DNA of 38,753 nucleotides from Desulfobacteraceae bacterium (GTDB lineage Bacteria; Desulfobacterota; Desulfobacteria; Desulfobacterales; SKZT01), in assembly GCA_011389745.1 (NCBI GenBank), contig JAABTQ010000010.1, positions 75,645 to 114,397 on the forward strand, read 5' to 3'. The notes under the pieces are model-generated. The model saw nothing but the letters and a program-made list of their open reading frames with translations. It made no database searches and was not told where the DNA came from. The translations under genes and the position numbers were made by a program. Positions 1 through 38,753 of the stretch are shown here, one piece after another; positions within the stretch are counted from its first letter, which is position 1, and the number at the start of each line of letters is the position of its first letter.

Positions 1-1175
1 ATTTTTCTGAAAATTTGCCATTGAACGGGATCCGTGTCCTGGAATTCATCCACAAAGGCCACTTTGTATTTTTCCCGAAGAATATCCACCAGTGCTGATC
101 CCCGCGGAGAACAAACCGCGTTTTGGACATGGGAAAGCATGTCATCAAAACTGATCCATCCGTTTTTGAGTTTTTCAGCCTGAACATCTCTCTGAAGCTG
201 AAAAATGGAAATGGCCGGCAGGGCATATTTGAGCGAACTATAAAGCTCATAGAGAGTTTTGAGATGCTGACTCGCTGTTACCCAGTGGGGGCACACCTCG
301 GGGTTGGGACCGTCTTTTTTCAGATATTTTATCTGAAGATATTCCGGACCTTTTTCATCAATGAAAAAAAATATGCGGAGCAGGGGATATAAAGAAAATT
401 GAGCGGAAGTTATGGAAGCTAAAAAATTGGCAAGAGGTATTACAATTTTTTCCGATAATATTTTTTTTTGGGGCTTTTGTCCGTTTAAGTTTTCGAACCC
501 ATGACAAAAAGGCATTTGACCGGAAAGGTTTTTTAAATCTAAAACAAGCCGGCGTATCATCCTCATTTTTTCCACGATATCCAAATGTGTGAATTGGCTG
601 ATATCAGGAAAAATCCGATCTTCAGTATCTGGATGAAATGAGCGGGCCGCGTTGATTACCGACGACTCAAATTTTTCTTTTTTCCTGTGGAAATCCGATA
701 TCATCAAGATATCGTAAAGGTCGTTGCCGAATTTTGCCGGCCATGCTTTTCGGATTTGTTCCTTTAAAAGCCTTTCAAACAAAGAATAGTCATCAATAAC
801 TTCCCACTGAAAAGGAGCGTTGTTTTCAAAAGCATAGTCTCTTAAAACAGACTGGCAAAAACCATGGATCGTATAAATGGAAGCGGAGTCAAATGAGTCC
901 AAAGCAGTTTTAATTTTTTCAGTGCCGGCTGTATCTGAAAATTGATCCAGTTGTGTTTCCAGTTTTTCACGGATCCTGAGTTTCAATTCGCAGGTGGCTT
1001 TTTCGGTAAAGGTGACCAGGAGAATATTTTCAAGGTTCAAATCATCACGTTCCATTAAAAATTTTACCACCAGATTTTCGATGGTATAGGTTTTGCCCGT
1101 GCCGGCGGATGCTTCGATAATCGCATGTTTGGTGATATCGATATCATCATGGGATTTAATGGGAGTATATGGCAT
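1..1175 (-). CDS. recB: RecB, exonuclease V beta subunit (N-terminal part, runs off the window start)
   Basis: This is the UvrD/Rep-type helicase subunit of the RecBCD complex, which unwinds and processes double-strand ends in the cytoplasm. The reverse strand is open from the ATG at 1175 to the window edge, giving about 391 residues. Near the N-terminus is the Walker A motif EASAGTGKTYTI, followed by LLVTFTEKAT (motif Ia). Close to the edge is the Walker B/motif II FVDEFQDTDPVQW, so the fragment covers helicase domain 1A/1B and lacks the C-terminal helicase part and the nuclease domain. It starts 43 bp after the recC stop on the same strand, the usual recC-recB order; recD, if present, would lie outside. 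The gene is partial only because of the window boundary, with no frameshift seen. Confidence 0.95.
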   Translation of the reverse strand, partial: MPYTPIKSHDDIDITKHAIIEASAGTGKTYTIENLVVKFLMERDDLNLENILLVTFTEKATCELKLRIREKLETQLDQFSDTAGTEKIKTALDSFDSASIYTIHGFCQSVLRDYAFENNAPFQWEVIDDYSLFERLLKEQIRKAWPAKFGNDLYDILMISDFHRKKEKFESSVINAARSFHPDTEDRIFPDISQFTHLDIVEKMRMIRRLVLDLKNLSGQMPFCHGFENLNGQKPQKKILSEKIVIPLANFLASITSAQFSLYPLLRIFFFIDEKGPEYLQIKYLKKDGPNPEVCPHWVTASQHLKTLYELYSSLKYALPAISIFQLQRDVQAEKLKNGWISFDDMLSHVQNAVCSPRGSALVDILREKYKVAFVDEFQDTDPVQWQIFRK

Positions 1176-1218
1176 GATTGTTAATTTCCCTTATTTCGTT
1201 TGCTGGATGACGTTTTGT

Positions 1219-4200
1219 TCACACCTGTCCTTTAACCGTCAGATTTTTAAAAAAAATACCAAAACGATTGCAAGCCTCTTGTAAGGTGCAGTGATCAATT
1301 TCAGGGTCTGAAAGCAGAACCAAAGAATCCTCAGATTCAGCAAGGGATGCAGACAATTTTAGCAGAAAATTTTCCGTGAAACGCTCAAAATCTTCCGAAA
1401 CGCAAATCTCTCCAAGGTTTCCAGCTGCATCCACGACTGCATCATAAGGGAGCCACTGGCGCATATGGGGATTAAGATAATGCGCAACAATCCTTTTTAA
1501 ATAGTCAAGTGCATCATCCGGTGTTATAAGGCAAGTCCAGGACCGGATATTGTTTTGATAGACCACATGAAAGGATATGGGGGCTTTCTTGAAAAAATCC
1601 TCCCTTGATTCCAGGCAAAGCACAAGAAAACAGGTTAAGACGGGTTCAAAAAGGTAGTGATCCGGTTTAGTACCAGGCTTTTTCCCGGATCCCGTCAATA
1701 TCAGGGAATGCCAGGAGTCGGTTTTGTCTTTCCACAGCCATGGAAGCCTGCCGGAAATTTCAACATCGCGCAATAAAGGGTTGTTTAGTTTATCGAAAGT
1801 CGATATGCTGATGCGCAACTCAGGAAACTGTAAAACATTCGGTTTTTCTGATAAAATCGACAAATGATCCGTTGTTTCTCCCACACACAAAGCATGATAC
1901 GCCCCATTTTGAGAAGATAGCATTTCTGCCAGAGTCGGTTTTAAAGTCTCGACCCATTGATCCAATTCCTGCCAGGTAGTTTCCTGATCCAGAATACCAT
2001 AAACACCTTCCGGAGTTTGACTCTGGAGCCTGTACTTTTCGTAAGTTTTTTGAAAAAGATCTTCTAAACAATTTTCATTAATATTTTGTTCATTGTCGAT
2101 AATTAAATGGTCAATCCAATGGCGAAGCGGTTCCATTTTAAGCTGATAATTCGTGGGGAACCGGCCGTAAAAGGGCTCATTTTCAAAGACAGTGATGTCT
2201 TCAACGGTTCCTTCCTGATCATAAAGGGACAGGTGCCTCCGGATACTTTGTTTTACAGGGTCTTTTAAAAACTTTCCAAGTTGTCGGGTGGTGATTTTTT
2301 CAGGCAAATTCTCAGATTGTCGGACAACTGCCAGGGGCAATGAAAAATCAGGAAAGAAAGAATTGATGGATATCTTTTCCTTTTCAGAAACATTCTTTAA
2401 TATCTCAGGCCAGAGACCCCTTTCACGATAATAAATAATCCGATCAGCCACTGAGTAATTGACGAGAACATCGGATTTGTCATCAACGGTATTTTCCGCG
2501 ACATATTTAGCACTGCTCCCCTTTAGTGGAACATGGATGATTCTAAAAGACTGTTTTTGGTCAAGAATTTCAGATTCTACATATCTCCGAAGCTGATTGA
2601 CCACGGAGCAGGGTTGTAAAATCCGATCCTTTTGAAGGTCTTTTGAAACATAAGAGATATAAAGTTTTTTCCGAACCGAAAGAAGTAATTCCAGAAAAAG
2701 ATAACAGTTTCGCTCAGGAAAGCTGACATCCCCGGGATTTCTTTGGCTCAAACGAAGATCAAGACAAGAGGTTTCCGCTCTTCCGGGAAAATCACCTTCC
2801 TGCATACCCAGTACATAAACAATTTTAAATGGTATTGGACGCATGGGCAAAAGTGCCGATATGGTTACGCCACTGGTCAGGTAATCTCCGTAACCTCCCC
2901 GGATTGCGCCCAATCGGGATTTGATAAATTCTTTGAACTGGGTAAGATCCATTTTTGATTCGGTATCACTTTTACTGATCCGATCATAAAGAGAGAGTTC
3001 GTCCAGCGTTTCAAACAAGGTTTTTTGGACAGTCTTCTCAGCATTAAGTTCTGCAGGAACAGCAAACAGGTTTTTGCAGGCGGACAAAAACTTTAATTTC
3101 CATTCTTTAGGCGAACATGGGCCCTGAGTCATCTGTTCGCAATACAGATGAAGTGTTTCGATAATATTACAGAATTTTTCGAGAAGTTCGGTGTCTCCTG
3201 TGTATGTATCAGAATAGGGAATATTTCCATTAAAATGTCGATGAACAGAAAACCCGACAGATTCATCTTCCGTATGTATATCTCCTGGTCCGGAAAAAAT
3301 CCTGGCAAGTTTTAAACGAATCAATCCCTGTTTCCAGGTATACATATCTGAGGCAATATAATCCTTTTTGACTTTGGAGGCTTTATCAAAGGTGTGAAAA
3401 ATGTTTAAGGCCTCAGACCATCCGGCAAATACTAATATATCCTCAATGGTGAGGTTCCATTTTTGCATCAGGCATGGATTTAGTAACAAATCGAATATTT
3501 CACGGCGGGAGAACCTTCCGGAAGCCAGTTCAAGAAACTTAAGCATCGCTTTTCCATACAGGCTTTCGGTTTCAGCGTGAGCATCCACCAGATTGTAAGC
3601 GACAGGTTTTGGACGACGATCGAATACCGCATCAATACAAGGCTTATAAACAGAAATTTCCGGAACTTGTATGGCAATATCCGTCAGTTTGAGTTGGGTA
3701 TCTTTGTTAAGATTGTAAAGAATGCTGTTGTAAACCGTTTCAACTTCGCGAAAACGGCTTGGACAGGCAATGATTTGAAGCGAAGTGTCCTGGCAAATTT
3801 TTTGGGCTGAATCATTTTGGTTTTGAAAGGTTAGGACGTGGTGTTGGATTGTTCCGAGCACAGTGCTGTTATGTTTCTCAAAGACATAACGGGCATTAAA
3901 ATCATAATCCGTCAGTTGGCACAACATGCGGATGGCTTCACGGCCAGGCTTTCCCCAAAGGGATAAAAGTGAGTTGGAAACATGGGAAAATAAATGTTCT
4001 TCCGTACCTTCATGATGCTCGAATTGAAAGGTTCGGGATATTTTTTGAGTCTTCCATCGATTTTCCCAGGGAGTATTGATATCCTCCCAAAACTCCCTGC
4101 ATGGATTAATCGAGTAAATAAACATATGATAAAACCGGGTCAGGCTTTTTATCAGGTCAAGGTGAAAAGACGAGATGTTTGAAAAGCCAAAAATATGAAC

Positions 4201-4869
4201 AAATTTATTTTTTATTCCGTTAACATTGGTTAACCCAATTTCGGAAAAAACTTTTTCCGAGTATTCCATCATGGAAAGATAATATGTGCCGCTGTTCTTA
4301 AAATACTTGTCACGTAAACTGTTTGTCTCCAAATATATTTTTTGCTGGCAAAGTTCCATGGGATTGATTACCGGAACATCTTTCAGCCATTTGCGAATCA
4401 TTTTTAAACGATGAAACTCATATTCCTGAAACAAAAACGCCAGTTTTTCCGAAAGTTGCCAAAGCCTTTTTGAGTAATCAGGCTGCTTTTGGTTCCCGTT
4501 GATTCCCAGGTAATCAATCACCGGTTTAAAATCTGTCTGCTCTTTTTTTATATTTCCCAAAACATGCAATACCAGCATTTGCCTCAGAGTTAATTCCAGG
4601 AGTGCCGGTTTTTTTTCGTTTGGGTCCAACAATTCTAAAAGGGTCCATAATCCCGACTCAAGGTACTGAAAATCGATGTTCATAACGATGCCGGCTTTTT
4701 GGGATAACTGCAATTTAATCCATTTTGATAAATTGGGATTTGGAACAATGACAAGCGGGGAGTTGAAAATGTTGTCCTTATCCTGATATTCAGCATTTAA
4801 AACCGTATCGAGTTTTTCAACCAATGGTTCCAAATGGTTGCTGAAAAATAATTCTACGCCCATAAGCAT
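1219..4869 (-). CDS. recC: RecC, exonuclease V gamma subunit
   Basis: RecC is the non-catalytic scaffold and Chi-recognition subunit of RecBCD. From the chosen start the protein is 1216 aa, somewhat longer than the roughly 1120 aa of E. coli RecC. The N-terminus (ELFFSNHLEPLVEKL, then NPNLSKWIKLQLSQKAGI and NIDFQ) matches the RecC opening, where family members read 'Q.WLQ..LSQ.FGI..NIDFP'. The later block SALLPMRPIPFKIVYVLGM is the strongly conserved RecC signature. The frame extends 48 codons further upstream, but that part crosses the hairpin at 4930-4966 and has no homology feel. ATGs at 4869 and 4863 both follow AGGA; 4869 gives 4-nt spacing and 4863 gives 10. It is followed after 43 bp by recB, so the two are probably cotranscribed. 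Confidence 0.93.
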   Translation of the reverse strand: MLMGVELFFSNHLEPLVEKLDTVLNAEYQDKDNIFNSPLVIVPNPNLSKWIKLQLSQKAGIVMNIDFQYLESGLWTLLELLDPNEKKPALLELTLRQMLVLHVLGNIKKEQTDFKPVIDYLGINGNQKQPDYSKRLWQLSEKLAFLFQEYEFHRLKMIRKWLKDVPVINPMELCQQKIYLETNSLRDKYFKNSGTYYLSMMEYSEKVFSEIGLTNVNGIKNKFVHIFGFSNISSFHLDLIKSLTRFYHMFIYSINPCREFWEDINTPWENRWKTQKISRTFQFEHHEGTEEHLFSHVSNSLLSLWGKPGREAIRMLCQLTDYDFNARYVFEKHNSTVLGTIQHHVLTFQNQNDSAQKICQDTSLQIIACPSRFREVETVYNSILYNLNKDTQLKLTDIAIQVPEISVYKPCIDAVFDRRPKPVAYNLVDAHAETESLYGKAMLKFLELASGRFSRREIFDLLLNPCLMQKWNLTIEDILVFAGWSEALNIFHTFDKASKVKKDYIASDMYTWKQGLIRLKLARIFSGPGDIHTEDESVGFSVHRHFNGNIPYSDTYTGDTELLEKFCNIIETLHLYCEQMTQGPCSPKEWKLKFLSACKNLFAVPAELNAEKTVQKTLFETLDELSLYDRISKSDTESKMDLTQFKEFIKSRLGAIRGGYGDYLTSGVTISALLPMRPIPFKIVYVLGMQEGDFPGRAETSCLDLRLSQRNPGDVSFPERNCYLFLELLLSVRKKLYISYVSKDLQKDRILQPCSVVNQLRRYVESEILDQKQSFRIIHVPLKGSSAKYVAENTVDDKSDVLVNYSVADRIIYYRERGLWPEILKNVSEKEKISINSFFPDFSLPLAVVRQSENLPEKITTRQLGKFLKDPVKQSIRRHLSLYDQEGTVEDITVFENEPFYGRFPTNYQLKMEPLRHWIDHLIIDNEQNINENCLEDLFQKTYEKYRLQSQTPEGVYGILDQETTWQELDQWVETLKPTLAEMLSSQNGAYHALCVGETTDHLSILSEKPNVLQFPELRISISTFDKLNNPLLRDVEISGRLPWLWKDKTDSWHSLILTGSGKKPGTKPDHYLFEPVLTCFLVLCLESREDFFKKAPISFHVVYQNNIRSWTCLITPDDALDYLKRIVAHYLNPHMRQWLPYDAVVDAAGNLGEICVSEDFERFTENFLLKLSASLAESEDSLVLLSDPEIDHCTLQEACNRFGIFFKNLTVKGQV

Positions 4870-4929
4870 GGTATCCTGTAAAGAGGTCAAAAAAATGAAA
4901 CCTGAAAAAGATTCATTCAAGTTTAACAT

Positions 4930-4966
4930 AAAAAGGCAGGGAATCCTTAGAATGCCCCGCCTTTTT
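4930..4966 (-). terminator. Rho-independent terminator-like hairpin upstream of recC
   Basis: A 12-position stem (AAAAAGGC, one A.C mismatch, GGG against CCC..GCCTTTTT) with a 13-nt loop is bordered by A/T runs on both sides. On the minus strand it lies after the lipoprotein stop (5034) and before the recC start (4869), so it probably ends the lipoprotein transcript. Confidence 0.6.
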
Positions 4967-4995
4967 ATTTTGAGTATCTTTGCTGATTTAAAAGT

Positions 4996-5017
4996 CCGAT
5001 TGTTTATAAGCAATCGG
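4996..5017 (-). terminator. Second hairpin just after the lipoprotein gene
   Basis: A perfect 7-bp stem CCGATTG/CAATCGG with an 8-nt loop lies 16 bp past the lipoprotein stop. On the minus strand it is followed by ACTTTTAAAT. It is weaker than the hairpin at 4930-4966; the two sit in tandem and may act together as a terminator. Confidence 0.45.
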
Positions 5018-5033
5018 TATTATCAACAACTTT

Positions 5034-5414
5034 TTATGAAGGTGTTTCCTTTGCGTATTTTTCACGTGTGCCATCCGGAAGAGTAAGGATGACCGTAAAA
5101 GAAGAACCGTTATCAGTCCAGACTTTCTGAAATGTCCAGGTAGAGACTGTATCAGCGTCTTCCTGAACCTGAACTATCGTACTTTTATACGTATCGCTTT
5201 CTACGGTGACAGGCATGATTTTTCCATCCATCTCAATGGTCTTGCTTTCATCATTAATATTGATAGTTAATTCCTTGTTTCCGTCATTACTTTTCCATAC
5301 TCCGTTGATGCCGGAATTTGCCTCTTCAGTAGCACTGCCACCACATGACGTCATAAAAAAACCAATAACAACCACCAAAGCAAACCACTTAATACCCCAA
5401 CTACATTTTCTCAT
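5034..5414 (-). CDS. Small hypothetical lipoprotein
   Basis: A 126-aa protein of unknown function. It begins with a basic n-region and a hydrophobic stretch (about residues 8-22) ending in the lipobox F-M-T-S-C24-G-G, so Cys24 should be lipidated and the mature protein anchored in the cell envelope. The mature part is acidic and hydrophilic with beta-prone repeats of the type 'GVWKSNDGNKELTI' and ends in PDGTREKYAKETPS. That resembles small lipocalin-like or DUF-type lipoproteins, but no family is recognised. The start was set at 5414 because GGAGGAG lies about 8 nt upstream; the open frame to 5507 adds residues that do not look like a signal peptide. It is a single gene with its own terminator hairpins, separate from recC. 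Confidence 0.75.
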   Translation of the reverse strand: MRKCSWGIKWFALVVVIGFFMTSCGGSATEEANSGINGVWKSNDGNKELTININDESKTIEMDGKIMPVTVESDTYKSTIVQVQEDADTVSTWTFQKVWTDNGSSFTVILTLPDGTREKYAKETPS

Positions 5415-5916
5415 TTGACAGACTCCTCCATAATAAAAAAGATTAATAAAAATACCTACTGCCATATTATGGGAATGCTTTTCCCATGCCAAACAATTAA
5501 TAAACAATACAATTTCTGATTCGCATTCATTTAATCATCACGATTATAAAAAGTCAAACCAAAATTTCACATGCAAAGATTTCCAGTCAAAAAATCTGTG
5601 TAAAGATACATGAAATCATCTGTTTAAAGCAACTGATTTTTTTATTTTTTCCGGTAGAATTCATCTGTTTAACAGGTCACTTTTCCATGTTTTGGCTGCC
5701 ACAAAAAAATGTCATAAATCCCAGACATATTCAAAAACCCAGACATATTCAAAAACCCAGACATATTCAAAAACATTGAATTAGAAATAGTAAAAAAGTT
5801 TCCTCAGGTATTAAAAAAAATAATTGTTGACATCGTATTCCGTGGTGGTGAAAATCAATGATGACTTGTCAGTGGTTTTTGGCTGTTTTATTTCAAATTC
5901 TATCAGGATTGATTCA
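5415..5916. other. Intergenic region between divergent genes
   Basis: This AT-rich region of about 500 bp lies between the minus-strand lipoprotein gene and the plus-strand methyltransferase gene. The only structured element seen is the triplicated 18-mer at 5720-5773. A perfect TTGACA occurs at 5827-5832, but the hexamer 17 bp downstream (GAAAAT) is a poor -10, so no promoter is called. Confidence 0.5.
5720..5773. repeat. Three exact tandem copies of an 18-bp unit
   Basis: The unit CCCAGACATATTCAAAAA occurs three times head to tail without a mismatch. It lies 144 bp upstream of the methyltransferase start. The units directly abut, so this is not a CRISPR array. Confidence 0.9.
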
Positions 5917-6600
5917 ATGTTTTCACTCGATATTTTTAAACGTACTTATGATGTTGAAACCCATGATTTGATGATCAGGGGCCGCAGATTTTCTTATTTT
6001 CTTCCGTGTGCCATCGAGTCTTTTATCGATTTAAACTCCCCTTTGAATGATTTTCCATTGTGGGCAAAAGTGTGGCCATCCTCTATGGTGCTGGCTGATG
6101 TTATGGCGGTACAGGCCACTGAATCTAAAAAACGGATCCTGGAAATTGGTTCGGGTATTGGGATTGTTGGAATTGCTGCATCGGCCTTCGGGCACAATAT
6201 GACCATAACCGAGTATAATACGGATGCCATGGAATTTGCCAGAGCAAACGCATTTATCAACGGATGTTCCGGGACTACGATTGTTTCAATGAACTGGAAC
6301 AAGCCTCAAACAACGTTAAGGTACGACCAAGTTATCGGATCGGAAGTGATTTTCCGGGAGCAGGATTTTGTACCGATTCAAAAACTTTTTCAATCTGTTT
6401 TAAAGCCGGATGGGGAGATAATCCTGGTTTCGGAAATCCGTAAACCTGTGCTGGAATTTTATCAGAAAATGAAGGATTTATATGAATTAAAAGTACAGCA
6501 GAAAGTGCTTCGCGCAGAAGATGAAGAAATCAGGATCATACTTTGCCGGATGAAACCGAAACCTATTAATTCTCAAATTACACAACAACAGGAGGTCTGA
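5917..6600 (+). CDS. SAM-dependent methyltransferase (Methyltransf_16-like)
   Basis: A predicted cytoplasmic Rossmann-fold methyltransferase of 227 aa. Motif I is LEIGSGIGIVGIAA (about residues 75-88), preceded by 'FPLWAKVWPSSMVLADVM', the pattern typical of the lysine/nicotinamide methyltransferase-like family 16 (PW.A..WP.S..LA). Post-I 'MTITEYNTDAMEFARANA' supplies the acidic residue for the SAM ribose, and 'YDQVIGSEVIFREQDF' corresponds to motif II. The substrate is unknown; members of this class methylate proteins or small molecules. The start at 5917 follows AGGA at 8-nt spacing; a longer frame from a TTG at 5824 has no ribosome site. The stop is one base before the ATG of the CBS protein, so the two are cotranscribed, and the GGAGG before 6602 lies inside this gene's last codons. 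Confidence 0.8.
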   Translation: MFSLDIFKRTYDVETHDLMIRGRRFSYFLPCAIESFIDLNSPLNDFPLWAKVWPSSMVLADVMAVQATESKKRILEIGSGIGIVGIAASAFGHNMTITEYNTDAMEFARANAFINGCSGTTIVSMNWNKPQTTLRYDQVIGSEVIFREQDFVPIQKLFQSVLKPDGEIILVSEIRKPVLEFYQKMKDLYELKVQQKVLRAEDEEIRIILCRMKPKPINSQITQQQEV

Positions 6601-6601
6601 G

Positions 6602-7159
6602 ATGCAGTCCATATTGGTTAAGGATTTGATGATTCCACTTAAAGATTATGCCACAGTGTCGCAGGATGCTACCTTGCATGAGGCTGTTAAGGCTCTCAAG
6701 GAAGCGCAGCAAGAATTTGACCAAAGTTCATATCGTCATCGGGCAATCCTGGTCTACGATGCGGATGGAAAAATTGTGGGCAAACTGAGTCAACTGGATG
6801 TTCTTAAAGCCCTTGAACCCAAATATGAGGATGTTTTCAACCCTGAAGGGATGGACAGGTACGGAATCAATGCAGATCATATCCGCAAAATGATCAGGGA
6901 ATTGGGGCTTTTGAAACCGCCGTTGGATGATATCTGCCGTATAGCTGCGGATATTAGGGTAAAAAATATCATGTATTCCCCCACCGAGGCAGAATACGTA
7001 CCTGATACAGCTACCTTGAGTGAGGCGGTTCTTTTACTGGTGGCCGGTCATCATCAGTCGCTTCTGGTTACCCGGGAAAAAGAGATTGTCGGTATTATTC
7101 GCCTGACTGATGTGTTCGAAAAGGTCTCCGACCTGATCAGTACCTGCAAAATTTCCTGA
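6602..7159 (+). CDS. Two-CBS-domain protein
   Basis: A 185-aa cytoplasmic protein made almost entirely of a CBS pair. CBS1 is roughly residues 2-70 (VKDLMIPLKDYATVSQDATLHEAV ... RAILVYDADGKIVGKLSQLDVLKAL). CBS2 is roughly residues 120-180 (VKNIMYSPTEAEYVPDTATLSEAV ... HQSLLVTREKEIVGIIRLTDVFEKV). Such pairs bind adenine nucleotides or SAM and act as energy or ligand sensors. There is no attached enzyme or DNA-binding domain, so the partner is unknown. It is translationally linked to the upstream methyltransferase (stop and start separated by one base), which makes a SAM- or nucleotide-responsive partnership conceivable; that is inference. The following gene is convergent. Confidence 0.85.
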   Translation: MQSILVKDLMIPLKDYATVSQDATLHEAVKALKEAQQEFDQSSYRHRAILVYDADGKIVGKLSQLDVLKALEPKYEDVFNPEGMDRYGINADHIRKMIRELGLLKPPLDDICRIAADIRVKNIMYSPTEAEYVPDTATLSEAVLLLVAGHHQSLLVTREKEIVGIIRLTDVFEKVSDLISTCKIS

Positions 7160-7243
7160 TGGCTATAAAAAGGGAGCAAACTCCTCAAAATTCGGATACT
7201 CAGAATGACGGAAGAGAATTGCTCCGGTTTATTATTCTTTTTC

Positions 7244-7675
7244 TTAGGTTCGTCTCATTGTGATTTCCTTGACCTGAGCCTCGATGATCTTTTCCTCGTG
7301 ACGGCGTTTTTTCTTGGCGGCCTCCGTGACCTTGTCAACCAGAAGCTCGATGTCACACGGTTTCATCAGGTAGTCATATGCCCCTTTTTTCATTCCTTCA
7401 ATAGCGGATTCAACGGTGGCGTGCCCGGTCAACATGATAATTTCCGTTAGAGGATGATTTTTCTTTATTTCTCCCAGGGTGTCGATGCCGTCCATTCCCG
7501 GCATTTTAACATCCAGGATCACCACCTCGATATTAGGATGTTCATTGAGTTTTAAAAGAGCCCCTTCCCCGGTATATGCCGGAATGATGTCCAGCTCCCG
7601 TTTTGTGAGCCGTTTGGTCATGGTTTCCACAAAAGGGACTTCGTCGTCCACCAACAATACGGTTGCCAAAGCCAT
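7244..7675 (-). CDS. Stand-alone response regulator receiver
   Basis: A 143-aa CheY-like receiver. The acidic pocket is D10-D11 (LLVDDE), the phospho-acceptor is D55 (VVILDVKMPGMDG), the switch residue is T83 (IIMLTGHAT) and the conserved lysine is K105 (LMKP). Past the receiver only a charged helical tail of about 20 residues remains (AAKKKRRHEEKIIEAQ), with no DNA-binding or enzymatic output. It must therefore act by protein contact or relay phosphate onward, for example through an HPt protein such as that at 14192-14509 (inference). It lies 38 bp after the sensor kinase gene on the same strand and is almost certainly its partner. Confidence 0.92.
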   Translation of the reverse strand: MALATVLLVDDEVPFVETMTKRLTKRELDIIPAYTGEGALLKLNEHPNIEVVILDVKMPGMDGIDTLGEIKKNHPLTEIIMLTGHATVESAIEGMKKGAYDYLMKPCDIELLVDKVTEAAKKKRRHEEKIIEAQVKEITMRRT

Positions 7676-7713
7676 TTTTTTCTCCTTTTAATTTTTAAAC
7701 GTTTGTTAAACAT

Positions 7714-9378
7714 TTATTGTTCTGAAGAGTTACCTAACGGTAATACGATGTGAAACGCCGAACCCTCGCCCACCACACTCTCAAAATCGATCTTTCCACC
7801 TATTTTTTTAATAATGCTGTAACAAACAGAAAGGCCGAGGCCTGAGCCCTTACCCACGGGTTTGGTACTGAAAAACGGATCAAAAACACGATTCAGATTG
7901 ATAGCCGGTATACCCGGACCATTATCCCGGACGGTGATGGTAATATGATCTTCGTGGAACATGCTGCTGATATCAAGGCGATCCCCTTTGTTTTCCATAG
8001 CATCCAGTCCGTTGTTGATAATATTGCTCAGTACCTGCTGCAATTCGGTGACCGACGACTGAATTTCCGGCAAATGGGGATCAAGGTCGGTATATATTTT
8101 TACATTTGCGAGCAGTGCTTTTTCTGAAGACAGACTGACCACCTCCCCGATCAGATCATTGATCTGAACATTTTCTATCCTGGAATCCGTTTTTCGGCCA
8201 AAAGTCAATAATTTTCGGGTCATTTCCTTGCAGCGATGGCCCTGTGTTTCAATCTGTTTCAAAGCCCGCATGAATTCTTCCCGGTTGTCATTGTTATCTA
8301 TACCTTCATGAATAAGATCCTGAACCCAGCCTGCCTCTTCAACCATAATGGCCACCGGGTTGTTAATTTCATGGGCGATACCTGATGCCAGTTCACCGAT
8401 GGAATCCAATTTGCCGGTTTCAATGATCTTTTGAGTCATCGCCGATTCCTTTTCGGAGCCGGCCTCGCTGATGTACATGTTCGCCCGCCTGAATAACATA
8501 ACACAAACCAGGATAATACCGATGGAGCCTAAAGAAAAAAACAGAACTGCGAAATTTTTGCTGAATATCAGGCCTGAGAATGCTTCATCAATATCCTGCT
8601 GAAGGATCAGTATCCAGTCATCATTTTTAAGAGAAGCCGATTCAATGATGAATTTATCATTGACCTGCCGGGTATTTGTTGCTTTGTCAAAAAGGTTCAG
8701 ATACTGCTGCCCGGTCAGTTTGATTTTGTCGGAAGGTTGGGTCTGGAAATCTCCTTGCCGATTGACAATGAAGGCGATTCCGGTTTTCCCTGCCCCGAGA
8801 TTCTCCACCAATGAATTAATTGAACCAAAATCAACAGCCGCTTTTAAGATCCATCGGGTATTTTCATTCTGAACTTTAGTCGTCACAATGCACAGAGGCT
8901 GAGCATTAGGCCCCATAATGACATCACTGATATAGTGGCGCGTCTTCATGGCTTCTTTGAACCAACGGGTATTGCCGTGGTAAGCACCTCTGCCTGAAGG
9001 TCCGGCATAAGCCGCCTGATGCCCCTGTTCATCTATCAATTCAAGGTCCACAAAATCATGGTTATATTCCTCCCGGAGATCCTTAAGTCTTTCCCTCAGA
9101 AAGGAATCAGCTCTGAACAGTTCAGATTCAAAACCGCGGGAAAGGTATCTGATATTACTTAGCTTTTCATTCAGAAAAAAATCAATGTGGTGTTTATTCC
9201 CGAGCACCAACCCTTCGAGATGAGTATGCACAATTTCATGGGAAAAGGAGTTGAACCGGTACAGGATAATTCCGGTGATCAGAACCATCGGTGCAATGGC
9301 CACCCCTATGAGGATGAATACCATTTTGCGAATGATTCTTTTGGATTGCCGGGATGTCCGTTTTTCTTCCATACTCAT
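7714..9378 (-). CDS. Membrane sensor histidine kinase with periplasmic Cache-type sensor
   Basis: A 554-aa kinase with TM1 at about residues 18-40 and TM2 at about 276-297. Between them is a roughly 235-residue periplasmic region with double-Cache features ([29 protein letters not shown], '[16 protein letters not shown]'). The cytoplasmic part has HisKA with the H-box [12 protein letters not shown] (H336) and a HATPase_c domain with N-box [13 protein letters not shown]1 DNGPGIP, F-box FDPFFSTKP and G2 [10 protein letters not shown]. There is no HAMP domain and no attached receiver. It would autophosphorylate and pass phosphate to the receiver encoded 38 bp downstream. Upstream genes on the same strand encode a permease and a beta-helix protein, so the sensed ligand may be the permease substrate (inference). 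Confidence 0.93.
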
Positions 9379-9435
9379 TTCAAGGTTTTGTGAGATGATA
9401 TTGTAACTGTTATGTATTTAAGATTATCATCATTA

Positions 9436-10857
9436 TCAATGCTGTATGTCAATAGTCGGGTACAGGCCTTTAAAGTCTCCTTCAGGATAAGGTTGAATCA
9501 GGTTATAGGATATATTCTGACTGCTCTGAGCATGACCTTTTTTGCCGGTGCCGTCAAAATAAGCGCCGTTGGCCTCTAAAATATGTTCAATACGATGCTG
9601 AAAACCCTTGACAAATGAATCACCGTTTCCTTTGAAATGCATCCGGCTCCGGCTGTGTTGGCCGGTTATGGATGCAAGCTCTGACAAGGCCATACTGTTT
9701 TCTTCAACATCTGATTGCTTTCGGATATAGCCCCAGACCAGGTATGAAGCATCAATATCGACCGGCTCCGTAAGATCTATGATTGTATGAGGCATAATAA
9801 TACTATTTTCGCCGATACGCAAAGCAAACTCTTTGCTTCCCTGTAAGAATGAATTAAACCCCACGAACACCTTTTCACCAAGTTCGGCACCAATGATTTT
9901 AGCACCATGCGCCGTCACGTTATTTCCGGATAGCCGGGAATCAATGATATAGCAGTTTTCCTGGGCATTAGCCCCATTGCCCATCCATGAATTTTCAATA
10001 TATGCCCGCTGAGCCACCAAAACATTCTGGCCGATCTGGGTTTTTGGTTTTATAACAGCATATCGATTCAAGGATGCACCCGAGGGTATTGAGCTGGGTG
10101 TTTCCAGGTTGACCACGTCAAAGACCCGGCGGAAGTCATCTTTGCGATTTTCCACGAAATCGATAAATATACCCTGGGGCCGGGTGCCGGGTTCGAACCG
10201 GATATAGTTTTTGAGATTTTCGGGATCATGTTGGTAACGAAATTCAAATTGATCACCGCCTGATATCCATATGGTGCCTGCAGGTACCTGGTGGTGAGCC
10301 AGTTCACTGACCTGAAGGTAAGCAAATTCGCCGATCACGCAATCATGAAGGGTTGTCAAATCAACGGTACTGAACGGTCCCATATAGCATCCTTCCACTT
10401 CTGAGCCATGAATGTTGGCATAATGTGTGGAAACCGTATTTTGAATGATAAAATCTTCGAGATTTTCGGGATCATGGGAATTGTTGTGCACCAGGGTTTT
10501 GATCAGGTAACTGTCTTTGATACGAATGGTTTCATCTTCATGCAAAGGAATATCAAATCCTTCGCATTGAAAAATATCTCCTTTTCGTTTCAGCTCATCG
10601 CCCCGGATATCGCTTTTGTACAAAATAGAATCCGATACCTGGCATTTGCCTAAGAAGTAGCTTCCGGCCAGGTTGGACCGGGTAAAATGAAAATTTAAGG
10701 GATGGTAGGGGGTTATACCATAAAAGGCGTAAAATTTGGTTAACTGATTCAAGGGAACCAGGTCTCGGACATATGGCCCAACATCAAATAGAGGTTCCCG
10801 CAGATTGATATTGACACGCTGGATAATTCTTTCCAGTAAGTCGTTTAATCGTTTCAT
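9436..10857 (-). CDS. Left-handed beta-helix (hexapeptide-repeat) protein, transferase-like
   Basis: A 473-aa soluble protein. Residues roughly 60-380 contain many imperfect hexapeptide turns of the [LIV]-G-x4 kind, such as 'CVIGEFAYLQV', 'TQIGQNVLVAQRAYIENSWMGNGA', 'SRLSGNNVTAHGAKIIGAELGEKVFVG' and 'LRIGENSIIMPHTII'. These predict a left-handed parallel beta-helix as in nucleotidyl- or acyltransferases of the LpxA/GlmU superfamily. No nucleotidyltransferase motif (GxGTRL) is present. It resembles large DUF4954-type hexapeptide proteins, but I cannot assign a substrate. It starts 30 bp after the permease stop and ends 57 bp before the kinase gene, so it sits in the middle of the permease-kinase-receiver operon. 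Confidence 0.7.
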   Translation of the reverse strand: MKRLNDLLERIIQRVNINLREPLFDVGPYVRDLVPLNQLTKFYAFYGITPYHPLNFHFTRSNLAGSYFLGKCQVSDSILYKSDIRGDELKRKGDIFQCEGFDIPLHEDETIRIKDSYLIKTLVHNNSHDPENLEDFIIQNTVSTHYANIHGSEVEGCYMGPFSTVDLTTLHDCVIGEFAYLQVSELAHHQVPAGTIWISGGDQFEFRYQHDPENLKNYIRFEPGTRPQGIFIDFVENRKDDFRRVFDVVNLETPSSIPSGASLNRYAVIKPKTQIGQNVLVAQRAYIENSWMGNGANAQENCYIIDSRLSGNNVTAHGAKIIGAELGEKVFVGFNSFLQGSKEFALRIGENSIIMPHTIIDLTEPVDIDASYLVWGYIRKQSDVEENSMALSELASITGQHSRSRMHFKGNGDSFVKGFQHRIEHILEANGAYFDGTGKKGHAQSSQNISYNLIQPYPEGDFKGLYPTIDIQH

Positions 10858-10887
10858 AGGTTATTTCTCCTTCAAAATTGTCGCTGA

Positions 10888-12360
10888 CTAACCCAATGTT
10901 ATGGGCATTCCCATCAGGGGCCATACTATCAAGATAATCAATCCCAGCACCACCAGAAGCATGATACTGGCTGGGATACCATAGGCAAAAAATTCACCGC
11001 TGGTAAACTGTTTGGAATTATAGGCGATGGCATTGGGCGCAGCACCCACCAGGAGTAAAAAGGGCATACCGGCAACGGTCAGGGCTGCATAAAGAATTAC
11101 CTCTCCGGCAACACCAAGATAGGGAGCCACAACCAGAGCTACTGGAAGGGATATGGCGATAGCAGCCACGTTCATGATAAAATTGGTCATTACCAGGATA
11201 AAAAATGAAATGCCCATGACAAAGACAAACCAATGGGATTCCTTGAAAAATCCCAGCCAGTTGATGGCCAGCCATTCCGCAGCACCGGTCTGCCAGAGGC
11301 AAAAACCGATACTCATGGCCCCTGCGAACAGCAAAATGATGTTCCAGGGAATTTCCTCCAGATCATGAATATCCAGAATTTTGAAAATGAAAAATAAAAT
11401 AGTGCCGACCAGAAGAACGGCTGCTTTGTTGAAAGGCTGTAATGCCGGAATAAACGACTGAAGGGATAAAAACAAAATGGTACTGCCCACGATCATTGCC
11501 GAAATAATCTCCTGGCGTGACAGAGAACCCATATCGTTATTCAACTGACGGGCTTTTTCCCGAAGTCCGGGAATGCGGTCTCTTTCCGGCTTAAAAAAGA
11601 CGAGGAAAAAAATCCACAGTAAAAAGACCATAAGCCATCCGATAGGAAACATGTAGTAGGTAAGCTCAAAAAAGGAAACTTCCTGTTTGGCAATTTCTGT
11701 ATAAAATCCCAGCGCCACGATACCCCTGGCAGCTCCCAGAAGCGTGATGATGCTTCCGGCACCGGCCACAAATGCCATACCGATAAACAGTCCCTTGCCG
11801 AAACGGGTGGGCTTTGGATCAGTTGTGTATAATGAATAAATCGCCAACAATAAAGGATACATGGTGGCGGCCACTGCCGTGTGAGCCATGATATGGGTTA
11901 AAAGCGCGGTAACAATGAAACAGCCCAGATAAATCCGGCTGGTGCGTTCTCCCACGATCATCAGCATCTTATAGGCCAAACGTTTGGTGAGCCCGACCTT
12001 TGTGAACACCATGCCGATGGTCAGTGAGCCGAAAATAAACAGAACCGAGGGATCCATAAAATCCTTGAAGGCTTCACTGGCCGGACGGATAAAAAACAGG
12101 GCCTGCACCACGCCGATAAGAATACCTGTGACACCGATAGGAAGAACTTCAAAAACCCAGAAGGTGCCGGCGAGCAGAAACAGTGCAATGGCTCCTTTGC
12201 CTTGTGGGCTCAGCGAAAATTGTTTGCCCATGGGATCAATGGCATCGGGCCAGGGCGGGGAATAATAAACAACCAGAAACAGAACCAGACCGATCATCAT
12301 AAAGAGCAGATTTTTCCAATCAAAAGTTTTGGTGCCGTGCGCCGAGGTACTTGTGGTCAT
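10888..12360 (-). CDS. SLC13/DASS-family permease with atypical SNT motifs
   Basis: A 490-aa inner-membrane protein with about 11 hydrophobic segments and the two-fold DASS organisation, like divalent anion:Na+ symporters (citrate, succinate, sulfate). The two Na+/carboxylate-binding SNT motifs are degenerate. The first reads IMAHTAVAATMYP where family members have xMSNTATAAxxxP. The second reads FIMNVAAIAISLP in place of F.SNTATAA.LLP. The first GTPPN-like turn reads LLGAARG; the second reads VGAAPNAIAY. Substrate and coupling ion may therefore differ from classic DASS carriers. The start follows AAGGAG. It is the first gene of a probable four-gene operon with the beta-helix protein, sensor kinase and receiver. 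Its upstream region (12361-12650) is shared with a divergent truncated gene. Confidence 0.85.
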   Translation of the reverse strand: MTTSTSAHGTKTFDWKNLLFMMIGLVLFLVVYYSPPWPDAIDPMGKQFSLSPQGKGAIALFLLAGTFWVFEVLPIGVTGILIGVVQALFFIRPASEAFKDFMDPSVLFIFGSLTIGMVFTKVGLTKRLAYKMLMIVGERTSRIYLGCFIVTALLTHIMAHTAVAATMYPLLLAIYSLYTTDPKPTRFGKGLFIGMAFVAGAGSIITLLGAARGIVALGFYTEIAKQEVSFFELTYYMFPIGWLMVFLLWIFFLVFFKPERDRIPGLREKARQLNNDMGSLSRQEIISAMIVGSTILFLSLQSFIPALQPFNKAAVLLVGTILFFIFKILDIHDLEEIPWNIILLFAGAMSIGFCLWQTGAAEWLAINWLGFFKESHWFVFVMGISFFILVMTNFIMNVAAIAISLPVALVVAPYLGVAGEVILYAALTVAGMPFLLLVGAAPNAIAYNSKQFTSGEFFAYGIPASIMLLVVLGLIILIVWPLMGMPITLG

Positions 12361-12506
12361 AAAAATCTCCTTAATATAAATTTTAATTGTATTTTTTAAT
12401 TCATTAACAGCCCTTATTTAGAAAACATTAAAATTCAAATCCGGGTTTTTACCCTAATTGCTATCGATAATCAAGTGTTAATCTGTAACTTACTAAATTT
12501 AAAATG

Positions 12507-12520
12507 AGTTATGAATAACT
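12507..12520. promoter_or_regulatory. Short palindrome in the divergent intergenic region
   Basis: AGTTATGAATAACT is a 6-bp-arm palindrome with a 2-bp spacer, about 150 bp upstream of the permease start. It could be an operator, but a 14-bp AT-rich palindrome can arise by chance. Nothing else structured was seen at 12361-12650. Confidence 0.2.
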
Positions 12521-12650
12521 TAGATTAGGCTATAACGTCAGAGGCTTGGGCTAAAAACTTAAAACACCAATCATGCGTCATTGCTAACGCTACATTCCCG
12601 AACGTCTTTCTATTTCATGACATATCCATAACCCAAAAAAGATACCTTTT

Positions 12651-12678
12651 TTGACAACGACTAAGCTTGTTATATTCT
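12651..12678 (+). promoter_or_regulatory. Candidate sigma70-type promoter for the truncated cupin gene
   Basis: A perfect -35 TTGACA (12651-12656), a 16-bp spacer and TATTCT (12673-12678) lie 78 bp upstream of the start codon at 12756. Confidence 0.45.
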
Positions 12679-12755
12679 TTGATAATAAAGGGAATTTCTT
12701 GTTATTGAGAAATTCAAATGGTATTGAACGAAAACTTATTATGGGAGGTGCACAT

Positions 12756-12953
12756 ATGAACAGGATATGGACACTTTTTATGACACTTTTATTGGTTACA
12801 GGTATTTCGGCCCATGCGTGGTCGGAGATGCCCTACCATGGTGATGGACATATAATGCTGAATGTTTCGGACCTGAGATGGGGGCCTATTGCCTCTATGG
12901 CACCGGGGGCGGAAATTGCGGTGATAGAAGGTGATCTGTCACCTAACAAGTAA
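12756..12953 (+). pseudogene. Truncated secreted cupin-like protein
   Basis: A 65-residue reading frame starting at an ATG after GGGAGGTG. Residues 1-23 form a signal peptide (basic NR, hydrophobic LFMTLLLVTGISAHA). The rest reads 'MLNVSDLRWGPIASMAPGAEIAVIEGDLS', which matches the opening strand pair of ChrR/DUF4437-type cupins ('DLKWGP..LPPGA..AVLEGDPSK.GPFT.R'). Those proteins continue for about 100 residues with the metal-binding HxH block. Here the frame stops right after EGDLSPNK, within about 10 bp of the G/C-run repeat at 12962. No continuation of the cupin is visible in the next 800 bp, so the gene appears truncated at the repeat junction. A genuine 65-aa secreted protein is possible but less likely. 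Confidence 0.6.
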
Positions 12954-12961
12954 CTGCTCAC

Positions 12962-13043
12962 AAGTCCCCCTTTGAAAAAGGGGGATTTAGGGGGATTTTT
13001 AAAATAGCATCAAATTGTCAAATCCCCCCCGACCCCCTTTTTC
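12962..13043. repeat. Palindromic G-run/C-run dispersed repeat
   Basis: The element opens with the hairpin CCCCCTTTGAAAAAGGGGG, continues as GGATTTAGGGGGATTT, and is mirrored about 30 bp later by AAATCCCCCCCGACCCCCTT. It resembles the 'AAAGGGGGATTTAGGGGGATTTT' repeats common in many bacterial genomes. It abuts the truncated cupin gene. Confidence 0.75.
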
Positions 13044-13333
13044 GACTAATCTTTATACACACTTGACACCGAGGCTAAAAATACAATGCCGGTTTCATTA
13101 TTCTTTATTCTTTACCACAACATCGGGGTTGAGAGTTTTATTCAGGCAATCATTTGAGGAAAACTTGACTGCCCCATACCATATCCATTTTCTCCAGGTT
13201 CCCTGAAGGGGAACAGTCGTATAACCGGTGGTTTCAGCCACGGGCCTGGGATATGGACATTATTCCCACGCCCAGCCTGGGAACGAGAAATCGTATAGAC
13301 AAATGCCCGAAATCCGCTAACTAATACAAAGCC
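13044..13333. other. Intergenic DNA between two repeat elements
   Basis: No gene is supported here. A short G+C-rich inverted motif (CCCACGCCCAGCCTGGGAACG, about 13265-13286) resembles other dispersed repeats. Small open frames in this stretch have no ribosome sites or recognisable content. Confidence 0.4.
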
Positions 13334-13534
13334 TTACGCGCTGAAAGCGCAAGACATATCAGCCCAGGGCAACGCCCTGGGCGGCAAACCTCACCATTGA
13401 GGAGCCCTGAAAGGGCGTGACATATTTCTTTCGTCAGATATAATCGATGTTACGCCCTTCCAGGGCTTGTTTATCTTTATTTATCCATCCCAGGGCGTTG
13501 CCCTGGGCTGATATGTAACGGCCTTTCAGGCCTA
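13334..13534. repeat. Large nested inverted repeat element (~200 bp)
   Basis: The outer arms 13354-13381 and 13489-13516 are perfect 28-bp inverted copies, each containing the internal palindrome CCCAGGGC-AAC/GTT-GCCCTGGG. The inner arms 13403-13423 and 13447-13467 (AGCCCTG.AAGGGCGT.ACAT) are inverted with 2 mismatches. The outer ends carry GCTGAAAGC and GGCCTTTCAGGCC hairpins. The whole folds into a cruciform, MITE-like structure. The 'CAGCCCAGGGCAACGCCCTGGG' core is a widespread dispersed bacterial repeat. The rest of the gap to 13762 shows no gene. Confidence 0.8.
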
Positions 13535-13762
13535 AAAACCGTATTACGTCCCAGTGCATTGCCTGAGTGGTAATGGATAAGAACCGGAACAAATTATCTC
13601 ACTATGTTACCTTTCCCGGTCGGTCCCAACCCCGAATGATACCATCGGTGTCAAGTGTGTATAAGGATCATCCTTTTCAAAGGGGGGAGCAGGTACTTGT
13701 CGGTTTGGGCTCGGCGCAGCCGGGTGGAGCGCTTCTCAAAAAGTTTGGACAATCATGATTTC

Positions 13763-14173
13763 TTACTTAAATGCGGGCAACCCGCTGGTGATATACCAGT
13801 TTTCACTCTGGGTATCCCATTCCCATACCAGATTGACCATGATATTTTTTTCAAGCATCTGATCTACCCAATAATATTGAATTTGAACCGTTTGTTCGAT
13901 CCGGGTTGCATCGGAATTGATCATATGATGTTTTTCTTCATAGGCTGTCACTTTAATTTTTTTGTAGATGGGATCAATTTCGGTTTGTTTTTGAGAGTCG
14001 GTTTTGTGAAAAGACATGGCGTATTCGAATTCGGACCAAAGAAGGGCTTGACGATATGCTTTACTTAGATTGGAAAAGGACTCTTTTTGTTTAATATCGA
14101 CAATTTTGGAACATCCCCAGGCAAAGGCCATGATAATTATGCAAAACCAAAAACCATATTTTTTAAATATCAT
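13763..14173 (-). CDS. Hypothetical lipoprotein
   Basis: A 136-aa protein with a strongly hydrophobic N-terminus (GFWFCIIIMAFAWG) ending at Cys21 in A-W-G-C. This is an acceptable but imperfect lipobox, so lipidation is likely rather than certain. The mature part is polar (YRQALLWSEFEYAMSFHK ... VQIQYYWVDQMLEKN..VNLVWEWDTQSENWYITSGLP), reminiscent of small periplasmic NTF2-like or DUF-type proteins, but no family is recognised. The ATG at 14173 was chosen because AAAGGA lies about 8 nt upstream; a TTG at 14179 would be too close. It is the last gene of the htpG-HPt-lipoprotein run, starting 18 bp after the HPt stop. Confidence 0.7.
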   Translation of the reverse strand: MIFKKYGFWFCIIIMAFAWGCSKIVDIKQKESFSNLSKAYRQALLWSEFEYAMSFHKTDSQKQTEIDPIYKKIKVTAYEEKHHMINSDATRIEQTVQIQYYWVDQMLEKNIMVNLVWEWDTQSENWYITSGLPAFK

Positions 14174-14191
14174 GGTCAATATCCTTTATGT

Positions 14192-14509
14192 TTATTCCCC
14201 CATTAACTTTTTAATACCGATAATTTTTTCTTTGATACTTTCCAGCAATTCAACGCCATCTTCGGTGGAACCTTCCCTTGCACTTTTTTCAATTTGCTTT
14301 GCGAGTTCTGCAATTTCAGTCAGACCGAGGCTTGCTGACGCCCCCTTTAAAGAATGAGCGGCCTTTTCCGATTCATCCGCATTTTTTTCTCCGACGGCAT
14401 TTTCAAGGTTTGCAATATCTGTAGCGCTGGTGTCTATGAACAGTTCCAGCAGCTCGAGGTATTCGTCTTCCTCCAATCCTAATTTTTCCGCAAATTGCTT
14501 GAAATCCAT
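14192..14509 (-). CDS. Orphan HPt (histidine phosphotransfer) domain protein
   Basis: A 105-aa all-helical protein consisting of one HPt domain. The phospho-accepting histidine is H52 in the signature AAHSLKGASASLGL, flanked by the helices LELLELFIDTSATDIANLENAV and EIAELAKQIEKSAREG. Such proteins shuttle phosphate between receivers in multistep phosphorelays in the cytoplasm. No kinase is adjacent; the nearest two-component genes are the kinase and stand-alone receiver at 7.2-9.4 kb. It lies 51 bp after htpG on the same strand, with GGGAG about 11 nt before the start, and may be cotranscribed with htpG. Its relay partners cannot be deduced from the sequence. Confidence 0.9.
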   Translation of the reverse strand: MDFKQFAEKLGLEEDEYLELLELFIDTSATDIANLENAVGEKNADESEKAAHSLKGASASLGLTEIAELAKQIEKSAREGSTEDGVELLESIKEKIIGIKKLMGE

Positions 14510-14560
14510 ATTTTAAGATCTCCCTTAAACCACCCCGTCGATTAATAGATATTATGATAT

Positions 14561-16489
14561 TTATGAAAGTGAATTCGCCATCAGTTTTGCGACCATCTTA
14601 CCAAAATGGGAGGGATTTTCCAGTTTTCCCCCTTCTCCGATAATGGCAATATCAAACAACAGCGAACTGTAGTCCTTTAAAACAGGATCGTCTTTGTCCT
14701 GCTCAAAAAGATGTTTGATTTTATCCAAAACCGGATGTTCAATATTGAGCTCAAGAACTCTTTTATTTTCAGGTGGTTGTTGGCCGGAGGCTTTTAATAT
14801 TTTTTCCATGAAAGGACTCATATCATACTCATCGCCTGAAAGACATGCCACAGAATCTTTTAGTCGACTGGAGGGTCTCACTTCTTTTACCTTGGTGTCC
14901 AGGTTGGACCGGATAAAGTCGAACAATCCGGAATATTCATCCTTTTTGGACTTATCATCCTCATCAATTTCCAGCTCTCCTTTTTCAGCACTTTTCAGTT
15001 TTTTCCCCTCGTACTCATCCAGGGCCCGTACCACCCATTCATCCACGGGGTCATTCATCAAAATCACTTCGTACTCTTTTTCCTTGAGTTTTTCAAGATG
15101 GGGACTGTTTAAAATTGAGGTAAGGTTGTCTCCGGTGATGTAAAAAATATGTTTTTGATCGGATTTCATGTTCTCGATATATTTTTTCAGAGTAATAAAA
15201 TCATTGCCGGACCTGGTGGTTTTATATTTTAACAGATCTGCGATTCTTTTTTTGTTTTCAGAATCCATGAGGACACCGGTTTTTAAAATACTGCCGAATT
15301 CGCCATAGAATTTATCATATTTTTCCGTATCCATAGTTTCTAGAAGTTCAAAAAGCTTTTTTACCAGGTTTCTTCGGATATTTCGAACCAACCGGTCCTG
15401 CTGTAAAATTTCGCGGCTGACATTTAAGTTTAAATCCGAAGCATCCACAACACCTTTAACAAATCGGAAATACTCCGGAATCAACTCCGCGCAGTTATCC
15501 ATGATTAAAACTTTTTTACAATATAGCCGGACTCCCTGGCGGTAATCAGGTTGAAACAGGTCAAATGGCGCCTGGGAGGGAATATAGAGTAAAGCAGTGT
15601 ATTCTGTGGTACCCTCCAGTTTAAGGTGAATATGCGCTAAGGGGGGATTCCAGTCATGGCCTAAGTGCTTATAAAATTCTTCATATTCTTCATCGGACAC
15701 TTCATTTTTACTTTTGGTCCAGATGGCTTTCATGGAGTTCAGGGTTTCTTCCCGAACCACTTTTTTTGTTTTGCCTTCGACAGGTTTTCCGTCGTCATCA
15801 ACAACAGGCTCTTCTTTTTCCACATCCATGACAATAGGATAGGCAACAAAGTCGGAATGTTTTTTGACAATTCTTCTGATGGTCCATTCGTCGGTAAAGT
15901 CATCTTCATCTTTTTCATGCTTTTTCAGGTTTAAGATGACGGTTGTGCCCCGGTTTTCCTTGGTGGTTTCTTCTATGGTAAAGGAACCGTCACCAGACGA
16001 TTCCCAGCGTGCGGCCCTGTCCGACCCGGCGGCTTTGGTAATGAGGGTGACTTTTTCCGCAACGATAAAAGCACTGTAAAAACCGACCCCGAATTGTCCG
16101 ATAAGCTCCGGAGCAATGGTTTCATCAGCTTTTTGGGTCGCTTCGAGTGCTTCCAGAAATGCCACCGTACCACTTTTTGCAATGGTACCGATATTTTCCA
16201 TGACTTCATCATAAGTCATTCCAATACCGTTATCGGAGATTTCCAGGGTCCTGTTGTTTTTGTCAGCTTTGATTTTAATTTTAAAATCACCTTCATCACC
16301 CAGAATTTCGGATTGGGTTTGTGATTTGAACCGCAACTTGTCAATGGCATCCGAAGCATTGGAAATCAATTCCCTTAAAAATATTTCCTGGTTGGAGTAC
16401 AAGGAATTGATGATAATTTTTAAAAGCTGTTGAACTTCGGTTTTAAATTCGTGGGTTTGAGTTGTTTTTGCCTCTGTTTTGGTTTCCAT
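14561..16489 (-). CDS. htpG: Chaperone HtpG (bacterial Hsp90)
   Basis: A 642-aa ATP-dependent cytosolic chaperone, slightly longer than E. coli HtpG (624 aa). The N-terminal GHKL ATPase domain shows [43 protein letters not shown] and [12 protein letters not shown]. The middle domain carries '[12 protein letters not shown]' and '[18 protein letters not shown]' followed by '[18 protein letters not shown]' with the client/ATP-sensing Arg. The C-terminal dimerisation domain ends in '[11 protein letters not shown]'. There is no eukaryotic MEEVD tail. GAAGGAG precedes the ATG. The upstream DNA holds a promoter that could be read by sigma32 or sigma70. HPt and lipoprotein genes follow on the same strand. 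Confidence 0.98.
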
Positions 16490-16537
16490 AAGTATCTTTC
16501 TCCTTCAATATTCATGTTTTTGTTTCGATTTTTGGTT

Positions 16538-16567
16538 TATAATGGGTTTTTTTTAATTTTTGTCAAG
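16538..16567 (-). promoter_or_regulatory. htpG promoter, heat-shock (sigma32)-like
   Basis: Read on the minus strand: CTTGACA (16567-16561), a 14-nt spacer, then CCCATTATA (16546-16538). This is close to the sigma32 consensus CTTGAAA-N11-16-CCCCATnTa, and the same DNA offers a sigma70 TTGACA/TTATAA pair at 18 bp. It lies about 50 bp upstream of the start codon. Heat-shock control is expected for htpG. Confidence 0.5.
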
Positions 16568-16702
16568 ACTGGTAAAACAGGCTTCTGCAAAACTCAGGAT
16601 CTGAAAATAAGGTTTTGACTTTTTAAAAAGATTGGGTCATAAATTTTTTAATACTCATTAAAAAACACGAAAATTGGTTTTCAGAGCCAGGGAGCATTGC
16701 AA

Positions 16703-16921
16703 ATGAATGAATCCAGGGAAACGATTAAGGTTCACGTGAATGTGGAAATCACACCGGTATCTTTGCAGGCTGTTGTGGAAAATGCCAAAATGATAGCCGG
16801 CAGGGATCAGACAGGAGTATATCGTGTGGATACGGCGGATAAAGTCAGTGAAATGATAACAAAATTTTTGCTCGAAAAAGATTTCGAAAGTTTTGCTTTA
16901 GATATTAACAATTTCAAATAG
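16703..16921 (+). CDS. Small conserved-looking hypothetical protein (72 aa)
   Basis: A 72-residue soluble protein, 'MNESRETIKVHVNVEITPVSL...' to '...FALDINNFK', with an alternating beta-strand (IKVHVNVEITP), a long helix (LQAVVENAKMIAG) and another helix (VSEMITKFLLEKDFESF). There is no signal peptide, Cys motif or membrane segment. I do not recognise the family. The start at 16703 follows GGGAG at about 9 nt; an upstream TTG at 16697 is possible. It stands alone between divergent htpG and the MITE at 16981, with no obvious operon partner. The codon pattern and clean ribosome site support a real gene. Confidence 0.6.
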   Translation: MNESRETIKVHVNVEITPVSLQAVVENAKMIAGRDQTGVYRVDTADKVSEMITKFLLEKDFESFALDINNFK

Positions 16922-16980
16922 GTTAAATTTTTTCTTGTTTCCCTGAAATTGTCATCAAAATTGCCCTAATGTTTTTATTT

Positions 16981-17183
16981 GAGTGGAACCTGTTTGTGTG
17001 AAAATACTTGTGCTCAATTGTAGGTGCGAATTCATTCGCACAATGTGAACCCCGTTGTCCATTATACAGTCTATGCCCGTTCCCCCAGGAAAAAAGTTTT
17101 TTCTTTAAATCCGTGCCGGATTTTAAGTGCGAATGAATTCGCACCTACAGAAAAATCGGATTTTACACAAACAGGTTACACTC
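16981..17183. mobile_element. MITE-like element, copy 1
   Basis: A 203-bp non-coding element with terminal inverted repeats GAGTGGAACCTGTTTGTGT and its near-perfect inverse ending GGTTACACTC. It is flanked by the 9-bp direct repeat TTTTTATTT (16972-16980 and 17184-17192), a target-site duplication. Inside are perfect 23-bp inverted arms (17019-17041 and 17127-17149), each itself a REP-like hairpin GTGCGAAT-TC-ATTCGCAC. It matches the second copy at 24508-24728 over nearly its whole length. It ends 38 bp before the YkgJ-family start codon. Confidence 0.85.
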
Positions 17184-17221
17184 TTTTTATTTTTGGTGCT
17201 CTAAGGCCCAAAGGGGGGGCG

Positions 17222-17956
17222 ATGATAGAAAAACATACCATTTTTCTCAACTATGCCGAAGCCTTGAAAGCCATTCAGAATGATCTGGAGCAATATCCTC
17301 CGCAACCGCTTCTGCTTCGGCATTTAGCACAGTTGATATTGGGTGAAAAAGTCCTTATTTCGGAAGATAAACACCGGACAGGTTTGTGGATAGCAGTGGG
17401 AGAAAAAGGCAAATGCCGCCTGATTACCTATGTTCAGATGCCTGAGCACCTTTGTTCGGTGTTATCGAACAAGCAGCTTTCTTATGATGTTTTGGCAAAA
17501 ATCTGCGGGTGTGTTTTTCAGGAAAGTGCTTATACCGGCAGTCAATTTTTCGGAAAGGAAAAGGGCATTTGGGTCGAAACGGGCATGGAAGATTTCAAAT
17601 GTCTTCAGTGTGGACAGTGTTGTCGATTTCTTGATTATCATAAAGAGTTGACTCATGAGGATTACCTATTTTGGCAATCTCTGGGACGAACCGATATCAT
17701 GAAAAGGGTGGGGGTTCTCAAAAGGGCAGGGGAGAATGTTGCTTATCGCATCTGGATAGACCCTGTCACAGGTCGGATTTCGGAAGGCTGCCCATGGCTG
17801 ATCAGGGATTCTGTAAACAACCGGTATATCTGTCGCATTCACGATGTTAGACCCGGCATTTGCCGTCAATACCCCGGAAGCCGTAAACATGCGGGAATGA
17901 CAGGGTGCAACGCTTTTAATTTGCGGTCGATCAGAACCAGTAAAAAAACCGCTTGA
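17222..17956 (+). CDS. YkgJ-family cysteine-cluster protein
   Basis: A 244-aa cytoplasmic protein. The C-terminal half carries the YkgJ (PF03692) pattern: CLQCGQCCRF (C127, C130, C133, C134), then 'EGCPWL', 'YICRIHDVRPGICRQYP' and a final 'MTGC'. This is a CxxCxxCC plus CxxH/C set proposed to bind a zinc ion or iron-sulfur cluster. The reaction is unknown. The N-terminal ~120 residues (FLNYAEALKAIQNDLEQYPPQPL..) are not recognised. The start at 17222 is chosen because AAGGGGGGG precedes it; the frame runs upstream to 17024, but that part is the MITE. Its stop overlaps a TTGACA that may be the -35 of the aromatic operon. MITE insertion probably replaced or separated its native promoter. Confidence 0.85.
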   Translation: MIEKHTIFLNYAEALKAIQNDLEQYPPQPLLLRHLAQLILGEKVLISEDKHRTGLWIAVGEKGKCRLITYVQMPEHLCSVLSNKQLSYDVLAKICGCVFQESAYTGSQFFGKEKGIWVETGMEDFKCLQCGQCCRFLDYHKELTHEDYLFWQSLGRTDIMKRVGVLKRAGENVAYRIWIDPVTGRISEGCPWLIRDSVNNRYICRIHDVRPGICRQYPGSRKHAGMTGCNAFNLRSIRTSKKTA

Positions 17957-17981
17957 CAAAGCCGTTTTATTTATTTAGAGA
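17953..17981 (+). promoter_or_regulatory. Candidate promoter of the aromatic leader-operon transcript
   Basis: A perfect TTGACA (17953-17958), a 17-bp spacer and TAGAGA (17976-17981, a weak -10) overlap the stop codon of the YkgJ gene. A start near 17988 would leave only about 8 nt before the leader ATG, but about 26 nt before an in-frame TTG at 18014 that has GAAAGG upstream. The promoter may instead lie further up. Confidence 0.35.
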
Positions 17982-17995
17982 CTAAGAAATTTCAA

Positions 17996-18091
17996 ATGAA
18001 AGGTAATTTCGGATTGATTAATAGAACTGTGGGCAGATACTTTTATTTTTGGTATTATTTTTATAATACCGGTCTGCCCAAAGTGCGCTGA
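17996..18091 (+). CDS. Aromatic leader peptide of the DAHP synthase operon
   Basis: A 31-codon reading frame: MKGNFGLINRTVGR, then nine aromatic residues in a row Y15-F-Y-F-W-Y-Y-F-Y23, then NTGLPKVR and TGA. That is five Tyr, three Phe and one Trp (codons 18038-18064). Such runs are the hallmark of attenuation leader peptides, where scarcity of a charged tRNA stalls the ribosome. The aromatic codons sit between pairing segments 1 (18030-18037) and 2 (18070-18080), and the stop codon falls just after segment 2, the placement expected for attenuation control. The ATG has only a weak ribosome site (AAGA); an in-frame TTG at 18014 with GAAAGG about 10 nt upstream is an alternative start that keeps all nine aromatic codons. 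The chance of this run arising upstream of DAHP synthase without function is very small. Confidence 0.88.
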   Translation: MKGNFGLINRTVGRYFYFWYYFYNTGLPKVR

Positions 18092-18138
18092 TCCGAACAA
18101 TAAACATAAAATCAGGCGCAAAAGCCGTGGGCGGACCG
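18030..18138 (+). promoter_or_regulatory. Attenuator: mutually exclusive pairings before the aromatic operon
   Basis: Segment 1 TGGGCAGA (18030-18037) pairs perfectly with TCTGCCCA (18073-18080). The same segment 2, CGGTCTGCCCA (18070-18080), pairs over 11 bp (one G.U) with segment 3 TGGGCGGACCG (18128-18138). Segment 3 overlaps the 5' arm of the terminator (18123-18132). If the ribosome stalls on the aromatic codons, segment 1 is covered and 2:3 forms, preventing termination. If it reaches the TGA at 18089, segment 2 is covered and the terminator folds. Confidence 0.85.
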
Positions 18139-18161
18139 AATCGAAGCCCACGGCTTTTTTT
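18123..18161 (+). terminator. Rho-independent terminator of the attenuator
   Basis: A perfect 10-bp stem AGCCGTGGGC (18123-18132) / GCCCACGGCT (18146-18155) with a 13-nt loop is followed by a run of seven T (18155-18161). It lies 46 bp before the DAHP synthase start codon and after the leader stop, so it can only act on transcripts entering the aro operon. Confidence 0.92.
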
Positions 18162-18207
18162 GTTTTTAAAACCGGGGCGCCCATCAAGTTAAGAAAGGTA
18201 AGGTTAG

Positions 18208-19257
18208 ATGACAACAACATACGACATTCATATCAAAGGCTATGAACATCTGATAGCGCCCTGCACACTCAAAGAGGAGTTTCCTCTGACTCAAAAAGCA
18301 ACGGAAACCGTCATTAGCGGAAGACAGGCCATTCAAAACATAATCGACGGCAAAGACAAACGTCTTATGGCGATTGTCGGGCCTTGTTCTATCCACGATG
18401 CTAAGGCTGCCCTCGAATATGCGGAAAAATTGATCGAGATTAATGAGAAGGTTAAAAACACTCTTTTTTTGGTGATGCGGGTCTATTTTGAAAAGCCCCG
18501 CACGAATGTGGGTTGGAAAGGTTTGATCAATGATCCGCTTATGGACGGTACGTGCAATATTCAGGAGGGGATTCGTCATGCCAGGAAACTTCTTCTTGAT
18601 ATTGCACAAATGGGCTTGCCGGTTGCCAATGAAATCCTTGAACCCATTATTCCCCAATACATTGCGGGTTTGATCACCTGGGCGGCTATCGGGGCAAGAA
18701 CCACAGAATCTCAAACACATCGGGAAATGGCCAGCGGTCTGTCCATGCCTGTGGGATTTAAAAATCACACCAATGGTGATTTGGATATTGCTTTAAACGC
18801 CATGCAGGCGGCCAGGGCACAGCAGACTTTCCTGGGAATCGATCAGCAGGGACGATCCTGTATCGTTAAGACCACAGGCAATCCATACGGTCATCTGGTT
18901 TTAAGAGGAGGGGAGCATCCTAATTATGACCCGGTAAGCATTGCAGAAGCTTGTAAAAAGCTCGAAACCAAGAAACTTCCAAAAGCCATTGTCGTTGATT
19001 GTTCCCATGGAAACTCAGGAAAAAAATTTGAAGGACAGGCATTTGTATGGAAAAGTGTGCTCAGTCAGCGCCTTGACGGCAACGAATCCCTGGTGGGAAT
19101 GATGCTGGAAAGTAATCTGAAAGAGGGAAATCAAAAGCTGACCAAGGATCTTTCTTGCCTCAAATACGGTGTATCCATTACCGATGAATGTATCTCATGG
19201 GAAACCACCGAGCAGCTTCTTCTTTTGGCAAATGAAAGATTGTCCAGGAAAAACTGA
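18208..19257 (+). CDS. 3-deoxy-7-phosphoheptulonate (DAHP) synthase, class I AroF/G/H type
   Basis: Condenses phosphoenolpyruvate and erythrose 4-phosphate to DAHP, the committed step of the shikimate pathway. The 349-aa length equals the E. coli AroF/AroG/AroH class. Conserved blocks are IVGPCSIHD (metal Cys60), KPRTNVGWKG (residues 96-105), 'GARTTESQTHREMASGLSMPVGFKN', 'RGGEHPNYD' and 'VDCSHGNSGK'. It starts at the ATG at 18208 after AAGGTAAGG. It is the first structural gene after the aromatic attenuator, and a start 70 bp upstream of pheA places both in one operon. Isozyme feedback type (Tyr, Phe or Trp) cannot be read with certainty. The leader peptide suggests transcript control by all three. 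Confidence 0.96.
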   Translation: MTTTYDIHIKGYEHLIAPCTLKEEFPLTQKATETVISGRQAIQNIIDGKDKRLMAIVGPCSIHDAKAALEYAEKLIEINEKVKNTLFLVMRVYFEKPRTNVGWKGLINDPLMDGTCNIQEGIRHARKLLLDIAQMGLPVANEILEPIIPQYIAGLITWAAIGARTTESQTHREMASGLSMPVGFKNHTNGDLDIALNAMQAARAQQTFLGIDQQGRSCIVKTTGNPYGHLVLRGGEHPNYDPVSIAEACKKLETKKLPKAIVVDCSHGNSGKKFEGQAFVWKSVLSQRLDGNESLVGMMLESNLKEGNQKLTKDLSCLKYGVSITDECISWETTEQLLLLANERLSRKN

Positions 19258-19326
19258 AATGCCGTGAGAATTCCCGAAATAAAATCGCTCATATCAGGTG
19301 TCAGTTTTTTACATCGAGAGGAGATT

Positions 19327-20439
19327 ATGGACAATTCAGACAGCCGGCCACAAATCCAAAAACCAGAGGATTTAGGTGCCATAAGAGCATCCATTGATGA
19401 ATTGGATGAAAAAATTCTTGCCATGATTAATCAAAGACTCCATCTGGCCAAAAGAATCGGAGAATTAAAAAAAGATAAGAACGATATGGTGATGGATAAT
19501 GCCCGCGAAAGCATGGTGATCAATCGCCTGATCTCCATGAACAAAGGTCCTCTGACCGACAAGATGGTCGGGCATTTTTTCTCGGAAATCATCGCCGCTT
19601 CCCGTGAAATTCAAAAACCACAACAGGTGGGTTATTTAGGGCCGGAGGCTACCTTCACCCATATTGCGGCCATGAACCATTTTGGAAGTTCGGTTTCTTT
19701 TATGCCACAACCGAGTATCCGCGATGTTTTTATGGAAGTGGAAAAAGGCTCGTGCCAATATGGGGTTGTGCCGGTGGAAAATTCAATTGAAGGGGCGGTT
19801 AACTACACTCTGGATCTTTTTTATGAATCGGATTTAAAAATATGCGCGGAGATTTATCAATCCATTTCCCATGATCTTCTTTCCAAAACCGGAAATCTGG
19901 AAGATATTCAGGTCATTTACTCACACCCCCATGCATTTGCACAGTGCCGCAAATGGCTCAGAAAGCACCTTCCCGCCTGTTCTTTAAAGGAGTGCGGCAG
20001 TACGGCCTCCGCAGCCAAGATGGCATCGGAAAATTCTCGATCGGCGGCCATCTCCAGTCATGAAGCCGCACAAATGTATCATCTGAATGTGGTGGCATCA
20101 AGAATTGAAGATGTTTCCAGAAACATTACCCGGTTTTTGGTTATCGGAAAAGAGGAAGTTCGAAAAACCGGAAGGGATAAAACTTCCATCATGTTTGTGA
20201 CTACGCATATTCCCGGTGCACTTTACAGAATTCTTCAACCCATAGCCGCGGCAGGGCTTAATATGGTCAAGCTTGAGTCAAGGCCGGCCAGGCATGAAAA
20301 GTGGAGCTATGTCTTTTTTGCCGATCTTGAAGGGCACATGCAGGATGTGACCATAAAAACGACAGTGGAAGAAATGAGAAATATCTGTCTTTATTTAAAA
20401 TGGCTGGGTTCATATCCCAGAGCAAGAGATGGATTTTAA
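19327..20439 (+). CDS. pheA: Bifunctional chorismate mutase / prephenate dehydratase
   Basis: Converts chorismate to prephenate and then phenylpyruvate in phenylalanine synthesis. The protein is 370 aa. An AroQ chorismate mutase domain covers about residues 15-95 (AIRASIDELDEKILAMINQR, K and R catalytic positions present). The prephenate dehydratase domain follows from 101 (VGYLGPEATFTHIAA, VPVENSIEGAV), with the catalytic TRF at 268-270 (NITRFLVI). The C-terminal ACT domain (about 286-360) has PGALY and ESRP (317-320), the Phe-binding motifs, so allosteric inhibition by Phe is expected. The start at 19327 has GAGGAG just upstream; the frame extends to a GTG at 19264 without a ribosome site. 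It lies third-party-free between DAHP synthase and aroA. Confidence 0.96.
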   Translation: MDNSDSRPQIQKPEDLGAIRASIDELDEKILAMINQRLHLAKRIGELKKDKNDMVMDNARESMVINRLISMNKGPLTDKMVGHFFSEIIAASREIQKPQQVGYLGPEATFTHIAAMNHFGSSVSFMPQPSIRDVFMEVEKGSCQYGVVPVENSIEGAVNYTLDLFYESDLKICAEIYQSISHDLLSKTGNLEDIQVIYSHPHAFAQCRKWLRKHLPACSLKECGSTASAAKMASENSRSAAISSHEAAQMYHLNVVASRIEDVSRNITRFLVIGKEEVRKTGRDKTSIMFVTTHIPGALYRILQPIAAAGLNMVKLESRPARHEKWSYVFFADLEGHMQDVTIKTTVEEMRNICLYLKWLGSYPRARDGF

Positions 20440-20514
20440 ACCGGAAGGTAAAACAGTATGATCGCATTTCGAGATTGGAATTTTCTTAAGATAACCAAAA
20501 AAGGCTAATAAATC

Positions 20515-21771
20515 ATGATTGAAATTAAACCCAGGCACATGATGGGTTGCAGCGTTTCCGTTCCCGGATCAAAAAGCTACACCCACCGTATACTCATTGC
20601 CGCATCCCTTTCCGATGGCTTCTGTGTTGTAGAAAACGGCCTTCAAAGTGAAGACACCCTGTTGACCCTGGATGCCCTAAAACAGATGGGGGTTGATATC
20701 AACATTATTGGGAATCGTTTTAACGTGACCGGCAAAAAAGGAATCCTATCAGCTCCTGAAGAGCCTGTTTATCTTGGGAACTCAGGGACATCCATGCGTT
20801 TGTTGACCGGTGTGGCGGCATTGTGCCGAGGCGTTTGCACGTTGACCGGAAGTGATCGGATGAAGCAGCGCCCGATTCAGGATCTTCTGGATGCTTTGTC
20901 CAACATCGGAGTTGAGGCCAGGTCCGTTGACGGAAACGGATGCCCTCCTGTGGAAATTTTTGGAGGATCAGTTAGAGGCGGTAAAACCGGGCTGCGCTGT
21001 AAAATCAGCAGCCAGTTTCTTTCCTCTCTTTTATTGGTAGGACCCTATTCGAAAGACGGTATTGATATCCGGGTAACCGAGGGACCAGTGTCCAAACCTT
21101 ATATCGATATGACTGTCGAAGTCATGCAAAGATGTGGTGTGAATGTCGAGCGAGAGGGTTATGATCGTTTTTTTGTTCCAGGCGGCCAAATTTATAATTC
21201 CGGAACCTATCTTGTAGAACCGGATTGTTCTCAGGCCGGCTATTTCTGGGGTGTCGGAGCCATCACAGGAGCCAAAATCAAAGTGTTCGGAATCAGCAAA
21301 AACACCCGTCAGGGAGATGTGCGGTTTGCACAGGTTCTTGGTGAAATGGGTTGTGTAGTAAAGGAAGAATCAGACGGAATCAGCGTCAAAGGCGGCGAAT
21401 TAACGGCAGTGGATGTGGATATGGCCGATATGCCGGATATGGTTCCGACACTTGCTGTTGTTGCATCCTTTGCAAAGGGAACGACCCGGATTAACAATGT
21501 GGCCCATTTAAAAGCCAAGGAAAGTGACCGGCTCGGTTCGGTGGTCGATGAACTTGTGAAAATGGGTGTCAATGCTGCTTGTACCGATTCCGGCATGACC
21601 ATCGAAGGGGGTCGACCCCAAGGTGCGCAAATCGATACATACAACGATCACCGTATCGCCATGAGCTTTGCCATGGCCGGACTTAAAGTTCCGGGCATTA
21701 TCATCAACGAGGAGCACTGTGTTGAAAAATCATTTCCCAATTACTGGGAAATCTTTGCGGAACTTAGTTAA
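20515..21771 (+). CDS. aroA: 3-phosphoshikimate 1-carboxyvinyltransferase (EPSP synthase)
   Basis: Transfers enolpyruvate from PEP to shikimate 3-phosphate. The protein is 418 aa with two inside-out alpha/beta domains. Motifs: VPGSKSYTHRILIAASLSDG (S3P/PEP-binding Lys20 and Arg25), YLGNSGTSMRLLTGV (residues 86-100), 'GSDRMKQRPIQDLLDAL' with the PEP-binding Arg, 'DMPDMVPTLAV' with the catalytic Asp, 'LKAKESDRLG' and 'YNDHRIAMSFAMAG'. No insertion or missing key residue is seen. It follows pheA by 75 bp and ends 22 bp before aroC. The order DAHP synthase-pheA-aroA-aroC covers the first and last steps of the common pathway plus the Phe branch. Confidence 0.97.
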   Translation: MIEIKPRHMMGCSVSVPGSKSYTHRILIAASLSDGFCVVENGLQSEDTLLTLDALKQMGVDINIIGNRFNVTGKKGILSAPEEPVYLGNSGTSMRLLTGVAALCRGVCTLTGSDRMKQRPIQDLLDALSNIGVEARSVDGNGCPPVEIFGGSVRGGKTGLRCKISSQFLSSLLLVGPYSKDGIDIRVTEGPVSKPYIDMTVEVMQRCGVNVEREGYDRFFVPGGQIYNSGTYLVEPDCSQAGYFWGVGAITGAKIKVFGISKNTRQGDVRFAQVLGEMGCVVKEESDGISVKGGELTAVDVDMADMPDMVPTLAVVASFAKGTTRINNVAHLKAKESDRLGSVVDELVKMGVNAACTDSGMTIEGGRPQGAQIDTYNDHRIAMSFAMAGLKVPGIIINEEHCVEKSFPNYWEIFAELS

Positions 21772-21793
21772 CGCAGAAACGATTGGAGCAGCC

Positions 21794-22849
21794 ATGCCCG
21801 GTAATACATTCGGAACATTATTTAAAATTACGACCTGGGGTGAATCCCATGGAAAAGGGGTAGGGGTGATCATTGATGGGTGTCCCCCCAAAATGCCTTT
21901 GACTCAGTCTATAATACAGGCCATGCTTGACCGGCGAAGGCCCGGAGGTTCTTTGGCAAGCACCACCCGGAAAGAACCGGATCAGGCCATAATTATGTCC
22001 GGTGTTTTCGAGGGCATGACCACCGGAACTCCAATCATGATCATGGTTGAAAACAAAGATGCCGAATCCCGGGCATACTCTCCTTATGCAACCCTTTACC
22101 GTCCTGGTCACGGAGACATCTCCTACATGGCCAAATACGGTATCCGGGACTGGCGTGGCGGTGGAAGAGCTTCGGCCCGGGAGACCGTGGCAAGGGTTGC
22201 CGCAGGAGCCGTGGCTAAAGCCATGCTTGACCGACACGGTATTGCCGTGATCGCCTATACCCTGGAATTGGGAGGTATCCGGGCAGAGAATCTTGATTTA
22301 TCTTCAATAAATCAGAACATGTTTTTGTGTCCGGATGCAAATGCCGCTGAAAAAATGGCTTTGCGTGTTAAAGCTGTCAAAAACCAGGGCGACTCATTAG
22401 GCGGAATTGTGGAGATTATCGCCTCCAGTGTTCCGGCCGGGTTGGGAAATCCGGTATTTGACAAGCTGGATGCCGAACTGGCCAAGGCGTTAATGAGTAT
22501 CGGAGCAGTTAAAGGTGTGGAGATTGGTGCGGGATTTGAAGCAGCCCGGATGCTTGGCTCCCAAAACAACGATCCCATTACCCCTGACGGTTTTTTATCC
22601 AATAATGCCGGGGGGATTCTCGCCGGTATTTCCAACGGCGATAACATCGTGGTTCGTGCCGCGGTCAAACCCATCCCGTCCATTGCCGTCGAACAAAAAA
22701 CCGTTAATACTGAAGGGAAACAAGAAACCATTTCTGTTAAAGGCCGACATGATATATCTGCCATTCCGCGAATCAATGTGGTATGCGAGGCGATGGTGTG
22801 TCTGGTTCTTGTCGATCATCTGCTTCAGCAAAAAGCCACTGTAGCTTAA
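21794..22849 (+). CDS. aroC: Chorismate synthase
   Basis: Converts EPSP to chorismate using reduced FMN, the last common aromatic step. The protein is 351 aa. Conserved blocks include FGTLFKITTWGESHGKGVGVIIDG (the first His), DRRRPGGSLASTTRKEPD, 'YRPGHGDISYMAKYGIRDWRGGGRASARET' with the FMN/substrate loop, 'VFDKLDAELAKALMSIGAVKGVEIG', 'NNAGGILAGISNGD' and 'GRHDISAIPRINVVCEAM'. The start at 21794 follows GGAG; the open frame reaches back into aroA but lacks homology. It is the last gene of the operon. No terminator hairpin was recognised after it; a dispersed repeat follows at 22938. Confidence 0.97.
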   Translation: MPGNTFGTLFKITTWGESHGKGVGVIIDGCPPKMPLTQSIIQAMLDRRRPGGSLASTTRKEPDQAIIMSGVFEGMTTGTPIMIMVENKDAESRAYSPYATLYRPGHGDISYMAKYGIRDWRGGGRASARETVARVAAGAVAKAMLDRHGIAVIAYTLELGGIRAENLDLSSINQNMFLCPDANAAEKMALRVKAVKNQGDSLGGIVEIIASSVPAGLGNPVFDKLDAELAKALMSIGAVKGVEIGAGFEAARMLGSQNNDPITPDGFLSNNAGGILAGISNGDNIVVRAAVKPIPSIAVEQKTVNTEGKQETISVKGRHDISAIPRINVVCEAMVCLVLVDHLLQQKATVA

Positions 22850-22937
22850 GATTCTGAAAGCTGTGAAAATATGCGATATTGTTCCATTTACCGCCTTCCA
22901 GGTGAGTGATTATCATCCATTCAGGCTTGTGACCGGA

Positions 22938-23025
22938 GATTCTTCGGTCGCCGTGGTTCAATCAAAATTTAGAAAATATTTCTTTTCAGCCATAAATCAG
23001 CTGCGAGTTGCTCCTCAGAATGACA
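22938..23025. repeat. Dispersed repeat with AGATTCTTCGG...CTCAGAATGACA ends, copy 1
   Basis: It begins GATTCTTCGGTCGCCGTGG and ends GAGTTGCTCCTCAGAATGACA, in the gap between aroC and the glycine-zipper gene. It shares both ends with copies at 27098 and 30219. The ends match a repeat seen in many genomes (rc: TCATTCTGAGGAG...CGAAGAATC). Confidence 0.8.
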
Positions 23026-23148
23026 GGCACGGAATGAGTTTCGAATCTTGAACCATATATTGGAAAAAATCAAAAAATCTTCGATAAATTAAAATATAAG
23101 ATAAGGATACATGATATGATCCATTGAAAAAAAGGAAAGGAAAAGGAA

Positions 23149-23595
23149 ATGAAACGACTTTTATATTTAATTGTACTGGTTGTTTTTTTTGCCGCCGGTT
23201 GTACCACTCCCGGATACTATAATACCCAAAGAGGAGCTGTGACCGGTGCGGGTCTGGGAGCACTTGCCGGGCAAACCATAGGTCGTAATACGGAATCCAC
23301 ACTCATTGGTGCCGGGATCGGTGGTCTGATGGGTACGGTTCTCGGTAACAGTTATGATCAACAGGCTGGGCAATACCGGGATTACCAGGCAAGAGAACAG
23401 GTATCAGGGCAACAATACGATAATTACCGGCCGAGAGATCAATATGACGGACAATATTATCATGACAGGCAATATCATCGGTATCAACCCCACCATCGGT
23501 CACCTCCTGGGTACTGGGTAACTGTTCCCGGTCATTGGAGAGGTCACGTATGGGTTCCGGAGCATAGAGAATGGAGACCTCACCGAAGGTATTAA
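23149..23595 (+). CDS. Glycine-zipper outer-membrane-type lipoprotein
   Basis: A 148-aa predicted envelope lipoprotein. The signal peptide MKRLLYLIVLVVFFAAGC ends at lipobox A-A-G-C18. Next comes a glycine-zipper segment (GAVTGAGLGALAGQTIGRNTESTLIGAGIGGLMGTVLGN, about residues 29-67) of the YMGG/OmpA-like glycine-zipper type, which inserts into or stabilises membranes. The tail is rich in Tyr, Gln, Arg and His and ends with 'YWVTVPGHWRGHVWVPEHREWRPHRRY', a W-x-P-G-H-W pattern seen in envelope stress or cell-wall-associated proteins. AAGGAAAAGGAAA precedes the start. The next gene begins 19 bp after the stop and is likely cotranscribed. Confidence 0.8.
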   Translation: MKRLLYLIVLVVFFAAGCTTPGYYNTQRGAVTGAGLGALAGQTIGRNTESTLIGAGIGGLMGTVLGNSYDQQAGQYRDYQAREQVSGQQYDNYRPRDQYDGQYYHDRQYHRYQPHHRSPPGYWVTVPGHWRGHVWVPEHREWRPHRRY

Positions 23596-23614
23596 AAGGA
23601 AAGATGAATTTTTA

Positions 23615-24499
23615 ATGAAAAAGATTCATGTGCTGGGATTCGGTTTTGCCGTTGTCATCGTTATCTGCATTATTGCAGGTTCTCAATATTATCTTCATAT
23701 CCGGACAACACAGGAAATCTCCAGGAGGGTTGATGAAATTACATATTTGGAAAGTCTGGAATATGAAAATCTGAAAGTCGGCTTATGGAAAAACCAGCTC
23801 ATTTTAAGTAATGTATCCTTAAAGCTCAGGGATGTAACGGACTTATTTCGCGCCGGGGAAATTAGTATCTCCAACCTTAAGACCTATAATGGTCATATTC
23901 TCGGTTTTAATATCGAAATAAATGATCTTGGTATTCCTCTGAAAAGTTTCCTTGCCGATGAAACTTTTCAGTCCATGAAAATGGTGAACCCGGATGAGTT
24001 GTTATTAACCATCGGCTGCAACTATCATTATGATCCTGATCAACGGGGATTGGAATTGAATAACATTAAGATCCTTTCTCCTGATCTGGCAGAAGTCGAG
24101 GCAAGTATCAGGTTAGTGAATATTGATCCTTCAACTATCGCATTGAATAACCCGGTCGGCTTGATTCCACAATTATTTGGAATTTCGATTTCACAGGCCA
24201 GTGTTATTTACATTGACCATTCTTTTTTGGAAAAATTTTTTGCCGCCCAAAGCAACCCGACAGACTCGAACATGCCGGCAGCCATTGCCGTGTTTTCCGA
24301 GAATGTGAATCAAATGATTCAAATAGAAAAAGATGAAAAAACCCGGACTGTATTGAAGAATTTTCAGGAGTTTTTAACCAGCCCTGAAAAATTGCATATT
24401 ACCCTCTCACCTGAAAATCCCGTTCCTTTAGTTCGATTTCTTTGGGTTCGGCATTTCAAGGAAGTCGTTGAATTGCTGAATATGAAAGTTGAAACATAA
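23615..24499 (+). CDS. Membrane-anchored periplasmic hypothetical protein
   Basis: A 294-aa protein with a single N-terminal membrane segment (about residues 5-25, VLGFGFAVVIVICIIAGSQYYL) and a periplasmic body. The body has beta-rich segments such as 'YENLKVGLWKNQLILSNVSLKL', 'GEISISNLKTYNGHILGFNIEINDLGIPL' and 'RGLELNNIKILSPDLAEVEASIRLVNI'. These resemble AsmA/DUF945-like proteins, in which strands describe layered lipid-binding sheets, but the match is only by eye. The start at 23615 was preferred over a 3-codon ATG frame just upstream. It follows the glycine-zipper lipoprotein by 19 bp. Its TAA stop is immediately followed by the target duplication of MITE copy 2, so the mobile element landed right behind the gene without damaging it. 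Confidence 0.65.
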   Translation: MKKIHVLGFGFAVVIVICIIAGSQYYLHIRTTQEISRRVDEITYLESLEYENLKVGLWKNQLILSNVSLKLRDVTDLFRAGEISISNLKTYNGHILGFNIEINDLGIPLKSFLADETFQSMKMVNPDELLLTIGCNYHYDPDQRGLELNNIKILSPDLAEVEASIRLVNIDPSTIALNNPVGLIPQLFGISISQASVIYIDHSFLEKFFAAQSNPTDSNMPAAIAVFSENVNQMIQIEKDEKTRTVLKNFQEFLTSPEKLHITLSPENPVPLVRFLWVRHFKEVVELLNMKVET

Positions 24500-24507
24500 A
24501 ATTTTTA

Positions 24508-24728
24508 GAGTGTAACCTGTTTGTGTGAAAAGACTTGTGCTCAATTGTAGGTGCGAATTCATTCGCACAATGTGAAGCCCGTTGTCATTATACAGTCTAT
24601 GCCCGTTCCCCCAGGAAAAAAGTTGCTGGGGGCCTCTAAGGAATTTTCTGTAAATCCGTGCCGGATTTTAAGTGCGAATGAATTCGCACCTACAGAAAAA
24701 TCGGATTTCACGCAAACAGGTTACACTT
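24508..24728. mobile_element. MITE-like element, copy 2
   Basis: A 221-bp non-coding element. Its ends GAGTGTAACCTGTTTGTGT and ...CAAACAGGTTACACTT are inverted repeats. The direct repeat AAATTTTTA(GA) flanks it (24499-24507 and 24729-24737; 11 bp match if GA is counted). It carries the same internal REP-like hairpin arms GTGCGAATTCATTCGCAC and GTGCGAATGAATTCGCAC as copy 1. It is longer than copy 1 by a short insertion after the shared 'CCCCCAGGAAAAAAGTT'. There is no open frame, so mobility would need a transposase in trans. Confidence 0.88.
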
Positions 24729-24909
24729 AAATTTTTAGATCAATAAAGCCAATAGGATAGCCAAAATATTTCCCGGGTTGAGTGCCCGGTGATTTTCATG
24801 ATCAGTTTTTCAACCCTTTCTCATTGTCTTTAGTATCCTCAATTCCAGACGGATTTCTCTGTCTTTCGGAAACTGAACTAAGTGATTTTATTTGAAAGAA
24901 TCTTTTAAT

Positions 24910-24980
24910 GTCATACCGGCGAAGGCCGTTATCTAGTCCGATGGTTATACCTTTTAGGTTCCGGTTTTCGCCGGTATGAC
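24910..24980. repeat. Inverted repeat of the GTCATACCGGCGAA family
   Basis: The arms GTCATACCGGCGAAGGCCG and CGGTTTTCGCCGGTATGAC are inverted over 19 bp with 2 mismatches, around a 33-bp spacer. It resembles the 'GTCATTCCGGCGAAAGCCGGAATCCAG' repeats widespread in Proteobacteria. Confidence 0.8.
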
Positions 24981-25395
24981 GGAAATCCCCCTTTTAAATC
25001 GATCAGTTTGGGGGAAAATAAAAATGGTGTATCCATAGTTTCGGATGTCCGCTGGTTGAGTAAACCATATGCCAATGTAAAATAATATTGAAGCCCAGTT
25101 ATATCATGAGTTTTGTCAATAATTTTTTCTTTGACATCATTTGTCTAATTCGTTAAAAAAAAGAAAAAAGGTTCCAACCTGAGAAAAGATTACTAATCAG
25201 AAATTGTTCTTTCACATGGGCAATCTCAAATTGAATGATTTTCTTGTTGGGAAAAATTGTTTTGATAGGTCGCCAAAATAACAACTATCGAAGCGATTTT
25301 GCCTCGATAATCGGAATATTTAAATATTATCAAGGTAAATCTACCTGATAATCAATGTTTAGGCAGATCTTGACTACTCGATCCAGAGGCCGTGT
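24981..25395. other. AT-rich gap before the monooxygenase-like gene
   Basis: About 400 bp with no gene or repeat that I can support. It contains A-runs (for example 25155-25168) and ends in the ribosome site AGAGG before 25396. A base-composition step occurs at the start of the next gene. Confidence 0.4.
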
Positions 25396-26481
25396 ATGAA
25401 TTCCTTCGATGCCGTAATCGTTGGGGCAGGTGCGGCTGGTGTTGCGACCAGCTTCTTCCTTCAGCGAAGACAGATCTCCCATGTTGTCTTAGAGAAGGAC
25501 CGCGCTTTCTCAGAGTGGTATGGGCGATGGGACTCTTTCCACATGAACACCGCCAACTGGATGAACGAGCTTCCTGGAGCTACGGTCGAGTTTGCACCCG
25601 GAGCTGACAGAGATGCTTTGGGTACAAGAGCCGACGCCATTCGCTATTTCGAGGCATATCTCTCAGCGGTGGATCCTCCGATACTTGAAGGTATTGATGT
25701 CGAGGCTGTCAAGCAAGGTTCAGCTCAAGATTGGCGAGTGATTGCTGGTGACACGATCCTTGTGGCTAGGAGTGTCGTCATCTGCACTGGGGCCTTTCAA
25801 CAACCGAGAATACCCTCCCTTTCTACTCAACTACCGGGGACGCTCCCACAGATGCACTCAAGGCAGTATCGAAATTCTGAGCAAATCACCACTGCCCAGG
25901 TTCTGATTGTGGGCAGTGGCAACAGTGGGGTTCAAATCTGTGAAGACTTGGCCAGGTCTAAACGATTCGACATGATTACGCTTGCGGTCAGTGGAAACAT
26001 AACCGTGCCTCTGGAAATATTGGGTGTCTCGGTCTTCAAAATAGGGAAGTGGCTCGGAGCACTGGATGCGAGGCCGACTTCTTGGCTGGGCAGAAAGATA
26101 GCCCCTGCGGATCGCGGCGATCCGACAATTCCTCCGTCTCCCAAACAGCTAGCGGACATATATGGTGTCGAGCTAGTCGGAAAGGTGACCGGAATCGATG
26201 GAAGCAGGCTGCAATGTTCGGATGGTAGAACAGTATCGCTCGAGAATTTGAGCATAGTGTGGTGCACAGGCTTTCAACAAAGGCACGACTTCATTGAGGT
26301 CATCGATGGCGAGAGTGTTTTCGATTTGTGTGGACGGCCCATTCATGATCGTGGAGTTGTATCTGCTGCGCCTGGGCTATATTTCGTGGGTCTACGATTT
26401 CAATCCACAGTCTCCTCGCATGCGATTTATGGCGTGGGGCGCGACGCTGAATTTGTTGCCCAACATATAACGGGTAGCTAG
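25396..26481 (+). CDS. Flavin-dependent monooxygenase-like FAD/NAD(P)-binding oxidoreductase
   Basis: A 361-aa soluble flavoprotein. The FAD-binding GxGxxG is at the N-terminus (AVIVGAGAAGVATSFFL) with the ribose-binding E ending strand 2 (HVVLEKD). The second dinucleotide fold has VLIVGSGNSGVQICEDLA, for NAD(P)H. 'WYGRWDSFHMNT' resembles the W..R.DSL.L.T block of FMO/CzcO-type oxidoreductases, and 'APGLYFVGLRFQ' is the C-terminal FAD contact. FMO-type enzymes oxygenate amines, sulfides or ketones; the substrate here is unknown. The base composition is markedly higher than its neighbours (33 and 37 G+C in the 60-base stretches at 25561 and 26101), and an IS630 remnant follows. This points to horizontal transfer. 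Oxygen dependence would be odd in an anaerobe. Confidence 0.8.
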   Translation: MNSFDAVIVGAGAAGVATSFFLQRRQISHVVLEKDRAFSEWYGRWDSFHMNTANWMNELPGATVEFAPGADRDALGTRADAIRYFEAYLSAVDPPILEGIDVEAVKQGSAQDWRVIAGDTILVARSVVICTGAFQQPRIPSLSTQLPGTLPQMHSRQYRNSEQITTAQVLIVGSGNSGVQICEDLARSKRFDMITLAVSGNITVPLEILGVSVFKIGKWLGALDARPTSWLGRKIAPADRGDPTIPPSPKQLADIYGVELVGKVTGIDGSRLQCSDGRTVSLENLSIVWCTGFQQRHDFIEVIDGESVFDLCGRPIHDRGVVSAAPGLYFVGLRFQSTVSSHAIYGVGRDAEFVAQHITGS

Positions 26482-26549
26482 ATGCTTGACCTTGCGTAGG
26501 TAGTTGTCTGTGCTAAGTGCTCTGGGTCATAAATTCGGTGACGTATTTT

Positions 26550-26852
26550 TAAGCAGCCATTTTTTGCTTGTCATCGAATTTGTGTATTAATTTTTTTAAA
26601 TCCTCTCGGGTGAATTTCCACTCGAAAGGCTTTGCAACTTTTTCGTAATCTTCTTGAAAGTCGAAGATTGTGTTTTCAAGTTCTTCGAGGCTATTAAAAT
26701 TGTTTGGAGTTAAAATTTTTCGCTGCAATACGGAAAAATAGATTTCAACTTGATTTAGCCAACTGGCATGGATCGGAGTATGTATTTGAATAGCATTCGG
26801 ATACCAACTTTTGAGACGGTCGATAGAAGCTTGTCCCCATCCCTTTCAGGGT
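26550..26852 (-). pseudogene. IS630-family transposase remnant (C-terminal fragment)
   Basis: The minus-strand frame reads 'GQASIDRLKSWYPNAIQIHTP' and then 'IHASWLNQVEIYFSVLQRK' and 'FEWKFTREDLKKLI', ending in TAA at 26550. HTPIHASWLNQ.E is the C-terminal signature of IS630/Tc1-type DDE transposases (last catalytic Glu in NQVE). Only about 100 residues survive: upstream, a TGA interrupts the frame near 26853 and no DDE domain or helix-turn-helix follows. The copy is therefore inactive. It lies 70 bp after the higher-G+C monooxygenase gene, marking this interval as a past insertion site. The remaining DNA to 27097 shows no gene. Confidence 0.88.
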
Positions 26853-27097
26853 AGTACTTTTTTCTTTCTTTCAGCACGTACTGACAATGCCAGTTTTCAA
26901 GGATAAGCGCGCATTAAGCAAATAATATGCCAATAAAACCTAAGTTGGAGTACTATAGTCATATTTTTCAATATTAAATTTGTAACTGTTTACAGGGAAC
27001 TTCTACGAATGCAAAATATTTTTCGTCATGACGGATTTCATGCTTTCATTTCGGCCAAGGCCCATGGGTATCAAGTAAGGTGCATACTTAGGTAGAA

Positions 27098-27188
27098 AGA
27101 TTCTTCGGTCGCCATGGTTTCAATCAACATATCGGGAAAATTTGCTTTCAGTCATCAACCCATTTCGAGTCGCTCCCTCAGAATGACA
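27098..27188. repeat. AGATTCTTCGG...CTCAGAATGACA dispersed repeat, copy 2
   Basis: It begins AGATTCTTCGGTCGCCATGG and ends GAGTCGCTCCCTCAGAATGACA. It is colinear with copy 1 at 22938 (both have GGTTTCAATCAA/GGTTCAATCAA and a TTTCAG-CAT middle). It lies just beyond the 3' end of the helicase gene. Confidence 0.8.
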
Positions 27189-27270
27189 GATAAGGCCATT
27201 CCAGGTTGAATCCGATGAAAGGAAGAAAGGATAGTCAATTGCAGAGAGGATGATTGTTTTTTTTTGAACC

Positions 27271-30150
27271 TCACCAGGACACGGGAACCCTCACTTTTTT
27301 GCCGGCCTTGTTTCTAAACAGCAGATATTGATTTTTTTTACCGTACAGGAAAAGTTTATGGGTCAGTTCAACATCTTTGATACAATAGTCCACGATATCC
27401 CTGATTCGCCCTTCTTTCCACCATTTTAACGCCAAAAGACCGTTGGCGCTTTTTTCAACCCCCAGGGTCGCGTTGGCCAGATGGTCAAGGGAGAGTCGAT
27501 AACAAAGCCGCTGGTGAATATACTCCAGGATATCCAGGGAATTTAACCGGGAAAAATCAAATTCCGTGTAGCCTTTCAGGACAAGATAATCGAACCGTTT
27601 GATATTAAACCCGACCACCAGCGGCAATGTCTTTAAGTGTTCGAGAAAATCCCCGACCCGGTTTTCCGGAAATTCCAGGTACCGGTTTTGTTTTGAATCA
27701 AACAGCACCGCGCAACTGATCCCCATCTTGTCTGCTTTGTGCCATCCCCCGACTTCCTGCCATGATCGCTGGGTTTCAAGATCAAAAACGCCATAATGAA
27801 TGTCATCAATACTTGACGTGATCTTTTTGATTTCGGGATCGGGTTTTGGGGGTTTGACTTCAATTTCAGGAACCTTCAAAGGCACTTTATTTTTTGAGCG
27901 GATCAACCGTTCAAGAATAAATACCGCAGCTTTTTTTTCAATGGGGCGGTTTCCCGAGCCGCATTTTGGTGAATGTACACACGAGGGACATCCGGTTTCA
28001 CAAGGACAGCTATCGATTGCTTTTAATGTGTATTTTAACAAGGAATCCGCTTTGAGATATGCCTGCCGGCACAGGCCGGCGCCACCGGGTGTTCCATCGT
28101 AGACAAAAACAGCTGCACATCCGACCTGCTGGTGAAAAGGGGTGGAAATACCCCCCAGATCGTTTCTGTCGGTCATGACCAGCAGGGGAAAGATACCGAT
28201 AGCCGCGTGTTCAAGCGCATGTATTCCTCCCATGAAATGCAAATGTTTGCTCTCTGCGCGATGCTGAACACCATAAGAAATTTTTATCCATATGCCCTCG
28301 GTTTCAAATGTCAGAGGGGGAAGTTCCAGCGGGATAATGTTTAATTTGCGTTTGCCGTGAATGGTCCATTTTTCATACCCGGTAACCTGCTCGGTGACTT
28401 TAAGTCTTCCCAGAGACAGAGTGGTTCCAAACGTTTGCTTTTCCTCATAAATGTCTAAAATTTCGGTTTCGGTGTTACTTCTGACTCTTGTATAATAGTT
28501 TACATGGGCTTTGGTCACTTTAACTGTTCGGGTTGCGATATCCAGGGAATCTACGATAAAGCTTTCTCCCCGGTGAAGATAAATCGCTCCGGGATGTGTT
28601 TCCTTGAATGCCCGGAACATATCGATTTCGCCTTTGTTTTTTCCGGTGCTTGCGGAAATGATCACATATCTTGATCCGGCTCCACGCAGATCCACCTCCC
28701 GATGAGGCAGGCGTTTTTTCGAATAAATCCGGGATCCGTCGGCACTTCTGACCAACTCTCCGGATTTTTCAAGCCTGCAAATCATATTTTGAACCGGCTT
28801 TTCGGAAATATATTTTTCACCCGTGATAAGGGGAAGTTCAGAAGCCGCGCAGACCAGTTGCTTTTCCAGAATGGACGGGTTAAACGGATTGATTACGGCA
28901 GCTTCGGGTTCACGCTGAAGAAAATCTTCGGGGTTTCTCATAAAATACTGGTCCAGAGCATCCTCACCGGCAATTAAAACAAGCGCGGCATCCTGTCCGC
29001 TACGACCGGCTCTTCCGCCCCGCTGCCACGTGGCGGCAACCGAACCCGGATATCCGACCAGTAAACACAGGTCGATATCTCCGATGTCAATGCCGAGTTC
29101 CAGGGCACTGGTGGAAATGACCGCTAAAAGGTCTCCTGTGGCAAGCCGTGCTTCGATTTTTCGACGTTCTTCAGGTAAAAAACCGGCACGGTATGCACTT
29201 ATGCGATCGGCAAACCGTCCGGATCGGCTTCCGGCCCACAGGGCGATCAGCTCCGTGAGTTTTCTGGACTGGGTATAGACAATAGTTCGAAGGCCCCTGT
29301 GCAATGCTGCTTTCAGCAAAAGAATGGCGGCATGGGTGGGGCTTTCCATGGGATTGATAAATAGAAGGTGACGATTTCCATTTGGGGCACCGCTTTGGGT
29401 GATGGTGCAAAATTCAAGTCCTGTAAGCTCATGGGCTAACTGATCCGGGTTGGAAATTGTCGCTGAGCTTAAAATAAAGGTCGGCCTGGCGCCATAGTTT
29501 TCACACACCCTGATAAGTCTTCGAAAAACCTGGGCCATGTGCGAGCCCATGACACCCCGGTAAGTATGAACTTCATCGACAATAACATATTTTAAATTGG
29601 GAAAGAAACCGCTCCATGTATGGTGGTAGGCAAGAAAAGACAAATGAATCATTTCCGGGTTGGTCATAATAACGCTGGGGGGTTGAGTCCGGATTTTTTT
29701 TCTTTGCCATGCGGATGTGTCTCCATCATAAATGGCGGCTGTGGGTTTTGATTGAGTGAAAATTTCGGTCATTTGTTCAAAAGCCCGAAGCTGATCCTGG
29801 GCCAGGGCTTTTAAAGGAAAAATATAAAGGGCGCGGGAACCGGGATTCACTGTAATGCTTTCAATAACAGGAATATTGTAAATGAGGGATTTTCCGCTGG
29901 CGGTAGGTGTTGCCGTCACGATATTTTTCCCGGATCTGATGCAATCCAGTGCTTCTGCCTGATGTTTGTATAGCCGATCAATACCCAGATGGGTCAGGAT
30001 GTTTTGAATATCAACGGGCCATGGCTTTTTGGGGCTTGCCCATGAAGCCTTTGTTTGGGGAAGCAATTTTCGAAAAACCACCTGATGCCCCAGTCTGGGA
30101 GATGAGATGAGAGATCTGATATATTCGTTGATATCCAAAGGTTTTTCCAC
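27271..30150 (-). CDS. MrfA-type DEAD/DEAH helicase fused to a MrfB-like exonuclease
   Basis: A 959-aa predicted DNA repair enzyme. The helicase core is at about residues 55-440: motif I TPTASGKS (Lys87), DEVH (192-195), SAT (229-231), 'STSALELGIDIGDIDLCLLVGYPGS' and QRGGRAGR. A DUF1998-type region ends in a Cys cluster (C715, C717, C721, C724, C730). After a Pro/Lys-rich linker comes an RNase H-like 3'-5' exonuclease domain from about 782: DLET (D790, E792), GFNIKRFD (N849, D854) and YCIKDVELT (Y922, D926). In Bacillus subtilis these are separate proteins, MrfA (YprA) helicase and MrfB (YprB) nuclease, acting on mitomycin C lesions. Here they are one polypeptide. GTG start; an in-frame TGA two codons upstream excludes a longer form. 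Confidence 0.88.
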   Translation of the reverse strand: MEKPLDINEYIRSLISSPRLGHQVVFRKLLPQTKASWASPKKPWPVDIQNILTHLGIDRLYKHQAEALDCIRSGKNIVTATPTASGKSLIYNIPVIESITVNPGSRALYIFPLKALAQDQLRAFEQMTEIFTQSKPTAAIYDGDTSAWQRKKIRTQPPSVIMTNPEMIHLSFLAYHHTWSGFFPNLKYVIVDEVHTYRGVMGSHMAQVFRRLIRVCENYGARPTFILSSATISNPDQLAHELTGLEFCTITQSGAPNGNRHLLFINPMESPTHAAILLLKAALHRGLRTIVYTQSRKLTELIALWAGSRSGRFADRISAYRAGFLPEERRKIEARLATGDLLAVISTSALELGIDIGDIDLCLLVGYPGSVAATWQRGGRAGRSGQDAALVLIAGEDALDQYFMRNPEDFLQREPEAAVINPFNPSILEKQLVCAASELPLITGEKYISEKPVQNMICRLEKSGELVRSADGSRIYSKKRLPHREVDLRGAGSRYVIISASTGKNKGEIDMFRAFKETHPGAIYLHRGESFIVDSLDIATRTVKVTKAHVNYYTRVRSNTETEILDIYEEKQTFGTTLSLGRLKVTEQVTGYEKWTIHGKRKLNIIPLELPPLTFETEGIWIKISYGVQHRAESKHLHFMGGIHALEHAAIGIFPLLVMTDRNDLGGISTPFHQQVGCAAVFVYDGTPGGAGLCRQAYLKADSLLKYTLKAIDSCPCETGCPSCVHSPKCGSGNRPIEKKAAVFILERLIRSKNKVPLKVPEIEVKPPKPDPEIKKITSSIDDIHYGVFDLETQRSWQEVGGWHKADKMGISCAVLFDSKQNRYLEFPENRVGDFLEHLKTLPLVVGFNIKRFDYLVLKGYTEFDFSRLNSLDILEYIHQRLCYRLSLDHLANATLGVEKSANGLLALKWWKEGRIRDIVDYCIKDVELTHKLFLYGKKNQYLLFRNKAGKKVRVPVSW

Positions 30151-30218
30151 GGTTCGGTTCAGCCGGCTACGGTTTCAAAATACGGGGTTTCATGTTATTC
30201 TCGTTCCGACGGAAACGA

Positions 30219-30286
30219 AAGATTCTTCGTCGGCCGGAAATTTGTTACCAACTGACAGACAGTCTTGTTGGCCTCCTCAGAATGAC
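30219..30286. repeat. AGATTCTTCG...CTCAGAATGAC dispersed repeat, copy 3
   Basis: It begins AAGATTCTTCGTCGGCCGG and ends GGCCTCCTCAGAATGAC. It is shorter than the other copies, with an inverted pair GTCGGCCGGAAA / TTGGCC in the middle. It lies in the divergent gap between the helicase and the DUF3047 gene. Confidence 0.75.
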
Positions 30287-30381
30287 GATCTTTAATGCAT
30301 AGTGAGTACCTTAAAAATTTTTGGCCTTATAATACAGAATAAGCGGATCTTTTCAATATCAATTTAAATCAGAATAGAGAG

Positions 30382-31146
30382 ATGAAATCAAATATGAAAG
30401 CAACCTCAAAAAATTCAGTGTGGATATTTTTATGCTTGTTCGTCTTTGGGATTAATTACGCAGCCGCCGAATCAGATAGTATCCTGGAGGTGGGTAAATT
30501 TTCCGGGTTTTCCGTGGATGGAAAAATTCCGAACTCATGGCAACCGTTAACCTTTAAAAATATAGACAAACTCACCAGTTACAGTCTGCTTAAAGATAAC
30601 GGGAAAACGGTGATCAGGGCTGAAAGCAAAGCATCGGCCTCAGGGCTGATCAGAAAAATTGCCATAGATCCGCTAAAGTATCCATGGATTACCTGGCGAT
30701 GGAAAATCAGCAATGTTTTTGAAAAAGGGGATGTTTCACAAAAAAAAGGCGATGATTACCCGGCACGTATTTATATTACCTTTGAATATAACCCGGATAA
30801 ACTGAGTTTTTTTGAAAAGACCAAATATAAGGCGGCCAGGCTCTTATACGGGGAATATCCGCCACATGCGGCCATCAATTATATCTGGGAAAGCAAAGCA
30901 CCCAGGGAAACAATGGTGCCTAACCCATACACGGACCGGGTGAAAATGATTGTTGTTGAAAGCGGAGATGAGTATGCGGGCGTCTGGCGTGAGGAACAAC
31001 GAAATATCTACGAGGACTATAAAAAGGCCTTTGGTGAGGAACCCCCGATGATTTCAGGGGTTGCCATCATGACCGATTCGGATAATACCGGGGAATCCGC
31101 TGTTGCCTATTATGGAGATATTCTTTTTTTGAGAACATCTCCATGA
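30382..31146 (+). CDS. DUF3047 secreted protein
   Basis: A 254-aa exported protein of unknown function. The signal peptide covers about residues 1-29 (hydrophobic VWIFLCLFVFGINYAAA with an A-x-A end). The mature part matches the DUF3047 layout: 'WQPLTFKNIDKLTSYSLLKDNGKTVIRAESKASASGLIRKI', then the hallmark 'YPWITWRWKISN', 'DDYPARIYITFEY', 'INYIWESKAPRETMVPNPYTDRVKMIVVESG', 'WREEQRNIYEDYKKAFGEEPP' and 'GVAIMTDSDNTGESAVAYYGDI'. These proteins are frequent in Delta- and Betaproteobacteria and have a jelly-roll-like carbohydrate-binding feel, but no activity is established. The start at 30382 follows GAGAG; Met5 at 30394 is an alternative. It is convergent with efp, with 22 bp between the stops. 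Confidence 0.88.
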   Translation: MKSNMKATSKNSVWIFLCLFVFGINYAAAESDSILEVGKFSGFSVDGKIPNSWQPLTFKNIDKLTSYSLLKDNGKTVIRAESKASASGLIRKIAIDPLKYPWITWRWKISNVFEKGDVSQKKGDDYPARIYITFEYNPDKLSFFEKTKYKAARLLYGEYPPHAAINYIWESKAPRETMVPNPYTDRVKMIVVESGDEYAGVWREEQRNIYEDYKKAFGEEPPMISGVAIMTDSDNTGESAVAYYGDILFLRTSP

Positions 31147-31168
31147 TCGGTTTTGGAAGGTGACCTGC

Positions 31169-31732
31169 TTACCCCTTGACCCTTTCCACATATTGTCCCG
31201 TGCGGGTATCAATCCTGATTTTTTCTCCCGCCTCTATAAACGGGGGTACCTGCACCACATAACCTGTTTCCAGGGTAACGGGCTTGGTGCTTCCGGAAGC
31301 TGTGTCGCCTTTTGCCCAGGGTTCAGCTTCCTTGATGATTAAATCCACAAAATTCGGCAAGGATACACCGATCGGTTTCCTGTCGAAAAACAGCATATTG
31401 CACACGGTGTTTTCCTTGAGAAGCTCCCTTGCTTCGCCTACCTGGTCTTCAATAAGAAACTCCTGTTCGTAACTGCTTGTGTTCATGAAACAATAGCGTT
31501 CGCCGTCGTTATACAAATATTCCATTTCGTGCTCTTCAAGGTTTGCTTCATTGAATTTATCACCTGAGCGAAAGGTTCTGTCGAACTGGGAGCCGGTTAC
31601 CATATTTTTAAGACGGCATTTGTAAAGGGCCTGACCTTTGCCGGGTTTGACAAACTGAAACTGGACAACGGTATATGGTTCTCCGTCAATTTCGAACTTC
31701 AATCCTTTTCTCAGATCACTGGCTTCGTACAT
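31169..31732 (-). CDS. efp: Translation elongation factor P
   Basis: EF-P binds between the P and E sites and relieves ribosomes stalled at polyproline. The 187-aa protein has the three-domain EF-P layout: KOW-like domain I (MYEASDLRKGLKFEIDGEPYTVVQFQFVKPGKGQAL), OB domain II ('YLYNDGERYCFMNTSSYEQ') and OB domain III ('TKPVTLETGYVVQVPPFIEAGEKIRIDTRTGQYVERVKG'). The loop tip is PGKGQ with Lys32, the position modified by beta-lysylation in enterobacteria. No modification gene (epmA/epmB) is in the window. The start is ATG with AAAGGGA upstream. It lies 22 bp after the TrpF-like gene on the same strand and may be cotranscribed with it. Confidence 0.97.
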   Translation of the reverse strand: MYEASDLRKGLKFEIDGEPYTVVQFQFVKPGKGQALYKCRLKNMVTGSQFDRTFRSGDKFNEANLEEHEMEYLYNDGERYCFMNTSSYEQEFLIEDQVGEARELLKENTVCNMLFFDRKPIGVSLPNFVDLIIKEAEPWAKGDTASGSTKPVTLETGYVVQVPPFIEAGEKIRIDTRTGQYVERVKG

Positions 31733-31754
31733 ATAAATCCCTTTCCTATTGAAT

Positions 31755-32558
31755 TTATTTAAAATTTGGATTTAATTTTTTCATGTTTTTTTCAGCGTTT
31801 CGAACCGCCGCTACCAAACGTTTTACTTTTTCCGGATCTTTTTTAAATCGGACAGGTGCCCCGAAATTATTTTGAGCATTGGTGAGGGTACAACTGTCAA
31901 CTCCTGCCGGCCGTACTTTCAAAATACCCTCATAGGCATTTTCCGGTGAAATTCCGCCGGCCAAAATAACGGGTATACGGCTATTTTCAACCAACCTGGA
32001 AGCTATGTTCCAGTCGCAGGTTTTGCCGGTAATCCCGACAAAGCCCTCCACAGGCTGTTCATCGACATTTTTATCAAAGATCATAAAAGTGTCTGTTAGA
32101 AAAAAGTCACTGACAGGTTCAAAAAAACCAGCCATTTGCAAAGACGGAATCCTTTCTGAAAACCCGGGTGGAGCTATAGGAATGGAACGAATGATATTAA
32201 TCTGAGAAAATTTTTCCCTGATATTCACCTGCAGATCGATCAAGTGTTTCATCATTTCGGGATCGTACTCGTAACTTCGCCGATCCTTTTCCTTAACCAG
32301 CATTTCACAAAAATGAACCATGTCGGGACGGTAGTAGTCCAATGCCCGAAATACCGTGTTCTGATCATTAAAGAGTGTAATAAGGCTGCTTTTGGCGCCA
32401 TTTTCATGAACGGTTTCGATGGTGTCTTTTATTGATTGTGACTTCCATTCTTCATTGCTCAGAAGCACACTGCCGATATGATCCACCCCGAGGGCAATTA
32501 TGCTTGCCGCCTCATCGGGTGTTTGAATTTCATAAATCTGAATCAGGACTTTTTTCAT
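31755..32558 (-). CDS. TrpF-like TIM-barrel protein lacking the catalytic cysteine
   Basis: A 267-aa cytoplasmic protein resembling phosphoribosylanthranilate isomerase but longer (TrpF is about 205 aa). Strand 1 reads VLIQIYEIQTPDEA where TrpF has V.K-I-C-G-x-T.P.DA, so the catalytic Cys is Tyr and the following Gly is Glu. The phosphate-binding end is well kept: 'IPVILAGGISPENAYEGI' and 'RPAGVDSCTLTN', the usual LAGGL.P.NV and .GVDVSSG. An Asp is present in 'FFLTDTFM', possibly the acid counterpart. The protein may bind a phosphoribosyl ligand without the normal isomerase chemistry. It is not linked to trp genes; efp follows and guaA is divergent. Confidence is high for the fold and low for function. 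Confidence 0.7.
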   Translation of the reverse strand: MKKVLIQIYEIQTPDEAASIIALGVDHIGSVLLSNEEWKSQSIKDTIETVHENGAKSSLITLFNDQNTVFRALDYYRPDMVHFCEMLVKEKDRRSYEYDPEMMKHLIDLQVNIREKFSQINIIRSIPIAPPGFSERIPSLQMAGFFEPVSDFFLTDTFMIFDKNVDEQPVEGFVGITGKTCDWNIASRLVENSRIPVILAGGISPENAYEGILKVRPAGVDSCTLTNAQNNFGAPVRFKKDPEKVKRLVAAVRNAEKNMKKLNPNFK

Positions 32559-32591
32559 TTATTTTTACAGTTCTAAAGGCCAAAATAGGGT

Positions 32592-32620
32592 TTGACATTT
32601 TGCGAAAGGTCTAACATATT
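32592..32620 (+). promoter_or_regulatory. Candidate sigma70 promoter of guaA
   Basis: TTGACA (32592-32597), a 17-bp spacer and CATATT (32615-32620) lie 47 bp upstream of the guaA start codon, in the divergent gap from the TrpF-like gene. No purine riboswitch fold was recognised in this 109-bp gap. Confidence 0.5.
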
Positions 32621-32667
32621 CACTTTGTTTTCGCAATTGTTTAAGCATTTAGAAAAAGAGGACAAAC

Positions 32668-34197
32668 ATGATACTGATAATTGATTTCGGCTCACAATAC
32701 AACCAGTTAATTGCCCGCAGAGTAAGGGAATGCAATGTTTTTTGTCAGATTGAGCCACCCGGGATCGGCATGGACAAGATCAGAGCACTTAATCCCGATG
32801 GTATTATCCTTTCCGGAGGTCCGGCTAGCGTTTACGAAAATGCCGGCCCCAAAACCGATCCTGAAATATTTAACCTGGGAATTCCTGTTTTGGGTATATG
32901 TTACGGCCTTCAGTTTATGATCTATTCTCTGGGTGGGAAAGTGAACAAAGCACAAAAGCGAGAGTATGGGTTTGCATCGCTGGACATTCATGATCATAGC
33001 GGGTTGTACCATAATATTGATAAAATCACCCAATGCTGGATGAGCCATGGGGATTCAATCGAAAGCATTCCAAAAGGATTTGAAATCGACGCTTCCACTG
33101 AAAATACCAGAGTTGCTTCATGTGTCAATTATGAAAAAAAGTTGTATGGACTTCAGTTTCATCCCGAGGTGCATCATACACCCAAAGGAAAAGAGATTCT
33201 TCGAAACTTTCTGTTTGATATATGCCGGTGCAAGCCCACATGGACCATGAAGGCATTTGCAAAAGAGGCTATCGAAAAGGTCAGGGAAACCGTCAGAGAC
33301 GACAAGGTCATCTTAGGGTTGAGCGGAGGTGTGGATTCATCGGTGGTTGCGCTTCTTGTCCATAAGGCCATCGGTGACAATCTGACTTGTATTTTTGTGG
33401 ACAACGGACTGTTGCGTAAGGATGAAGCTAAAAAACTCAAACAGGTTTTAAAACAGCATTTGAAGATCAATATCCGTTTCGTCAATGCCGGGAATCTTTT
33501 TCTTAAAGATTTGGAAAAGGTTACGAATCCGGAAAAGAAACGCAAAATTATCGGAAAAGTCTTTATGGATGTATTCGAGGCCGAAGCCAAAAAGATCGAG
33601 GGCGTTAAATTTCTTGCCCAGGGAACGCTTTATCCGGATGTAATTGAATCCGTATCGGCTTTTGGAGGCCCATCTGCAGTGATCAAATCCCACCACAACG
33701 TGGGAGGCCTTCCTAAAAAGATGAAACTGAAACTGGTGGAACCGTTGAAATATCTGTTCAAGGATGAAGTCCGGCGGCTTGGAACAACTCTTGGGCTTCC
33801 TGAGCAACTGACATGGCGTCAGCCATTTCCGGGACCTGGCCTGGCCATACGTATTATAGGAAATGTCACCCGTCAGAGACTTTCAATTCTCAGAAAAGTC
33901 GATGCTATCCTGCTTGAAGAAATTCGTCAGGCTGGTTACTATAAAAAACTCTGGCAATCTTTTGCCGTGTTACTTCCTTTAAAAAGTGTCGGCATTATGG
34001 GTGATCAGAGAACATACGAAAATATTGTAGCTGTCCGCGCAGTCAATTCTATTGATGCCATGACAGCGGACTGGGCCCGTCTTCCGCATCAGGTGCTGGC
34101 AAAAATATCGAACCGGATTATTAACGAAGTCAGGGGAGTCAACAGGGTCGTTTATGATATCAGTTCCAAACCACCTTCTACAATCGAATGGGAGTAG
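32668..34197 (+). CDS. guaA: GMP synthase (glutamine-hydrolysing)
   Basis: Aminates XMP to GMP with glutamine and ATP. The 509-aa protein has the standard layout. The N-terminal class I glutamine amidotransferase has nucleophile Cys78 in [11 protein letters not shown] and the His-Glu pair in [15 protein letters not shown]. The ATP-pyrophosphatase domain has P-loop [13 protein letters not shown] and '[11 protein letters not shown]'. The C-terminal dimerisation domain has '[16 protein letters not shown]' and ends in '[19 protein letters not shown]', the conserved XMP-binding tail. An AGAGGA lies before the start. The coiled-coil membrane protein gene begins 6 bp after the stop, so the two are cotranscribed, though no functional link is evident. 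Confidence 0.98.
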
Positions 34198-34203
34198 GGG
34201 TAT

Positions 34204-35109
34204 ATGGTAAAAAAAAATCCTGATGAGTTTAAAATTCGTTTTTCAGATAACGAGCCTATAGATGATAAATCCGCCATGCGTGAAGAAATTATAGAGCAGC
34301 GACTGGAAAAGCTCAGCATCCGAGTCACTTTGATTTCCATATTGGTCCCGGTTCTTATCTTCGTGATTTTCACAGTTGCCTATCTGGATATGAAAAGCCG
34401 GATTTTCAGCATGCACGATACTGGGGTGGATGAACTTCAAAAACTTTCCCGTGATCTGGAATCAAGGTTTTCTTCCCTGTCCGTGAGGTTTGCCAGGTTT
34501 GAAGACTCTTTTTCCGAGCGTGAAGCCTCCCTGAAAGTAATTGAAGAATCATTTTCTAAAAAAATCGTTCCTATGGAAAAAGCTGTTTCAGCGCTGGATA
34601 CTTCAATGAAAGATGCGCAAAAAAATCTTCAGGAATCGGAAATAAAAATCAGGGAACTCACGGCAATCCAGGCCAATAAGATTGATAAAAAAGAGTTTGA
34701 TGCAAATTTCTCAGTCATGGAAAAGTCATTGGAAGATGCGCAAAAAGACATGGAAATCGTGATGTCTCAAATGAAAACCCTCGATACCAGCGTAAAAAAT
34801 GAACTTAAACTTCTTACCGACTACCTGGCAAAGGATAAAAAGCGGCTGGATGATGTTGCCGGAGCAGCCGAAAGGTTTTCTGAAGATATGAAAAATATTC
34901 GATCTCAATTTCAGGCTTTATCGAAAAAGGCCGATGGGTTTGTACATGCCGACCAACTGCCTCTGGCTGTGGAAAAAGCAAGGCTGAAGCTTAAGGTAGC
35001 CCTGGATGAAGCAGTGATGAGGATGCAAAATCGCATAGATGTTTTGGAAAGACGAATTTCTTCATTGTCTTCTCAATCCGGCAACATTCAGGAAAGAAAT
35101 CTGCAATAG
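34204..35109 (+). CDS. Membrane-anchored coiled-coil protein
   Basis: A 301-aa protein of unknown function. Residues 1-40 are polar and cytoplasmic. A single membrane segment spans about 41-61 (VTLISILVPVLIFVIFTVAYL), and the remaining 230 residues are almost uninterrupted charged heptads (for example 'VDELQKLSRDLESRFSSLSVRFARFEDSFSEREASLKVIEESF' and 'LDTSVKNELKLLTDYLAKDKKRLDDVAGAAERF'). A short duplicated pattern 'MEK(A/S)..LDTSMKDAQK / MEKSLEDAQKDMEIV' suggests internal repeats. Topology with an extracytoplasmic coiled coil is likely. It starts 6 bp after guaA with GGAG/GGGG as ribosome site, and is followed by 164 bp before pgpA. Candidate roles such as envelope tethering or scaffolding are guesses. 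Confidence 0.75.
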   Translation: MVKKNPDEFKIRFSDNEPIDDKSAMREEIIEQRLEKLSIRVTLISILVPVLIFVIFTVAYLDMKSRIFSMHDTGVDELQKLSRDLESRFSSLSVRFARFEDSFSEREASLKVIEESFSKKIVPMEKAVSALDTSMKDAQKNLQESEIKIRELTAIQANKIDKKEFDANFSVMEKSLEDAQKDMEIVMSQMKTLDTSVKNELKLLTDYLAKDKKRLDDVAGAAERFSEDMKNIRSQFQALSKKADGFVHADQLPLAVEKARLKLKVALDEAVMRMQNRIDVLERRISSLSSQSGNIQERNLQ

Positions 35110-35273
35110 GCTAATAAAGTTTCAGGCGTTAGGGTCAACTATTAGGGTTCACGTTTTGGTTTAAGTCGACCTGGAACCATGTTATTTCTATAGTTGGTCG
35201 AGGGAAGTCCGGGTGGAGTGATTATTAAGAACAATATCTTGACAAAAACCATGCCGGATTATAGAGACGATCC

Positions 35274-35741
35274 ATGAAAAATCGGAAACAGGACATTCTT
35301 TTTTTAGCCACAGGGTTTTATGTGGGATATATTCCTTTTGCTCCGGGTACTTTCGGGTCCCTGGTCGGTCTTCCTTTTTGCTTGTTATTCGGCCTTACCG
35401 GGACAAAGGGCGCTTTCTTTTTGACCCTTCTGTTTATCTGTTTTGCTATCGGAATCGCTCATCAGGCTGAAAAATATCTGCAAAAAAAAGATCCGGGTCT
35501 TATTGTCATTGATGAAATGGCCGGAATGTTGGTTACTTTTTTAGCGATACCTTTCAATGCTGAAACGGCTGTCCTGGGGTTTTATATCTTCAGGATTCTC
35601 GATATTGCAAAACCTGCTCCAATTAGATATTTGGAAAAACATTTACCTGGAGGCGCCGGTATTGTTTTAGATGATGTGGCAGCGGGGATTTTTGCCAATT
35701 TAACTTTAAGGAGTATTCTAATCTTTTGGACCCCGTACTGA
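35274..35741 (+). CDS. pgpA: Phosphatidylglycerophosphatase A
   Basis: Dephosphorylates phosphatidylglycerophosphate to phosphatidylglycerol in the inner membrane. The 155-aa protein has the PgpA signature residues: 'GYIPFAPGTFGSLVGLP' near the N-terminus, 'VIDEMAGMLVTF' with the metal-binding Asp-Glu, 'FRILDIAKPAPIRYLEK' and 'GGAGIVLDDVAAGIFANL' with the second Asp pair. Three to four hydrophobic segments surround these loops. It lies between the guaA-coiled-coil pair and lepB, 37 bp upstream of lepB on the same strand, an envelope-biogenesis grouping. A TTGACA/TATAGA pair occurs at about 35239, but its -10 falls too close to the ATG to be convincing. Confidence 0.93.
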   Translation: MKNRKQDILFLATGFYVGYIPFAPGTFGSLVGLPFCLLFGLTGTKGAFFLTLLFICFAIGIAHQAEKYLQKKDPGLIVIDEMAGMLVTFLAIPFNAETAVLGFYIFRILDIAKPAPIRYLEKHLPGGAGIVLDDVAAGIFANLTLRSILIFWTPY

Positions 35742-35778
35742 TGTTAATTAAAAAAGAAACCTGAAACAGACATTCAAA

Positions 35779-36516
35779 ATGAAGGGAAAGTTGAAAGAAT
35801 TGGAAAAATTGAAAACGGTTTCCCCGACAGAGTCAAATAACAATATGAAAGGGATTGGTTTGAAATCAAAGCATTCTTCCGAAGATATCGATGGAAAACC
35901 CAAAAAAAGTGCTCTCAGGGAAAACATTGAAGCCATCCTTGTAGCGATTGTTTTAGCCCTTTTTATCCGTACATTTGTGGTTCAGGCTTTTAAAATACCC
36001 TCCGGATCCATGCTGAACACACTTTTAATCGGGGACCATATTCTAGTCAATAAATTTATCTACGGGGTGAGGATGCCATTTGCAGGAACTGTTTTGATTC
36101 CGGTCACCGACCCCAAACATGATGACATTGTCGTGTTCAAGTTTCCCGAAGATCCCTCGAAAGATTTTATCAAACGGGTGGTAGGGGTGGAAGGCGACAC
36201 CATCGAGATACGAAATAAAAAGGTGTATGTTAACGGTAAACTCAGGCAAAGCGATTTTGCTATTTACCTTGATCCTTATGTTCAATACTCGGAACAAAAC
36301 CGGGATAATTTAGGACCGCTTAAAGTCCCTGAAAATTCAATATTTGTCATGGGAGACAACCGGGATTACAGTTATGACAGCCGGTTCTGGGGATTTGTTG
36401 ATTTGAAAGACATGAAAGGTAAAGCGTTCATGATCTATTGGTCCTGGAACAGCGAAAATAATGATACTTACCTGGATTATGTGCGATGGGATCGGATTTT
36501 TCAAAGGCTGAAATGA
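35779..36516 (+). CDS. lepB: Signal peptidase I
   Basis: Inner-membrane serine peptidase that removes signal peptides from exported proteins. The protein is 245 aa. One membrane segment at about residues 50-66 (AILVAIVLALFIRTFVV) leads directly into the catalytic box FKIPSGSM with Ser77. The Lys of the Ser-Lys dyad is Lys132 in DFIKRVVGVEGD. Downstream are VMGDNRDYSYDSRFWG (box E) and 'GKAFMIYWSWN'. The N-terminal 45 residues are polar and Lys-rich; no strong ribosome site precedes 35779, and Met23 (35845) is an alternative start. It lies 27 bp upstream of pyrB on the same strand. Confidence 0.95.
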   Translation: MKGKLKELEKLKTVSPTESNNNMKGIGLKSKHSSEDIDGKPKKSALRENIEAILVAIVLALFIRTFVVQAFKIPSGSMLNTLLIGDHILVNKFIYGVRMPFAGTVLIPVTDPKHDDIVVFKFPEDPSKDFIKRVVGVEGDTIEIRNKKVYVNGKLRQSDFAIYLDPYVQYSEQNRDNLGPLKVPENSIFVMGDNRDYSYDSRFWGFVDLKDMKGKAFMIYWSWNSENNDTYLDYVRWDRIFQRLK

Positions 36517-36543
36517 CTTTAGAGACTGAAGGGCAGATCGGAC

Positions 36544-37482
36544 ATGCAGTTGATGAAAAAAGATATTCTGGACATGCAATCTTTGTCTGTGGAGGAAATT
36601 CGCACGATTCTGGATACCGCAGAAAACCTGAAAGAGATTTCCCAACGTCCAATCAAAAAGGTTCCCGCTCTTCGGGGCAAAACGGTTGTGCTGTTTTTTT
36701 ATGAACCGAGCACACGAACCCGAACCTCTTTTGATATTGCTGCCAAGCGGTTGAGTGCAGACAGCATTTCCATTTCCGCAGGCACCAGCAGCATAGTCAA
36801 AGGGGAAACCCTGATCGACACTGCAAAAAATTTAGAGGCCATGAATCCGGATATCATGGTCATCAGGCATTCCTGTTCCGGTGCTCCCCATATGCTGGCT
36901 AAACGGGTGCCCTTTTCCGTTATCAACGCTGGTGACGGTACCCATGCACATCCGACCCAGGCACTTCTGGACATGATGACTGTCCGGGAAAAAAAAGGTC
37001 AAATTCAAGGACTTCGGATAGCGATTATCGGAGATATTTCCCACAGCCGGGTGGCAAGGTCCAATTGTGTCGGTTTTACCAAGATGGGCGCTCATGTAAC
37101 CCTGGCCGGACCACCCACCATGATTCCCATGGGAATTGAATCACTTGGGGCTTCGGTGACTTACAGCGTGGATGAAGCCATAAATGGTGCCGATGTCATC
37201 ATGATGCTCAGAATCCAGAAAGAACGCCAGGGGGGCTTTTCATTTCCCAGCGAAAGAGAGTATGCCGCAGTTTACGGCCTGAACCTGAAAAGACTGGAAA
37301 AGGCCAGGGATGATGTTTTGATCATGCATCCGGGACCCATAAACCGGGGTGTGGAAATTTCACCTGAAATTGCAGACGGCCCTTATTCGGTGGTTTTAGA
37401 CCAGGTGACCAATGGTGTAGCGGTGCGCATGGCCCTTTTGTATCTCGTGTCAGGAGGAAAACGAAATGTGGATACTGATTAA
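36544..37482 (+). CDS. pyrB: Aspartate carbamoyltransferase catalytic chain
   Basis: Catalyses carbamoyl phosphate + aspartate to carbamoyl aspartate in pyrimidine synthesis. The protein is 312 aa. The carbamoyl-phosphate loop is [13 protein letters not shown] (residues 51-63), with Lys-containing '[15 protein letters not shown]', '[13 protein letters not shown]' and '[16 protein letters not shown]'. The aspartate loop has '[10 protein letters not shown]' and '[12 protein letters not shown]'. No regulatory chain gene (pyrI) follows; instead the last 17 bp overlap pyrC in another frame, as in bacteria where PyrB pairs with dihydroorotase. The ATG at 36544 has only a modest GAAGGG site; Met4 (36553) is possible. 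Confidence 0.96.
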
Positions 37483-38753
37483 AGGCGCAAAAACCGTAGA
37501 GCCGGGATTATCCCTTAACGGTAAGACCGTGGATATTCTGATTGGGGATGACCGAATCGCCGAAATATTTCCCCACAAGGATCAGACACAGGAGAAGGGC
37601 GGCCTTGAGACGGCTCATGGCATGATTTTTCCGGATCGAATTGTTCAGGGAGCCGGATTGCTTGCAGTCCCCGGTTTGATTGATATGCACGTGCATTTCA
37701 GGGAACCTGGGCACGAATATAAGGAAACCATCGAAACCGGTTCAAAAGCTGCTGCACATGGCGGGTTTACAGCTGTTTGCACCATGCCCAACACCAACCC
37801 GGTCAATGATAATGCCCAGGTGACCCGATTTATCATTGAGCAGGCTGCCAAAGCGGCAAAGGTACGCGTCTATCCTGTAGCCGCCATCAGCAAAGGACTA
37901 ATGGGCGATTCCCTGTGCGAGTTTGCCGAGTTGAAATCAGCCGGGGCAGTTGCCGTATCTGATGATGGCAACCCTGTTACCAACAGCCGTTTGATGCGAA
38001 GTGCCCTGGAATATGCCAAGGGTATCGGCCTGGTTGTCATTTCCCATTGCGAAGTTCCCGAACTGGTGGGAACCGGGGTGATGAACGAAGGGGAAACTGC
38101 CACCCGCATGGGTTTGGCAGGTATTCCCAACGCTGCTGAAAGCATCATGGTATCAAGAGACATTGCGCTGAGCGAACTGACCCAAATGCCGGTTCATATT
38201 GCCCATGTGAGTACCCATGAATCAGTTGATGCCATAAGAGATGCAAAGAGTCGGGGAATCAAAGTTTCGGCCGAAACAGCTCCTCATTATTTTACACTCA
38301 CGGATCAGGCTGTCGGCGGTTATGATACCCGTGCCAAGATGAATCCGCCCTTGCGATCGGAACAGGACCGGGTGGCCATATGCCGGGGGCTTGCCGACGG
38401 GACCATCGATGTCATTGCCACAGACCATGCACCCCACAGTGTTGTCGAAAAGGATGTGGAATTTGATCGGGCGGCAAACGGAATTATCGGACTGGAAACA
38501 TCCCTGTCCCTTTCCCTTGAACTTGTCCGGAAAAAGATACTTTCCATGGAACAGCTTGTGAAGAAAATGTCGATGAATCCCGCAAGGATTCTTGGATTAA
38601 AGCGAGGTCTTTCTCCGGGAATGGTCGCTGATATTACCCTGATCGATCCGGAATATTCATATATCGTGGATGCACAAAATTTTCAATCCAAAAGCCGCAA
38701 CACGCCTTTTAATGGGTGGAAATTAAAGGGCAGAGCCGTCATGACCATTGTTA
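37466..38753 (+). CDS. pyrC: Dihydroorotase (runs off the window end)
   Basis: Cyclises carbamoyl aspartate to dihydroorotate. 429 codons are visible with no stop before the window edge, close to full family length (about 425-440), so little is missing. This is the longer, PyrB-associated class: zinc-binding '[10 protein letters not shown]' (H75, H77), 'VVISHCEV' , 'VHIAHVST' and the catalytic Asp in '[10 protein letters not shown]', followed by '[10 protein letters not shown]' and '[24 protein letters not shown]'. The ATG at 37466 lies inside the pyrB end with a strong AGGAGGAAAACGA site, indicating translational coupling. All metal-ligand motifs look intact, so it should be active rather than the pseudo-enzyme form found beside some pyrB genes. 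Confidence 0.95.

Follow-up and report, generated by a model that had tools for sequence, protein, structure and literature searches.

A short ORF rich in aromatic codons, followed by an intrinsic terminator, precedes an aromatic amino acid operon on contig JAABTQ010000010.1 of a Desulfobacteraceae genome (GCA_011389745.1), which raises the question of whether this leader regulates the operon and, if so, which amino acids it senses. The window, i.e., the whole stretch of DNA that was analysed, is 38,753 nucleotides long, and positions refer to it unless another locus is named. Based on the anatomy, conservation, covariation, and modelled switch demonstrated here, the leader is very probably a ribosome-mediated transcription attenuator, in which shortage of either Tyr-tRNA or Phe-tRNA works as an OR gate (with Trp as an optional third input) that gates entry into aromatic synthesis.

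Pfam and NCBIfam profiles bore out the gene identities of the DAHP synthase-pheA-aroA-aroC operon proposed in the sequence-only reading. The first gene, a type I-alpha DAHP synthase of the AroFGH family (18208-19257, plus strand; TIGR00034, E 1.3e-143; NF009395, E 6.5e-154), is the single AroFGH-like copy found in a search of the source genome. It is followed on the same strand by closely spaced genes for PheA, a chorismate mutase-prephenate dehydratase-ACT protein (19264-20439; PF01817, PF00800, PF01842), AroA, 3-phosphoshikimate 1-carboxyvinyltransferase (20515-21771; TIGR01356, E 7.6e-132), and AroC, chorismate synthase (21815-22849; TIGR00033, E 9e-128). The PheA coordinate 19264 is the start of the program-called ORF, and the real start probably lies further in; the AroC start is approximate, the program-called ORF opening at 21668 and the TIGR00033 match beginning at residue 52 of that ORF. 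The tyrA gene (CM-prephenate dehydrogenase) of the source genome is on a separate contig. The gene content of the operon supports the proposed control of the common pathway together with the Phe branch. Elsewhere in the window, an Rfam Acido-Lenti-1 RNA match was found at 13489-13533 (plus strand; 43.9 bits, gathering score 37).

The leader is flanked upstream by an ORF that encodes a CxxCxxCC domain (17024-17956) and downstream by the DAHP synthase gene. A candidate sigma-70-type promoter (17953-17981, plus strand), read from the sequence as TTGACA (17953-17958), a 17-nt spacer, and TAGAGA (17976-17981), would place the RNA start near 17988. One same-genus relative keeps TTGACA and a TAxxxA hexamer at equal spacing, and the candidate is absent from the output of a stricter consensus promoter scan. 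The upstream ORF ends within this candidate promoter, its stop codon (17954-17956) sharing bases with the -35-like TTGACA. Translation of the leader most likely begins at TTG 18014, giving the peptide (M)INRTVGRYFYFWYYFYNTGLPKVR in 25 codons (18014-18091, plus strand; stop codon 18089-18091). In an alignment of 58 leaders, the TTG 18014 column holds a start codon in 44 rows (29 ATG, 11 GTG, and 4 TTG), and a search for Shine-Dalgarno (SD) sequences and starts in 64 leaders identified AAAGG (17999-18003, plus strand) 10 nt ahead of this codon, the usual pattern being AAAGG(A) 6-11 nt ahead of the start. The in-frame upstream ATG 17996, presupposed by the earlier description of a 31-codon leader, was rejected as the start codon: ATG occurs in its column in 2 of the 58 rows, it has no SD, and transcription beginning near 17988 would leave no space for a ribosome-binding site before it.

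The originally described run of nine consecutive aromatic codons (Y F Y F W Y Y F Y) is present at 18038-18064 on the plus strand (TAC TTT TAT TTT TGG TAT TAT TTT TAT). When the 300 nt preceding the DAHP synthase gene were dinucleotide-shuffled 3000 times, no shuffle produced a 9/9 aromatic window. Both alternative pairings that had been proposed around this run also stood when checked on the sequence. Segment 1 (18030-18037) pairs with 18073-18080 in 8 perfect bp, and the fold adds an inner hairpin, GGTATTAT/ATAATACC (18051-18070), which lies inside the sensor run, is stacked on the 1:2 helix, and draws its GG from the TGG (Trp) codon. Segment 2 (18070-18080), which encodes ..GLP.. here and is conserved as LPGVR in relatives, can instead pair with its antiterminator partner segment 3 (18128-18138) in 11 bp, including one G.U. 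Segment 3 overlaps the 5' arm and loop of the terminator (3:4 helix plus T-run; 18120-18161), and all of these elements are on the plus strand. The terminator and its T-run were correctly recognized in the sequence-only reading, but the helix is longer and stronger than the 10 bp claimed: 18120/18121-18132 pairs with 18146-18157/18158 over 12-13 bp, followed by TTTTTTT to 18161. This is the only terminator of the window leader, and it is located between the leader ORF and the first gene, DAHP synthase. Folding of the whole leader gave a z-score of -4.33, with none of 200 shuffles equally good.

The order-level comparison was built from a DAHP synthase search of 194 Desulfobacterales genomes (65 with a match) and GTDB contigs, after which the upstream DNA was read. 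We found 64 distinct leaders in which an aromatic run is followed by a terminator. At least six aromatic codons in a 9-codon window occurred in 60 of 75 distinct DAHP synthase upstream regions in the order, compared to 4 of 264 upstream regions of other long ORFs at the same loci and 37 of 1500 shuffles. DAHP synthase genes lacking the run are often operon-internal (L131, after an aroB-like end, and L112) or second tandem copies (L142, L143, and L145), and L084 carries an unrelated insertion upstream. Outside Desulfobacterota, the run is generally missing from DAHP synthase loci. One Latescibacterota locus (L019, 5781-5982) has an aromatic-run ORF (RYFYFYFYY) and a terminator at a DAHP synthase gene, with a differing C-terminal part, and this leader possibly arose independently.

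Covariation was assessed on a MAFFT alignment (A2; 58 sequences) that was unfitted to structure, using as controls 500 shuffles and slid helices, neither of which removes the effect of shared ancestry. The 2:3 helix was paired in 86.8% of cells (slid helices ≤43.1%) with both-side changes in 7/11 pairs, the 3:4 helix in 90.6% (≤57.8%) with both-side changes in 6/13 pairs, and 1:2 plus the inner hairpin in 66.9% (≤41.2%) with both-side changes in 11/16 pairs. For the 8-bp part of 1:2, 77% of cells were paired and 6/8 pairs had both-side changes, whereas the two column pairs at the inner-hairpin GG (122:148 and 123:147 in A2) had 9 and 13 both-side changes, respectively. Each helix exceeded all 500 shuffles and the slid controls in cells paired, both-side-change cells, and covariation score; the number of pairs or pair types with both-side changes was less clear against the controls. 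The trp/pheA-style attenuation logic of the sequence-only reading is therefore supported by conservation in relatives, where each of the three helices shows compensatory changes. Retention of the terminator without an aromatic ORF, which had been named as the outcome that would speak against it, is not the pattern seen, given that ORF and terminator occur together in the 64 distinct leaders.

These data also bear on explanations that dispense with attenuation by a translating ribosome. The terminator could serve the upstream ORF, which ends at 17956, and the U-rich leader ORF could be a chance feature with no regulatory role. Such a combination is mostly refuted by conservation and appears highly improbable: aromatic runs arise by chance in 1.5-2.5% of cases against 80% observed, the mutually exclusive alternative helices covary, and the leader is conserved across many genomes despite different upstream DNA. 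A T-box, a riboswitch, or a protein-controlled terminator, which a terminator/antiterminator pair by itself would suit, is similarly remote. No Rfam family, including T-boxes and riboswitches, matched the leader at the gathering threshold; the best sub-threshold match was Phe_leader (RF01859), with 18.7 bits against a gathering score of 55, which was likewise reached in none of 10 related loci. Moreover, conservation falls on a translated aromatic run equipped with a start codon and SD.

Ribosome-mediated attenuation was modelled for the window leader by masking a 28-nt footprint at each A-site codon in turn and calculating base-pair probabilities with a partition function. When segment 4 was unmade, the 2:3 probability was 0.92-1.00 for stalls at 18038-18056; the helix was unformed at later codons (0.00 at the stop codon). 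In the full transcript, stalls at 18038-18050 left the terminator with a probability of 0.22-0.41, which rose to 0.98-0.99 for a ribosome located from 18068 to the stop codon, and in the absence of a ribosome both 1:2 and 3:4 formed (0.99). In silico, the position of the ribosome sets which helix forms, and a stall on the first five to seven codons of the run releases segment 2. A clear equilibrium switch (drop in terminator probability of at least 0.3) was obtained for 21 of 63 leaders, and the model suggests that the others need kinetic, co-transcriptional control, on which classical attenuators likewise rely.

Based on this modelling, we infer that the switch operates in vivo as follows. 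RNA polymerase would start near 17988, and a ribosome would initiate the leader at TTG 18014. A shortage of charged Tyr- or Phe-tRNA would halt the ribosome early in the run, where it covers segment 1, allowing 2:3 to pair, so that no terminator forms and DAHP synthase-pheA-aroA-aroC is transcribed. When both tRNAs are plentiful, the ribosome would reach the stop codon at 18089-18091 and cover segment 2, leading to 3:4 formation and a transcript end near 18161. An untranslated leader would form 1:2, and its transcription should terminate as well.

The composition of the run points to Tyr and Phe as the sensed pair, with Trp optional. The 64 runs contain 292 Tyr, 183 Phe, and 29 Trp codons. Tyr and Phe are both present in 62 leaders, with at least two of each in 53, whereas any Trp is found in only 28. 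Switches between F and Y codons number 239 compared to 197.8 ± 8.4 expected from composition (0/5000 shuffles; shared ancestry only partly corrected), and in 53 of the 64 leaders the first five codons include F as well as Y. This early placement and alternation suit an OR gate, because only stalls at early codons free segment 2.

Whether the attenuator truly pools Tyr, Phe, and Trp, as was originally proposed, depends on how the Trp codon is read. Its position in the window is productive, since TGG is the fifth codon and modelled stalling at it shifts the fold toward the antiterminator. Codons that break the F/Y runs are mostly NGG (38 cases: 22 TGG, 10 CGG, 4 GGG, and 2 AGG), and the GG pairs with CC just ahead of segment 2 in the 1:2 arm, such that Trp exchanges with Arg or Gly. 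The same-genus relative has GGG at the position of the TGG in the window. This pairing explains the NGG codons, and Trp was rejected as a conserved sensor codon. TGG is nonetheless commoner than it would be if the first base were free to vary (22/38 vs. 25% expected; P 1.6e-5, ancestry ignored), and weak selection for Trp is therefore possible. The trpE gene of the source genome carries its own leader, MKARNLMDLINKAYERCWWWQAQAFGVADGIRSN (WWW), with a terminator. Taken with the 28/64 occurrence, this argues against the pooled Tyr/Phe/Trp sensor of the sequence-only reading, and we consider three-way pooling doubtful. A different possibility is that Phe alone (or Tyr alone) is effective in vivo and the other aromatic codons are tolerated, UAU and UUU keeping the loop U-rich and unstructured. 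In the attenuator encoded by aroR before aroF of C. glutamicum (Neshat et al. 2014, reviewed in PMC11802643), the leader peptide has Phe-Tyr-Phe, yet only Phe, and not Tyr, is reported to matter, so Tyr codons do not prove a response to Tyr. Leaders L014, L020, and L133 are nearly all Tyr, which would also fit sensing of one amino acid. Set against the retention of F and Y in nearly all leaders and their alternation beyond chance, single-amino-acid sensing is the less likely reading, and the Tyr/Phe OR gate is the one we prefer.

In some relatives, the attenuator may be extended. A second terminator lies ≤45 nt after the first in 21 of 64 leaders of the order set and 33 of 90 leaders of the phylum set (54 loci, e.g., L087, L092, L103, and L116). 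In nearly all of these tandem leaders, about 8-16 bp can form between the 3' arm of the first terminator and the 5' arm of the second (4:5 pairing), and the computed co-transcriptional probability of 4:5 pairing with segment 3 occupied had a mean of 0.75-1.00 in 20 of 21. We suggest a relay, in which formation of 2:3 would release the 3' arm of terminator 1 for 4:5 pairing, so that one stall would disarm two terminators in series. Duplexes of 4:5 from the same species were stronger than cross-species duplexes (-20.0 vs. -17.9, 0/5000 permutations), as they were in a second comparison (-18.1 vs. -17.0, p 0.0004). A duplicated terminator would be expected to show the same arm complementarity without any relay, and at positions where the two 5' arms differ, pairing was kept in 45% compared to 42% in the cross-species control. 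The evidence for a relay is suggestive, and simple duplication of the terminator is also a plausible account. The trpE leader of the source genome (L153; G000 contig C70, 4420-4130, minus strand) also has a second terminator after its WWW peptide and first terminator, with 14-bp 4:5 complementarity.

Beyond the order, a covariance model (R1) gave hits in 148 of the 395 phylum genomes searched, and the 33 genomes from outside the phylum that served as a negative control gave none. Among 90 R1 loci inspected, with scores of about 40 bits and above, most have an aromatic-run ORF in the right place. The first gene after the leader encodes an AroFGH DAHP synthase, a TIGR01361-type DAHP synthase (L179-L181, L186, L189, L192, L204, L206, L221, L223, L226, and others), an archaeal-type ADTH synthase (TIGR01949) followed by DHQ synthase II (L156, L158, L159, L161, L163-L165, L167-L171, L174, and others, with leader and terminator), or shikimate kinase followed by chorismate synthase, aroK-aroC (L182, L184, L194, and others). 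ADTH synthase and DHQ synthase II constitute an alternative early shikimate pathway. We tentatively propose, as a possibility that falls short of being probable, a phylum-wide Tyr/Phe OR-gate attenuator before three non-homologous entry enzymes and aroK-aroC, which in about one-third of cases has been extended into a relay. Other leaders with terminators were observed before different genes: Phe-rich leaders before Peripla_BP_6 substrate-binding proteins (L175, L183, L197, L209, L211, L214, L228, L234, and L243; L183 and L234 were scanned), which perhaps serve transport of aromatic amino acids or keto acids; WWWW leaders before indolepyruvate ferredoxin oxidoreductase alpha (L220 and L227); and Tyr-rich leaders before an acetate-CoA ligase alpha-like protein (L188 and L191, the latter scanned) and MBL-fold proteins (L235 and L238).

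In enterics, control of the DAHP synthase genes is exerted by the repressors TyrR and TrpR. In the present system, tRNA-sensing attenuation appears to govern the committed step of the entire aromatic pathway, with two amino acids combined in one leader. The most interesting part is the breadth over non-homologous enzymes: one leader type is found before three unrelated entry enzymes, so that the signal tracks function and not protein family, suggesting that a cis-regulatory RNA can persist or re-evolve through enzyme replacement. The covariance model can already be used to annotate sulfate reducers and their relatives, and the leader offers a clean system for studying how mixed regulatory codons are read.

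Ribosome-mediated attenuation itself is known, and a Tyr/Phe attenuator before DAHP synthase is likely new for this lineage: no description of such a leader in Desulfobacterota was found in the open-licence PMC papers searched, and the leader type is unreported in the consulted passages of a premature-terminator survey (PMC2965389) and an actinobacterial survey (PMC1262725). Calling it unusual, as the earlier interpretation did, is too strong, given that such leaders are common in the phylum and that the Phe-Tyr-Phe leader of C. glutamicum is a precedent. For Desulfovibrio vulgaris, an attenuator has been predicted ahead of aroA'-aroB' (Merino database; PMC1173090, Table 7), genes of the ADTH synthase/DHQ synthase II kind that also follow some of the present leaders, but the consulted passages of that source list a predicted terminator and antiterminator with no mention of a leader peptide or sensed amino acid. 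The trp operon attenuator shares the logic and segment order of the window leader, and the source genome has one before trpE, whereas its regulatory codons are Trp only and it acts on the anthranilate branch. Similarly, the enteric pheA attenuator (pheL, RF01859) has a leader peptide, exclusive 1:2, 2:3, and 3:4 helices, and a controlled gene for CM-prephenate dehydratase, but it responds to Phe only, governs the Phe branch and not DAHP synthase, and belongs to an RNA family whose gathering score the window leader does not approach. Judged by function, the closest precedent is the aroR attenuator of C. glutamicum, which combines a mixed Phe/Tyr leader peptide, ribosome stalling, and a downstream DAHP synthase operon, although it comes from another phylum, is reported to answer to Phe and not Tyr, and has three aromatic residues compared to nine in the window leader.
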